Shown: positions 1 through 64,000 of the stretch, piece by piece | How positions within the stretch are numbered: the stretch's first letter is position 1 | Layout: each line of letters opens with the position of its first letter | DNA from: Sulfolobus sp. A20 | GTDB taxonomy: Archaea; Thermoproteota; Thermoprotei_A; Sulfolobales; Sulfolobaceae | Length of the DNA stretch: 64,000 nucleotides | NCBI RefSeq assembly: GCF_001719125.1 | Contig: NZ_CP017006.1 | Coordinates: 496,001 to 560,000 of the forward strand | Direction of reading: 5' to 3' | Notes under the pieces: model-generated | What the model was told of the DNA's origin: nothing | Database searches by the model: none | Seen by the model: the letters and a program-made list of their open reading frames with translations, nothing else | Translations under genes and position numbers: made by a program

Positions 1-1736
1 AGGATATTAAGTATGATTATGTTAGGTCAAACCTCTGCGACTGTAACGTTATTACTTTAGGAGATATTAACGAGATAAAGAAGGCTATAAGAAACGTTAA
101 TGAAATTTTATGGAACCAAGATAGGAAGGGAAGAATATATAGTATAGGTAGTTCTCTTCAAGTGTTTAAGGGTGTTGGATATCCTATCGAAGTGGCTAAG
201 AAGTATAATGTGGAAAATTTGGAGGGTGATTTATGGTTAGCTCATACTAGACAGCCCACTAATTCACCAGGCTATTTTCCTTTCTGGTCGCATCCATTCT
301 CTACATTTAATATAGCAATAGTGCATAATGGTGACGTAAGTTCTTTTGGAGCTAACGTGGAGTATCTAAGATCAAGAGGGTTGAGTAGTTTCGTTGGAAC
401 GGATAGTGAAGTGATAGCGTTTTTATTTGAAGAATTATTATCAGAAGGGTTAACTATCGAAGAAGTTGTGAATATTATTATAAATCCTTCAAGAAGATTT
501 AACGGGTTGCCAAATCACGTAGATTACTTGTATAGGAATTCCAGGCTAGATGGTCCGTTTACCGCAATTATAGGTTATGATTCTGGTGATGATTTATACT
601 TAATTGCGATAGCTGATAGGGCTAAGTTCAGACCCGCTATAGTGGGAGAGGACGATTATTATTATTATGTAGCAAGCGAGGAGAATGAGATAAGGGAAAT
701 AAGTCCTAAAGCTAAGGTATGGACTCTTAAGCCTGGATCATACTTTATAGCGTCGATTAACAAAGGAGTTATTTCTTATGGTAGAAACGAGGAAGAATTA
801 GGATCATTTTCTCCTCCACCCGTTATGGTCCCAGAAAACTATGACATAAACGCGTACGATATAGGGTACAAGGATCTAAATTACGAAATTTTGAAATTAG
901 CAATATCTGGGAAGAAAGAGATAACAGTTGCAAATGTTATGGGGCATAGGTATATTGGGATAAATTTACCTGCTAAGGTCATACAAGGACTTAGAATTAA
1001 TCTTTATGGTGTTGTAGGCAATTGTTTAGCTAATCTTAATGAGGGAAACAACTTTTACGTATATGGTAATGTAGCAGATGATTGTTGTGATACGATGCAT
1101 GGCGGAAAGGTGGTAATATATGGTGATGCGAGAGACGTTTTAGGTCAAGCTTTTCAAAATGGTAGAATTTACGTTAGAGGTAATGCAGGAAATAGAGTAG
1201 GTATTCAGATGAGGGAATATAAAGATAAAAAACCATATCTAATAATCGGTGGAATGGTCGATGATTACTTAGGAGAATACATGGCGGGAGGAGCTATAGT
1301 CGTCTTTGGCAAGAATATGAGAAGGGAACCCGTAGGAAATTTTGTAGGAAGCGGCATGGTAGGAGGGAAAATCTATATAAGGGGCAGGGTTTCCCCAGAA
1401 AAGATCGGACTTCAGCCACCAAAGCAAGAAATTAATAAGTTTTTAAAGGCTCTGCTACTAAAAAATCTTATAACGGAAGATCAGTATAACTCTCTCAGTA
1501 GGGAGGAGTACATTGATTTAATAGATAAGTTGGAGGGTAATGCTAAGGAGTATGCCAAGAAGTTGTTCGAAGAGAAAATTGGAATGCCTCATTACGAATA
1601 TAGAGAATTGTCGGAGGAAGAATTCAAAGACCTATTACCAATAATTGAGGATTACTCAAATGAAATGAATGACCATTCATTTCTTGAGTTATTAAAAGAG
1701 AAGTTCACTATAATAACAGCTAGGAAATTAAAGTGA
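1..1736 (+). CDS. GltB-like glutamine amidotransferase/GXGXG protein (5' end outside window)
   Basis: The reading frame is already open at base 3 and runs without a stop to 1736, so the start and the nucleophilic N-terminal Cys lie upstream of the window; the GTG at 162 is internal. The first half is a class II (Ntn) glutamine amidotransferase domain with a TRQPTNS motif, an HNGD oxyanion segment and GTDSE. The second half is the glycine-rich beta-helix (GXGXG) domain of the glutamate synthase alpha chain (repeats such as YGNVADDC and HGGKVVIYG), followed by a helical tail of about 90 residues. The FMN/glutamate-synthase catalytic domain is absent, as in split archaeal GltB proteins, so it probably works with a separately encoded catalytic subunit. 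The 3' end overlaps the convergent glycosyltransferase by 17 nt. Confidence 0.8.
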
Positions 1737-2790
1737 GAATTTTTGACATAAACTTATTCTTAAACGTGACTTTATCGAACCCTAGAGATCTCTTTTTCAT
1801 CTCTCGTCTAATTTCAATATCTCTCTTGTCCTCTATTAGATCCTTTAAAATTTTGGAAGCCTCATCTATGTCAGAATATGAAAATTCAGGTACTATTTCA
1901 TATGCTCCACTCTCCTTAGGTACAATGGGAATAAGGCCAGAGGACATGGCCTCTATCACCGGTATGCCAAAGTGTTCTCCCATAGTCGGGTGAAAGTATA
2001 TCTTCACCTTTTCCATAATCTTGAGTAGCTCTTCTCTTCCTAGATTCGTATAAATTTCTATATCGGCATTTAGCTTGTTTCTCAGCTTAATCAGTTTCTG
2101 CATATAGCTTTTCTCATTTAGAGATCCTACTATAATTCCCTTAATACCAGTTTTTGCTGATAGTAGTATACTATTCTCTAGCATTTTCCCTCTCTCTATT
2201 CTACCTATGGTTAGAAATGCGTTATCTCTTGAATTCTCGTTATATGCTTTAGAATAAAACTCGACATCAACGGGAGGATAGATTACTTCTGGCTCTTGTA
2301 TATTATATACCTCAGCTATAGCCTTTGCTGAATATCTAGAATTAGCTATTATTTTAGCCCTCTTGGCTTCATCTTTCATTCTATTTACTATTGTCCTAAA
2401 TGGAAGTAGGTATAGCTTCCATATGAGTGATCTATTATATTTACTAGGTACATTAGAAATCGAAGGTGCTCCAGCATATATAATGTGTGGGGCAAGATTT
2501 GATAAAGGTAACGGGACTCCTGATAAATTTATGTATAACTTAGGCTTTACCTTTTTAGCTGTATAGTAAGAAAGTAGTCTTTGATACTTATCAAATTTAG
2601 ACAAATGGAATGGTAAGGAATAGACTGAGGGCAAAAATAAGTCATAAGGTTTAGAAAAACTAACAGCAATGTACTGGATTTTTTCCTCATTTAACATTTC
2701 AAAAACTGTTTTGTAAACATTTCCTTCTCCACTGTAAGTTTTACTCATTCCTAAACCATGAGCAATTACTGCAACTTTTATTTCTCTCAT
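1720..2790 (-). CDS. GT4-type (GT-B fold) glycosyltransferase
   Basis: This 356-residue protein has the architecture of glycosyltransferase family 4. It carries a Rossmann-like N-terminal acceptor domain (IAHGLGMSK near the start) and a C-terminal nucleotide-sugar domain with the EX7E motif (EHFGIPVIE, about residue 275) and the downstream SSGLIPIV segment. Such enzymes transfer a sugar from a nucleotide-sugar donor to a lipid or glycan acceptor at the cytoplasmic membrane face. The divergent neighbour is a family 2 glycosyltransferase, which suggests a shared role in glycolipid or N-glycan assembly; the substrate cannot be read from sequence. Its start codon lies 17 bp from the preferred start of that neighbour, so its promoter (TTATAATC-like, around 2819 on the minus strand) must lie inside the neighbour's coding region. 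Confidence 0.82.
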
Positions 2791-2807
2791 TTATGTATTT
2801 GGTAATA

Positions 2808-3686
2808 ATGGTTAAGATTATAATACCTGTCGGTCCTTCTGACAATCTAGATTGGGTAAAAAAGTCCGTATTTTCAGCTATATCTCAACCTGTTGATGGA
2901 GTAATAGTTTATGACAATAGTGAAAGAAGAGATATAAATGAATTTTTTGAGAGCCTTAAGGACAAAATAATTTATGTCAAGGACGAGAGAATGAAGAAAG
3001 TTAATATGGCTAAGTTGAGAAATAAGATGCTTAAGCTTGCTAATGATAAATACATAATAATGTTGGATAGTGATGTGGTTATACCTAAAGATTATTCTAA
3101 GAGACTTATAGATAAGCTAGAGAAAGGAGTTGTCTTTACTTGGATGCATTATGCTTATTCAGAGGATGAAGTAGACAAACATTTATCAGTAAATGAGCAT
3201 AATCCAAATTTAGGTTGTAGTGGGTTAAACAGAGAAGTAATAAAGGAATTTGACGAGAGATATGAGAGAGATGAAGACGTATGGCTTTATGCTAAACTAA
3301 AAAAATCTGGGTACATAGTAGAACCGGCAGATGGTAGATGTCTCCATCTTAACAAGGTTCATGCTAGACTAGATTTCTCCTCATCTATCAAGGAGGCTAG
3401 GAGGAACTTGTGGAGAAGTAAATATGATATAATGTTGATGTTTGACGGGCTAATAGATTTCACTTTTTTGACTGGCTATGCATACTATGGTAGCTATTAT
3501 ATTCTAGGACTACTATCTGGCTTAATTTTTCCACCTTTAGCAGTCCTATACATTCCTTTGATAGGATATGGTATACGTTATTATGGTGGTGTTAGGAAAT
3601 TCTTATTAAATCTAATACCAGGCTTAGCACTAGCTTTATCCTCTCCTTACGGATTATGGTACAATTTGGTCAATAAGAGAAAGTAA
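2808..3686 (+). CDS. Family 2 glycosyltransferase with C-terminal membrane segments
   Basis: This protein has a GT-A fold family 2 domain: a [12 protein letters not shown] start, an acidic DxD-like motif in MLDSDVVIP (about residue 90) and a later [10 protein letters not shown] segment. Two or three hydrophobic helices follow in the last 80 residues (FLTGYAYYG...[17 protein letters not shown]), so it is probably membrane-attached. I prefer the ATG at 2808 (292 aa) over the one at 2793: the TATA-like element ACTTTTATTTC is centred near 2778, placing the expected transcript start near 2804. The 3' end overlaps the convergent amidohydrolase by 33 nt. The acceptor is unknown. Confidence 0.78.
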
Positions 3687-4858
3687 CTCTAATCTTCTAG
3701 TATGGAATATTTTAGCCTTTTCCTCGTCATAGACCATTTTCCCATTCACTATTACTTTTTTAACGTATTCTCCAACAGCATTATAAACGATATGTGAGAG
3801 TATTCTATCTTTCCTTAATGGATAGAGATAATTCTTGTCTAGTAATACTAGATCAGCAATATAATCTTTTTCTATTTTACCTCCCTTTATTCCTAAAAGC
3901 TTGTATCCTTCGAACGTAGCCGACCTAAAAGCGTGGTATGCTTTTATACTTGCATCCCAATACGAATGCCTTTGAAGTAATACTGCATTTTTCATCTCCC
4001 TAAACATATCTAAAGAGTTATTACTAGCTGCGCTATCAGTACCGAGAGTTATATTTATATTTTTTTCTAACATTTCTTTGAACGGGAAGAATCCAGCAGT
4101 GGCTAATTTCATATTTGATGTCGGACAATGTGTAGCCTTATATACGTAATTTAGTTCCCAGCTTGCAACCCACCCTAAATGAACCATCTGCGATAATTTA
4201 TCGATTTCATAATCATGAAGAAGTTCTACTGGGAACTTTCCATACCTCTTCTTGACCTCATAAATCTCCTTTCTTGTTTCAGAAACGTGAATGTGTATCC
4301 AGGTATCAGTTTCCTTAGCTAACTGTTTTGCTAATTTTAACGTGTTCAAAGAATTTGCATAAATGCTATGAACGTTAACTATCGGATAAAACATTTCTTT
4401 TTTCTTTAACATTCTCTGCTTCTTATCTATTTCATAAGGGTCGTAAAGATTATCTAAAAAAGTATATCCTGCTGCAGCCCTTATTCCATACATATTAGAA
4501 AGTTTTTCTATACCTTCTGGATTAAAGTACATGTCAACAAACGCTGTAGTTCCTTTAGAGAGCATTTCAATTATAGCTAGCTCGGACGCTAAATCCATCC
4601 AACTTTGTTTGAACTCTTTTTCAAAATCCCACATCTTTTCTAACCATAATGTTAGTTCTGCATCGTCATAATATCCACGTAAGACTATCATTGGAGTATG
4701 GGTATGAGCGTTAACTAATCCGGGGATCACTATATACTGATTACATTCGATTTCATCTCCTTCAGAATAATTTCCAACTTCCTTTATCTTGCCATCTTGT
4801 ATTACTATATTACTGTCTTCGATTATACTATCATAATTAACTATGTACTTACATTTTT

Positions 4859-5527
<669 letters not shown>

Positions 5528-5596
5528 TATTAGAAAAGTAGGAAAGGAGTAAAAAAGAGTTAACTTTAATATTTCATGGGTAATTAGCTAAATAAA

Positions 5597-5665
5597 TTAT
5601 TTCTTTTTCTGTTGTTGCTCTCCGCCACCTTGTTGCTGTTGACCTTCCTTCTTCTTCTTCGCCAT
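5597..5665 (-). CDS. Possible 22-residue Lys/Gln/Gly microprotein
   Basis: An ATG at 5665 opens 22 codons ending in TAA. The product is entirely low complexity: Met-Ala, four Lys, Glu-Gly, four Gln, three Gly, Glu, three Gln, three Lys. It stands alone between the Dph6 and MobA genes. Codons for the same residue vary (CAA and CAG, AAG and AAA, GGT/GGC/GGA), which argues against a simple DNA repeat and for selection at the protein level. The highly basic composition resembles very short ribosome- or RNA-associated peptides, but I do not recognise it. No strong TATA box sits 26 bp upstream; a better one lies near 5793. Confidence 0.35.
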   Translation of the reverse strand: MAKKKKEGQQQQGGGEQQQKKK

Positions 5666-5770
5666 TTTTTCTCTGATTTTATTTTGGTAAGGAATTACTT
5701 AATAAGCATTCCTAACTACATCTTAGTTGAATATTATCGTAAAAAAGCTACGTTATTCCATAAATAGTTT

Positions 5771-5800
5771 CTTCCCTTAAATGGGAAGTATATAAAATAT
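5771..5800. promoter_or_regulatory. Palindrome CTTCCC-N6-GGGAAG beside a strong TATA box
   Basis: Perfect 6-bp arms (5771-5776 and 5783-5788) adjoin TATATAAAAT at 5789-5798. Read leftward, the TATA would start a transcript near 5767, about 100 nt before the 22-codon reading frame, with the palindrome between TATA and start, the usual place for an archaeal repressor site. Read rightward it would start near 5820, where I see no gene. Confidence 0.35.
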
Positions 5801-5893
5801 TCTTTGTTTAGTCCTTAAAATAATAACAAATGTTTATTTTTCTCTTTGTATAGAAGTAATTTTGCTAATGTTAGTCTTTAATTTGATTCCTTA

Positions 5894-5909
5894 ATCTCTA
5901 TGTAGAGAT
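5894..5909. repeat. 16-bp perfect palindrome after mobA
   Basis: ATCTCTATGTAGAGAT lies 4 bp beyond the mobA stop codon. In mobA mRNA it could form a short hairpin, but no T-run follows in the direction of transcription, so it is not a convincing terminator; it could equally be a protein-binding site. The rest of 5528-5913 is AT-rich and holds only the microgene and the palindrome noted separately. Confidence 0.3.
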
Positions 5910-5913
5910 AGAA

Positions 5914-6510
5914 TTAAAGTAGATTATTTACAATTAATCTTGATAAAGATTTTATTCTTCTAGGTCTTAAAACGAGATCCACAATAGAATTAACGTTAAT
6001 TGTTGAGTATAAAAATGGATCAGCTCTAATGATCTCTTGACTACCTGCTAAATATGTGGAATGGGATAAGGTAAGTAATTCTGTTAATTTCTTTACTTTA
6101 GATAAGTTACGCTCTAGAAAAGCAGTTGAGTAACAAGCCAAAAGTGGTTGAGGTTTTTCGTCAACTACCATAACAATATCGTAACCGTTTTTGCTACATA
6201 GGTAATCAGCTATATTGACAGTTATAAAAGGGAAATCACAGCCGGTGATAAACACTTTCCTCTCCTTAACATATTTTAAACCAGCTCTTATTCCCTTTAT
6301 AGGTCCCATATAGTCTCCATCTTCTACTACTATTATACCTTTAGAGATGACTCTATTAGTTCTAGAAACCACGATGGGGTCTGGAAATTGATCAATTACC
6401 CTATCAAGCATAGTCTTAGAGTTTATTTCAAAGGAACATTTGTCTATACCAAATCTTTTAGATAAACCTCCAGCTAAGATTATCGTGTCATAATAATAGT
6501 TGTAACTCAA
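5914..6510 (-). CDS. mobA: Molybdenum cofactor guanylyltransferase MobA
   Basis: This 198-residue nucleotidyltransferase has the ILAGGLSKRFGIDK signature (residues 11-24) that binds GTP and the GCDFPF segment (about 88) with the metal-binding Asp. MobA joins GMP to molybdopterin to give the bis-MGD-type cofactor. The neighbours moeA (overlapping by 23 nt upstream in the same operon) and divergent mobB support the assignment. The last 40 residues diverge from the typical family. Confidence 0.85.
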   Translation of the reverse strand: MSYNYYYDTIILAGGLSKRFGIDKCSFEINSKTMLDRVIDQFPDPIVVSRTNRVISKGIIVVEDGDYMGPIKGIRAGLKYVKERKVFITGCDFPFITVNIADYLCSKNGYDIVMVVDEKPQPLLACYSTAFLERNLSKVKKLTELLTLSHSTYLAGSQEIIRADPFLYSTINVNSIVDLVLRPRRIKSLSRLIVNNLL

Positions 6511-7657
6511 CTTCTTCCCCTTTCTTGTACATTACATTTCTCTTTAATATGCCAAAAGAATTAGCCTTTGTCAACTCTTTGTATAGTCCAACTCCCCACT
6601 TAAGAGGTTTAGCTGAACTTCCCTCTGTTCGAAACAGATAAATTGAATCCATTTTGTGTTCAACAAATATGTCATCAGCTAAATAACTTTTTACGTATTT
6701 TTTTAAATTTACGTTAATTATTTTAGATAATACGGAGAGACCAAATTCATGAAATGCAGTTATAGCTGAGACCACTTGTCCAGGTAATATAATTATTGGC
6801 TTTCCATTTACCTTACCAATACTACCTCTTTTAATTACATTTACTGATACTCCTTCAAAGAGTATCTCTCCTAATTTGTTTACAGCTCTCTTTACGAAAT
6901 CCTTCTCACCTACTGATGAGCCTCCTATGGAGATTAATACATCGGATTTATCTATAGCATTTTCTATCATCTGAGAGACATCGTTTAAATCATCTTTAGC
7001 AACTCCTAGATAATTGACACTACCAAATTTTTCTAAGAGTTTAATTATAATAGGAGATATTGAATCTGGTATTTTATGACTCTCGGGATTTCTGAAGTCT
7101 GTAATTTCATTACCGTTTGCGAAAATTGAAAAATTGAGATTAGACACTTTTACTCTAAATATGCCTTGCTGAATTAAAAGTCCTAAATGATAAGGTTTTA
7201 TCTCCTCACCTTTTGTTATAATAACTTCGTTCTCATTAACGTCCTCACCTCTTTCTCTCACGTTCTTTCCTTTTTTTACTTCACCTTTGAAGACCACATA
7301 ATCATCTTCTAATTTTGAGTTTTCTATAGGGATAACAGTATCAGCATTAATTGGTAATGGTGCTCCAGTAGTTACATAGTAAGCTTCTCCATCTGACAAT
7401 TTTCTTTCTGTAGTATCAAATGGATAGATCTTCCCTACAACCTTAAATTTCCCATACTTAAGATAATCGTTAAACTTAATCGCATATCCATCCATTGCTG
7501 ATAGAGACCTTTCTGGTATGCTCTTAATAGCTCTAATCTCACTAACTACAATTTTACCTATAGCATCTGAAATATTAACTTCGCATTCTTTTGGTGTTAC
7601 ATTAAAGCTTGTAGAGTCTATAATTTTTCTTGCATCTTCAAGTGTAATCAATGTCAT
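6488..7657 (-). CDS. moeA: Molybdopterin molybdenumtransferase MoeA
   Basis: This 389-residue protein shows the MoeA domain order: an N-terminal region with the SAMDGYAIKF motif (about residue 53), then the MoCF-binding fold with SIGGSSVGEKDFV (about 243) and LPGQVVSAITAFHEFG (about 293), then the C-terminal beta domain. It inserts molybdate or tungstate into the dithiolene of adenylated molybdopterin. It is first in a leftward operon with mobA and is divided from mobB by only 34 bp holding both promoters. Confidence 0.9.
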   Translation of the reverse strand: MTLITLEDARKIIDSTSFNVTPKECEVNISDAIGKIVVSEIRAIKSIPERSLSAMDGYAIKFNDYLKYGKFKVVGKIYPFDTTERKLSDGEAYYVTTGAPLPINADTVIPIENSKLEDDYVVFKGEVKKGKNVRERGEDVNENEVIITKGEEIKPYHLGLLIQQGIFRVKVSNLNFSIFANGNEITDFRNPESHKIPDSISPIIIKLLEKFGSVNYLGVAKDDLNDVSQMIENAIDKSDVLISIGGSSVGEKDFVKRAVNKLGEILFEGVSVNVIKRGSIGKVNGKPIIILPGQVVSAITAFHEFGLSVLSKIINVNLKKYVKSYLADDIFVEHKMDSIYLFRTEGSSAKPLKWGVGLYKELTKANSFGILKRNVMYKKGEEVELQLLL

Positions 7658-7691
7658 AAGATGTTATATATTTTTTAAGTTAATATATGAT
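7658..7691. promoter_or_regulatory. Divergent leaderless promoters moeA / mobB
   Basis: The 34 bp between the two ATGs contain one TATA box for each direction. TATATATT (7665-7672) is centred about 25 bp before the mobB ATG, and TAATATATGA (7681-7690) is centred about 27 bp before the moeA ATG on the minus strand. Both transcripts would be leaderless, and each polymerase footprint covers the other start. Confidence 0.5.
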
Positions 7692-8201
7692 ATGGTATGC
7701 ATATTTCACGTAGTAGGTAAGAAGGATACTGGAAAGACTTCAGTGATAGAAAAAGCGATTAAAATAATTAAAAATAAGGTTAATTATAAAATAGCTGTGT
7801 TTAAACATTCTCATCATTTACTTGATTTAGCTGGGAAGGATACTGATAGATTCCGGGAAGCTGGAAGTGATTACATTGTGTTTCAAGAGGGAGAAAGGCA
7901 GTCAGTGCTATTTATGCCCAATGTTCTTTCATCTTCTCTGATAGATCTTTTACCAGTAGACATAATATTTATAGAGGGCTTCACGAATTTAGAGCTTGGT
8001 AAAAAGTATTTTATACAAAGCCCAGACGAGGTTGATGAGGTAGTAAATAGAATTTTGAGTGATTTAGAAGAATGTGTCAGAGTTAAAGGTTTTCTTCACT
8101 TGGATGAAAATAAAGTGGAGGTAAATTCTGAGAAACCTTTATTATTATTACTTTATAACTTATTAAAAGCGTTAGGAATTAGGAATGTCACTCTGGATTA
8201 A
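7692..8201 (+). CDS. mobB: MobB, molybdopterin-guanine dinucleotide biosynthesis accessory GTPase
   Basis: The protein (169 aa) starts MVCIFHVVG and carries a P-loop GKKDTGKTS (residues 9-17), then FKHSHHLLDLAGKDTDRFREAGSD, the typical MobB metal/GTP segment, and FIEGF. The frame is open further upstream, but that part is antisense to moeA, and the TATA box supports ATG 7692 as a leaderless start. MobB assists MobA in cofactor maturation. Its end overlaps the CBS-domain gene by 17 nt. Confidence 0.85.
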   Translation: MVCIFHVVGKKDTGKTSVIEKAIKIIKNKVNYKIAVFKHSHHLLDLAGKDTDRFREAGSDYIVFQEGERQSVLFMPNVLSSSLIDLLPVDIIFIEGFTNLELGKKYFIQSPDEVDEVVNRILSDLEECVRVKGFLHLDENKVEVNSEKPLLLLLYNLLKALGIRNVTLD

Positions 8202-8913
8202 GGGCTCGGAGATAATATCTCTTAATCCTAACGCCTACGTGATAGATGTCATTTATTTTATGAAGAGAAATAATATTAGGAGATTAGTAATATCAGACTC
8301 ATCTAAAATTATTGGTGTTTTTACTATTGATATTGCATTGAAACAAATATTGGAAAATAAGATGGAAGCTAAAATGAATGAAATAAAGTTAAAAAAACCA
8401 GTTTCAGTCAAATCAAACGATATAAAGAATATAGTAACAGCAATGTTAACGGAAAACAGCGATTTTGTTATATATACAAACAAATATATAATAACAGAAA
8501 GAGATATTATTAGTAATTTCAATTGGGAAAAAATTAAGGAGAAAAATTGGGAAATAGCTAGGAAGGCTATAGTAGTTGAGCCTTTTACTAAGATTTCGAC
8601 ATGTGCAGAAAAGATGCTTGGTAATTCTATACGACATCTACCAGTAGTTTTAGATTTGCCTTTAGGAATAGTTAGCGCTAGAGATATAGTGTATTCCTTT
8701 GAAAGTATGATGTCATTGAATTCGAATGTAGAAAAGATCATGAACGTTAATTTAGTTGTGGGAGATGCTGAAGATTATGTAAGAGATAGTGTAGAAATGA
8801 TGTTGAAAAGAAAAGTGGGAAGCTTGATAGTTAAAAGTAAAGATAATAAAAAAGAAACTTTAATTTTCACTAACAGAGATTTAATAAGGCTAATTGATAG
8901 ATATATTCGATGA
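8185..8913 (+). CDS. CBS-domain (Bateman) protein
   Basis: This 242-residue protein appears to consist only of CBS motifs, with recognisable repeats at NPNAYVIDVIYFMKRNNIRRLVIS (about 14-37), PFTKISTCAEKMLGNSIRHLPVV (about 133-155) and the C-terminal MLKRKVGSLIVKS; the second repeat is degenerate. Such stand-alone Bateman modules bind adenine nucleotides and regulate partner proteins. It overlaps mobB upstream and the methyltransferase gene downstream (4-nt ATGA overlap), so the three are likely one transcript, but its target is unknown. Lys/Asn/Ile content is unusually high. Confidence 0.75.
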   Translation: MSLWIKGSEIISLNPNAYVIDVIYFMKRNNIRRLVISDSSKIIGVFTIDIALKQILENKMEAKMNEIKLKKPVSVKSNDIKNIVTAMLTENSDFVIYTNKYIITERDIISNFNWEKIKEKNWEIARKAIVVEPFTKISTCAEKMLGNSIRHLPVVLDLPLGIVSARDIVYSFESMMSLNSNVEKIMNVNLVVGDAEDYVRDSVEMMLKRKVGSLIVKSKDNKKETLIFTNRDLIRLIDRYIR

Positions 8914-9614
8914 TCTTCATCTGCCCTATTGATGGTAGTAAAATAGATGATAATCTAATTTGCGAGAAAGGACATAAGTTTAATTTAATTGATAACGGGA
9001 TCTATGATTTTTTACCTAGTAATGTCAAGATAAAAACTGATCAAATGCTAGAAAGGATAATCCCGATTTATGAGAATCTATGGGCTCCATTGGGTATGTT
9101 CATAACTGGACGTACATCATACTCTAATTTTCTCAGAAATATAGCTGAGTTCATTAGCGGAGGCGTCGTAGTAGACGTAGGAACTGGCACCGGAAAAATA
9201 TTTGATCTCTTGAAATGTGATAGGTGCATAGGGATAGATATTTCATTAAATTTCTTAAAATACATGAAGAAAAAGAGAAAAGATGTCATTGCCGTTAGAG
9301 GAGATGCAAGTAACTTACCGATAAAATCCAATATAGCCGATGGTGTTTCTTCAACCTTGGTTTTACATATGTTGCCTAATCCTCATCTGGCTATTAAAGA
9401 AATTTCAAGAATTCTCAAGCCCAAGGGTAAATGCGGTATAGCTGTTTTAGCTAATGTCGACTCATTAATGGCCAAAATTCTTTCTAAGATGTGGAAAGTC
9501 AATCTAAGACATTATGATTATTATATTAATTTATTGTTGTCAAATTCCTTACAAGTGGTTCAAAGAAAAGAGTTTGGACCTTGGGTTATAATTAAGTGTA
9601 TTAAGGCTTCATGA
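8910..9614 (+). CDS. SAM-dependent methyltransferase with Trm112-like N-terminus
   Basis: This 234-residue class I methyltransferase has motif I VVDVGTGTGKIF (about residue 87), an acidic IGIDIS strand end, a GDASNLPI segment and the post-motif strand GVSSTLVLHMLPN. The first 35 residues (C5, C18, H22 and the GIYDFLP segment) look like the Trm112/RlmA-type zinc-binding leader, with one cysteine of the usual CxxC pair missing. The substrate could be RNA, a quinone or a small molecule. It ends in a 14-nt convergent overlap with a membrane protein gene. Confidence 0.72.
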   Translation: MIFICPIDGSKIDDNLICEKGHKFNLIDNGIYDFLPSNVKIKTDQMLERIIPIYENLWAPLGMFITGRTSYSNFLRNIAEFISGGVVVDVGTGTGKIFDLLKCDRCIGIDISLNFLKYMKKKRKDVIAVRGDASNLPIKSNIADGVSSTLVLHMLPNPHLAIKEISRILKPKGKCGIAVLANVDSLMAKILSKMWKVNLRHYDYYINLLLSNSLQVVQRKEFGPWVIIKCIKAS

Positions 9615-10014
9615 GAAGCGTAGCTGATAAGGCTAAGAAACTTAGCCCATTTATTAGCTCTAATACTTTACTTAAAATTCCTATTACAGCTGGAGTATAA
9701 ACCAAAACTAAGACCCCTGACAGTATGAACAAGAAGAACATTCCTAACAATGCAGTAAAGTACAGCTCTCCATCTCCTGCCAACAATCTGAATAATTTCT
9801 CGCTCCCTGTAACTCCATAAATTATTCTCTCTATTCCGAATACTATGCCTATCATGTAGAAGATTATTGGACTAATTCCGAAAAACAACGCAGACTGCAA
9901 TTGTTCACTATTTATTCCAGTTTTGAATATTAGATACCCTGAGGTTACTAATAATGATATTCCCAAGAGAGTACTAATTAGTCTTTTCTTTAAGTTCTTA
10001 TTAACGTGGGCCAT
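9601..10014 (-). CDS. Small membrane protein, unknown function
   Basis: This 137-residue protein has a basic start (KNLKKR) and about four hydrophobic helices: LISTLLGISLLVTSGYLIF, ALFFGISPIIFYMIGIVFGI, YFTALLGMFFLFILSGVLVLVY and a C-terminal one. I recognise no family. Its start overlaps the end of the upstream same-strand gene by 25 nt, so the two are translationally coupled, and both are membrane-related. Confidence 0.6.
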   Translation of the reverse strand: MAHVNKNLKKRLISTLLGISLLVTSGYLIFKTGINSEQLQSALFFGISPIIFYMIGIVFGIERIIYGVTGSEKLFRLLAGDGELYFTALLGMFFLFILSGVLVLVYTPAVIGILSKVLELINGLSFLALSATLLMKP

Positions 10015-10412
10015 CCTACTACACCTACAAATTTTTCTCCAAGTTGAATATCAGCTAGCTCCCCTAAAAATATTCCTCCAAGCATTCCTAATATTAATCC
10101 CCCTAATCCGCCTAAATAATATCCCAAAACACTACCCGTTACACCACCGATTACTTTTCCTAAATTACTGCTGTTCGTTACTTCGTATATTGTAGCAAAA
10201 TCACACATACCATATTTTCTATTTTTCGAAAGGTAATAAGAAAGATCAAAAAGTGCCTCTTTTAATTCTCCAATATCTTTTCCCTTAAACAGTGCAACAT
10301 AGTATTCTTCTATACCATTTCTTCTAAAATATAATGGTATAAAGCCAGCTTGTCTTAACTCTCTAAGGGAAGTGCCTTCTCCTCCCCTTATCTTAAAAAT
10401 AACTTTATACAC
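9990..10412 (-). CDS. Glycine-zipper protein with soluble N-terminal domain, unknown function
   Basis: The 140-residue product has a soluble alpha/beta N-terminus of about 80 residues and then a glycine-zipper stretch (about 84-121: GKVIGGVTGSVLGYYLGGLG and onward) that can pack in membranes. A TATA-like element (around 10441, ATATTAAG on the minus strand) lies about 26 bp before the ATG, giving an almost leaderless mRNA. It is coupled to the downstream four-helix membrane protein. Glycine zippers occur in pore-forming or membrane-packing proteins; the function here is not known. Confidence 0.6.
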   Translation of the reverse strand: MYKVIFKIRGGEGTSLRELRQAGFIPLYFRRNGIEEYYVALFKGKDIGELKEALFDLSYYLSKNRKYGMCDFATIYEVTNSSNLGKVIGGVTGSVLGYYLGGLGGLILGMLGGIFLGELADIQLGEKFVGVVGWPTLIRT

Positions 10413-10478
10413 ATATCAATATATCCAAAGAATTTCTTAATATTTTTTTGTCTGTTCGCAGTTAGAACCTCAGATTTA

Positions 10479-10501
10479 TTTTTATAATAATGATATATTA
10501 T
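10479..10501 (+). promoter_or_regulatory. TATA box and AT-rich palindrome before the DtxR operon
   Basis: TTTTTATAATA (10479-10489) is centred about 25 bp before ATG 10508. An inverted repeat ATAAT-N5-ATTAT (10487-10501) sits just downstream of it, where archaeal DtxR/MDR1-type repressors are known to bind. In such AT-rich DNA the palindrome alone is weak evidence. Confidence 0.35.
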
Positions 10502-10507
10502 GGTAGG

Positions 10508-10744
10508 ATGAGCTTCACTAACCAAAAGTTTTATGCTATAGCTAAGGTATATGGCTATGAAATAGAAACTAGATTACATGATCATATATCATCAGCTGTT
10601 GATGAGGCTTTCGAAAAGATCACAAGTCTATTGAAACAAGAAGGAATAAAGGGAAAAAAGATAAACGCAGTGATAGAAGTATTTGCAAAGGATGAGAAAG
10701 TATCTAATCTAATAGAGAGTATAAAAACTAGAATTTCTATATGA
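10508..10744 (+). CDS. Small conserved-looking protein upstream of DtxR-type regulator
   Basis: I choose ATG 10508 (78 aa, [16 protein letters not shown]...) because the earlier in-frame ATG at 10490 overlaps the TATA region itself. The protein is soluble, alpha/beta and charged, with no cysteines and no motif I recognise. It ends 4 nt before the GTG of the metal-dependent regulator and so shares its transcript, which suggests a link to metal homeostasis by context only. Confidence 0.6.
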
Positions 10745-10748
10745 AACT

Positions 10749-11384
10749 GTGAAAGGACTATCTGAGCCATTAGAAAATTATTTGAAAGAAATATATGAGT
10801 TAGAAGAAATTAAAGGTGGAGCTAGAGTATCTGATTTAATTGAAATTTTTAATATTTCTCCCGGAACAATTAGTAAAGCTCTAAATAGGTTAGAAAAATT
10901 GGGATTAATAGAGAGAAGTAGTGATAGAAAGATCAAGCTAACGGACGAGGGTAAAAAAGTAGCTGAGAGATTAATAAAATCCCATAGGCTTAGTGAAAGA
11001 TTGCTTACTGATGTACTTAAGGTTGACTGGATTAGGGCTCATGAGTTAGCTCATAGGCTAGAACACATTTGGCCAGATGATATAATAGAAAAGATTGATG
11101 AAATATTAGGTCATCCCACTACTTGCCCTCATGGCCACCCTATTGAGGGCAGAGTAAAGATATATGGGAAGAGACTTTCCCAGTTGAAAAATGGGCATTA
11201 TAAAGTAATCATGATAATTAGAGAGGAGGAATGGATTTTGAGAGAAGTAACTAATTTTGGTTTAAAGCCCGGGATAGAGCTGGAGGTTCTGAATAATGAA
11301 GTGAACAATATAATAATAAAGGTAAATGGTGAAATAGAAAAGATACCTAAAATAATAGCTGAACAGGTGTTAGTTAGTGAATGA
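10749..11384 (+). CDS. DtxR/MntR-family metal-dependent transcriptional regulator
   Basis: This 211-residue protein starts at GTG. It has an N-terminal winged helix (about 1-70; [38 protein letters not shown]), a metal-binding and dimerisation domain (about 75-140; [34 protein letters not shown] with the expected His/Glu/Cys ligands) and a C-terminal FeoA/SH3-like domain (about 150-211). It resembles MDR1-type repressors that sense Fe(II) or Mn(II). It overlaps the next gene by 8 nt. Confidence 0.88.
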
Positions 11385-11733
11385 ATTAAATGATGTAATG
11401 AAAAAAATTCTGATTCATATATATAAATTTGGTCCAGATAATCCGTGGTATATGGCTAGGAGATTGCTGGGAGAGTCTGGCTGGAAAGCCAAATATGACG
11501 AGACAGTTATTGAAGAAGCTTGTAATAAACTAGAGGAATTAGGCTATTTATATAGGTATCAAGGACCTTTAAAGAAGTACGTTACGTCCTCTGTGAAGCC
11601 TTGGCTAAAGGTTAAGGCCAAAGAATTAGGTAATAAACCAAAAGGTATATATTATGACCTAACTAGGCAAGGTAGAAAATTAGCTTCTCAAATCTATAAG
11701 GAATATAAGAAAGAGGGAGAAAAAGGTGACTAA
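11377..11733 (+). CDS. Winged-helix DNA-binding-like protein
   Basis: This 118-residue basic protein has a predicted winged-helix fold: [22 protein letters not shown] as the first helices, then [21 protein letters not shown] as recognition helix and wing, and a C-terminal [20 protein letters not shown] helix like PadR or DUF2250 proteins. It lies between the DtxR-type regulator and glycerate kinase, overlapping both, so it may be a second regulator in the operon. Target genes cannot be inferred. Confidence 0.6.
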
Positions 11734-12934
11734 AAAATTAATAGATAAAATCTTAGAGTATTCCGATCCCTATAACGCTTTGAAAGAGAAAGTCTCTGTC
11801 ACTGATAACAAGATTACTGTAGATGGCGAAAGTTTTACTTTTAATAAACCTATTCTGATCGCAGTAGGTAAAGCTTCTATTCCAATGTCGAAGTTTTTCG
11901 TTGAGAGAATTCATTTCGTAGATAAATTAATAGTGGTACCTAAAAACGCTAAAGCTGATAACTACGTTATTAGAGCCGGACATCCATTGCCTGACGAGAA
12001 TAGTATAAAGGCAGGTGAAAAAGCAATTGAATTATTAAATAGTAATGATTACGATTTGGTAATTTTTGCAATATCAGGTGGTGCTTCAGCCATGATAGAA
12101 ACCTCAGAGCTAAGTTTAGAAGAACTAATTTATATAAATAAAACTCTTATATCCTCTGGTTTAGGAATAAATTCCATAAATATAGTTAGAAAGCATTTAT
12201 CTAAAATAAAAGGTGGAAAAATTATAAATTATGTGAAAAATAATGCTACAGTTTTGTCATTTATTGTAAGCGATGTGCCTGGGAATGATGTTAGTAGCAT
12301 AGGTAGTGGTTTAACCGCTGTTGACCATTCAACCTTAAACGATGCGATAAATATATTAAAGAAATTGAATTTACATAAATATATAAATTATTTAACTGAA
12401 ACTCCTAAGGAATTCAAACATGTAGTAAAAAATTTTGTAATACTTGATAATATGAGTGTTTTAAAGAGATTAAGTACGGACTTAGCTAATTCTCTAATAC
12501 TGACCTCTGAAATCAGAGGGGAAGCTAAAGACGTAGGCAGTTTCCTAGCTTCAATTTATAATTCCATAGATAGTTACAGTTTGCCTTTAAAGAGGTCTTC
12601 TTACATTATATTAGGAGGAGAACCAGAGGTTACAATAACTGGAAAGGCTGGAAAGGGTGGGAGAAACGGAGAAGTATGTTTATCGTTCCTTAAATATGTA
12701 AGAAAAAATAATAGTAAATTCGAATTGTTAGCTTTTGCAACTGATGGTATAGATGGGAATTCTGAGTACGCAGGATGCATAGTTAGTCAAGATATAAAGT
12801 TAGACGAGAGTGAGATAGATAAGGCCTTAGAGACCCATTCCAGCTACGAGATTTTAGAAAAATATAATGCAGTAATTAAAACTGGTTACACTAATACGAA
12901 CGTTAATAATATCTACGTATTGAACGCTCCTTGA
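11726..12934 (+). CDS. Glycerate 2-kinase (GckA/MOFRL type)
   Basis: This 402-residue protein of the GckA family has an N-terminal Rossmann-like domain (AVGKASIPMSKFF, AGHPLPDENS, FAISGGASAMIE about residues 118-129) and a C-terminal MOFRL domain (ILGGEPEVTITGKAGKGGRNGE, FATDGIDGNS). In Sulfolobales it phosphorylates glycerate to 2-phosphoglycerate in the semi/non-phosphorylative Entner-Doudoroff pathway. It starts at GTG, overlaps the preceding gene by 8 nt, and overlaps nuoB convergently by 22 nt. Confidence 0.87.
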   Translation: MTKKLIDKILEYSDPYNALKEKVSVTDNKITVDGESFTFNKPILIAVGKASIPMSKFFVERIHFVDKLIVVPKNAKADNYVIRAGHPLPDENSIKAGEKAIELLNSNDYDLVIFAISGGASAMIETSELSLEELIYINKTLISSGLGINSINIVRKHLSKIKGGKIINYVKNNATVLSFIVSDVPGNDVSSIGSGLTAVDHSTLNDAINILKKLNLHKYINYLTETPKEFKHVVKNFVILDNMSVLKRLSTDLANSLILTSEIRGEAKDVGSFLASIYNSIDSYSLPLKRSSYIILGGEPEVTITGKAGKGGRNGEVCLSFLKYVRKNNSKFELLAFATDGIDGNSEYAGCIVSQDIKLDESEIDKALETHSSYEILEKYNAVIKTGYTNTNVNNIYVLNAP

Positions 12935-13425
12935 GTTCTTATTTTCTTCTGTAACATTAGAACAGCTCTAGCTATTGCCTCTGGCCTTATTGGGCAACCG
13001 GGAACATATAGATCTACTGGAATTCCAACATCTGACGGCAAAACTGTGTTATAAGAGTTCCAGAAGATTCCTCCTTCTAATATGCAAGCTCCTAATGCTA
13101 TGACAAACTTTGGTTCAGGCATTTGATCATAAACTATTCTTGCAGCTCTAGCCATCTTTCTGCTAAGAGTGCCTTCTATAATTAGGATATTAGATTGTCT
13201 AGCTGAAGAAAAAGGTAACATTCCATATCTTTCTGCATCAAATCTAGCTGCAGCATAAGCTCCAAACTCAGTTCCACAGCACGATGTAGTAAAGTGTGGA
13301 GGCCATAAGGAGAACGAAATTCCCCAGTCAATAAGTGATTTGATAGGTTTTCTATCTATAATCCATTTCGCAGCTTTCTTAGCCACTTCATCCAAATTTC
13401 CTATTAGCATCGTCTGGTCTGGCAT
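12913..13425 (-). CDS. nuoB: NADH-quinone oxidoreductase-like subunit B (NuoB)
   Basis: This 170-residue protein has the four ligands of Fe-S cluster N2: the adjacent C49-C50 in TTSCCGTE, the Cys in ALGACILEGG and the Cys in VPGCPIRPEA. It is the complex I subunit that passes electrons to quinone at the membrane face. No other nuo gene is in the window, so it is detached from any complex I operon here. GCTTAAATA (13447-13455) on the minus strand is centred 26 bp before the ATG, giving a leaderless message. Confidence 0.9.
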   Translation of the reverse strand: MPDQTMLIGNLDEVAKKAAKWIIDRKPIKSLIDWGISFSLWPPHFTTSCCGTEFGAYAAARFDAERYGMLPFSSARQSNILIIEGTLSRKMARAARIVYDQMPEPKFVIALGACILEGGIFWNSYNTVLPSDVGIPVDLYVPGCPIRPEAIARAVLMLQKKIRTQGAFNT

Positions 13426-13441
13426 ATGTATTTATTTTTAA

Positions 13442-15287
<1,846 letters not shown>

Positions 15288-15288
15288 T

Positions 15289-15298
15289 CTTTTTATCT
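15289..15298 (+). promoter_or_regulatory. nikR-like gene TATA box
   Basis: CTTTTTATCT is centred about 25 bp before ATG 15319 and supports that start rather than the ATG at 15310. Confidence 0.45.
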
Positions 15299-15318
15299 TA
15301 TGCGTCATCATGATATTT

Positions 15319-15720
15319 ATGAATGTTGAGAAAATAAGTATATCATTACCTAAGGAATTATATAGAGAGCTTGAGGATTTTATGAGAACTAAGAATATTT
15401 ATGATAGGTCAAGGATCTTTCAAATTGCCTTAAAAAACTACCTGGATGAAAATAAGGAGGATAATGACCAAGTATATGGCATTATAAACATAGTTTATGA
15501 TCATGAGTTAGCTTCAGATTCTCTAACTGGTATTCAACACGACTATAATGAATATATCATTTCATCTCTTCACGTACATATTAATGAAAGGGTATGTGTT
15601 GAAGCAATAGCTGTTAGAGGAGAAAAGAGTAAACTTGTAGAGCTAGTCAATCGATTAAGTGAGAGTAAAGGAATTTTAAAAGCTAGGCTATTAATATCTT
15701 ACTCATATGAAAAAGCTTGA
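15319..15720 (+). CDS. nikR: NikR-family nickel-responsive regulator
   Basis: From ATG 15319 the protein is 133 aa, the family's standard length. Residues 1-45 form a ribbon-helix-helix (VEKISISLPKELYRELEDF, DRSRIFQIALKNYL) and the rest is an ACT-like tetramerisation domain. All four Ni(II) ligands are present with NikR spacing: H74, H85, H87 and C93 (offsets 11, 2 and 6). It would repress nickel uptake genes, none of which is in the window. The end overlaps the B3/B4-domain gene by 14 nt. Confidence 0.87.
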   Translation: MNVEKISISLPKELYRELEDFMRTKNIYDRSRIFQIALKNYLDENKEDNDQVYGIINIVYDHELASDSLTGIQHDYNEYIISSLHVHINERVCVEAIAVRGEKSKLVELVNRLSESKGILKARLLISYSYEKA

Positions 15721-16381
15721 GATTTCTGATGAGGCTAGAAAATTGGGAATATTCGTAGCTATGAATGAGGTGAGCAATCTTAAAATAACTAAAAATAACT
15801 CTTTGGACGAAATTATAAATGCTATAGAAACTAAATACAAGGGGAAAAACGTTGACTCTCTTAAGGATGACCCAGTGGTAAGAGCTTATAGGGATTTTTA
15901 TTGGAAAATAGGGATTGATCCCACTAAAATTAGACCTAGCGGAGAAGCTCTGAGAAGAAGAGTAATGAGAGGTAATAAATTTCCTAGAATAAATGAGATC
16001 GTAGATATTGGTAATATCGCTAGCATTGAAACATTGGTACCTATTGGTATTTATGATAGGGATAAGATAATCGGAAATTTGCATATCGTAATATCCAAGG
16101 GTAATGAAGAATTCTTTGATCTAGGTAGTAAAAAAGTGGAAAAATTAGATAAAGGTATTCCAATATTAGTAGATGATGAAGGTAGGGTACTTCACGTTTA
16201 TCCTCACAGGGATTCAATTATCACTAGCGTAACTTCAGATACAAAAAACGTAGTTATAGTAGGAGCTGGAGTACCAAATGTAGAAGAAGACCTAGTTAAG
16301 AGGGCTGTGGATAATGTAGTAGACTTATTAGAGAGGTTTTGTAGTGGTAAAAAGGACTATGAAACCTTGGTGATAAAATGA
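15707..16381 (+). CDS. B3/B4 tRNA-binding-domain protein
   Basis: This 224-residue protein matches the B3/B4 domain of the phenylalanyl-tRNA synthetase beta chain, found alone in many prokaryotes. Features are DPVVRAYRDFYWKIGIDPTKIRPSGEALRRRVM (about 62-94), a segment typical of the stand-alone family, and VLHVYPHRDS (about 162). Stand-alone B3/B4 proteins are thought to edit mischarged tRNA or act on free amino acids. It is coupled to hom by a 4-nt ATGA overlap. Confidence 0.78.
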   Translation: MKKLEISDEARKLGIFVAMNEVSNLKITKNNSLDEIINAIETKYKGKNVDSLKDDPVVRAYRDFYWKIGIDPTKIRPSGEALRRRVMRGNKFPRINEIVDIGNIASIETLVPIGIYDRDKIIGNLHIVISKGNEEFFDLGSKKVEKLDKGIPILVDDEGRVLHVYPHRDSIITSVTSDTKNVVIVGAGVPNVEEDLVKRAVDNVVDLLERFCSGKKDYETLVIK

Positions 16382-17322
16382 AACTATTATTAGTGGGTTA
16401 TGGTAACGTAGGAAGGGCGTTCAGAAAACTACTTTATGAGAAAAAAGATAGGTATCCAATATTACAAGATGTTGAAATTGCTGGGATAGTTACTAGACGA
16501 GGTTTTATGATGGGAGATAAAGATGATTTCATCCCTGAGAAAACCATTAATGTGATTGAAGCATTAGATTTTGTAAATCCAGAAGTAGTAGTTGACACTT
16601 CTAGCCCTAATTATAACGATGGAGAACCTTCAGTAAGCCTTTACATTAAAGCGTTATCGCGAGGAATACACGTGATAACAGTTAATAAGGCGCCACTAGC
16701 TCTTGAATTTCAAAAATTATTTGAAGTAGCAGAAAAACATGGCTCAAAAATAGGTTTTCAAGGTACCGTAATGAGTGGTACACCATCTATAAACTTATAT
16801 AGAGTTCAACCTTTAGTAGAGGTGTTTAAGATAAGGGGAATATTAAATGGTACTACAAATTACATTTTAAGTAGAATTTATGACGGACTTGACTTCAATA
16901 GTGCTCTAAAAGAGGCTAAGGAGAAAGGATATGCCGAGGAGGACCCTACGTTAGATTTAAACGGTTTTGACGCTGCTGCTAAGTTAACCATTCTAGTTAA
17001 CCTAATGATGAATAGGAATTTAAGACTAAGGGACTTTAAATTTAGAGGAATTCAAAATATTACTAACGAAGAGATAAGAAGAAGTAGAGCTGAAGGTAAA
17101 AAAATAAAGTTGTTAGCTTATGCTGACAATTATGTTGTAGAGGTTTCTCCAAAGCAATTAGATCCTCATGATCCCTTATTTAATATAGATGGTGTCGAAA
17201 ATGCGTTGGAAATTCATAATGAGATACAAAGAATAGTAATAAGAGGTCCTGGTGCAGGACCCATCAATGCTGCTTATGGCGCATTGACTGACTTAGTGCT
17301 ATTATTAAAAGGATGTTTATGA
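16378..17322 (+). CDS. hom: Homoserine dehydrogenase
   Basis: This 314-residue enzyme has an N-terminal Rossmann domain with GYGNVGRAF (residues 7-15), the [10 protein letters not shown] segment with the catalytic Lys (about 105) and the catalytic domain with [14 protein letters not shown] (about 157) and [19 protein letters not shown]. No C-terminal ACT domain follows, so no threonine feedback site is visible. It reduces aspartate semialdehyde to homoserine for threonine and methionine synthesis. Confidence 0.93.
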
Positions 17323-17359
17323 TATAAATTTTTATTCTAATAAGATAAAGATAAATTTG

Positions 17360-18217
17360 ATGAGCTTACAGAATAAGGTTAAAGCATATATAAAACTAGG
17401 GAAACTTGGCGTGGTTAGTCTTCTCGATTTGGCAGCTATTGCAGGTGCAATATTAGCTTACAAGATTGGAATGTCTATTTTGCCCATTGTCTTTGTGATT
17501 ATAGGTGGTACTTTAGGATCTATGGGGGCAATGATAATCAATAGTGGGATAGAAATTGATAGAGATAAGGTAATGTCTAGAACTTCTAGGAGACCTACTG
17601 TTGTAGGTTATGTGAGTAAAAAAGAAGCAATACTAGTGGGTTCATTATTAGCATTAATAGGAAGTTTAATAGGTTTTGTGGACAATATCATGACTGCGAT
17701 CTTTATTGCTTTAGGCGTTATAATATATGTGTTTGTTTACACTATCTTGCTAAAGCCTAGAACTTGGCTTAATATTGTAATTGGAGGATTTGCAGGAAGT
17801 GCTGCAGCTTGGGCAGGTTACGCTTCCTTAACAAATTCGTTTAATCTAGAGAGTTTCCTCTTAGGCTTTCTTATATTCATGTGGACTCCGGGGCACTTCT
17901 GGTCATTAGCCCTTAAATATAGAGAGGATTATTTAAATGCACATTATCCAATGCTACCAGCAGTTGTTGGAATAACTACTTCTGCCAAGGCGATAGCGAT
18001 ATCTAACGCCTTAATGGTTCCTATAGTCATCTTGCTTTTTACCTACTTAGGCTTGGGCTATTTAATAGCTAGTACCATATTGAGTTTGATATTACTTTTC
18101 TTCTCATATAGACTAATGAGAAATCCAAGCAAAGAAGAAGCTATGAGATCATTTATATTTTCAAATATATATCTTACTATAATATTTTTAATTATTATAA
18201 TTTCTAGATTAATATGA
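17360..18217 (+). CDS. ctaB: Heme o synthase (protoheme IX farnesyltransferase, CtaB)
   Basis: This 285-residue UbiA-family prenyltransferase has about eight membrane helices. The first Asp-rich motif is [20 protein letters not shown] (about 70-89), followed by [20 protein letters not shown] and the loop [19 protein letters not shown] (about 174-192) that is diagnostic for CtaB. It makes heme O for terminal oxidases. The ATG at 17360 is preferred to the adjacent TTG at 17357. Confidence 0.92.
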
Positions 18218-18769
18218 AATATCTATTACCATATCTGCTATTTTCATTGATGAGATAATTATTCTAATATCTATATCCCCGCATTTCCTCCTGATAACTA
18301 ATTTATCATCACTAATATATGATACTTTAAGTCCAGAACAATTTGCGACTGAAATTAATTTATTATAGTAATATGGGTTTTTAATTTTTGATAAGGCTTT
18401 ATTGAATACATATTCAAATAATTCATGAGGATCTCTGGCACTCATGTTTATAGGTATCTTAAACTTGATTTCAATGACATCCTCACTGTAAGTGATTGCC
18501 ATATTCTTTCTGCTTAAAATGAACGATACCGGAAATGGTAAAATTACAGGAATAATTAGTAGATAATACTCTAATTTTGGAAATATATTCGTTAAAAGAT
18601 AATATGTAGTACCTATAGTAATTGGAAGTCCTAATATTACATATTTTATTATTTCTTTAAAATCTCCATAAATTCTACTAATTATGAATGAAGTTATTGT
18701 GTTTCCTGCAAAAGGAATTGCCGATGATAATATTGCTATAATTGTATCCCTTTTGTTCACATATTCCAT
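18209..18769 (-). CDS. Membrane protein with soluble C-terminal domain, unknown
   Basis: From ATG 18769 the product is 186 residues. The frame stays open further upstream, but that part is antisense to the enoyl-CoA hydratase and reads as nonsense. Three or four helices come first ([60 protein letters not shown]), then a soluble domain of about 95 residues ending [16 protein letters not shown] do not recognise the family. It is divergent from the hydratase and overlaps ctaB by 9 nt. Confidence 0.6.
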
Positions 18770-18794
18770 TATACTTAGTTGCTTAAAAAGATAA

Positions 18795-20637
<1,843 letters not shown>

Positions 20638-20736
20638 AATTTAATTTATATCCTCCATAAATATAAACTATTTCGTTTGACAAGCTAAACCTCACTATTT
20701 AATATTTATTTCCGGAAAGTGTACATATAATTTCTA

Positions 20737-21195
20737 ATGAGATACATACTGTTTTACATGATTAACCAATCCTTAAACGTAGATGAAATCAAAAAGGATT
20801 TACGTAAAAGAGGGGTGAATGTAGTTGACGTAAGAAAGGGTAAATATTTAGAAATAGATGTACTTGATGATCCTACTAAAGTGACCTCTATATTAGGAAG
20901 TCCTTTATTCATCACAGATGTTGAACATATGAGTGGTAACTTTGTTGAGTTTTTCTATGACATGAGGTTTTGGGAGTGCCATGAATTTTTAGAAGACAAA
21001 TGGAGGAGATCTAAGGATGATACGGAGAGAAAATACTTGCAAGCTCTAATATTGATTTGTGCATCCATGATCAAATATCTAAAAAATGATATAAAAACGT
21101 CAGACATGCTTATTGATAAAGCCTTATCTCTTATATCCGATCTTCCTCAAGAACTCCTTCCTTTCCTTTATATCCGATTCTGTCTCAACACCTAA
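20737..21195 (+). CDS. DUF309-family protein
   Basis: This 152-residue protein has the DUF309 signature [17 protein letters not shown] (about 77-93) followed by the helix [20 protein letters not shown] (about 99-118), preceded by an N-terminal alpha/beta extension of about 70 residues. The function is unknown. A 10-bp palindrome TTTCCGGAAA (20709-20718) lies between its TATA-like element (20696-20707) and the ATG. Its last 72 nt overlap the convergent adenosine-specific kinase gene, the longest such overlap in the window. Confidence 0.72.
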
Positions 21196-21612
21196 TGGAG
21201 TATATCCATCTACTACGCCTATAACTCCCCTACCTTGATCCGTCTCAGCAACTAAGACTTGTAAAGGATTTGCCGTAGCTGCAAAGATTCTTACTACTTC
21301 ATCAGTATTCTTTATTCTATTTAAAACATTAATGGGATAGCCATTCTTTAAATAAATTACGAATAAGTGCCCAGCACCTATTTTTTTAGCTTGTTCTATT
21401 GCTAATTTAATTAGATCTCCGTCATTGCCATCATATCTGATTAACCGTTTCCCGCTTGCCTCATTAAAAGCAATTCCGAACTTTAGGTTTGGACTAGACG
21501 AAGACAAGGTTTCATACAAATCTTCTACCGTCTTGATAAAGTGAGACTGTCCGATAATTACGTTTGTACCTTCCGGTATATCAATTCTAACTACATCTAT
21601 TTTTACGCTCAT
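21124..21612 (-). CDS. Adenosine-specific kinase family protein
   Basis: This 162-residue protein matches the small archaeal/bacterial adenosine-specific kinase family (PAE2307 type): [27 protein letters not shown] at the N-terminus, [20 protein letters not shown] in the middle, [26 protein letters not shown] and [22 protein letters not shown] at the end. Members bind adenosine or AMP; the physiological role is uncertain. The gene is full length despite the 72-nt convergent overlap. Confidence 0.82.
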
Positions 21613-21696
21613 TGCAATAATATGTAAGAATATCTCAAAAATAAGTTTTTCAGTGTAGGACCACTACATCACTTCTCAGATGTACTCCCGAACTCC

Positions 21697-22101
21697 TCAT
21701 CCACTATTTAGATACGCGTAGTCAATTATAACCTCTTCGTTCTGAGTTAAATTAATAATATAGGTTAAATGCAACTGTGTTACTAGAATCTTGTAACTTC
21801 CTGGCGGTAAATTAAACGTTGCGATTCCATTACCATCTGTGAAGTTGAACGTATAAAAAGTATAAGCTGAACCATTATATTTATATATCCATACAGTAGC
21901 CCTAGCTAGGGGTGATTTTCCTCCAAAAGGACCGTAGTTCATTATCACATCAACCTTTAATGTGTATAAGCCATTATTTTGAGAATTACCTATATTATTT
22001 ACATAAATTTCAGTTTTATATTTTAGTCCTTCATATATACCTAATCCCATTAGTATTATTACAATGAAAGCTATTCCGAGTAGTATTTGCTTATTCATCA
22101 A
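21697..22101 (-). CDS. Membrane-anchored extracellular beta-domain protein
   Basis: This 134-residue protein has an N-terminal hydrophobic helix (ILLGIAFIVIILMGLGIYEGL, residues 5-25) with no clear cleavage site, then a beta-rich domain with TDGNGIATFNLPPGSYKILVTQ (about 87-108), the loop typical of carboxypeptidase-regulatory/Ig-like beta-sandwich domains. It is probably anchored in the membrane and exposed outside. It stands alone, divergent from a membrane protein gene 46 bp away. Confidence 0.6.
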   Translation of the reverse strand: MMNKQILLGIAFIVIILMGLGIYEGLKYKTEIYVNNIGNSQNNGLYTLKVDVIMNYGPFGGKSPLARATVWIYKYNGSAYTFYTFNFTDGNGIATFNLPPGSYKILVTQLHLTYIINLTQNEEVIIDYAYLNSG

Positions 22102-22147
22102 AACCTCTCCATTAATCTAATATAAAAGTTCAATCCTAATTTGTTAT

Positions 22148-22699
22148 GTGGCAGATAAACTATATGAAGCGTTCAAGTATGTTATTAAGTATGAGTTAAA
22201 ATCTTCAATAAGAAGATATATCGTACTGGGAGCTTTCGATGGAATATTGTTAAGTTTGTCGATATTATTGTCTAGTGTAATTTCTCACTTTCCTATTTCT
22301 GATATAACTATAGCTGTCTTTAGTGGGACTATAGCAACAGCTGTATCATCAACGTGGAATGCATTAGTAGTAGAATTAGGAGAGAAAAAAGCTGAGCTTG
22401 AAAGACTAGAGAAACAAGTCTTAAAGAGCCTAAGAGGAACGATTTATGACTATAGCGGGAAAATTTCTGCTGTATTGTCTGCTATTTCTCATGGTGCTTC
22501 CCCTTTTCTAGGCTTATTAGTATTATATGCTTATCAATATTCTCGGAATTATTTGGTTTCCTTAATTTTAGGACTTGTATTCTTAGGCATTTTAGGACTG
22601 TTGTATGGGGAGAAATTGAGAGATAAAGCATTGACCATGGTGCAATTAATTATCGCTGGTCTAATAACATCATTTTTAATGTTATTTATAGTAAAATAA
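22148..22699 (+). CDS. VIT1/CCC1-like membrane protein
   Basis: This 183-residue protein starts at GTG. The N-terminal segment RRYIVLGAFDGILLSLSILLSS (about 22-43) resembles the GxxDG helix of VIT1/CCC1 iron/manganese transporters. A second helix, a charged helical stretch (about 78-100) and three C-terminal helices follow, which is the CCC1 five-helix layout. It could export or store Fe/Mn. The match is by pattern only, so another small membrane family is possible. Confidence 0.55.
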   Translation: MADKLYEAFKYVIKYELKSSIRRYIVLGAFDGILLSLSILLSSVISHFPISDITIAVFSGTIATAVSSTWNALVVELGEKKAELERLEKQVLKSLRGTIYDYSGKISAVLSAISHGASPFLGLLVLYAYQYSRNYLVSLILGLVFLGILGLLYGEKLRDKALTMVQLIIAGLITSFLMLFIVK

Positions 22700-22769
22700 A
22701 CTTTATAATTATAATATTATGTATAGTCCAAGTAATTAATCTTTTAAATCTTCAAAGCAGTATATACAT

Positions 22770-23315
22770 ATGCAACTCGTTGAAAGAATTGATCTTCAAA
22801 CTGAACTAAAAAATAAGGTTAAAGACATATTAAAGGAAATAGAGAATGAGGATTTGAAAGTAGTCATTTTTATGGAGCATACTAGTCCACCTAAGAAAGT
22901 GCAGCCTAAGCTGATTAAGTTTTCTAAGGTCTTACCATTATTAGAAATGGTAGCAGAGGAAGGAACTATCGAAAAAGGAGTAGCAAAAGTAATGTTTTAT
23001 TCTACTTCTACGGAAAGAAATAGAGGACTTACACCTACTATGATGGCAGGATTTCAACTCATTAAACCTAGACATTCAACCAAGCCACATTCCCATAACA
23101 TGGCCTCAATATATTTAGTGGTGAAAGGCAGAGGATATTCCATAGTAGGTGATAAAAAGTTAGAATGGGAGTCAGGCGATGTGTTTGTAGTTCCAGCTAA
23201 TGAAATTCACTACCACGTGAATATTGGAGAAGACTACGCTATTCTGTTTGACGTTACAGATTCAGGCTTAATAGAGAATCTAGGAATTTTAGAGTTTAAA
23301 GAAGAGGATAAATAA
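22770..23315 (+). CDS. Cupin-domain protein
   Basis: This 181-residue protein has a helical N-terminal half and a C-terminal cupin barrel: [20 protein letters not shown] (motif 1 with HxH, about 109-128) and [19 protein letters not shown] (motif 2 with His, about 137-155), so a metal site is likely. The substrate is unknown. It has its own TATA-like region (CTTTTAAATC, 22741-22750) and is separated by 24 bp from the convergent dehydrogenase. Confidence 0.75.
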
Positions 23316-23339
23316 TGTAAAAAGACTATAAAAATGTTT

Positions 23340-24311
23340 TTATTTATTCTTATTATTACCCCTGTTACCCCATACCAGCTTAAACACCTTTATTAGCATT
23401 TCGTCTCGCCACTTGGACAGTTCTTGAAAGCTTTTCCCCTTTATTGTCTCATACTCCTTCATTTGATCTATAACCCTCTTTACACCAGTATATGGAAACT
23501 TATCCCATTTAGCCAGCGTGGACATCCACTCATTAGCTCCGTATCCAAATCCTCTTGAGAAGAAGTACTCAATACCACCTTCTCCACCTCCTAAATGATA
23601 GGTTAAAAATGGTCCCATAAAGGCCCATCTAAGACCAATTGCTGCCGTCATAACTTTATCTATATCCTCTACAGTAGCAACTCCTTCATCTACTAGATTA
23701 ACAGCCTCTCTGAATAAGGCAAAAGCAAGTCTATTACCTATAAATCCAGGTACTTCCTTCTTTAATACTACTATAACCCTATCTAAACTCTCCATAAGTT
23801 TTTTCGTTTTCTCTATAGTATCTGTTGATGTTTTTTCTCCAGGTACAATTTCAACTAAAGGTAGTAAATGAGGAGGATTCCAAGGATGTGCTATAATACC
23901 TCTTTCCGGAAATCTATCCATGGCTTTTTGTATCTCAGTCATTAATAGTCCGGAAGTACTGCTAGCTATTACTATTTCTTTATCCAATTTAGAATCAAGA
24001 TATTTAAATAGCTTCTTCTTAGCATCATAATTCTCTATTATTGCTTCAATAACAAAGTCTGTATTACTTATTGCCTTATCCAAATCGGTTGTCATTGAAA
24101 TGTTATTTAAGTAATCCTCATATCCCTTATCGATTATTCCTACTTCTCTTAATATTGTTAAATAATTTTTAACTTTCTCTATTCCTTTATTTAGCGTTTC
24201 TTGTTTTTCAGTATAGAAGTTTACCTTGTAACCTTTAGTTACGAGCAATACAGTCCAGCCAGCCCCTATAATGCCAGCCCCTATGACTGATACTGTTCGA
24301 ACATTTTCCAT
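23340..24311 (-). CDS. 3-hydroxyacyl-CoA dehydrogenase family protein
   Basis: From ATG 24311 the protein is 323 aa, starting [19 protein letters not shown] with the NAD-binding GxGxxG. Other family features are the [20 protein letters not shown] active-site segment (about 140), [23 protein letters not shown] (about 190) and a C-terminal helical domain. Length and motifs resemble the lambda-crystallin/hydroxyacyl-CoA dehydrogenase branch without a hydratase domain. ATGs at 24323 and 24350 are possible, but the TATA-like ATACTTATAC near 24342 favours 24311. Confidence 0.82.
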
Positions 24312-24561
24312 ATTTTTAAACATGTATAAACAGTATAAGTATTTTTCCATCCTTTAATTGTCTTGAGAACTAGGCAAAAACTTTACGCCTTCTTTACTGT
24401 TTAGCAGTCAATATTCTTAGTTATTAATTCTATTATGGTCCAAAATAATTCATTATACCTTTGAATGGAAAAATCTTGTTCTTTTTAACTGGTTAACTTG
24501 TATACTTACGTTATAACCCAAAACTCTTAAAAGTTAATTTTCTCTACTATTTGGGAATACA

Positions 24562-25164
24562 ATGAGTAACGAGATATTGGAAGAAATTAAGAGATATTTA
24601 GGTTCAGTTAATAACTCTCTTTTGGAGAGGTTTGATAGCAGAGAGAAACTACTGTTACTTGCTAGAGAATTAATCAGATATTGTGGAGAGACGATCTCTT
24701 TATCTCATAGGGGTAAAAAAGAAGAAGCGTTAAAAAAATATCACCAAGCAATAGAAAAAGCTAATGAGATAAGATCTATCATTAAAAACTTTCCAGAAAT
24801 GCTATATGGTGATGTTGGAACTGCTTTTCAAGAGTTAGCGGAGGCTACTGTGATAATCTCGATGTACTTTAGTGAAAAATTAAAATTACCTAATGAATTA
24901 GGAATTCCTGATATTTACTATATCACTGGGATTGCTGACGCTATAGGTGAAATGAGGAGAAGAGTTTTAGAATTGTTAAAGAGGAGTAGCATTGATGAAG
25001 CCGAGAAGATCTATAATATAATGGAAGAGTTGTACGAACTATTATGGGGATTTGAGTATCCAAAGTCGTTAGTACCTGGACTACGACAAAAAATTGATGC
25101 TTTGAGAAAGATTTTAGAAGAGACTAACCATGATATATTTCTAGCTAAGATCGGTAAGTCTTGA
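24562..25164 (+). CDS. Translin-family protein
   Basis: This 200-residue, almost entirely helical protein has translin features: [27 protein letters not shown] near residue 28 and [20 protein letters not shown] followed by [29 protein letters not shown] (about 80-140). Translins form octameric RNA/DNA-binding shells and, with TRAX, can be RNases; archaea usually carry one such gene. The 211-bp region before it holds only a TATA-like CTTAAAAG near 24530 and no other gene. Its 3' end overlaps argX by 20 nt. Confidence 0.8.
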
Positions 25165-25993
25165 TAATATAATCTACTAATTTTTCAGCCACGTTTATTC
25201 CGGTAGCTAACATGAAACCCTTGAATTCAGGTACATCATTTAATTCATTTATCACATAACCTTTAGTCGGATGTTCAAGGATATCAATCGATATGAATTC
25301 TCCTCTTACTATCTTAGCAGCCTTAACACTCAACTCCTTTAACTTATCATCTAAATTTATTGGAGTAGGATTTCCTCCTAATGCGACGTTAGCTCTCCAT
25401 TCGTTAGGCGGTATATTTCTGGCGTAACATCCAATAGTTTCCTCACCTATAACTATACATCTTATATCTCTATTAGTATACTTTATGTATTCTTGAACTA
25501 TATGAACCTTTAATGCACTATTTCCTAACATTTCCCTATGCTCAATTATTGTCTTTCCTTCGTATACGTCTCTGATTAGTGATACTAATCTACCCCAGCT
25601 TCCAATTGGAGGTTTATCGATTAGTGGAAATCCAATTTGCTCATATGCTTTCATTACTGCATCTGAAGAGGTTGCAATTATAGAGTCGGGTATTGGAACA
25701 TCATTTCTGAATAATTTTGAATACGTTAATATCTTATCTCCACAAGTGCTTATAGCTTCCGTGGAATTTATCGTGTGAACTCCTACGGCTTCTAGCACTG
25801 CTGATGAATACAAAGCTCTATACATGCTGACTGGTCTTATAATTCCTACATCATATTTTCTAAGTTCTTTATTAAATGGTAATGGTTCTTGTCCAACATT
25901 TATTACATCATAGTCAATGCTTTTGCTATTAAGGGCTTTTATTATGAATTTCTCCTCTTGTCTTATAATATCTGTTATTAACGCTATTTTCAT
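25145..25993 (-). CDS. argX: Glutamate-LysW ligase ArgX (LysX/RimK-type ATP-grasp)
   Basis: This 282-residue ATP-grasp enzyme has [19 protein letters not shown] (about 78-96), the [15 protein letters not shown] loop (about 123) and the metal-binding C-terminus [15 protein letters not shown]. LysX and ArgX attach the carrier protein LysW to aminoadipate or glutamate and are hard to tell apart by motif. Its place at the end of argG-argH-carA-carB, 2 nt after carB, points to ArgX, which protects glutamate for ornithine/arginine synthesis as described for Sulfolobus. LysW itself is not in the window. Confidence 0.85.
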
Positions 25994-25995
25994 TT

Positions 25996-28900
25996 CTATA
26001 TACCACCACCATATTCAGAAACTTCATAATATGTTAAAGAATCCGAAACTAGGAATGCTTTACTGAGCTCCTCACCTAGTCTCCCATTAAGAATTATAGG
26101 TATATTGTAATCCACAGCCGACCTTCTAATACTATAATCTATTTTTTTCAAGTATCCATCTGTTATAATCAGTTGTACCTTCTTAGATCTCACCAGTTCT
26201 TCTGCTTTCTGTTTATCTATTGGAATTGCTCCCTTGACTTCGACTTCGGACAAGGTATAAACTATTAATCCATACTTATTTAAATTCTTTATCGCATTTT
26301 CAAGATATTGTATATTTCTCTCACCGTATACTAAGGAAACACCATCCTTACTTGGAATCTTGTTTGGTAGAGAGGAGAGCCATGATTTTAGTAAAGCATC
26401 ATAGAAAGTTACACCAAATGCTGCAGCTTCGCCGGTACTCTTCATTTCAGGGCCTAGGAACGGATAAGCTCCTCTTAGTTGTGCCCAAGAAAATTGAGGG
26501 CTTTTCACAGCCCAATACTTTGACTCAGGCTCATAGTATTCTTCATTAAAATCAAACCCTTCAAATATCGCCTTCATACTTGCCGAAATTATGTTAATAC
26601 CCTTAGCCTTACTACTAAATGGCATTGATCTGCTCGCTCTTAAGTTAAGTTCGATAATATGTGGTATATTATTCTTGACAACAAACTGAGTGTTAAATGG
26701 TCCTTTAATGTTAATTTCATTAGCTAATCTAATTACGTATTCTCTCATCATGGCTACACTTTGATCTGATAATTTTCTGTGCGGTATAGACATCGTTGCA
26801 TCTCCGCTATGAACTCCCGCTTCTTCCACGTGTTCCATTAAAATTCCTAACACTTTTTTACCGTCAGACGCCGCGTCAATTTCAGCCTCTATAGCATCTT
26901 CAATATATCTAGATATTACCACAGGGTGTTTGGGCGATATTTCTGTTGCCTTCCTTATATACTCATATAGCTCATCCTCATTGTACGCTATTTTCATGGA
27001 TGATCCACTTAATACATAACTTGGCCTTACTAACACTGGGAATCCCACTTCGTTTATAAACTTCTTAATCTCGTTTAGGCTTGACGCAGATATCCACTGA
27101 GGTTGAGGTATATTTAACTTATCTAATAATTTAGAGAATTTCTCTCTATTCTCTGCCATATCCACTGAACTTCCGGAAGTGCCTAATAGTTTGATTCCTT
27201 TTTCTTCTAGCCCCTTAGCTATATTATTTCCTATTTGTCCTCCTGAAAACGTAGCTACGTATCTGAAGTTTTCCTTTCTGATTAGATCTAATATTCTCTC
27301 AACTGAGATCTCATCAAAGTATAGTTTTCTAGTTATATCCCAATCTGTGGATACAGTCTCTGGGTTAAAGTTTAATACAGCAACCTCGTCAAAATATCTT
27401 TGAGCAGCATCTAATAATGAAACAACACTCCAGTCAAACTCTACCGAAACTCCTATTCTGAACCCGCCAGCTCCTACAATTAATAACTTGTTTCCAGACG
27501 AGAATTCTATATCGTCTTGTAAGCCGTTATAAGTTAAGTACATGTAATTTGTTACGGCTGGCCATTCCCCAGCTAAAGTATCTATCTGTTTGACTACTGG
27601 AAATATTTTATGCTCTTCTCTTAACTTCCTTATTTCCTCTACTGGTAACCTTAATGCTAAAGCTAATTGTTCGTCGTTGAAACCTAATTTCTTGGCAAAT
27701 TTTATCGTTTCATTATTAATTTTTCCCTCTTTTTTCAAACTTTCATAAAATTCTACTAGGTTCTTTATTTTATTTAAGAAGAACTTATTAATTCCAGTAG
27801 CTTCATAAACTTCCTCAATTGTCGCTCCTTCCTTGAAGGCTTTAGCTGCATAAAGGAACCAATACGGTCTTCTATCCTTTAAGTTCTTTAACGCTTCTTC
27901 TTTAGTGATTTTGGAGTTGTATACTTTTCCTCCAACTACACCAGGTTCGCCGAGATCTAACATTCTTATCGCCTTTTGTAAACTTTCTTCAAATGATCTA
28001 CCAATGCTCATTACTTCTCCTACGCTCATCATTTCAGTGCCCAGTGATTGATCAACATTTTCAAACTTATCGAGATCCCATCTTGGTATCTTTATTACTA
28101 TATAATCTAGACTTGGCTCAAAACACGCGCAAGTCCTTCCAGATACTTTATTTATTACTTCATACAACTCATAACCTAACGCTAGCTTCGCTGATACATA
28201 TGCTAATGGATAACCTGTCGCCTTACTTGCTAAGGCACTTGACCTAGACATTCTAGGGTTAGTTTCTATAATATAATATTCATATGCTTTTGGATTTAGT
28301 GCGAATTGTACATTGCACTCTCCCACTAGATCAATTGATTTGGCTACCTCTATTGATAGTTTTCTCATGTTCTGATATTCTAAATTATCAAGGGTTTGAC
28401 AAGGAGCTACTACAGTTGATTCTCCAGTGTGTACTCCCATTGGGTCTAAATTCTCTATACAAGCTATGACAGCTGAGTTGCCTTTCTTATCTCTCATCAC
28501 CTCGTATTCCAGCTCTATCCAGTGATGTAAATACTTCTCAATAAGAACTTCTCCAATATAGCTCTGAGATAAGGCTCTTCTGATATTTTTCTTCAAGTCC
28601 TCCTCACTCCACGCAACTAATGAACCTCTACCGCCAAGGTTAAAGCTTACTCTTACCATTACTGGATATCCCACTATTCTAGCGTTCTTAATTGCCTCTT
28701 CTTCACTTCTAGCGGAAAGGCTTGGTGGTACTGGAAGGTTATTCTCGATCATGGTTTCTCTGAATTTCTCTCTACTTAACGCTTTTTCAATGCCTTCTAT
28801 CGGCGTACCTAGTACTTTTACGCCATACTTCTGTAGAATGCCTTTTTTATGTAAATCTACCCCTACATTTAATGCACTTTGCCCTCCAAAACCTATTAAT

Positions 28901-29151
28901 ATGGCATCTGGTCTTTCCCTTTCAATTACTTTTTCAACAGTCCACCAAACAGTAGGTAACATATATAGCTTATCAGCAAACTTCTTACTAGTTTGGACTG
29001 TAGCTACATTTGAATTAACTAGAATAGTCTGTATACCTTCTTCTTTAAGTGCTTTCAATGCTTGCGAACCGCTATAGTCGAATTCAGCTGCTTCCGCTAT
29101 TTTTATAGGGCCAGACCCAACTACTAATGCTTTTCTGATACTCTCCCTCAT
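25996..29151 (-). CDS. carB: Carbamoyl-phosphate synthase large chain
   Basis: This 1051-residue full-length CarB has two homologous ATP-grasp halves ([16 protein letters not shown] about 22 and [16 protein letters not shown] about 565), [11 protein letters not shown] and [12 protein letters not shown] glycine loops, [16 protein letters not shown], an oligomerisation region between them and a C-terminal MGS-like allosteric domain (about 920-1051). It makes carbamoyl phosphate for both arginine and pyrimidines. Its start overlaps the carA stop (ATGA). Confidence 0.96.
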
Positions 29152-30257
29152 TTTCCATTCACCATGACTTTAAATTTGTCAAACACGAAAGTTGAATCCC
29201 AAGGTCCGGGCCTGGCTTCTGGATGAAATTGGGTAGTGATTAAAGGCATTTTCTCATGAATCAAACCTTCTATAGTTCCATCATCTGGGTTGAAGAACCA
29301 TACTTTAGTATTTTGGGGTATGTCCTCCTTAGATATTATACCGTAGCCGTGATTATGAGTTGTAATGTAACATTTGTTAGTTAAAGTATCTATTACTGGT
29401 TTATTAATCGCTCTATGACCAAATTTCATTTTTGTAATTTTTCCACCCAAAGCCAAGGTGGCAATTTGATGTCCTAAACAAATTCCTAGTGTAGGAATCT
29501 TATATTCCATTAATTCTGAGAACGTGTTGATCTGCTTATCCAATAAGTTAGGGTTTCCCGGACCATTACTGAATACAATACCTTTGGGATTATATTCAAT
29601 TATTTGATTAGCATCATAGTTACATGGGACTCTGACTATCGAGAATCCTTTCTTGTAAAGTTGGTATAGAATTCCATGTTTTATTCCACAATCTATAACG
29701 ACTATCATGCTCCCAGTATTTGGATGAAATATAGGAGATTTGGGTGAGGTGTATTGAGTAAAGTTTATTTCGTCGTACCTCTTCTCTAAATACTTTCTAG
29801 GATCATCTACTTCTAGTGCCGAAGCTATAATTCCCATCATTGTGCCAAAGCTTCTGATCTTTTTAACAATCATTCTAGTATCTACGTCAGACACTCCCGG
29901 AACATTCTCTAATTTAAGCCAATCATGAAGCGACATTTTAGCGTTCCACTTATCTGGATAAGTATTTTCTGTAACTACCAGGCCTTCAATCTGAATCTTC
30001 TCTGATTCGAAATTTGTTAATATTCCGTTCTCGTATATCTTGTCTGGTACACCGTAATTTCCTACCAGTGGGTGTGTTATTACTAGTATTTGCCCCTTAT
30101 ATGATGGGTCAGTTAAACTTTCCACATACCCGTTCATAGCGGTAGTGAAAACGACTTCACCTACTCTTATACCTTTAGCGCCAAACGCGTAGCCTTGTAG
30201 GAACGTTCCGTCTTCAAGGTAAAGATATCCTACCTCATGATCCTTGTTCGATTTCAT
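29148..30257 (-). CDS. carA: Carbamoyl-phosphate synthase small chain
   Basis: This 369-residue subunit has the N-terminal CPSase domain ([36 protein letters not shown]) and a C-terminal class I glutamine amidotransferase domain with the triad Cys in GICLGHQ and His/Glu in FHPEARPG. It supplies ammonia from glutamine to CarB. It overlaps argH by 23 nt upstream and carB by 4 nt downstream. Confidence 0.96.
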
Positions 30258-31575
30258 CTTCTAACACCCTTAGCTCTCCCAGTTTAGAATTTATGTTCAT
30301 ATTGTAACTTTCTAGTTTTTTTACATCTTCATGCAATTTATCTTCTCTTATTTTTATCAAATTAGTTATTAAATCAAAATTAGGAGATCCGATTACTGCC
30401 TTCATTTTAATCGAATCTCTTATATTTAAAGTTGGCTTATATGAACCCTCTTTAACCCTTTTAGCTATTTCAAAATAAGCATACCTATATGGTGCTTTAT
30501 GCTGAAGAGATAGCAGTTCTGCATCATCTGTTGCCAGAGTTGATGAGTCTAGTTCAACATTATTAATTTTAATATTATCAAAAAGTGAAATTAAAATTTC
30601 GAGAGAAGATTTAATATAATCTGTTGTAATCCAGTAATATTTGTTCATCTCTTGTAAATCTAGATTGTATCCCGAGGGCAACCCTTTATAGATAGAAAGT
30701 AATGATACTAAGAATCCTATAGCTTCCCCTGCCTTAGCTCTTAATATTTCCATTGTCACCGGATTTCTCTTTTGAGGCATTAAGCTACTAGTTGCAACAT
30801 GTGTTTCAGGTAGTGTAACTATTTTATTAGATGAGTAAATAACCATATCCTCGGCTATTCTGCTTAACGTCACCATTAGAGTAACTAACTGGGAAATAGC
30901 TGATATTAGATCAGCTCTGGATGAAGTTGCTGAAATCGTATTATAGACAATTCCTTCAAATCCTAACAATTCTGCTTCTTTGAATCTATCTAATTTCACA
31001 TTAGTGCCAACTATCGCTCCTGCCCCTAAAGGGGATCTATTAACCTTACTTAATTCTGAAAATAATAAGTCCCAATTCGTTGATAACTCCTCTTCTATGT
31101 AGGTTAGATAGTGTGAGAATGTTGTTGGTTGAGCCTGCTGAAGATGTGTAAATGAGGGAAATATTGTATTAGTATGTTCTTTAGCTTTCTTCAGTAATAC
31201 GTCCCTTAGTTTGTTTATTTTGCTTAGTATTTCTATTATCTCATTTCTGAGTTTTATTCTTAATGCAGTAGCTACATGATCGTTTCTACTTCTTCCTAAA
31301 CCTATCCAACCAGCCTCATCACCAACTCTAGATATTAAGAAATCCTCTAATGCCTCATGTATATCTTCATATTCTTTACTCAGCTCTTTGAATTCTTTTA
31401 ACGCAATTAATAATTTCTTTGTAGTGATCTTACTAATATATCCATTTAAATATAAGTTAATAATATGAGCTTTCATTGTTAATTTAACTTCCTCTAATAT
31501 GAAATTGTCACTATCTATGGAAGAGGTAAAGGATAAGACTTCGTCTTTACTTGATCCCCAACTTCTATATAACAC
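30235..31575 (-). CDS. argH: Argininosuccinate lyase
   Basis: This 446-residue member of the fumarase/aspartase superfamily has [21 protein letters not shown] (about 265), the signature loop, plus [20 protein letters not shown] (about 98) and [15 protein letters not shown] (about 145). It cleaves argininosuccinate to arginine and fumarate. The ATG follows the argG stop codon directly, with no spacer. Confidence 0.95.
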
Positions 31576-32751
31576 TTATTCTCCCCTCACTCTTCTGGCT
31601 AGCACTGAATGGAGTCCCCAGATTTCGATAAATCCTCTAGCCATCTCATCACTAGGATACCATCCTTTGCTGTAGCTTGCAATCTTCTCTGAGTAGGGAG
31701 AGTATGTTGATTTTCTTCCAAGTATTCTTAATACACCATTACTCACCTCAATTTTTACCTCCCCTTCAACCCACTTATTCATCTCTTCAGCTATCTTGTT
31801 TAACGTGTCTCTGAGTGGTTCTATCCATAACCCTTGATATACTAGGTCACTCCAAAGCTGATCAACATACCTCTTAAATCTCAGTTCAGCCGGTGTAAAT
31901 ACCGTCTTCTCTAAATCCATATGCATCATTATTATGCCTAAAGCAGCGGGTACTTCATATACCTCCCTAGATTTAAATCCAACTACTCTATTTTCTATAT
32001 GCTCTACTCTTCCAAATCCATGACTTCCTAACTTTAAGTTTAAAAGACTAACTATTTTGCTTAGATCCATTTTTTCTCCATTTATTGCTATTGGTAAACC
32101 ATCTTCAAATTCTACACTTATCTCTTCCTTTCCAGTGTTAGTCAGTTTAGTCCACTCAAAGGCATCTTCCGGAACTTCGACTGATGGATCAGATATAATA
32201 TCCCCCTCTATGCTTCTTCCCCAAAGATTCTCATCTATACTATACTTACTACTTTCAGTCTTTATCGGTATACCCTTTTCTTTAGCGTACTTTATTTCCT
32301 CTTCCCTTGTCATGTCCCATATTCTAGCTGGGGCAATAATCTTAGCCTCTGGATATAATGCTTTTATCATTAGATCGAATCTTACTTGATCATTTCCCTT
32401 CGAGGTAGAACCGTGAGCTATTGCGTCAGCTTTCTCTTTTCTAGCTACCTCAATTACCTTTTCAGCTATTAACGGTCTAGCTAAAGCTGTTGATAAAGGG
32501 TATACTCCTTCATATAGCCCGTTCAGTTTTATTGCATATTTTATATATTTTTCAGCAAAATCATCTATGGCATTTATTGTATAATGCTTAGAAGAACCTG
32601 CAATATATGCCCTTTTCTCAATCTCTTTGAAATCGTCTCTTTGTCCAACGTCTACTGTAACTGTTATAACTTCAGCCTTAAAGGTTTCCTTTAGCCAATT
32701 TATTGAAACTGTGGTATCCAGTCCACCCGAGTAAGCTAAGACGATTTTCAT
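31576..32751 (-). CDS. argG: Argininosuccinate synthase
   Basis: This 391-residue enzyme has the PP-loop [15 protein letters not shown] (residues 5-19), [15 protein letters not shown] (about 113) and [14 protein letters not shown] (about 178). It condenses citrulline and aspartate. It is the first gene of the argG-H-carAB-argX operon. GCTTAAAAATAC (32776-32787) on the minus strand is a TATA box giving a leader of only about 5 nt. A palindrome repeated around this promoter lies partly in the first 25 codons (reported separately). Confidence 0.96.
32678..32696. repeat. 19-nt repeat, copy 1 (palindrome TAAAGG-N3-CCTTTA)
   Basis: This copy lies within the first 25 codons of argG. It is identical over 19 nt to the copy at 32828-32846 and contains a perfect inverted repeat (32679-32684 and 32688-32693) of 6-bp arms with a 3-bp spacer. 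The reading frames differ in the two copies, so protein conservation does not explain the identity. Confidence 0.55.
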
Positions 32752-32775
32752 TTCAGAAAAGAACGTGAAAAACTA

Positions 32776-32787
32776 GCTTAAAAATAC
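32776..32787 (-). promoter_or_regulatory. argG: argG operon TATA box
   Basis: Read on the minus strand the element is GTATTTTTAAGC, centred about 30 bp before the argG ATG, so transcription should start about 5 nt before the ATG. It lies between the two copies of the 19-nt palindromic repeat. A degenerate third copy (32802-32816, 11 of 15 bases) lies just upstream of the TATA. Confidence 0.5.
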
Positions 32788-32827
32788 TTGAGATCATTAA
32801 AATAAGGCTTTCTTTATGTATAGAATG

Positions 32828-32846
32828 TTAAAGGTTTCCTTTAGCC
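32828..32846. repeat. 19-nt repeat, copy 2 (palindrome TAAAGG-N3-CCTTTA)
   Basis: This copy overlaps the last codons and stop of the small RHH gene. It is identical to 32678-32696, 150 bp away and on the other side of the argG TATA box. Two equal palindromes on both sides of a promoter are what a dimeric regulator acting at two sites would need. Confidence 0.55.
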
Positions 32847-32977
32847 TTTCTCTTTATATAGAAATCGAGAGCCTCTTTTATAAATTCTGTTCTACTTCCT
32901 AATCCTAGTTTTCTGGTGTAAACATCCACGTCCCTCAGAATGTCTTCCCTTAACCTTACGCTAACTACTTTTCTCAT
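32828..32977 (-). CDS. Small ribbon-helix-helix (CopG/MetJ-type) DNA-binding protein
   Basis: An ATG at 32977 opens 49 codons ending TAA at 32828. The product begins RKVVSVRLREDILRDVDVY (beta strand and helix 1) and continues LGLGSRTEFIKEALDFYI, the conserved G-x-S/T-R-x-E-F-I turn and second helix of ribbon-helix-helix regulators. TTAATAAAAAC (32999-33009) on the minus strand is centred 27 bp before the ATG, so a leaderless mRNA is expected. It lies upstream of argG on the same strand, 76 bp apart, and is a candidate regulator of that operon by position only. Confidence 0.78.
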   Translation of the reverse strand: MRKVVSVRLREDILRDVDVYTRKLGLGSRTEFIKEALDFYIKRKAKGNL

Positions 32978-32998
32978 ATTATATCTAACCCCCATACA

Positions 32999-33009
32999 TT
33001 AATAAAAAC
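32999..33009 (-). promoter_or_regulatory. TATA box of the small RHH gene
   Basis: GTTTTTATTAA on the minus strand is centred about 27 bp before ATG 32977. Confidence 0.45.
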
Positions 33010-33070
33010 CTAAGTGTTGAATTATAATTCGAATTAATCATTATTGAAGATCGGAACATATAAAAAAGCA

Positions 33071-33526
33071 TTAACTTGCCGAAGTAAATATTACGGCTTT
33101 GTTTTGTTGTAGTTTCTCTTTTATCTTTTCCAATTTAGAGATCATGTTATTAATATCTTCATTTAAAATATCTTTATGATATTTTCTCACGTGTTCTTCA
33201 CTATCTTCCTTAGCTAAAATAATGTTACAAATTGAGCATTCATATGAGCCGTCATTTGACTTCTTCACTATTGGCTTTAAGTCTGTTGAAATTTCTTTGA
33301 GTATGGGTACGAGCTTTTTAGCTTTCCCTTCGCTTCCACTTTTCTCGATGATCCTTTGGGCATAGCCACGGAGCTGATGTTTTGAGATATTATATTTATA
33401 TGCAACTGTAGCTGGTCCTTCACCTTTAACTAAGTATTCTTCTAATGCATCCAATAGATAGTCGCTTCCACCTAATATTTTTAAAGCTACATAATTTACT
33501 AAAGACTTTATATCTGTTTGTTTCAT
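33071..33526 (-). CDS. HTH protein with C2H2 zinc finger
   Basis: This 151-residue protein has an N-terminal helix-turn-helix (YLVKGEGPATVAYKYNISKHQLRGYAQRII, about 31-60), a linker and one C2H2 zinc finger with C97, C100, H112 and H117 (ECSICNII ... EEHVRKYH), then a coiled-coil-like helix (about 120-143). It is probably a sequence-specific regulator. It follows purM at 57 bp on the same strand but has its own TATA (GTTTAAAAG, 33561-33569) and a striking inverted repeat over the start region, which suggests autoregulation. I do not recognise a named family. Confidence 0.72.
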   Translation of the reverse strand: MKQTDIKSLVNYVALKILGGSDYLLDALEEYLVKGEGPATVAYKYNISKHQLRGYAQRIIEKSGSEGKAKKLVPILKEISTDLKPIVKKSNDGSYECSICNIILAKEDSEEHVRKYHKDILNEDINNMISKLEKIKEKLQQNKAVIFTSAS

Positions 33527-33552
33527 ATAGAGGTCACTGGAACCCTCTATAT
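33525..33552. promoter_or_regulatory. Inverted repeat ATATAGAGG-N10-CCTCTATAT at HTH/zinc-finger gene start
   Basis: Perfect 9-bp arms at 33525-33533 and 33544-33552 with centres 19 bp apart, about two helical turns. The repeat spans from the start codon almost to the TATA box and covers the expected transcript start near 33539. This is the classic position for a repressor that blocks RNA polymerase in archaea. Confidence 0.55.
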
Positions 33553-33583
33553 TCTTTAGAGTTTAAAAGGTATACACATAATT

Positions 33584-34555
33584 CTATAAATAAAGAATAA
33601 CGTTCTTATAACTCTTTATCTCAATTCCGCTTCCCTCATATACTTTACCTATTTCATAAACATTTACGTATTTTCTTATCTCACTTTTTACCTCATCACT
33701 AAGTTCCTCTGAAACAAATAGAACTAAACCAATACCCATGTTGAAAATTTTATACATCTCTTCATGTGGTACCCCAGCTCTTTCAATAATTTTAAAGATT
33801 TCAGGTGGATCTGGCATATCTAAAACTATCTTATAACTAGTAAGTCTTTTAAGTTTAGTAAAAGTGCCTCCAGTAATGTGAGCAACACCCTTAACTTTGT
33901 CTATTACCTCTAAAACTGGTTTGACATAAATTTTTGTAGGAGATAATAATTGTTCTTTATATTGCTCTAATGAAATTCTTCCTTGATCAACTAATTTTCT
34001 GATCAATGAGTATCCATTAGCGTGAATACCATTACTTTCTAAGCCTAAAACGACATCTCCCGGTCTTATTTCAGAACCAGTTTTCAACTTATCTACAATT
34101 CCTATTGCAGTGCACGATAAATCAAATCCCTTTATCACGTCAGGCATGAAAGCTGTCTCACCACCAACTATTTCTACATTAGCCTCCTTTGCACCTTCCA
34201 CTAGTCCTTCCATCAATTGAGTAAGTACATCGTCCATTGGTCTTTCAAATGCTAAATAATCTACTAAAGCTACTGGCTTTGCACCTACGGATATTAGATC
34301 ATTGACGTTCATTGCTACACAATCTATTCCAACTGGTTTTACAATTCCAGCCTTTAATGCTAGTAATGTCTTAGTTCCTACTCCATCAGTGTGGATAGCT
34401 ATGTTCAAATTTTCTATTCTTATTATACCCGCGTAGTGCCCTGCGCCTAAAACAGTATTTTTATATGTGTTAGAAATTGCATTAGAAATTACAGAATGAT
34501 AACTTCGTAATTTGTTTAAGTCCACTCCAGCTTTCTTATACTCCTCGCTCACCAT
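33584..34555 (-). CDS. purM: Phosphoribosylformylglycinamidine cyclo-ligase (PurM)
   Basis: This 323-residue AIR synthetase has AGHYAGIIRIENLNIAIHTDGVGTK (about 38-62), DCVAMNVNDLISVGAKPVALVDY (about 78-100) and IVGGETAFMPDV (about 129). It closes FGAM to AIR. It is last in the pur operon and overlaps purD by 7 nt. Confidence 0.93.
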   Translation of the reverse strand: MVSEEYKKAGVDLNKLRSYHSVISNAISNTYKNTVLGAGHYAGIIRIENLNIAIHTDGVGTKTLLALKAGIVKPVGIDCVAMNVNDLISVGAKPVALVDYLAFERPMDDVLTQLMEGLVEGAKEANVEIVGGETAFMPDVIKGFDLSCTAIGIVDKLKTGSEIRPGDVVLGLESNGIHANGYSLIRKLVDQGRISLEQYKEQLLSPTKIYVKPVLEVIDKVKGVAHITGGTFTKLKRLTSYKIVLDMPDPPEIFKIIERAGVPHEEMYKIFNMGIGLVLFVSEELSDEVKSEIRKYVNVYEIGKVYEGSGIEIKSYKNVILYL

Positions 34556-35988
34556 AGTCCACCATTAGGACTCCATATGCCAGAAGATCCAAGAGTACCA
34601 TTTCTTATTCTATTTTTATAAGAGTATCTTACAATTTCTGCCTTTTCTATATGCTCTGTTATATTCTTACCAATATCATGTCTATATATTAGCTTAGTAT
34701 CAGAATGAATATAGTTTATGCACTTATCTAACTTCTCTGAGGCAGTGTTAAAATCTCCAATGCAAACTAGTTCTAAAGCTCTAGATCCTTTAGTTATCAG
34801 TTGCATCCCTTCTAACGCCACAGAGCCGAAAAATACAATACAACCAACTTCCTTTATTTTATTTAAGTCCAACATAATCTTATGATTACTTGCCATCTGT
34901 TTTGAAATTGGATAGCCTAGAGGGGCAACTGCACGAACTACAGATGACTCCTCTTTCACTTTGATTTTTGCCTTGCTCAGATGACCAGTTGCCGTTAGCT
35001 CTATTATCTCTCCAAAATCAGAGTCAACCCTCGGAATTATAGCTGATGCCTCAGGATCACCAAATCTCGAATAGAATTCAATTACTGTTGGTCCCCATAA
35101 CTCTGTTAACATCATTTGTCCTGCTATTATTCCTACATAATTCTTTTTAGTCTCTTCATATATTGCGTTAATAGTTTTCTTAATAATTTCATAGGTTGAA
35201 ACGTATTCGTCTTCTGTAATAAACGGCAAGAGATGATCTGGTCCAGAAATAGAGCCCATACCTCCAGTCTCTGGTCCAATCCCATCTTGATATGCGTTTT
35301 TGTAATCTTGAGCAAGGGGTAGAGGTAGAGTAGAGTAACCATCAGATATCACGTGTAGGGTATATTCTGGTCCATCTACTTTCTCTTCTATTATTATCTT
35401 TGGTTCTCCTTCTTTCTTATACAAATTTCCAATACCCGATACACTCCTACTTAATGCATCTCTCTTATCTTGTGACAGATATGCTTCTAAATCTGCAACT
35501 ACTTTAACTCCCCTTCCGCCTACTTGACCAGCTGGCTTTATCGCTATTGAACCTCCGTAGTTTAAGATAAATTCTGCAGCTTCCTCGATTGTATAAAACG
35601 TCCTATATTTCAATCTTCCCGGAATGGAGTATTTCCACATGAGTTGTCTTGCCCAGGCTTTAGACTCTTCTATCTTAGCTGTTTCCTTTAATGGTCCAAA
35701 CACGGGAATACCTTCCTCTTTAAATACGTTAGCTATTCCATGGAATAAGGGGTCTTCCGGACCAATAACCCCAATATCTGGACTAACTCTCTTTATTACT
35801 TCCTTTACTCTATCCACTGATGAAGTATCTCCGATAAAATACTCTCCATTAGTATTCTTTACTACTTCATTTATACCTGGATTAATATAAGTGGAAAGTG
35901 CAAATACCTTGTAGCCTTTTGGAGATTTTCCCAAAGAATAAGCTAATGAATGCTCTCTAGCCCCATCTCCGATTAAAAGAACTTTCAC
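34549..35988 (-). CDS. purD: Phosphoribosylamine-glycine ligase (PurD)
   Basis: This 479-residue GAR synthetase has an N-terminal domain (LLIGDGAREHSLAYSL), an ATP-grasp core (KPAGQVGGRGVKVV about 157, GPETGGMGSISG about 238, EFYSRFGDPEASAIIPR about 321) and a C-terminal domain. The protein is about 50 residues longer than bacterial PurD and ends in a Gly/Ser/Trp-rich tail. Its ATG follows the stop of the PurF-like gene with no spacer. Confidence 0.92.
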   Translation of the reverse strand: MKVLLIGDGAREHSLAYSLGKSPKGYKVFALSTYINPGINEVVKNTNGEYFIGDTSSVDRVKEVIKRVSPDIGVIGPEDPLFHGIANVFKEEGIPVFGPLKETAKIEESKAWARQLMWKYSIPGRLKYRTFYTIEEAAEFILNYGGSIAIKPAGQVGGRGVKVVADLEAYLSQDKRDALSRSVSGIGNLYKKEGEPKIIIEEKVDGPEYTLHVISDGYSTLPLPLAQDYKNAYQDGIGPETGGMGSISGPDHLLPFITEDEYVSTYEIIKKTINAIYEETKKNYVGIIAGQMMLTELWGPTVIEFYSRFGDPEASAIIPRVDSDFGEIIELTATGHLSKAKIKVKEESSVVRAVAPLGYPISKQMASNHKIMLDLNKIKEVGCIVFFGSVALEGMQLITKGSRALELVCIGDFNTASEKLDKCINYIHSDTKLIYRHDIGKNITEHIEKAEIVRYSYKNRIRNGTLGSSGIWSPNGGLW

Positions 35989-37197
35989 TCAGATCACCAC
36001 AGGATATTTTTTTGTCATACAACCTAAACATAATGAGTTATGACCTATTACCTTAATTAGCCCTTCTAAGCTGAGCCAATAAATAGAGTCTACTCCAAGC
36101 ACTTTTGCTATTTCAGAATCGTTTAGATTTGCAGAAATCAATTCCTTCTCCTCAGGCACTTCAATCCCATATGGGCAATTTGAGATTAGTTTAGGACTTC
36201 CGATAAGTACATGAACTTCCTTGGCTCCAAGTTTCCTTAAATTAAATACGGTGTTCTTTATAGTAGTCCCGGTAACCATTGAGTCATCTATGAGCACTAC
36301 TCTCTTTCCCTTAACTGCAGTTTTTATTGGATTTAGCTTTAATTGAACTCCAACTATTTTCAAAAAGCTATCTGAAGCTAACATAGTCCTAATTGGACTT
36401 CCGGTTCTAGTAAATCCTAGATCCATAGGTAAGCCTAATTTCCTTGAGTAACCTATAGCAAAAGGTAGCGCAGTTTCTGGTACTCCTATTACCGTATCAG
36501 CGTTTAAAGGTCTTTCAATCGCTAACTGTTCTCCTATTCTTAGCCTCAAATCATATACTTCTCTTTCATTTACTTTACTATCTATTCTAGCCTGATAGAT
36601 ATATTCAATTGCGCAATAGGACTTCTTAGGTTTTCTTACCTGCTTGCTTTCAATATGATATTTATCAATTATTATCATTTCTCCAGGATTTATATCTCTT
36701 TTATATTCAGCCCCGATAACATACATAGCTGTTGGTTCTGACGCCACTACAGCTAAATCAAACCCAAAACCTCCTATACTTATTGGTTTTAGTCCAAATT
36801 CATCTCTATATGCTATTAATTGACCCTCTTTGCTTATACCAATAAATGATATAGGTGCTTTAAGCCTTTCTATAACACTCTCTGGATCTTTAAATAACTC
36901 TGCAAATATGTCATTATCCTTCACTTCTCCATCCACAACTATAGAACCTTCCCCAGAAATTATCGGATATTTATGCCTAGTCCCTGCGTAACCTATTCCC
37001 GCCCAGCCACTTAATCCCTCGATATTTAGATCCTCAGGTGCAACATCTTGATTTATTAAAGTTATTTTTCCGTCTTTGAGTAAAGCTAAACCACTTTTTG
37101 AATAGCCTCGATGTTGCAATCCAATAATTCCATAGTATAAGAACTTCGAGATGTTCCATACTTCATCGAAGGCTAAAATTCCGAGGATTCCTGCCAT
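35989..37197 (-). CDS. PurF paralog lacking the glutaminase nucleophile
   Basis: This 402-residue protein aligns along its whole length with PurF (LQHRGYSKSGLALL, RDEFGLKPISIGG, VVLIDDSMVTGTTIKNT at 300-316) but starts Met-Ala-Gly-Ile-Leu, with Ala where PurF has the mature N-terminal Cys. The RYSTTG segment is replaced by AGTRHKYP and the oxyanion Asn by Asp89. The PRPP loop is kept, with Thr for Arg, and so are all four presumed Fe-S cysteines (C195, C341, C390, C393). A stop codon two codons upstream rules out a longer N-terminus. It may be an ammonia-using PRTase or a regulatory subunit of the adjacent PurF. Confidence 0.85.
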   Translation of the reverse strand: MAGILGILAFDEVWNISKFLYYGIIGLQHRGYSKSGLALLKDGKITLINQDVAPEDLNIEGLSGWAGIGYAGTRHKYPIISGEGSIVVDGEVKDNDIFAELFKDPESVIERLKAPISFIGISKEGQLIAYRDEFGLKPISIGGFGFDLAVVASEPTAMYVIGAEYKRDINPGEMIIIDKYHIESKQVRKPKKSYCAIEYIYQARIDSKVNEREVYDLRLRIGEQLAIERPLNADTVIGVPETALPFAIGYSRKLGLPMDLGFTRTGSPIRTMLASDSFLKIVGVQLKLNPIKTAVKGKRVVLIDDSMVTGTTIKNTVFNLRKLGAKEVHVLIGSPKLISNCPYGIEVPEEKELISANLNDSEIAKVLGVDSIYWLSLEGLIKVIGHNSLCLGCMTKKYPVVI

Positions 37198-37203
37198 TTT
37201 TTA

Positions 37204-38556
37204 TCACTTTCCAAATATTTTTTCTAACTCAGAAATATCATATTTAAACTTTAATGGATAATTTCCAGTAAAACAAGCTACACATAAATCTTTCCTCCCT
37301 ATAGCCTGAATTAGCTCATCTACTGTTAAGTACTCTACTGAGTCAGCCAATAGTTCTTTACTTATTTCCCTTTCTGTCCTATTATAAGCTACTAGCTCAT
37401 CCCTCTTAGGGAAATCTATTCCCATATAGCAAGGATATTTGATCATGGGTGAGCCAACTCGTATATGCACTTCAGTTGCGCCTGCATTTCGTAGTATACT
37501 TACTATTCTCCTCATGGTATTTCCTCTAACTATAGAATCGTCTATTAGTATAACTTTCTTCCCTCTTACTGCTTCTTCTACTACTCCAAATTTTTCTTCA
37601 AGGACTTCTTTCCTCTTATCTTGGCTTGGCATAATGAAGGATCTTATCGACGATAAAGTTTTCACTAATGCTTCCTCCAACGGAATTTTACTCCTCCTAG
37701 AGAAGCCCAAAGCTACTGGTCTTGACGAATCTGGAACTGGAATTACAATGTCTCCGTCGGCAGGGTGTTTTTCCGCTAATATCTCTCCTATTCTGTACCT
37801 AGCAAAGTAAACTGAATAGCCATCTATGTTGGTATCTGATCTTGCGAAATATATATATTCAAAAGAACAAGTAGCGGATAAAGTACTATTAGCTAATACT
37901 TCATCATAAATTATCCTACCGTCCTTTAAAATTATCACTTCTCCCGGTTTTACATGCTTTATGATTTTCCCACCTAATTGTCTTATTATTGAATCCTCTG
38001 ATGAAAGTATTAGAGAATCATTTAATTTACCTAAGACTAATGGATGAAATCCAAGAGGGTCTCTCATTCCTATTATCTTACCGTCACTCATTAGAATTAA
38101 AGCGGAGTACGCTCCATCAGAATTTTCCATAAAATTCTTCACAGTCTCAATTATACTATCCTTAACTATCCTCTTTTTGAAGAATGAGTAGATGTACTCA
38201 GTATCAGTTTTGAATGAGCCAAATTTATAATAGTTACTTATTGTACCATTAAACGCTACTACAATATCAGAGTCGCCTAAAGGTTGTGCTTCATCAATTG
38301 AGCTACTTCCGGTCGTTGAATATCTTACATGTCCTATACCATTACGTATTATCTTTTCTAGCTTGTCCCTAAATACTTCTTCTACTAGCCCTAACCCTTT
38401 AATAGTATATACCTTTTCCCTTTCTGAGTAAGATATGCCAGCTGACTCTTGTCCCCTATGCTGAAGTAATTTCAGCCCCTCTACAACTAACTGTATATTG
38501 ATTGGATATCTTGACGATATAGCAAAAATTCCACAATTTTCATGTAGTTTAACCAT
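37204..38556 (-). CDS. purF: Amidophosphoribosyltransferase (PurF), active form
   Basis: This 450-residue enzyme has a seven-residue propeptide before the nucleophile C8 (HENCGIF). Glutaminase residues are present: R78 in VRYSTTG, N103-G104 in AFNG and D118 in KTDTE. The PRPP loop is ILIDDSIVRGNT (336-347). Cysteines C230, C376, C425 and C428 match the [4Fe-4S] ligands of Bacillus-type PurF. It converts PRPP and glutamine to phosphoribosylamine, the first purine step. It overlaps purL by 8 nt and is followed 6 nt later by its Cys-less paralog. Confidence 0.94.
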   Translation of the reverse strand: MVKLHENCGIFAISSRYPINIQLVVEGLKLLQHRGQESAGISYSEREKVYTIKGLGLVEEVFRDKLEKIIRNGIGHVRYSTTGSSSIDEAQPLGDSDIVVAFNGTISNYYKFGSFKTDTEYIYSFFKKRIVKDSIIETVKNFMENSDGAYSALILMSDGKIIGMRDPLGFHPLVLGKLNDSLILSSEDSIIRQLGGKIIKHVKPGEVIILKDGRIIYDEVLANSTLSATCSFEYIYFARSDTNIDGYSVYFARYRIGEILAEKHPADGDIVIPVPDSSRPVALGFSRRSKIPLEEALVKTLSSIRSFIMPSQDKRKEVLEEKFGVVEEAVRGKKVILIDDSIVRGNTMRRIVSILRNAGATEVHIRVGSPMIKYPCYMGIDFPKRDELVAYNRTEREISKELLADSVEYLTVDELIQAIGRKDLCVACFTGNYPLKFKYDISELEKIFGK

Positions 38557-40684
38557 TAATCATCTCCTCCTCAAGGAAATAACGATAATAATCAACGAGC
38601 TTGTTTAAATCGAATTTTTCACCATTTATCTCTAAAACACCAGAATTTTTATCGACATTTCCTATAACCGAGGCAACTATTCCCTTACTGTTTGCTTTCC
38701 TTATTATCCAATCTGGATCATTAGATAATAATATGAATCTTCCACTACTTTCTGAAAATAAAATTCTTTTTAAATCATCAGTATCTGCTATTACATTTTT
38801 ATCATTTATGCTAACTCCAAATCCATTATGAACGATACTAAATAATGAATAAGCCAGACCACCTTTGTTAACGTCTTTTGCAAAAATTATCTTTTCATCG
38901 TTGATTAATTCCAGAACAACTTGTGATGCTAGTAAATCCTCTTGAAGTCTAACCTTAGGGACATCAGATATAACATTAAATATTTTTGAAAATAATGAAC
39001 CACCTAATTCTCCCCTAGTATATCCTAAGAGTACTATGTAAGTATCTTCCTCAACTCTGTTCCTCAAGAATTTCCCTTGTACAATACCAGCCATAACTAT
39101 TAATGGAGTGGGCTTTATTGGAATACCTCTGTTATTCTCGTTATAGAATGAAACCTTACCACCTACAATAGGTATGTTGAAAAATCTGGCTGCTTCTCCT
39201 ATGCCTCTAACTGCGTCTACAAAATCATTGTAAACTTCTGGCTTTTTAGGATCTCCAAACTGAAGGTGATCGACTGCAACTATTCCCTTAGCCCCAACTG
39301 ACGCTAGATTCCTGTAAGCTTCAGCAAATATACCTTTACCGCATTCATAGGAGTCTTCTTCACATAGATCTGGATTTGCATCACCTTTCACTGCTAATAG
39401 TTTTCCGTTAGGCAAAAGTAATACTGCACTATCAGCTTCTCCAGGCTTAACTACAGTAGAAGTATTAACTTCATAATCGTATTGACTATACACCCACTCT
39501 TTACTTACTAAATCAGGATGAGATAGAACAGTATATAAGGCATCCTTAAGAGATATAGAAGATTTTGTCTCTTTTTTAACACTATCTTTTTCCTTTCTTC
39601 TTATTGGCCAAATAAATCTAGGAGGGTTAAGCAGAATATCAGAGGGTAGTGTTACTATATCCTTGTTATTATACCTAAACTTTATATAAGGATCTTTAAC
39701 TATCTCGCCTATTACCGTACATGGGTATTCGTATTGTTTAAAAATCTCACAAACTTCATCTACTTTATTAGGTTTAACTGCATACAACATTCTTTCTTGT
39801 GTCTCAGACACGACTATGTCTATTGGATCCATTCCCTTAACCCGCAGAGGAATTTTTTCTATATTCACTATTGCCCCTAGTCCATTTGCGATTTCAGTCA
39901 CAGCTACTGCGAGGCCTCCTCCACCTAAATCTTTTATAGCTTCTACCTTATCTGAAACCTCTAGTGTTGCGTCTAAAACTATTTTGCCAGCAAAAGGATC
40001 AGCTATTTGAACAGCCCCAATTTCGTCTTCTCCGCTCAATTTTCTTGAAGCAAAAGAAGCCCCACCTAAACCGTCAACCCCAGTCAAACCTACTAAAACT
40101 AACTTTAACCCAGGCTCTTTAACTACACTAGGAATTATTTTATCCTTTCTAACTACACCCACACAAGCCACATCAACTAAAGGATTATCGTTAAATGATT
40201 CATCAAATGCTAATTCACCACCTACTACTGGTACGCCTATACTATTCCCGTAAAATGCTATTCCTGCTATTATGTTTTTTAACAACCAACGAGTTCTATC
40301 GCTCCTAATATCCCCTACTCTAATCATATCTAATAATGCAATAGGTTTAGCTCCTTTACTTATTATATCTCTAATTATTCCGCCTACTCCTGTTGCAGCT
40401 CCATTAAATGGGTCTACAGCCGATGGATGGTTATGACTTTCAACTTTTAAGACGATAGCCCAACCGTCACCAATATCTATTGCACCTGCATCTTGCCAGT
40501 CTTCTATTCCCATCACTACGTTTTCTCCTTCGGTAGGAAAGCTCTTTAAGAAAACTTTTGATGATTTATAAGAGCAGTGCTCAGACCATACTGCATCTAG
40601 TACTTTCCATTCAGCTTCATTTGGCTCTCTTCCTAATCTTCTTCTTACCTCATCCATTTCGATAGGTAATAAGTTTACGCCCAT
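38549..40684 (-). CDS. purL: FGAM synthase subunit PurL
   Basis: This 711-residue small-type PurL has VLDAVWSEHCSYKSSK (about 27), ESHNHPSAVDPFNGAATGVGGIIRD (about 83-107) and KDLGGGGLAVAVTEIA (about 256). It lacks the amidotransferase domain, which is supplied by PurQ, with PurS as the third subunit. It converts FGAR to FGAM with ATP. It overlaps purQ by 10 nt. Confidence 0.95.
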   Translation of the reverse strand: MGVNLLPIEMDEVRRRLGREPNEAEWKVLDAVWSEHCSYKSSKVFLKSFPTEGENVVMGIEDWQDAGAIDIGDGWAIVLKVESHNHPSAVDPFNGAATGVGGIIRDIISKGAKPIALLDMIRVGDIRSDRTRWLLKNIIAGIAFYGNSIGVPVVGGELAFDESFNDNPLVDVACVGVVRKDKIIPSVVKEPGLKLVLVGLTGVDGLGGASFASRKLSGEDEIGAVQIADPFAGKIVLDATLEVSDKVEAIKDLGGGGLAVAVTEIANGLGAIVNIEKIPLRVKGMDPIDIVVSETQERMLYAVKPNKVDEVCEIFKQYEYPCTVIGEIVKDPYIKFRYNNKDIVTLPSDILLNPPRFIWPIRRKEKDSVKKETKSSISLKDALYTVLSHPDLVSKEWVYSQYDYEVNTSTVVKPGEADSAVLLLPNGKLLAVKGDANPDLCEEDSYECGKGIFAEAYRNLASVGAKGIVAVDHLQFGDPKKPEVYNDFVDAVRGIGEAARFFNIPIVGGKVSFYNENNRGIPIKPTPLIVMAGIVQGKFLRNRVEEDTYIVLLGYTRGELGGSLFSKIFNVISDVPKVRLQEDLLASQVVLELINDEKIIFAKDVNKGGLAYSLFSIVHNGFGVSINDKNVIADTDDLKRILFSESSGRFILLSNDPDWIIRKANSKGIVASVIGNVDKNSGVLEINGEKFDLNKLVDYYRYFLEEEMING

Positions 40685-41349
40685 TTTGCCAACCCTCTTA
40701 ATAAAAGTAATCCATCCGTGCTTCCATCCGGTGAAATTAATTTAAACGAAGCCCTCTCGGGATGAGGCATTAACCCAATTACATTCCCCTCCTCGTTAGC
40801 TACTGATGCAATATTCAGTAGGGAACCGTTAGGGTTAGCCTTTTCAGTGGGTTTTCCCATCTCGTCAACGTACTGTATAACCATGTGTGACTTAGCATAG
40901 TCAACATCGTCTATGTAATATCTTCCTTCAGCATGAGCTATAGGCATCCTAATGATATTTTTGCCTAGTCCACGAGTTAGGACGGTATCAAATCTTACTA
41001 CCTTAAGGTAAGTCCATTTAGAAATGAATCTTAGCTTCAAATTAGGTAATAATGCGCCCTTTAATAGACCGCTCTCCACTAATATTTGGAAGCCATTGCA
41101 TATTCCAATTACTGGCTTTCCATTATCAGCAATCTCTTTAACGAGTTTTACAGCTTCAGTATTAGACGCTATACTACCAGCCCTTAAATAATCACCAAAA
41201 CTAAACCCACCAGGTAGTATAACTCCACTATACTTATCTGGATCAAATTCTTGATGCTTTACTACTTTTGCTTGTACACCTGCTTCCAGTAACGCTTTAT
41301 ATACGTCAGACTCACAAGTAGTTCCAGGGAATTTTATAACTGCGATCAT
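40675..41349 (-). CDS. purQ: FGAM synthase glutaminase subunit PurQ
   Basis: This 224-residue class I amidotransferase has GVILPGGFSFGDYLRAG (about 44-60), the nucleophile Cys in GICNGFQILVESGLL (about 81-95) and the His-Glu of MPHPERASF near the C-terminus. It delivers ammonia to PurL. It overlaps purS by 4 nt. Confidence 0.95.
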   Translation of the reverse strand: MIAVIKFPGTTCESDVYKALLEAGVQAKVVKHQEFDPDKYSGVILPGGFSFGDYLRAGSIASNTEAVKLVKEIADNGKPVIGICNGFQILVESGLLKGALLPNLKLRFISKWTYLKVVRFDTVLTRGLGKNIIRMPIAHAEGRYYIDDVDYAKSHMVIQYVDEMGKPTEKANPNGSLLNIASVANEEGNVIGLMPHPERASFKLISPDGSTDGLLLLRGLAKWA

Positions 41350-41609
41350 TCTTTACTCACTCTTACAATAATTTTATGTACAATAGGGTTGTATAATCTG
41401 CCTTCTGAAGCAACTTTTTCAATTATTTCTTTAGCGGATTTTTCGTCACTAGCCTCTATCTTAAACCTAATATATTTTCCAACTCTCGTTTCTAGTACAT
41501 TTTTACTATACTTCTCTACAACATATTTTTGTAAGGTCTCTCCTTCAGGGTCTCTAACTATATCCTTATTTATTATTATTAATTCTACAGAATAAATCAT
41601 TTTTAACAC
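41346..41609 (-). CDS. purS: FGAM synthase subunit PurS
   Basis: This 87-residue protein has typical PurS features: DPEGETLQKYVVEKY (about 17-31), VGKYIRFKIEASDEKSAKEIIEKVASE and the end IVHKIIVRVSKE. PurS bridges PurQ and PurL. It lies 5 nt after purC. Confidence 0.92.
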   Translation of the reverse strand: MLKMIYSVELIIINKDIVRDPEGETLQKYVVEKYSKNVLETRVGKYIRFKIEASDEKSAKEIIEKVASEGRLYNPIVHKIIVRVSKE

Positions 41610-41614
41610 CTAAT

Positions 41615-42316
41615 TTATTGTATAATTCTCTTCAAGAATTCTTCATAGGCTCTCTTAACTGTTGAGAGATCATATCCCTTTCTGTATAAATCTTTATCAT
41701 AGATTTTTCCATTACTATCTCTAATCCTCATACTATCGAGGCTTATCTCGTCACCTATAATTAATTTATTATCTAATCTGCCAAATTCAAGCTTGAAGTC
41801 ATACAATATAAATCCCTTATTCTTTATAAAATTGTAAAGCACTTCGTTTGCTTTTATCATAACTTCTTCAATATATCTAGCCTCATCCCTTGTAAGCAAT
41901 TTAAAATATTCTAGGTGAGAGTAATTTAATAATGGGTCATGAAGCTTATCGTCTTTTAGGAAAAACTCGACAATAGGAGGTTGAAACACTTCACCTTCTT
42001 TTATCGGGAGTCTCTTGACTATACTACCCGTCGCTATATTCCTTAACACTACTTCAACTGGGATCATCTTTAGCTTTTTAACTACCATCGTCCTATCATC
42101 ATACATACCAACGTAATGCGTCTCTATTCCATTCCTCTCCAACAATCTAAACAATAAGGCTGAGGTTTGAGCATTTAATACGCCTTTACCCTCTAGTACA
42201 TCTTTTCTTTGACCATCACCAGCGGTTATATCATCCTTGAACTTGAGTAATACGTAATTATTCTCATACTCGTAAACTATCTTCGTTTTTCCCTCAGAAA
42301 TCTTGGTTAGCTCCAT
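41615..42316 (-). CDS. purC: SAICAR synthase (PurC)
   Basis: This 233-residue enzyme has the signatures [14 protein letters not shown] (7-20), [21 protein letters not shown] (about 28-48), [11 protein letters not shown] (about 169) and [11 protein letters not shown]. It joins aspartate to CAIR. It is first in the pur operon; TATAAAAAC (42339-42347) is centred 26 bp before its ATG on the minus strand, so the operon mRNA is leaderless. purE, purK, purB and purH are not in the window. Confidence 0.95.
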
Positions 42317-42338
42317 TACGACTATTTTACATGACTGG

Positions 42339-42347
42339 TATAAAAAC
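42339..42347 (-). promoter_or_regulatory. purC: pur operon TATA box
   Basis: Read on the minus strand it is GTTTTTATA, preceded by an AAAG BRE-like segment and centred 26 bp from the purC ATG. Confidence 0.55.
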
Positions 42348-42396
42348 TTTGCTAAAATAATCCTTTAATATTTACTTATTTATGTAAATGATAACC

Positions 42397-42405
42397 CTTA
42401 TAATC
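42397..42405 (+). promoter_or_regulatory. TATA box of the tRNA-binding protein gene
   Basis: CTTATAATC is centred 26 bp before ATG 42427 and selects that start over the earlier in-frame ATG at 42388, which lies upstream of the TATA. Confidence 0.5.
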
Positions 42406-42426
42406 TTATATGGACTCTTTAAGAAC

Positions 42427-42771
42427 ATGAGTTCCCAGGTAACTATAGACGATTTCGCTAAACTCGATCTGAGGGTAGGTTTAGTCAAACAGGCTGAGAG
42501 AATAGAAGGTACCAGATTGTTGAGACTAGTTGTTGATCTAGGTAGTGAACAGAGACAAATCATAGCTGGGCTCGGAGAGTATTATAAGCCAGAAGAATTA
42601 GTAAATAAGAGAATAATAGTTATAGCTAACTTAAAGCCTAGAGTAATTAGAGGTTTTGAAAGTCAAGGTATGTTGCTAGCCGCTGGATGTAAGGAAGACG
42701 AACAAAAAGGAATAAAACCTAGAGTGCTAACAGTAGATGGAGAGATTCCTCCAGGAACAAAAATATGTTGA
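42427..42771 (+). CDS. tRNA-binding (EMAP/CsaA-like, MetG C-terminal) domain protein
   Basis: From ATG 42427 the product is 114 aa and is a single OB-fold tRNA-binding domain: FAKLDLRVGLVKQAERIEG (about 9-27), LLRLVVDLGSEQRQIIAGLGEYY and VIANLKPRVIRGFESQGMLLAA (about 66-87). It equals the C-terminal domain of bacterial methionyl-tRNA synthetase, which in archaea is often a separate gene. It probably acts in trans to bind tRNA. It overlaps the GTPase gene by 7 nt. Confidence 0.87.
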   Translation: MSSQVTIDDFAKLDLRVGLVKQAERIEGTRLLRLVVDLGSEQRQIIAGLGEYYKPEELVNKRIIVIANLKPRVIRGFESQGMLLAAGCKEDEQKGIKPRVLTVDGEIPPGTKIC

Positions 42772-43742
42772 ATCCATTTGATAAAGTAAAAGTCCCCGCA
42801 AAGGCAGATGATACTATAAGGATAATGTTGCATAGGCTCCCTAAAATAAATGGTAATACGCCAAAGGATAGAGAAATAAGGAGGTTAATGGAATATTATC
42901 AAAGGATAGAAAAATATTATGATTTTGTATTAAGTTTTCCTAAGATAGATGAACTTCACCCGTTTTATGTAGAGTCCATAAATATTCTAATAGATATTAA
43001 TAAACTTAAAGTTGATTTATATATAACTAAAAAAACCAGTTTAGTATCTATGCGAATATTAAAAAAATATATGGAAGAAATTAGGAGAAGTGACTCCAGA
43101 GAATCTAATAAGCTCATGAGAGAAGCTTTCGGTAGAGTCTCCTCTCTATTGAGAAAATATAGAAAGTATATCGATGAAATAATAGACGTTACAGTTCAAC
43201 TGAAGAAGATGAAGGCAATAGACCCTACACTACCAACAATTATAGTTTCCGGTCCTCCTAACGTGGGCAAATCTACTTTGGTATCTAGACTCTCTACAGC
43301 TAAACCGGAAGTAGCAAACTATCCATTTACTACTAAGGAAATTCATGTGGGGCATATAATTATTAACGATAATTACGTTCAAGTTATTGATACTCCAGGT
43401 ATTTTAGATAGACCAAACGAGAAGAGAAATAAGATAGAAGCCAAGGCTATAAATGCTTTAAAAAATTTAGATGGAATAATCGTATACATGTTCGATCCTT
43501 CAATTTCCTCTATTCTAACTGTCGATGAGCAAATTCATCTCTTTGAGGAAATTTTGACTTTCAAAAAAGTGGTAATTCCAGTTATAAATAAGATTGATGA
43601 TAAAGATATTAATAATTATGATTCCATAGTAAAAGAGCTATCAAGGAGGAGCATGAAGTGGTATGAAATAAGTGCTGAAAGTGGGTTAGGTTTGGAAGAG
43701 TTAAAGAAAGATCTTTTAAATCGTCTAAACATTAGTAGGTAG
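42765..43742 (+). CDS. Nog1/Obg-type GTPase
   Basis: This 325-residue protein has a helical N-terminal domain (about 1-155; NPFDKVKVPAKADD, typical of Nog1) and a G domain with G1 GPPNVGKSTL (about 164), G2 YPFTTKEIHVGHI, G3 DTPGILDRP (about 206) and G4 NKID (about 281). Nog1 relatives act in large ribosomal subunit assembly. Its start overlaps the tRNA-binding protein gene, and queE follows after 1 nt. Confidence 0.87.
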   Translation: MLNPFDKVKVPAKADDTIRIMLHRLPKINGNTPKDREIRRLMEYYQRIEKYYDFVLSFPKIDELHPFYVESINILIDINKLKVDLYITKKTSLVSMRILKKYMEEIRRSDSRESNKLMREAFGRVSSLLRKYRKYIDEIIDVTVQLKKMKAIDPTLPTIIVSGPPNVGKSTLVSRLSTAKPEVANYPFTTKEIHVGHIIINDNYVQVIDTPGILDRPNEKRNKIEAKAINALKNLDGIIVYMFDPSISSILTVDEQIHLFEEILTFKKVVIPVINKIDDKDINNYDSIVKELSRRSMKWYEISAESGLGLEELKKDLLNRLNISR

Positions 43743-43743
43743 A

Positions 43744-44376
43744 ATGAAATACAGAGTAATTGAGATATTTACCTCGATTCAAGGGGAAGGAGAGGTAATT
43801 GGTAGACCATCTAACTTCATAAGGTTAGCTACTTGTAATCTGAGATGTGTTTGGTGTGATACTAAGTATTCTTGGAGTGTGGGAACTTTAATGGATATTG
43901 ATGAAATTGTAGCTAGATTAGACAATAGAATAAAGTTGACCACAATAACCGGTGGTGAACCATTACTCCAAAACTTAGAACCATTAGCAGAAGTACTAAA
44001 GGGTAGGTTAGGTCATAAGATAGTAATCGAGACTAATGGCACTATAAAGCCTTCAGAAAAACTAAGGAAGCTTGTTGACGTATTTTCGGTCTCGCCAAAG
44101 TTAAGTAATTCTGGACACAATATTAACTATAACTTTAAGGATGACGATTGGGCCACATATTACAAGTTTGTAATAGTTTATCCTCATAAAGACATAGATG
44201 AGGTAGTGAAATTTGTAGAGTCTCAAGCAATTAATCCAGAGAAGGTAATTTTACAACCCGATGGGAATAGACAAGATTACATTGACGCAATTTCAGAGAT
44301 AACAGAAGTTTTACTGTCAAAAGGTCTCCAATTTAGGATTCTTCCTCAATTCCATAGGATTCTTGGAATTAGATGA
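43744..44376 (+). CDS. queE: 7-carboxy-7-deazaguanine synthase (QueE)
   Basis: This 210-residue radical SAM enzyme begins EIFTSIQGEGEVIGRPSNFIR, the QueE substrate segment, followed by the CX3CX2C motif CNLRCVWC (about 31-38), TGGEPLLQ and ILPQFHRILG. In archaea it supplies preQ0 for the archaeosine of tRNA. Its last 60 nt overlap the convergent taw3 gene. Confidence 0.92.
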   Translation: MKYRVIEIFTSIQGEGEVIGRPSNFIRLATCNLRCVWCDTKYSWSVGTLMDIDEIVARLDNRIKLTTITGGEPLLQNLEPLAEVLKGRLGHKIVIETNGTIKPSEKLRKLVDVFSVSPKLSNSGHNINYNFKDDDWATYYKFVIVYPHKDIDEVVKFVESQAINPEKVILQPDGNRQDYIDAISEITEVLLSKGLQFRILPQFHRILGIR

Positions 44377-44937
44377 AAGAGCCTCTGTCAGTCTTATCAT
44401 TTTCTCTTTACCTTTTCTTAAAACTTCATTAGCTACTTCAACTAAACCAGATAAATTCTCCACTTTCTCATCTACTTTATTTTTTAATAAATGCGTCATT
44501 CTTACACCCGTTCTCAACTCTAATAAGATTCCCTTATAGTTAGATACTAAGATTCCGCTATGTTTAAATCCCGCGTTTCTAGCTATTTGTAAAACATTCC
44601 ATGCGGTGTCCATATCCTTAGCATATACATGTACTATTGGACCTTGTACTATTAACCAAAGTCTACTTACTTGACCTTTACTGATGACAGCTTTAAGGTC
44701 TTCCAGGGAAATTCCCATGTGGTTCTTATATATTACTGAAGAATTTTTCCTATCCCAAGGCACTTCAGCATCAACAATTGTGACTCTTCCACTACAGCTA
44801 CTTTGTGTGAAAATTTTCTCGCTGTAATTATAAAATGCCATTAAGAAATCCCAGATGTCTGGATCTAAATATCCTATTTCCCTATCATGATATATCCTCT
44901 CTATAGCTTTCTTCCTTAACTCTTCCCACGCCAGCAA
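44317..44937 (-). CDS. taw3: tRNA wybutosine-synthesis methyltransferase Taw3
   Basis: This 206-residue protein has the family motifs IWDFLMAFYNYSEKIFTQSSCSGRV (about 27-51), LWLIVQGPIVHVYA and LELRTGVRMTHLL (about 155). It is the archaeal Tyw3 homolog that N4-methylates the wyosine base of tRNA-Phe. The neighbouring queE and tRNA-binding protein are also tRNA-related, but on the other strand. Confidence 0.9.
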   Translation of the reverse strand: MLAWEELRKKAIERIYHDREIGYLDPDIWDFLMAFYNYSEKIFTQSSCSGRVTIVDAEVPWDRKNSSVIYKNHMGISLEDLKAVISKGQVSRLWLIVQGPIVHVYAKDMDTAWNVLQIARNAGFKHSGILVSNYKGILLELRTGVRMTHLLKNKVDEKVENLSGLVEVANEVLRKGKEKMIRLTEALSSNSKNPMELRKNPKLETF

Positions 44938-44972
44938 CTTATTTAACTCTGTAAATTTTAGATAATAAAGTT

Positions 44973-45374
44973 GTGAGTCTAAGGGATGTGATAAAAAAAT
45001 ACCTACTGAGCGAAGAGTCTGTAATTGAAGTAGGCGAAAATGAGATTAATGACGCTAAAGAGTTCTTAGAACTTGATGAAATAAGGGTTGGAACTAGGGT
45101 GATTTTAGTAGGTAAGAACGGTCGTAAAAGGTTAGTGGATTTAGGTATTTTGCAGATTATAGCTAAATGTGGACATATAGAGTTTATAAAGGATTATCTA
45201 GACCTTTCTATCCCGTTAGGTGATATACATGGAAAGTATGGCGTTTACACAGAAATTGAATATCTAGCCTTAAATGAAAAATGCTATACAGAAGATGAGG
45301 ATCTTGTAGCTGTGTTAAAAAAGCTTAAAGAGTATATCCTTAAGAGGGAAAAGGCTTCAACTATCAGATATTAA
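44973..45374 (+). CDS. Unknown protein
   Basis: This 133-residue acidic protein starts at GTG (next in-frame Met absent nearby). It contains VIEVGENEINDAKEFLELDEIRVGTRVILVGKNGRKRLVDLGILQIIAKCGHIEFI and a C-terminal helical tail. I recognise no family, although the LAKCGHI-like segment with Cys-Gly-His recalls metal-binding turns. It is divergent from taw3 (35 bp between starts). A T-run (45378-45384) right after the stop can act as a terminator. Confidence 0.6.
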   Translation: MSLRDVIKKYLLSEESVIEVGENEINDAKEFLELDEIRVGTRVILVGKNGRKRLVDLGILQIIAKCGHIEFIKDYLDLSIPLGDIHGKYGVYTEIEYLALNEKCYTEDEDLVAVLKKLKEYILKREKASTIRY

Positions 45375-45442
45375 TCTCGTTTTTCACCTTAAAGGGCTCT
45401 CTCTCATGGCTGTTTATAGGTTTATCTCGCCTTTATTGCTTC

Positions 45443-45625
45443 ATAGTTATTAAGCGGTGAGATTACTTAACCGGTCTATTCGATTAGTAATAAACCACGG
45501 AACATCTTCAACCGTTTTACCCCTATCTCTCTGGTGGAGTTGCCTTCACATCACCTTCCGTGGGACTAAAAAGATATGCATTTTAAGGGAGAGGTACAGA
45601 ACTATATTTCCCTTTTAGTTTTTCA
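45443..45625. other. Repeat-rich, possibly structured non-coding region
   Basis: Within the 464-bp gap 45375-45838 there is no plausible gene, but 45443-45565 holds nested inverted repeats: TTAAG/CTTAA (45450 and 45466), ATTACT/AGTAAT (45462-45467 and 45486-45491), and CCACGGAA/TTCCGTGG (45495-45502 and 45556-45563, perfect 8 bp enclosing 53 nt with an inner GGTG/CACC). On the plus strand GTTTATAGG (45412) could start it and CCCTTTTAGTTTTT (45610) end it; a minus-strand promoter (TTTTAAG near 45584) is also possible. It does not match RNase P, SRP, tRNA or rRNA. The rest of the gap is AT-rich and holds the TATA (AATATAAAC, near 45804) of the next gene. Confidence 0.35.
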
Positions 45626-45838
45626 CCCTCTTAAATCTCAGTTTTAATTTGACATAAGTTCATTTTATGTTAATTCTTGAATTAAATAGTTTTCATGTTT
45701 TTTAATGAAAAGATTTTTATTAGAGAAGAATGTTTTAAACTTTTCGCAAGGTTATCCTATGGTTTGAAAATTGTTATCCAACCGTTAAGAATTGTAGTGA
45801 AGAATATAAACTAGTTGACTCACAATTACTTCTGAATA

Positions 45839-46159
45839 ATGAATGAGAAAGAGGTAAAGGAAGTTAGGAAACTGTTTAAATTTTTGTTTTTTTCTTCTCG
45901 TGGAGGATTGACTAGGCTAAAAATCGTCAGATTACTTGAAGATAAATCGTTAAACCCAAATCAAATATCTACAGCTTTAAATATTGACTATAAAACAGTT
46001 ATTCATCACCTCGAAGTTTTAATTCAGAACCATGTTGTGTACAAAGAAGCCGACGGCTATGGTATCCCATATAAACTTACTTCTTTCTATAAGACTTACA
46101 AATTTATTCTGGACGATCTAGAAAAAGAGGAAAGAAGAAAAATTATGAATAAAAAATAG
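45839..46159 (+). CDS. Winged-helix (ArsR-like) transcriptional regulator
   Basis: This 106-residue protein has a winged-helix domain: [56 protein letters not shown] (about 26-81), close to archaeal ArsR/Lrs14-type regulators, and a basic C-terminal helix. No metal-binding cysteines are present. AATATAAAC lies about 30 bp upstream of the ATG. It precedes cdvB2 by 44 bp on the same strand but cdvB2 has its own promoter. Confidence 0.75.
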
Positions 46160-46170
46160 ATAGCAAATCC

Positions 46171-46180
46171 CTTTTAAGCC
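46171..46180 (+). promoter_or_regulatory. cdvB2 TATA box
   Basis: CTTTTAAGCC is centred about 28 bp before the GTG at 46204 and supports a leaderless or almost leaderless GTG start. Confidence 0.45.
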
Positions 46181-46203
46181 TTAATTCATATAATAAGTAC
46201 ATT

Positions 46204-46713
46204 GTGAAGAGGAAAGCTAAGACTCTCGCTGAGCTCATCATTAACATAAGAATTGCTAGAAATAAAGTAAGAAGCTTAATGAATGGTATAAAAGGAAAGA
46301 TAGAAATGTACAATAATTCTTCGCTTGTAAATGTCTCTAGATTTCCTCATTTATCAAAAATGTTACTAAGAGAATCGGAGATATTGGAAAAAGTATTGAA
46401 TTATTTAGTGACTATTGATGTGATGTTAGAGTTATTAGAAATAAAAGTTGAGACAATAATTTATATAGGCTATATAGTAAACGATGCTCCTGCTGTAGTA
46501 GAGGCAATAAAGTCGCTCAAAGATGAAATAGGTAGTCTGCCTGAAATTTCGATACTATTAGACGGTATTTACGAAGACTTTTTCGAAAGTATCGATGTGC
46601 CTAAAGATATTAAGATCAGAAGCAAAGAAGATGCGAAGGGCGTTATTGAAGAAGCGAAGAAAATAGCTGAATTGAAGGAGAAAAGAGAAATTTATTATGA
46701 AGTAAATACATAG
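46204..46713 (+). CDS. cdvB2: ESCRT-III-like cell division protein CdvB2
   Basis: This 169-residue protein starts at GTG. It is helical with a basic first helix (KRKAKTLAELIINIRIARNKVRSLMNGIKGKI) followed by helices LLRESEILEKVLNYLVTIDVMLELLEIKVETII and an acidic C-terminal part, which is the Snf7/CdvB ESCRT-III layout without the MIM/winged-helix tail of CdvB itself. In Sulfolobus four CdvB paralogs exist; size and setting fit CdvB2, which acts with CdvA, CdvB, CdvB1 and CdvC/Vps4 in membrane constriction. The PhoU-like gene follows after 13 nt. Confidence 0.75.
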   Translation: MKRKAKTLAELIINIRIARNKVRSLMNGIKGKIEMYNNSSLVNVSRFPHLSKMLLRESEILEKVLNYLVTIDVMLELLEIKVETIIYIGYIVNDAPAVVEAIKSLKDEIGSLPEISILLDGIYEDFFESIDVPKDIKIRSKEDAKGVIEEAKKIAELKEKREIYYEVNT

Positions 46714-46726
46714 ATCTATATAGATT

Positions 46727-47740
46727 ATGTCAAGTAAATCAATAACCAGGAAGATTCAGCTAACTGGAGGATCAACCTATATAGTCTCACTGCCAAAAGA
46801 GTGGATTAAAGCACTTTCTTTAAGGAATGGAGATGAGGTTGAAATAGTTCAAGATAAAGATATGAGATTAGTAATTGTGCCTAAAGTAAATAACACTCGT
46901 GATCAGAATGAGCTTAGAAAAATTCTAAATTGTGAAAAAATTTCTGCTGAAGCAATCATTAGAGAGTTTATTGCACACTACATGGCAGGATATTCCTCAG
47001 TGATATTCTCTTGTCCTAAGATGACTACTTCTGTGAGGATGTTAATAAAAGATGAAATAAGGAGAAGATTATTAGGGGCAGAAGTTGTTGAAGAGGATGC
47101 TAATACTATATCCATACAGTTCCTCGTAGACGAAAAGGAATTACCAATTAAGAAAGCCATGTCTAGGGCATTTACAATATCATTTAACATGTTAAGAGAC
47201 TCTTTGGAGTCGATAAGACTAGCTGATATTGAATTAGCTAAAGAAATAGCTGGTAGGGATGATGAGGTAGACAGGTTTTTCTTCTATATAGCTAGACAAT
47301 TAACACTCTCTGTGAATATGCTAAGTATATTAGAATCTGAAGGTTATAATATAGCTCAACTTGTAGATATCTATTCCGTAGCTAAGGTCATAGAAAGAGT
47401 GGCGGATCATGCAGACAGAATTGCCACTTTAGCTGAAGACGTTAGTAAGTTTAGCAAAAAAGATGAATTAACAAATTTAGGATATAATATTCTTGATACC
47501 TATAAGACTTCAATGAATGCTTTCCTAAACGGAAAGAAAGATGTCTCACATGATCTAATTTCAAATATTAATATCTTTAAACAGCTTGCAGAGATGCAAG
47601 AGAGTGCAATAAAGAGTAATGATAGTCCAAAAATTGTAACATCAACTTCTATGGTAATCGAGTCTTTGAGGAGAATAGCCAGGTACTCCTCAGATATAGC
47701 AGAGGCAACAATAGATATGTTAGCTAAATCTGGTAAGTAA
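46727..47740 (+). CDS. PhoU-like regulator with SpoVT/AbrB N-terminal domain
   Basis: This 337-residue protein begins with an AbrB-type swapped-hairpin DNA-binding domain (RKIQLTGGSTYIVSLPKEWIKALSLRNGDEVEIVQ, residues 8-42) and continues with two PhoU helical repeats (about 115-210 and 220-335) containing RDDEVDRFFFYIARQL and VIERVADHADRIATLA, the metal-binding E-xxx-D motifs. Archaeal PhoU proteins of this type are thought to control phosphate uptake. No pst genes are near; its neighbour is cdvB2. Confidence 0.85.
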   Translation: MSSKSITRKIQLTGGSTYIVSLPKEWIKALSLRNGDEVEIVQDKDMRLVIVPKVNNTRDQNELRKILNCEKISAEAIIREFIAHYMAGYSSVIFSCPKMTTSVRMLIKDEIRRRLLGAEVVEEDANTISIQFLVDEKELPIKKAMSRAFTISFNMLRDSLESIRLADIELAKEIAGRDDEVDRFFFYIARQLTLSVNMLSILESEGYNIAQLVDIYSVAKVIERVADHADRIATLAEDVSKFSKKDELTNLGYNILDTYKTSMNAFLNGKKDVSHDLISNINIFKQLAEMQESAIKSNDSPKIVTSTSMVIESLRRIARYSSDIAEATIDMLAKSGK

Positions 47741-48383
47741 CGAATTTTAAGTTCTGAAATGATAAGTTTTTATATATTGAAATTACATCGTTCATAGTTC
47801 TAGCTTTTTTCAATTTATTTGAAGTTCCCTTTAGAGATAACTTATCCTCAAAAGTGTAAACTCCGCGCCTATATAGAGATGATATACATTCAGTGTTCAT
47901 AACTGAAACTATTACATAACCTATACTAAACAAGGAATCGGCTGTTTCTAGATCTTTATACGAAAATAAGCAGATTCCGGGGTGTGTGTGTGAAGTAGCT
48001 ATACCTTTAGGAAACGGTACGTTGACCTTACGTTCATCGCCTTCTAAGATGTAATATGAACCATCCTCAAGAATTATGTTCATATACTCTATATCGGAAG
48101 AAATAGTCCTTTTAGCATAATTCATCATAACTTCCTTCAGAAATTTCATATATACTTTTAGGACTTCATCGTAAATCGAAAAATAACTGAGATTATAATT
48201 ATTGCCAATCTTAACTAGTGAGTGTTCTATTTCTACATTACTTCTTACATATAAATAATTAAAATCAGTGAAAGGAATAATATCAAATTCTTCATGAATA
48301 TCCTCTGCTACCTTAGTAAGTCCATAAAGTTTTGCTATTTTTTCGCTACTCTCGTCCTTTCCGATGAACTCTTCTTTAACAAC
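47724..48383 (-). CDS. JAMM/MPN-like protein with unresolved start
   Basis: The first ATG at 48149 gives 141 aa containing SHTHPGICLFSYKD, a JAMM-type H-x-H...S-x-x-D zinc site (H54, H56, S63, D66) with six rather than seven residues between H56 and S63. The same frame is open upstream to 48383, 78 more codons of protein-like sequence (EEFIGKDESSEKIAKLYGLT and onward) without ATG, GTG or TTG. The open part begins at a TGA inside the last codons of pyrF. So the N-terminus is either a near-cognate codon (ATC at 48363-48365), a frameshift from pyrF, or a strain-specific indel. JAMM proteins are isopeptidases or metal hydrolases. Confidence 0.6.
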   Translation of the reverse strand, partial: VVKEEFIGKDESSEKIAKLYGLTKVAEDIHEEFDIIPFTDFNYLYVRSNVEIEHSLVKIGNNYNLSYFSIYDEVLKVYMKFLKEVMMNYAKRTISSDIEYMNIILEDGSYYILEGDERKVNVPFPKGIATSHTHPGICLFSYKDLETADSLFSIGYVIVSVMNTECISSLYRRGVYTFEDKLSLKGTSNKLKKARTMNDVISIYKNLSFQNLKFVTYQI

Positions 48384-49017
48384 TCATCACCTTATTACGA
48401 ATAATTTCGTTGATCTTTCTTATTTCATTAATTGGATCTGGAGAATTATAGACGCTTCTTCCAACTATTTCATAATCTCCACCGGCACAAATTGCATCAC
48501 CATAGTTAGCTCCTTGCGTACCAACCCCTGGAGAAATTATAGTTATTTTAGGGAACATAAATCTAAATTCTCTTATTGTATCAAGCCTAGTCGCTCCGAC
48601 TACTATACCTTTAGGTTCAATTTTCTGTATTATCTGCTTTATATAATTATTAAACTCATTATTCCATCCTCTATGTGACATGGCTGCAACCAGATATAAG
48701 TTCTTCCTCTGTGAGTCTAGGAACGTCTTTAACTCGTCTAATGCGCCCTCGATCCCTACAAAAGAATGAGCTATAAATGCGTCAGCGAAGCTTAACCTTT
48801 CAACTATTTGCTTCATCACGAACCCTATATCTGCTAATTTGAAATCTATTATAATTTCTTCAAGTTTTATATCGTTTAGGATTTCTTTCAATTTAATTAA
48901 TCCCACATCTAAGACAAAGGGTAATCCTATCTTTATTCCATGAATTTCGTTTGAAATCTCTAGTAAAACTTCTCTGGGGATGTGTTTGTCTAGAGCCAAG
49001 ATTATTTTATTTTTCAA
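48376..49017 (-). CDS. pyrF: Orotidine 5'-phosphate decarboxylase
   Basis: This 213-residue enzyme has the active-site pattern IIDFKLADIGFV (D-x-K-x-x-D type, about 56-67), GATRLDTIREF (about 152), ISPGVGTQGANYGDA and GRSVYNSPDP. It makes UMP. It follows pyrE with an 11-nt overlap as the leftward arm of the pyr locus. The short last codons (Met-Ser-Cys-stop) overlap the open frame of the JAMM-like protein. Confidence 0.94.
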   Translation of the reverse strand: MKNKIILALDKHIPREVLLEISNEIHGIKIGLPFVLDVGLIKLKEILNDIKLEEIIIDFKLADIGFVMKQIVERLSFADAFIAHSFVGIEGALDELKTFLDSQRKNLYLVAAMSHRGWNNEFNNYIKQIIQKIEPKGIVVGATRLDTIREFRFMFPKITIISPGVGTQGANYGDAICAGGDYEIVGRSVYNSPDPINEIRKINEIIRNKVMSC

Positions 49018-49594
49018 CGTTTTTCACCAAATATTCCATTATAGTTTTTCTCTCGGTCTCCTCAATCTTATTGGTCTTTAACAGATCATTGAGAATTTCC
49101 GAAATTTTAAAAAGTGAATGAAGTGTAATACCTATCTTGGCTAATCTTCTTGATGCTCCTTCTTGTCTATCGATTATAACTAATGCGTCAGTTACTTTTC
49201 CTCCTTGATTTAATATCTCCACTGAAGCCTTCTCTAAGGACAGACCAGTGGTAGCTACATCATCTATTAGTAGTACCCTCTTTCCTCTTACATCAACTTC
49301 TAACAATTTATTAGCCCCATGGCCTTTCTTTTCTATTCTTATGTATCCCATGGGTTCTCTAAGGTTACAAGCTATGAAGGAGGCTAAAGGTACACCTCCA
49401 GTAGCAATTCCTACTATCATGTCATGTGGTAACTGTTTAACCTTTTCTAATGCTAATTTTACAACGTCATAAAACTCTGAATGGCTTGGTAGTGATCTTA
49501 AATCTAAATAATAAGGACTGACCTTCCCTGATGTTAGCACGAAATTTCCAATTAATAGCATTTTCTTTTCAAACAGTACATCTGCGAAATTCAT
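49007..49594 (-). CDS. pyrE: Orotate phosphoribosyltransferase
   Basis: This 195-residue enzyme has the PRPP motif VLLIDDVATTGLSLEKA (about 108-124), YYLDLRSLPSHSEFYDVV and GIATGGVPLASFIA. The shared TATA element is 26 bp upstream, so the mRNA is leaderless. It is divergent from pyrB with 62 bp between. Confidence 0.94.
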   Translation of the reverse strand: MNFADVLFEKKMLLIGNFVLTSGKVSPYYLDLRSLPSHSEFYDVVKLALEKVKQLPHDMIVGIATGGVPLASFIACNLREPMGYIRIEKKGHGANKLLEVDVRGKRVLLIDDVATTGLSLEKASVEILNQGGKVTDALVIIDRQEGASRRLAKIGITLHSLFKISEILNDLLKTNKIEETERKTIMEYLVKNVEK

Positions 49595-49597
49595 CGG

Positions 49598-49626
49598 GAG
49601 AATTCTCGGAAAAAGAGTTTAAATTA
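49598..49626. promoter_or_regulatory. Shared pyrE/pyrB promoter with palindrome
   Basis: The self-complementary TTTAAA core (in GTTTAAATTA, 49617-49626) lies 26 bp before the pyrE ATG and 36 bp before the pyrB GTG, and no other good TATA is seen for pyrB, so one box may serve both directions. GAGAATTCTC (49598-49607), a perfect 10-bp palindrome, lies over the expected pyrE transcript start. A bipolar pyr operon with this arrangement is known from S. acidocaldarius. Confidence 0.5.
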
Positions 49627-49656
49627 CTTCTCCTCTAATTACTATCTAGGGCTTTT

Positions 49657-50562
49657 GTGAAATTAAGACATATTATATCCTCTCTTGATTTAAAGAGAGA
49701 GGACTATTTTAGTATCTTTGAATACGCCGACAAATTCGCTAACGTTAAAGGCAAGCTGACGCATTTGGAGGGAAAAGTATTAGCTTTAGCTTTTTTCGAG
49801 CCTAGTACGAGAACGGCTCAAAGTTTTCAAACAGCAGGAATTAAATTAGGAGCGAACGTAATTGGCTTTAGTTCAGAAGAATCTACATCTGTAGCTAAAG
49901 GTGAAAATCTAGCTGATACTGTAAGAATGTTAAATAATTACTCTGACTGTATTATAATGAGACATAAATTTGATGGAGCCTCACTATTTGCGAGCGAGAT
50001 AAGTGAAGTACCAATAATAAATGCCGGAGATGGAAAGCATGAACATCCTACACAGGCCATTATAGACCTTTATACAGTTTATAAGGTGTTTAATACAATT
50101 GACAATTTAAACTTTGGATTATTGGGCGACTTAAAGTATGCTAGAACGGTAAATAGCTTATTAAGAGCCTTAACTAGATTTAAGCCTAAGAGAGTCTTTC
50201 TGATTTCCCCGCCTCAACTTAAGGCTAGAAAAGAAATAGTAGAGGAATTAAATTACCAGACAATTGAAGTTGAGAACCCGTACGACGTTATACAAGAAAT
50301 TGATGTATTATATGTTACACGTATCCAGAAAGAGAGATTTGTGGATGAAGTTGAATATGAGAAAGTTAAAGAGAGCTATGTTGTTGACACGAAGCTAGTA
50401 GAATTCATGAAAAAGGGAAGCATTATTCTTCATCCATTGCCAAGAGTCAATGAAATAGATAGAAAAGTGGATAAGCTGGCACAAGCTAAATACTTTTATC
50501 AAGCCTCATTAGGCGTACCAGTTAGAATGGGTTTACTGTATAAGATATTTAATGAGGGATGA
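49657..50562 (+). CDS. pyrB: Aspartate carbamoyltransferase catalytic chain
   Basis: This 301-residue chain starts at GTG. Carbamoyl-phosphate binding motif is [11 protein letters not shown] (about 49-59), and [11 protein letters not shown] (about 130) and [10 protein letters not shown] (about 262) complete the active site. It begins the rightward pyr arm. PyrI follows after 3 nt. Confidence 0.95.
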
Positions 50563-50565
50563 GGA

Positions 50566-51045
50566 ATGATAAGTCCGACTAAGGGAAATGAATTAATTGT
50601 AAGTAAGATAAAGAATGGTACAGTAATTGATCATATACCTGCAGGAAGGGCACTTTCAGTGTTAAGAATCTTAGGAATAAAGGGAAATGAAGGATTTAGA
50701 ATAGCTCTAGTTATGAATGTAGAAAGTAAAAAAATAGGTAGAAAGGATATAGTTAAGATTGAAGACAGGGAAATAGATGAGAAGGAGGCTAGCTTAATCA
50801 CACTTATTGCTCCCTTCGCAACTATTAACATAATTCGAAATTATAATGTAGTTGAGAAGAGAAAGATGCAGCTGCCAAAGATCGTTAAAGGTATAGTTAA
50901 ATGTCCTAATCCCCAATGTATAACGAATAATGATGTAGAAGCTGAAAGTAAGTTTTTAACTATCTCTGTAAAACCGCTAAAGCTCAAGTGTCAATACTGC
51001 GAAACATATATCACTGAAGAGGATGTGCTAAGGCAGATACTATGA
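50566..51045 (+). CDS. pyrI: Aspartate carbamoyltransferase regulatory chain
   Basis: This 159-residue chain has an N-terminal nucleotide-binding domain ([23 protein letters not shown], about 16-38) and a C-terminal zinc domain with four cysteines (CPNPQC ... CQYC, about 113-141). It allows nucleotide control of PyrB, so pathway feedback is expected. It overlaps pyrK by 4 nt. Confidence 0.95.
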
Positions 51046-51638
51046 AGTACTACGATGTTTTGGAGAAAATAAGAGATGGAAATATATATAAAGTTACCAT
51101 AAATTTTGATAAATATCCTGAAGCAGGTCAATTTGTCAGTCTAATCATTCCCAATGAAAATGAAATACCGCTAGGAGTTGGAGATTACGATCATGAAAGA
51201 AACATACTTAAGTTATACATCGAGTCTGAACGATTATTTAACAAGATAGGTAGGAGAATATTGATAAAAGGACCATTAGGAAATCCAATTAACCTAAGAA
51301 ATGTTAAGAAAGTAATAGGTATTGCTAAAGGGGAGTATTATCACGATTTAATTTATCCCTTAAAAATGGCTAAGTTGCAAGGAATAAAGGTTTACGCTAA
51401 GTGTATAAATTGTAAACTAAACTACGAAGAACCTAGTGAGCTTGAGGCGGATTTATTCTTAGTTTCGGTTCCCTTTCAAGATTTATCAATGATTAAATTG
51501 CCAAAAGAGAAGACTATGGTTTATGTGAGGTGGGTGAAAATGAACTGTATGCTTGGAGTGTGTGGAGTATGTGAGGTAAAGGGCAACTTAGCTTGTATAA
51601 AAGGTCCATTTATGAGGCTTGATGAAATTGTGGATTAG
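51042..51638 (+). CDS. pyrK: Dihydroorotate dehydrogenase electron-transfer subunit (PyrK-like)
   Basis: This 198-residue protein has a ferredoxin-reductase-like barrel ([21 protein letters not shown]), a shortened nucleotide domain and the C-terminal [2Fe-2S] motif [17 protein letters not shown] (about 168-184). It is about 60 residues shorter than bacterial PyrK (about 260), which suggests a reduced or changed NAD site. It lies between pyrI and pyrC; the partner PyrD is two genes on. Confidence 0.87.
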
Positions 51639-52791
51639 TGGAAAAGCATACATAAACAGTGAAGTGAAAAATATATGTGTAGAGTTTGATAGAAAAATTA
51701 AGGGAATAAAACCAACTTGTAAGCCAGACATTTCATTACCTCAAGGCACATTGCTATTACCCGGCGCAATTGATCTACATACTCATATAAGGGGTCTAAA
51801 GATGGCATATAAGGAAGACGTTGTGTCTGGCACTAGTGAGGCATCATATGGCGGAATAACACTTGTTGGAGATATGCCTAATACTATCCCCTATATAAAT
51901 AATGTAGAAACTATAAATTCTAAACTTAAAGAATTCGAGTATTATTCAAGAGTGGATTATGTAATCTACTCTGGAGTTACGAAAGAATTTGAAAAAGTTG
52001 ACAAATCTCCAGTAGGAGGTTATAAGATATTTCCAGAAGATCTAGAAAAGGAAGAAACTTACGAAGTATTAAAGTCTAAGAAGTTGAAGATACTTCATCC
52101 AGAAGTACCTATAGCATTAAGGGGGAATAGGAGGTTAAGACTTAACAGATGGTATGAAATAGGGGCTTTATTTTACTTAGAAAAATATCAAAGGATCCAT
52201 ATAACTCATGCAACAAACATAGATACGATAAGGTTAGCGAAGAAGATGGGTTTCACCGTTGATCTTACCCCGCATCATATTCTATTAACTGATGAAAAGA
52301 ATTGTATTAATAAGGTCAATCCACCAATTAGGAGCATCACAGAAAGATTACAACTATTGCAAGGATTATATGAAGTTGATGCTATAGTCAGCGATCATGC
52401 CCCTCATGCTAACTTTGAGAAATCTTATCCGTACGAAATCTGTCCACCTGGAGTAGCCCTAGTTTCGTTCACTGTTCCCTTCCTTTTTTCGTTGGTAAAA
52501 AAGGATATACTAAGCCTAGACGACGCAGTAAGGGTAATATCAATTAATCCTGCAAAGATTTTAGGCTTACCTTATGGCGAGATTAAAGAGGGAAATTACG
52601 CTAATTTTACTATAATTGAATTTAAACATTGGAGATATTCAACTAAATATTCTAAAGTTACTGAGACTCCTTTAGATAACTTTCCCTTAGAGGCTTCAGT
52701 ATACATGACTATTGTACAAGGTAAGGTAAGTAATTATCAAGGAGAAGTATTTCCGATAAAGGGAATAAATCCATTTAGTGATATGGCATGA
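51622..52791 (+). CDS. pyrC: Dihydroorotase
   Basis: This 389-residue amidohydrolase has the metal motif [10 protein letters not shown] (about 50-59), the HITHATN strand (about 193) and [14 protein letters not shown] (about 254), and GINPFSDM at the end. It cyclises carbamoyl aspartate. The ATG at 51622 is preferred to the TTG at 51619; the start overlaps pyrK by 17 nt and the end overlaps pyrD by 4 nt. Confidence 0.93.
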
Positions 52792-53663
52792 TTCAAATTA
52801 AAGGTATAAGTTTTTACGATCCTCTGATAGTAGCTTCTGGTATTTTGCCGGATATTCCAAAATATATTGGAGAAATCTGTGAAAAATATAAGCCATCTGC
52901 TATAACAACTAAGACCGTAACGCTAAACCCATTGGAGCCACATAAACCTCCTACTTTAATTAAACTACACGACGGTATTTACGTGAACGCTATTGGCCTA
53001 GGTAATCCTGGAGCTTATAAAATAAATGAGATGAGTAAAATGTCATGTCCACTAATAGTGAGTGTTGGTGGCTCTTCTATTGACGAGATAGTTAAGGTCA
53101 TTGAAGCAGTAAAAGATATTGCAAGTATGTTAGAGGTTAATGTAAGTAGTCCTAATAGGAAAGGTTACGGAGAATCTTTGGCAAAATATGTAGGTCAAAT
53201 AGTCGAGAATGCAAAAAGTATAGCTAATAAGCCGTTATTCATAAAACTAGGACCATGGGACAACGTAGTTGAGCTAGCCGGAAAAGCATTGGAAAAAGGT
53301 GCCGATGGATTAACGTTGATAAACACTATCAAAGGTTTATTGATCGATATAGAGACTTTCAAGCCCATATTAAGTTATGGAACTGGTGGAGTATCCGGTA
53401 GGTGTCTCTATCCTATAGCTTTAAGGATAATTAAGGAAGTTTATGAAGAGTATGATGCCGATATTATTGGGATTGGAGGAGTATTCGATTGGACTGATGT
53501 TATTGGTATGTTAGCAGTAGGAGCTAAACTAGTTGGATTAGGTACCGTCTTAATAGAGAGGGGGTTTAAAATCATTGATGAGATAAGGGATAATATAACT
53601 AAATACTTAGTTGAAAAGGGTTTAAAAATTGAGGATCTGATAGGTATTTCAGTGAAGAAATAA
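52788..53663 (+). CDS. pyrD: Dihydroorotate dehydrogenase catalytic subunit, serine type
   Basis: This 291-residue class 1 FMN enzyme has [32 protein letters not shown] (about 115-129) and [12 protein letters not shown] (about 224). In class 1A/1B enzymes the segment reads NVSCPN with Cys as catalytic base; here it is Ser121, which agrees with the type 1S enzyme reported for S. solfataricus. PyrK (two genes upstream) is its presumed partner. An unknown gene starts on the base after the stop codon. Confidence 0.93.
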
Positions 53664-53975
53664 ATGGTAAGGCCGGTAATGAAAGGTAGAGATTTGGAAA
53701 CTCTCGTGTTTTTAGGCAGACTTAAGGAGGTTAAACTGGAATACTGTGATGAAGAAAAAAAGATGGCAAAGGTAGTAGGGATAACTGATACCAACGAGGA
53801 AGTAGAAACAGATTGCATTCCTTTAAGAGCAGCAGGTAAGATCTCCACGGTTATCAAACATTATTTGAGGTTAGGTGTGGGAAAGTATATTATAACTCAG
53901 AACGATATGTCAAACGTTAAGAACGTGGATACTACTGAGTCAGATGAGGAGGGAGAAGAAAATGGTCAAGTTTAG
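53664..53975 (+). CDS. Unknown protein directly after pyrD
   Basis: This 103-residue protein begins on the base after the pyrD stop. It has an N-terminal beta/alpha segment (GRDLETLVFLGRLKEVKLEY, VVGITDTNEEVETDCIPLRAAGKISTVIKHYLRLG) and a strongly acidic C-terminus of about 25 residues (TTESDEEGEE). I do not recognise it. Its position in the pyr operon suggests cotranscription; a pyrimidine role is only an inference. Confidence 0.65.
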   Translation: MVRPVMKGRDLETLVFLGRLKEVKLEYCDEEKKMAKVVGITDTNEEVETDCIPLRAAGKISTVIKHYLRLGVGKYIITQNDMSNVKNVDTTESDEEGEENGQV

Positions 53976-54270
53976 AATAGATAAAATACCGAAAAATGAT
54001 AAAGACATGGAAGAAATTCAAAGAGAGGTTGAAGAGACACACCATCAGCATGAGCACGAACATGGAGTTGAGGAATTATTAAGTGAGCTTTACCTCAACT
54101 TACAGAGCATGCAGGGAAAAGTAGATGAGCTTAGTAAAACAGCAGAGGATTGTAAGAAGGAAATATCGAAACTTTATCTCATAATCAGTAAGTTATTAAT
54201 AGCCTTAACAACACGAGATCAAAATGAGAAAATTCAAAATCTAAAAGATATTCTTGGTTTACTAGAATGA
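53962..54270 (+). CDS. Unknown His-rich/coiled-coil protein
   Basis: I choose ATG 53962, which follows a GGAGGGAG purine stretch; an upstream ATG at 53944 adds six residues. The 102-residue product has a charged start ([15 protein letters not shown]), a histidine cluster HHQHEHEHG (about residues 27-35) that could bind metal, and a long helix with heptad-like leucines ([21 protein letters not shown] and onward). Overlaps the previous gene by 14 nt and marC by 4 nt. Confidence 0.6.
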
Positions 54271-54875
54271 TTAACATTATTGCAATACCTGAAATTGCAT
54301 TTAAGTTATATGCGATCATGGATCCTCTTTCAATATTACCATATCTCATAGCATTGTACGAGGAGTTTAATCGTAATTCGCAAACTAAGGTAGGTTGGAA
54401 TTTTTTAGTGAATAAGATATCTATCGCAGTAGTAGCTCTTTTGATTTTTTTCTCGATTTTAGGTGGTCCTCTCTTGGCTTTTCTAGGAATTAGTACGTCA
54501 GCACTAGAAATAGGGGGAGGTATAGTATTAGTATATCTCGGAGTCGATACTTTGGGTGGGTTTCAGCAATTGAAATTTCTATCTAGCAGAATTGAAGAGG
54601 CAATTGTAACACCTATTGCTACCCCGTTAATTGTAGGTCCGGGTACTATGACGGCTCTAATTACGTTATCGGTTAACAATAACGTTATCGTGTTAATAGT
54701 AGGTAGTTTATTAGCGTCTCTTCTAGTTTATCTGTCACTGTTACTAGGTCCTGTTATAATCAGAGTACTAGGCAATACGGGTACTGTAGCTGCCGGAAGA
54801 TTTATGGCAATTATAATAGCTGCCTTTGGAGTTCAGCTTATACTAAATGGTATATCTCAAATAAAGTTGATATGA
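54267..54875 (+). CDS. MarC-family membrane protein
   Basis: This 202-residue protein has six hydrophobic helices and MarC/SNARE-like motifs: [20 protein letters not shown] (about 14-33), [21 protein letters not shown] (about 71-91), [17 protein letters not shown] (about 116-132) and the last helix [20 protein letters not shown]. The function of MarC is not established. It is coupled to the previous gene by an ATGA overlap. Confidence 0.85.
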
Positions 54876-54897
54876 AGAATTCGGGTTGTAATGAAAA

Positions 54898-54917
54898 TTT
54901 TTTAACATGTCAGTTAA
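54898..54917. promoter_or_regulatory. Lrp-gene TATA box with inverted repeat TTAAC-N6-GTTAA
   Basis: TTTTTTAA (54898-54905) is centred about 28 bp before ATG 54930. The arms TTAAC (54902-54906) and GTTAA (54913-54917) overlap its downstream half, with ACATGT in between. Lrp-type regulators often bind their own promoters at such sites. Confidence 0.4.
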
Positions 54918-54929
54918 CTTTATATTGAG

Positions 54930-55403
54930 ATGTCTGATAGTAAAAAACGCATTCCAGATCTAGATGCAATAGATAGAAGGTTATTAATTGAACTAACTAG
55001 AGATGCTAGGACTAGCCTTAGGAGACTTGCAGAAGAGATGAACGTTTCACCAGCAACATTACATAATAGAATGACCAGAATGGTTCAAGAAGGTATAATT
55101 AGGAGTTTTGTCGCATTGCTTGACTACTCTAAACTAGGTTTTGCACTAACTAGTATTATTATGGCTAAGGTAGATGGAAAACATTTAGTGGAGTTCGAAA
55201 AAGAGATAGCTAATGCAGATAATGTTATTGCGGTATACGACGTAGTAGGGGAGTACGATGTTGTAATAATAGCTAAGTTTAGAAGCGTTGAAGAGTTAGA
55301 TAGTTTCTTAAAACAATTACTAAAGAATCCTAAGATAGAAAGGACTTATACTAGTATAGTACTCAATGTTGTAAAAGAGGATCCCAGGATAAGAATATTC
55401 TAA
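54930..55403 (+). CDS. Lrp/AsnC-family transcriptional regulator
   Basis: This 157-residue protein has the N-terminal HTH ([47 protein letters not shown], about 8-54) and a C-terminal RAM/ACT-like ligand domain (about 65-150; [22 protein letters not shown]). It would form octamers that sense an amino acid. The TATA box 28 bp upstream gives an almost leaderless mRNA. Confidence 0.9.
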
Positions 55404-55409
55404 GCAAAA

Positions 55410-55420
55410 CTTTTTATACC
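55410..55420 (+). promoter_or_regulatory. TATA box of the zinc-ribbon gene
   Basis: CTTTTTATACC is centred about 28 bp before ATG 55444. Confidence 0.45.
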
Positions 55421-55443
55421 ATTTTAAGGCATTATTTAGAATT

Positions 55444-55749
55444 ATGAAGTTTTGTCCTAAATGTGGAGGATTAATGATTCCGACTAAGAAGGATGGTAAG
55501 GAAATGTTAAGGTGCACAAAGTGCGGATATGAGATGTTATTGAGCGAGAAGGAAAAGAAAGAATATAGTGTAAAGGAGAGTAGGGATAAAAGTAATAGAG
55601 TGCTAACAACGTCAATAGTAAGTGACAAGGAGGGAAGGAATTTGAGTGAAGAATTGCAACAGGAGAGAGAGGAGTATTACAAGGAAGTAGGTTTAGAATT
55701 ATTAAGGGAAGAATTTGAAGGTAATGAAGAGGAAAGTGGAGAAGAGTAA
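55444..55749 (+). CDS. RPB9/TFS-like N-terminal zinc-ribbon protein with acidic tail
   Basis: This 101-residue protein begins with a zinc ribbon, C4, C7, C24 and C27 ([18 protein letters not shown]...[12 protein letters not shown]), which is the N-terminal domain of the RNA polymerase subunit M/TFS family. The C-terminal ribbon that carries the catalytic acidic pair in TFS is absent; instead there is a basic linker and a highly acidic helix (about 70-101). It could be a truncated TFS paralog that binds RNA polymerase without cleavage activity. Confidence 0.7.
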
Positions 55750-55784
55750 ATCTTATATTAGCCATCTTTCTTATAACTAAAGTA

Positions 55785-56024
55785 ATGAAGATAAGTGAAA
55801 TTTCATCAAAATATAAGACAAAATTTGGAAGATCAGAAGTAATAATTGAAGAGGCAAGAAATGAGAAAGGAGAAACTATATACATTTACACTTCTCTAAT
55901 ATCAGTCAATTTACCTAATGGCGAAAAATGGTCTCCAAAGATTGATGACGCTAAGGACCTAGATAGGAGTAATTCTTCAGAAGACCTGAAGAGAAATATT
56001 AGGAAATTACTACAACTTTTATAA
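55785..56024 (+). CDS. Small unknown protein
   Basis: This 79-residue charged protein has a beta-rich middle (SEVIIEEARNEKGETIYIYTSLI) followed by LPNGEKWSPKI and a C-terminal helix. I see no known motif. It lies 35 bp after the zinc-ribbon gene on the same strand and may be cotranscribed with it. Confidence 0.55.
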   Translation: MKISEISSKYKTKFGRSEVIIEEARNEKGETIYIYTSLISVNLPNGEKWSPKIDDAKDLDRSNSSEDLKRNIRKLLQLL

Positions 56025-56064
56025 AAAGGGTTTATATATAAGATCAAGATAAGGAAAATAAAAG

Positions 56065-57588
56065 GTGACTTTTTTGGATCAAACGTTTGATTTCATAATA
56101 ACGACAGACAGATGCCTAATGACTAACCATCATGGAAAAGAATTTTTAGGTTTCTTAGCAACCGGTCCAGCAGTTGGCTTACCAGAGAGTGTTTGGAAAT
56201 GGTTAGCATGTCCTAAAATAGGTGTAGATGATTTAGGAAGACCTAAAGAAGCCCCTTATGGAATGAGAAAAATAGAGGCTAAGTTAATTGATGAGGGATT
56301 TAAAGCTGCTATAATTGACCCTGACCATCTAGATAGACATCTAAAATATGCTAAGGCATTACTTCTATCTCATCATGATTATTTCGCATTTGGACCACCT
56401 TCTTCAACTTGGTGGGGAATTACAAAAAAGGAGCCTGTAAACTATAAGAGCTTCCAAGCATTGATAAATAAGCCAGAAATCCAAGAGGCTAAGAAAAGAG
56501 GAATGAAAATCCTTGTTGGCGGTCCATCAACTTGGCAATGGTTATGGAGGGAGGACATGATTGAAAAAGTAGGTGTTGACACCTTAGTTGATGGAGAAGG
56601 AGAAAAAGTAATAGTTAAACTTGCCCAAATGATTCTTGATAACGAACCTTTGCCGAAATATATGTACGTGAGCGGAGATGATGTACCAGATATTGATGAT
56701 ATACCGGAAATTAAGGGAGGCAGTGTAAATGGTATGATTGAAATAATGAGAGGATGTGCAAGGTCTTGCAGATTCTGCTCAGTCACAATAAGGCCAACTA
56801 GATATTATCCCCTAGAGAAAATAGAGAAAGAACTTCAAGTAAATGTTAAGGCAGGAATAAGGCATGGTGTAATACATAGTGATGATGTGCTTTTCTATGG
56901 TGCAGTAGGTATATATCCTAGACCAGAGCCATTGATTAAGCTTCACACTCTCGTTAAAAACTATTATAAGACAATTGCTTGGAGTCATGCAAGCCTAGCA
57001 GCGATAAGATACTCAGAAGAGAAGTATGGTCTAATCAGTAAGTTAAGGGAAATAATATTTGAAGATGGAAATCAGAATTACTTAGGAGTAGAGGTAGGAG
57101 TGGAAACTGGATCAGTAAAATTAGCTAAAGAAATAATGCCTGCAAAATCCGCCCCATATAAGCCAGAAGAATATCCAGAGACGGTCGAAGAGGCTTTTAA
57201 GATAATGCACGAAAATCACATAATACCCGCTGGTACAATGATAGTTGGACTACCTGAGGAGTCTGAGGATGATGTCTACAGAACAATTGAGCTTGTTGAT
57301 AATTTGAGACCATATAGAAGTATTCTAGTACCTATGTTCTTCGTGCCTATGGGTTACTTTAAGAACAGAGATTGGTTCACGAGAGTAAAATTAAGCGAGG
57401 CTCACATAGAGTTATACAGAAAAGTGTTCTGGCATGATGTCTACTGGGCTGAAAACATAATAGATTCCTTCTACATGAAAAGTCCTATTTATATGCCAGT
57501 TAGATTCGCATTGAAACTGTTCTTAAGATTTGCTAAGAAGAAAATGAGACAAGTAGAAGCTTGGCTAGAAACTCAGTTAAAGAAATAA
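56065..57588 (+). CDS. B12-binding-like radical SAM enzyme
   Basis: This 507-residue protein starts at GTG; TTTATATATAAG (56030-56041) is about 29 bp upstream. The N-terminal half resembles a degenerate cobalamin-binding Rossmann domain ([47 protein letters not shown]; no DxHxxG motif). The radical SAM motif is CARSCRFC (about residue 232), followed by [10 protein letters not shown] and [16 protein letters not shown]. Enzymes of this architecture include archaeal lipid-modifying radical SAM proteins such as Grs; I cannot place it in a subgroup. It is separated by 1 bp from convergent serS. Confidence 0.75.
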
Positions 57589-57589
57589 T

Positions 57590-58963
57590 CTATATTATCT
57601 TCTTTTTTAACGGGTAAATATACTCCTTAGGAGCACTTGGGAAGACTTCAAGATATTTTCTTAAAGCTTTAGGAACTTCCACTACTCCATCCTCTCTTTG
57701 ATAGTTTTCTAGTATAGCTGTTATAGTCCTAGTGCTTGCTATAGCTGTACTATTCAAAGTATGCACGTATCCTTTAACATTGTTTTTCCTATCTACGTAT
57801 CTTATCTTCATCCTAAAAGCCTGCCAATCTGTACAATTACTGCAACTTACCATTTCTCTGAATTTTGCTTGGGCTGGCATCCAAACCTCGAGATCAAACT
57901 TTTTAGCAGCACATCCTCCTAAATCACCAGAAGCTATGTTTATTATTCTGTATGGCAATTCAAGCTGTTGAAACAGATTTTCAGAATTAGAGATCAATTC
58001 TGCATGATATTTCCAACTCTCTTGAGGGTTCGAAAAGATAAATTGCTCAACCTTATGAAATTGATGGACTCTGAATATTCCTTTCAAATCCTTATTTGCA
58101 GCTCCAGCTTCCTTTCTAAATGCTGGACTTATTCCAACGAATTTTAAGGGTAGTTTTTCTGCCTCGATCTCTTCCTTATAGAACATGGCAGCTATTGCGT
58201 GTTCTGCAGTAGCTATAAGGTATAAGTCCTCATTTTCTATCTTATATATTGCGTCTTTAAAGGTATCTAGATCAATTACTGACTTTATCACGTCTCCTCT
58301 TAACATGTAAGGGGGTAAGACTAGTGTATAACCTTGTTGAGTCATGAAGTCTATTGCAAAAAGCAGTAAAGCAAAATCAAGCCAAACTATGTCATTAAAA
58401 AGATAGTAGAATCTAGATCCCGCAATTTCAGATGCCTTTAACGTATTCCCTAAATGTAATACGTCCTCAAGCATTTCAGCATGACCTTTTGGTTTCCATT
58501 TAATTATTTCATACTCTACATTTGCGTTCTTAGTTTGTGCTAAGAAGGCTTCTAAATCCTTTTCATATACTTTAAATTTACCCCAGAACTTTATTGGAAT
58601 ACTGTAAGTTTCATCTGGACCTATGGGAACATCTTCTGCTACCAAATTGGGCAAAGAGGATAGCATTTCATCCCTCTCTCTTTCGATGTTTTCTAATTCT
58701 TTTTCCTTTTCCTCAAGTACTTTCAGTAGTTGCCTAGTTTCTTCTATTTTCTTTTTCCTTTCCTCTCCAGATAATTTAGAGATTTGAGAACTTAAGAGAT
58801 TATGTTGATGTCTTAATTTCTCCACTTCTTGTAATACGGTTCTCCACTTTTTATCTAGTTCTACAGCTTTATCGATTAAAGAAACATCTACAAATCTCTT
58901 TTTCAAATTATTTTTTAACTCATCAGGATTTTTGCGCAAAAGCTCTAATATGCTCCAAGACAT
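57590..58963 (-). CDS. serS: Seryl-tRNA synthetase
   Basis: This 457-residue class II enzyme has an N-terminal coiled-coil arm (about 30-105) and the catalytic core with motif 2 [27 protein letters not shown] (about 283-309), [21 protein letters not shown] (about 346) and motif 3 [23 protein letters not shown] (about 405). It is the standard rather than the methanogen type. Its likely TATA (minus strand of 58983-58993) lies at the end of the DUF59 gene. Confidence 0.95.
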
Positions 58964-58988
58964 TAAATAAGTAATCTACTAAACCATT

Positions 58989-59387
58989 TTATGACTTCTG
59001 TTCATCAGCAGGTAGTCCATAAGTTTGGACCCACATCTCTACGATATCGTAACCATATAGTTGTTTAAATTTCTCCCTTCCCTCTGGAGTCATTTTTAAT
59101 GGAGTCCATTGGGTATCTAAATCGATATCAACTTCAACGCTTTTAGCTGGAACAGTCTCCTTTATAACCTGCTCAACAGTGTAAATTAAATCATCTATAA
59201 CTGGGCAACCAGGGGCAGTTAGTCCCAATCTTAAGTAAATATCTCCATCATCACTGATCTTTAAATCATAAATTAATCCTAGGTTTACTATGTCTACCGG
59301 TATCTCTGGATCGTAAACGTCCTTTAATGCATCTATTATCTTTTTCTTCCACTCCTCCTTATTGACATCTTGTTGTTTTGTACTCAT
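58989..59387 (-). CDS. MIP18/DUF59-family protein (SufT-like)
   Basis: This 132-residue protein has the family motif LKDVYDPEIPVDIVNLGLIYDLKI (about 18-41) and LGLTAPGCPVIDDLI (about 55-69) with the conserved Cys. Such proteins assist Fe-S cluster assembly or belong to phenylacetyl-CoA-type systems. It has a tail of about 35 residues beyond the domain. TAAATTTTAAC (59408-59418) is 26 bp before the ATG, giving it a promoter apart from the his operon. Confidence 0.87.
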   Translation of the reverse strand: MSTKQQDVNKEEWKKKIIDALKDVYDPEIPVDIVNLGLIYDLKISDDGDIYLRLGLTAPGCPVIDDLIYTVEQVIKETVPAKSVEVDIDLDTQWTPLKMTPEGREKFKQLYGYDIVEMWVQTYGLPADEQKS

Positions 59388-59407
59388 ATTCTTTAACTAT
59401 GTTAAAG

Positions 59408-59418
59408 TAAATTTTAAC
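59408..59418 (-). promoter_or_regulatory. TATA box of the DUF59 gene
   Basis: GTTAAAATTTA on the minus strand is centred 26 bp before ATG 59387 in the 40-bp gap after hisI. Confidence 0.45.
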
Positions 59419-59427
59419 TCTTACTAT

Positions 59428-59793
59428 CTATAGTTGACTATAGTCTCTAAAGAAACAAGTACGATTACCAGTATGGCAAATAGGACCTAAAGATTTAACT
59501 TTAAAAAGCAAAGCATCAGCGTCACAGTCTACTCTTATTTCCTTAACTATCTGGTAGTTTCCGCTAGTTTCCCCCTTCAGCCATAACTTTTTCCTGCTTA
59601 ATGACCAGAAATGGAGATATCCAGTAGTTAACGTCTTTATCACGGCTTCCTTGTTCATATTACCTACCATTAGAACCTCGTTTGTATTATAATCTTGTAC
59701 TACAGCAATTACTGTATTATCCTCATGTCTAAAATTTAGTGTTGAAATAATCTTATTTATATCTTCACTTTTTAATTTTAACGTTTTACCCAC
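59428..59793 (-). CDS. hisI: Phosphoribosyl-AMP cyclohydrolase
   Basis: This 121-residue enzyme has VAVVQDYNTNEVLMVGNMNKEAV (about 29-51), RKKLWLKGETSGN (about 78-90) and the zinc/metal motif DCDADALLFKVKSLGPICHTGNRTCF (about 103 on). HisE is a separate gene here. It is the last gene of the his cluster and overlaps hisH by 16 nt. Confidence 0.94.
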   Translation of the reverse strand: MGKTLKLKSEDINKIISTLNFRHEDNTVIAVVQDYNTNEVLMVGNMNKEAVIKTLTTGYLHFWSLSRKKLWLKGETSGNYQIVKEIRVDCDADALLFKVKSLGPICHTGNRTCFFRDYSQL

Positions 59794-60377
59794 CTTTTAA
59801 GGTTTTTTAAAAATATTCTTCCCGTTTCGCTACTTTTTTCAGGGTGAAATTGGGTCCCTACAACGTTTCTATCACAGATTAACGCTGGATATTCTACACC
59901 ATACTTACTTTTCATGTATATTTTTTCACTATCTGGAGTATAGGCAACATAACTGTGAACATAATAAACGTATTTACCCTCCAAACCTTCTGATAGCTCA
60001 CAGCCTTCATTGGCTTTATAAACCAAATCCCAGCCAATATGTGGTAGTTTAACGTCAGCCTTAATCTTGTCTACAACACCTCTAAACCACCCTAACCCTT
60101 TACTTTCTCCACCTTCCGTACCCTTCTCAAACATAATTTGCATACCTAAACATACACCTAGAAAGATATTACCAGATTTCCTTAAGTCATTTAGAAGATC
60201 ATTATATTTGGATATAAAACTTGATACGGCAGAAAATGCACCTACACCGGGAAGTACGATAATGTCATAACCCTTTAGCGGTTCATTTCTTATTTCTACG
60301 TCAAATCCTAGCCTCTTTAACGCTGAAGATATACTATAAAGATTACCTACACCATAATTTATTACTAAAGCCTTCAT
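59778..60377 (-). CDS. hisH: Imidazole glycerol phosphate synthase glutaminase HisH
   Basis: This 199-residue class I amidotransferase has NYGVGNLYSISSALKRLG (7-24), the nucleophile in FLGVCLGMQIMFE (about 73-85) and GTQFHPEKSSETG with His and Glu (about 175). It feeds ammonia to HisF. It overlaps hisE by 4 nt and hisI by 16 nt. Confidence 0.95.
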   Translation of the reverse strand: MKALVINYGVGNLYSISSALKRLGFDVEIRNEPLKGYDIIVLPGVGAFSAVSSFISKYNDLLNDLRKSGNIFLGVCLGMQIMFEKGTEGGESKGLGWFRGVVDKIKADVKLPHIGWDLVYKANEGCELSEGLEGKYVYYVHSYVAYTPDSEKIYMKSKYGVEYPALICDRNVVGTQFHPEKSSETGRIFLKNLKRWVKR

Positions 60378-60661
60378 TTTCTCCTCCTCTCTAACTCTTC
60401 ATATACCTCATCTGGGGTCACTCCTTCCATTGCCATTAAGACCAGTAAATGGTAAATCAAGTCCGCAATCTCACTTATAAACCTCTCTCTACTTTCCGCT
60501 AAGGATGCTACAATTACTTCGACAGATTCTTCTCCTACTTTCCTAGCCACATATCCCTTACCCTTGCTCACAATTTCAACAGTGTAGCTATTATTAGGCT
60601 TCTTTTCTATTCTATCCACTATTACTCTATACAATTCATTGATAATTTGATCATTTGCCAT
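60374..60661 (-). CDS. hisE: Phosphoribosyl-ATP pyrophosphatase
   Basis: This is 95 aa from ATG 60661 (GTG 60670 would add three residues). It has SYTVEIVSKGKGYVARKVGEESVEVIVASL (about 22-51) and ISEIADLIYHLLVLMAMEGVTPDEVYEELERR, the helical MazG-like fold of HisE. It is separate from HisI. It overlaps hisD by 11 nt from this start. Confidence 0.93.
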   Translation of the reverse strand: MANDQIINELYRVIVDRIEKKPNNSYTVEIVSKGKGYVARKVGEESVEVIVASLAESRERFISEIADLIYHLLVLMAMEGVTPDEVYEELERRRK

Positions 60662-61858
60662 ACCTAACACCTATACTCTTTCCATGTATAACAAAACCCT
60701 CATAATTGGCTAATATCATTGAAGCCTCAATTATCTCCTTATATGGCTCTATAGAATTTGCATACATTATCGGTTTAAGATAGTCATAAACTGTAACTCC
60801 TCCTCTTATTCTTGCCCATTCATTAGTTGGTAATATGTGATTAGGTCCTGCTGAATAGTCAATTAAGGCTGGTGGAGTGTTTCCTAAGCTAATAGCTCCA
60901 GCGTTATAAATCTCATTAACCACTACATCATAGTTTTTAACATATAATGACAAGTGTTCGGGGGCAATCTGATTAGCGATTTGTATAGATTCTTCTAAAT
61001 CTTTCGTTTTTATGATATAATAGTCGTTTATATTACTATAATTTTCACTTACCAATTTTTCATTGATTTTACTTATCAGTTCATCTGAATGAGATAGTAA
61101 TACGATGAAGGTATTACTGCCATGTTCAGCTTGCGCAAGCATATCAAAATAGACATTGATTGGATCTGCACTTTCGTCGGCAATAATAACTAATTCCGTT
61201 GGTCCTTCAATGCCGTCTATACCTACCTCACTACTTACTAAATACTTAGCAGCCTGGACATAAATGTTACCTGGTCCAACTATCTTGTCAACCTTTCTAA
61301 CTGACTCAGTACCATATGCTAAAGCCGCTATCGCTTGAGCTCCACCTATCTTATATGCTTCTTTTATTTTTAATTTAAGCGCAACGTAAGCCAATGCAGG
61401 ATCAATTTCGCCTTTAGGGTTTGGAGGTGAAGCAAAGTATATTTCTTTGACTCCCGCGACTTCAGCAGGTACCCCAGCCATTAATAAAGTAGATGGATAG
61501 GAGTGTCTTCCCCCTGGGACATAAATTCCTATCCTCTCTATGCTCTTCCACAATATTCCAAAGCTTATACCTCTTAAGCCCCCGCCTATGTTGGGAGGAA
61601 CTGTAGTTTCATGAAATGCTCTTATCTGATCGTAAATAAGGTCTAACGCTTTGACTACTTTTTCGTCTAGTCTTGATGCTTGATCTTCTAACTCTTTAGG
61701 ACTAACCTTTATACTATTTACTTTTACCTTATCGAATTTCTCGGTGAGTTCATAAAGTGCTGAGTCTCCCTTCTCTTTCACTTTCTGTATTATCTCTTTT
61801 ACAGTTGGAATAACATTACTGAAGTCGTTCGGTCTTCTTTGTGGTAAAGAATGGTGGA

Positions 61859-61862
<4 letters not shown>
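60651..61862 (-). CDS. hisD: Histidinol dehydrogenase
   Basis: This 403-residue enzyme has YVPGGRHSYPSTLLM (about 116), KIVGPGNIYVQAAKYLVSSEVGIDGIEGPTELVII (about 197-231; the family signature), AQAEHGSNT with the zinc ligands and EHLSLYV. It oxidises histidinol to histidine. It overlaps hisF by 4 nt. Confidence 0.95.
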
Positions 61863-62610
<748 letters not shown>

Positions 62611-62614
<4 letters not shown>

Positions 62615-63192
62615 AATACTCCCTTTGTGCTCCTTATTTCGTTATCGATAATCCTAGTTGCGTCATATAATGTCATCCCCAATCCTTTGAACGAGGCTTC
62701 AATGATGTGATGTGTATTAAAACCATTTAATTGCATGATATGTAAGGTAATCCCGCTATTATAAGCAAAGGATTGAAAGAAGTGAAATACGTTTTCTATC
62801 GCCATACCACCTATTTCCTCCCTCTTTAGATCAAGATTCACAGATGCCATACCTCTGCTAGAGATATCTATTGAAACTAATATTAACGCCTCATCCATTG
62901 GAACTATAGCGTGAGAAAACCTCTTTATTCCTCTCTTATCTCCTAACGCCTCTTCTAATGCTTTACCTAATGTAATTGCAACATCTTCTATTATGTGATG
63001 ATCGTCATATGGTAACTTATCTATGGCGTTAACTGTGGCGGTACAGTTCATATAAGTGAATAAAGTTGAGAGCATATGATTGAAGAAAGGAATTGGAGTA
63101 GATACTTTAATTTCTCCTCTCTTATCTATATCAAGAAAGATTTCAATCCTAGTCTCCTTAGTTTCCCTTACTCGATTAGATATCCTCGCCAA
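62611..63192 (-). CDS. hisB: Imidazoleglycerol-phosphate dehydratase
   Basis: This 193-residue dehydratase-only HisB has the two metal motifs [14 protein letters not shown] (about 69-82) and [14 protein letters not shown] (about 160-173) and [17 protein letters not shown] (about 34). No phosphatase domain is fused. It overlaps hisA by 17 nt. Confidence 0.95.
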
Positions 63193-63883
63193 GTCTACCT
63201 TCCCTCAATTTATTTAGATAGAAAGCCATGCCAACTATCACATAATTAAAACCAATGCTTCCTAAAAACTGTATATCAGAAAGTGAGGAGACTCCTCCTG
63301 CGTATTCTCTTATTCCCTTTATTTTATCAACTAAAGTTTTAACTTTATGATCAACACCTTTAGCCGTTCCCTCATTGGTTATATATGTTAGTATTATTCC
63401 TAATACATTAAGACTATTTATAGTTTCTATAGCTTGTTCGGCATTAATACTCCTCTCCTTCCAACCTTTAATCAAAATTTTCCTATCGTTATCATAATCT
63501 ATAGATACTAGAACTTTATTCTCACCAATCTCATCGAGTATGTGTTTAAATTCCTTAAAATTTATAAATGGTAATGTGGAAAGTATTATTGCGGAAACTC
63601 CTAATGAAATTAGCTTTTTCGCTCTATCGAGGCTTCTGATGCCACCACCTACCTGAATCCACTTAAAACCTATTTTGCAAATATCCTTAATATATTCCTC
63701 ATTACTTCCAACACCTTCTGCCGAGTCCAAATCAATTACATGTATAGAGTCATATCCTTCTTCATATATGTTATATGCTATTTTTACCGGATCGCCTAGA
63801 ATCAGACCAGTACCTTTTACGCCCCTGATTCTTTTCACTGCTTTTCCTTCACTTATATCAATGCTTGGTAATACCTTAATCAT
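63176..63883 (-). CDS. hisA: Phosphoribosyl-formimino AICAR-phosphate isomerase HisA
   Basis: This 235-residue TIM barrel has VLPSIDISEGKAVKRIRGVKGTG (4-26), IHVIDLDSAEG, WIQVGGGIRSLDRAKKLISLGVSAIILST (about 75-103) and YAGGVSSLSDIQFLGSIG (about 194). The first catalytic Asp is in PSIDIS. Its ATG is the base after the hisG stop codon. Confidence 0.94.
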   Translation of the reverse strand: MIKVLPSIDISEGKAVKRIRGVKGTGLILGDPVKIAYNIYEEGYDSIHVIDLDSAEGVGSNEEYIKDICKIGFKWIQVGGGIRSLDRAKKLISLGVSAIILSTLPFINFKEFKHILDEIGENKVLVSIDYDNDRKILIKGWKERSINAEQAIETINSLNVLGIILTYITNEGTAKGVDHKVKTLVDKIKGIREYAGGVSSLSDIQFLGSIGFNYVIVGMAFYLNKLREGRLGEDI

Positions 63884-64000
63884 TTACTTTATCACCTTCT
63901 CTATATCTATTACGACAATATCTCTTGCTCCAGCAACTTTTACCTTAGCGATTAATTCTGGTAACTCGTTTTCATCGGCTACTGTAATCACTTCCCACAT
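63884..64000 (-). CDS. hisG: C-terminal end of ATP phosphoribosyltransferase HisG (5' end outside window)
   Basis: The minus-strand frame from the window edge encodes 38 residues (VITVADENELPELIAKVK ... GARDIVVIDIEKVIK) and a stop at 63884-63886. This is the ACT-like regulatory C-terminus of long-form HisG, and the hisG-hisA order fits the Sulfolobus his operon. The ATG at the edge is internal, so the gene continues to the right of the window. Confidence 0.8.
   Translation of the reverse strand: MWEVITVADENELPELIAKVKVAGARDIVVIDIEKVIK

Follow-up and report, generated by a model that had tools for sequence, protein, structure and literature searches.

PurF', a PurF paralogue without glutaminase residues, as a candidate partner of PurF and PurD in archaeal purine operons

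Introduction

Why does an archaeal purine operon hold two PurF-like genes in tandem, the second without the residues by which PurF hydrolyzes glutamine? The locus that raises this question lies in a window of 64,000 nucleotides (C1:496001-560000) of a 2.69 Mb Sulfolobus-family genome. The gene belongs to an already published family: Brown et al. (2011; PMC3261824) reported that every crenarchaeon in their study has a pair of PurF-like genes. They named the second, which has no N-terminal Cys, PurF', and suggested an ammonia-dependent activity while leaving its function undecided. In the open-access literature searched, no later functional work on PurF' was found, and the main text of the S. 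islandicus essential-genome paper does not mention purine genes.

The wider setting is the fate of phosphoribosylamine (PRA), an unstable intermediate whose channeling from PurF to PurD is backed by kinetics and for which no stable complex has been found (PMC10912719). For PurF and PurD of a hyperthermophile the coupling was too weak, and a further protein or small molecule was suggested to be needed (PMC3261824).

Gene and Operon Structure

The two PurF-like open reading frames are on the minus strand. The canonical amidophosphoribosyltransferase gene, purF (37204-38556, 450 aa), scores 387.8 bits against TIGR01134 (cut-off 350) and encodes Cys8 (the mature Cys1), RYSTTG, and the oxyanion-hole Asn; it is followed by purF' (35989-37197, 402 aa), recognized from the open reading frame list, an AlphaFold2 model, and its match to the PurF fold. 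Upstream in the same operon are purL, purQ, purS, and purC (38549-42316), and downstream are purD (GAR synthetase, 34549-35988), whose first base directly follows the purF' stop, and purM (33584-34555; frame list and neighbor survey), giving the minus-strand order purC-purS-purQ-purL-purF-purF'-purD-purM. The three genes purF, purF', and purD share a single reading frame across 34549-38556, with stops alone between them (TGA TAA AAA at the first junction, one stop at the second). Between purM and argG, a minus-strand frame of 151 aa (33071-33526) carries a C2H2-like motif (CSIC...H...H) and is perhaps a regulator of the operon.

The sequence TGA TAA AAA (37198-37206, minus strand) contains the purF stop and a second in-frame stop ahead of the purF' ATG, so an upstream start cannot add a Cys. 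This disposes of a wrongly placed start, one of two refuting possibilities raised in the preliminary description of the locus. The other, a decaying pseudogene, also fails, as the frame is open in all 30 Sulfolobaceae PurF' loci and dN/dS is well below 1. In close pairs purF' dN is far lower than dS (in L012-L015, for instance, 0.034/0.507 for one half and 0.036/0.779 for the other), indicating strong purifying selection on the gene in close relatives. The glutaminase-like half usually changes faster than the phosphoribosyltransferase (PRTase) half in these pairs, and PurF' proteins share a mean pairwise identity of 0.32 over the first half and 0.48 over the second, compared to 0.36 and 0.47 within PurF.

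Residues Lost and Residues Kept

An alignment of 124 PurF' and 136 PurF proteins was used for all residue counts. At the N terminus, PurF' reads MAGILG where PurF reads HEN-CGIFA, placing Ala2 (37192-37194) at the position of the mature nucleophile Cys1, and Cys1 is missing from 123 of the 124 aligned PurF' proteins, the sole exception being that of Candidatus Jordarchaeum (L131). The glutamine-binding GHVRYSTTG of PurF is replaced by GYAGTRHKYP (YAGTRHKYP, residues 70-78, 36964-36990), without Arg73, and the VRYxT motif occurs in 134/136 PurF and 0/124 PurF'. The oxyanion-hole position Asn101 (AFNGT in PurF) is Asp89 (VVDGE, 36931-36933), and is Asp or Glu in 107/124. A Pfam scan of PurF' matched the PRTase domain and no glutaminase domain. 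Given the near-universal absence of Cys1 and the complete absence of VRYxT, loss of the glutaminase residues is, judged from aligned residues, beyond chance. The preliminary description of a glutaminase-dead PurF paralogue in a purine operon therefore holds, and the Cys loss whose conservation it proposed to check extends to nearly all orthologues.

The PRTase half is a different matter. The PRPP loop (residues 300-312, VLIDDSMVTGTT region, 36262-36300, minus strand) reads IDDSMVTGTT in PurF' and IDDSIVRGTT in PurF, the main difference being Arg371 to Thr; Asp304, Asp305, and Gly310 (E. coli Asp366, Asp367, and Gly372) are found in 124/124 and Thr312 (Thr374) in 121/124. Arg270 (E. coli Arg332) and Lys287 (Lys349) are invariant within the flexible loop (residues 264-290, 36328-36408), which has lower pLDDT and a consensus of its own in PurF'. 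All four cysteines that bind the Fe-S cluster in Bacillus-type PurF are present as putative cluster ligands, namely Cys195 (36613-36615, 116/124), Cys341 (36175-36177, 124/124), and Cys390 and Cys393 (36019-36030, 124/124 each). A motif specific to PurF', G..GF[DE] (residues 142-147, GGFGFD, 36757-36774), occurs in 123/124 PurF' and 0/136 PurF. The AlphaFold2 model (pLDDT 91.1, pTM 0.88) is a complete two-domain PurF fold, matching 6lbp, 1ao0, and 1gph with Z of about 44 (for 1ao0, Z 44.4 over 386 residues, rmsd 2.3 A), and the full fold is thus predicted to be preserved, as the preliminary description had proposed along with the near-intact PRPP loop and the four cysteines.

A dead glutaminase joined to an intact PRTase site is what would be expected of an ammonia-dependent PRPP aminotransferase acting on its own, one that would supply PRA whenever ammonia is abundant while PurF relies on glutamine. 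Against it, Phe334 and Ile335 of PurF are changed in PurF' to Ala/Met and Leu/Ile; we take these two residues to form part of the ammonia-channel region. In favor, replacing Cys1 of E. coli PurF leaves its NH3-dependent activity in place, as cited in a passage of PMC3261824. We consider this explanation unlikely, though far from negligible, in view of the changed channel-region residues, of the finding that PurF' was convincingly found alone in no genome, and of two unusual genomes described below.

The flexible loop with its own consensus and the Arg371 to Thr change could also indicate a PRTase that works outside purine synthesis on a new acceptor; a PRTase with a new substrate was one of the options in the preliminary description, and the change brings the PRPP loop closer to other type I PRTases. 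PurF', however, is nearly always in the purine operon and apparently never occurs without PurF, and this context and pairing leave the option very improbable.

Distribution and Phylogeny

A survey of 397 genomes of the phylum placed PurF' in many families outside the order, and it was also found in Bathyarchaeota, Methanomethylicota, basal Nitrososphaeria MAGs, Theionarchaea, and the Asgard MAG Ca. Jordarchaeum. Two Bathyarchaeota MAGs carrying PurF' (L136, L137) have soil-core-like sample names (habitat was taken from record titles), which does not support PurF' as a thermophile-only trait. PurF occurs without PurF' in many genomes, and purine synthesis proceeds without PurF' in many archaea and in the few bacteria examined. 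The reverse, PurF' without PurF, was convincingly found in no genome: where a full PurF was not found, PurF' lay at the end of its contig or close to it (G376, G381, G269), or a partial PurF was cut by a contig end (G232).

All 49 PurF' proteins in the unrooted tree are split off together by a branch (SH-aLRT 100) and form, in this sampling, a single clade against all PurF. The PurF and PurF' subtrees are alike, with many groupings common to both, and their identity distances correlate at 0.78, which is weak evidence as it includes shared species history. In one genome of the same order (G116, locus L047), both proteins have an unexpected position, grouping with the distant families f70, f23, and f52, as if the pair had been moved together by transfer.

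The Jordarchaeum PurF' (L131:5875-7332) keeps Cys1 and Asn101 and lacks the RYST motif, while having the PRTase-side features of PurF'. It is a possible evolutionary intermediate, and the combination of Cys1 and Asn101 with an absent RYST suggests that the PRTase-side signature may predate glutaminase loss; alternatively, Cys1 may have been regained or the MAG may be misassembled. A division of labor in which PurF serves only as glutaminase and PurF' only as PRTase is not supported, since the PurF PRPP loop is well conserved. Decay of the PurF flexible loop is seen in some lineages that have PurF' and also in genomes that lack it, such as L268 and L269; in these two and in L273, likewise without PurF', the loop has an insertion and the position of Lys349 is not occupied by Lys.

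The same survey bears on whether PurF' might be the unidentified IMP cyclohydrolase of Crenarchaeota. Archaeal PurO likewise has an Ntn-type fold. Crenarchaea lack PurO and PurH2 (PMC6797443), and a known enzyme is present in 3/50 genomes with PurF' compared to 11/30 without it. The distribution of PurF' among these 80 genomes is nevertheless not complementary to the known enzymes (PurO, PurH2): 19 of the 30 PurF'-lacking genomes are also without one, so PurF' cannot fill this gap in general. Additionally, PurF' is most strongly conserved in its PRTase half and its neighbor purD encodes step 2 of the pathway, making this role extremely improbable. No match to PurO or PurH was found in the Sulfolobales sampled (G000 among them, with 79 other genomes searched), and many other PurF-bearing Thermoproteota have neither; the missing IMP cyclohydrolase is thus more widespread than Crenarchaeota.

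Linkage to purD

Gene neighbors were surveyed at 104 distinct purF' loci with room on both sides. The gene adjoins a same-strand purD in 94/104 loci and a same-strand purF in 83/104, and all three genes are adjacent and co-directional in 78/104. Linkage to purD without an adjacent, co-directional purF occurs in 16/104 loci, specifically the rearranged clade f4/f5/f8, f24 (where purD is upstream), three f33 genomes with a divergent purF, and one locus where 376 nt separate purF' from purF, whereas purF' next to purF with purD not adjacent occurs in only 5/104. Other arrangements include purF' alone in the f6 lineage (L048, L050, L052) and, in part of f33, purD 1.9 kb from purF' with purM between. 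Thus purD is the most stable neighbor of purF', even where purF has moved away, although loci of one lineage are not independent and the cases with purD and without purF represent few independent events. Where PurF' is absent, the usual neighbor of purF is purL, and purD adjoins purF in 5 of about 24 loci.

These patterns bear on a catalytically silent regulatory subunit, which would form mixed oligomers with PurF and use its PRTase site to sense PRPP or nucleotides. Other enzymes are known to have such pseudo-enzyme partners, and the apparently exclusive co-occurrence with PurF, the adjacent and co-directional genes, the similar trees, and the same fold are all consistent with one. On the other hand, the equivalents of Lys326 and Arg328, presumably the allosteric A-site of B. 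subtilis PurF, are not conserved in PurF', and the purD linkage persists where the purF linkage does not; we regard a purely regulatory subunit as rather unlikely. A regulatory partner of PurF had been among the initial proposals, of which the partner role is favored here, while gene order points to PurD at least as much as to PurF.

Two Genomes With a Glutaminase-Dead PurF

In two MAGs of the same order, G150 and G151 (79 and 83% completeness, purine genes on one contig), the canonical PurF itself (L079:10608-12005 and L080:10860-12344, from alignment) carries Gly at the positions of both Cys1 and Arg73 and Asp at that of Asn101. PurQ was not found in either genome and was found in all four of the relatives searched from the same genus; purD and purL lie about 0.8-1.3 kb closer together than in relatives; and the sole match to the class I glutaminase family PF00117 is a frame of 535 aa that is, by its length, probably CTP synthase. 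PurF' is retained in both, adjoining purD, and the aligned PRPP-site residues of the G150 copy are intact.

These residues and gene contents suggest G150 and G151 as candidates for an ammonia-only purine pathway, and hence as a natural test of such synthesis. They cut both ways for an ammonia-dependent isozyme: ammonia-only purine synthesis would then exist within this order, but the PurF of these genomes should itself be ammonia-dependent, so that a spare would be redundant, and PurF' was kept nonetheless. The retention of PurF' where PurF is glutaminase-dead and PurQ undetected indicates that it is probably not merely an ammonia-using spare of PurF, and the plain isozyme put forward at the outset is weakened accordingly.

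A Proposed Role in PRA Hand-Off

The reading that we favor, at somewhat less than even confidence, is that PurF' acts as a partner protein that binds PRPP or PRA and so links the formation of PRA to PurD. It draws on the dead glutaminase residues, the intact PRPP site, the predicted fold, purifying selection, pairing with PurF, and the near-invariant purD linkage. PurF' would be a subunit of ancient origin in the first two purine-biosynthetic steps, with an inactive glutaminase half and a PRTase half that still binds PRPP or its product. Sitting between PurF and PurD and contacting both, it would bind or receive the short-lived PRA as it is formed and pass it to PurD for use, and it might also make some PRA from PRPP and ammonia. 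The intact PRPP-type site, the PurF pairing, and the purD linkage together make PurF' a good candidate for the further protein needed in PurF-PurD coupling. Adjacency to purD is tempered as functional evidence, as operon neighbors of one pathway are expected anyway, and an AlphaFold2 prediction of a PurF'-PurD read-through fusion gave no confident docking (pTM 0.63); with tethered chains and a shallow alignment of 16 rows, it weighs neither for nor against contact.

A bolder form, which we hold as doubtful, is that PurF' is a dedicated PRA hand-off subunit bridging PurF and PurD, the long-suspected missing protein, whose PRTase side, to judge from the Jordarchaeum copy with Cys1, became specialized before the glutaminase was lost. 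If true, such a protein would let organisms, hyperthermophiles above all, use a very fast-decaying intermediate. How PRA reaches PurD has been a question since the kinetic evidence for channeling in 1995, and PurF' offers a concrete, testable protein for it.

Comparison With Known Systems

The gene does not differ from PurF' of Brown et al. (2011; PMC3261824): it lacks the N-terminal Cys, is the second of two such genes, lies near purF and other purine genes, and clusters separately from PurF. To that family the present analysis adds a wider range, a diagnostic motif, the linkage to purD, an Asgard relative that has kept Cys1, and the two genomes with a glutaminase-dead PurF. In comparison with Bacillus-type PurF (1gph, 1ao0; TIGR01134; EC 2.4.2.14), PurF' shares the two-domain fold, the PRPP loop with Arg332 and Lys349, and the four cluster cysteines, and differs in lacking Cys1, Arg73, and Asn101, in its own flexible-loop consensus and G..GF[DE], and in scoring 217.8 bits against TIGR01134, for which membership takes at least 350. 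A further parallel is beta-lactam synthetase (1jgt), which we take to be a class II amidotransferase relative without Cys1; by fold match, PurF' has likewise retained the class II glutaminase fold after Cys loss, whereas the synthase half and the pathway of beta-lactam synthetase differ from those of PurF'.
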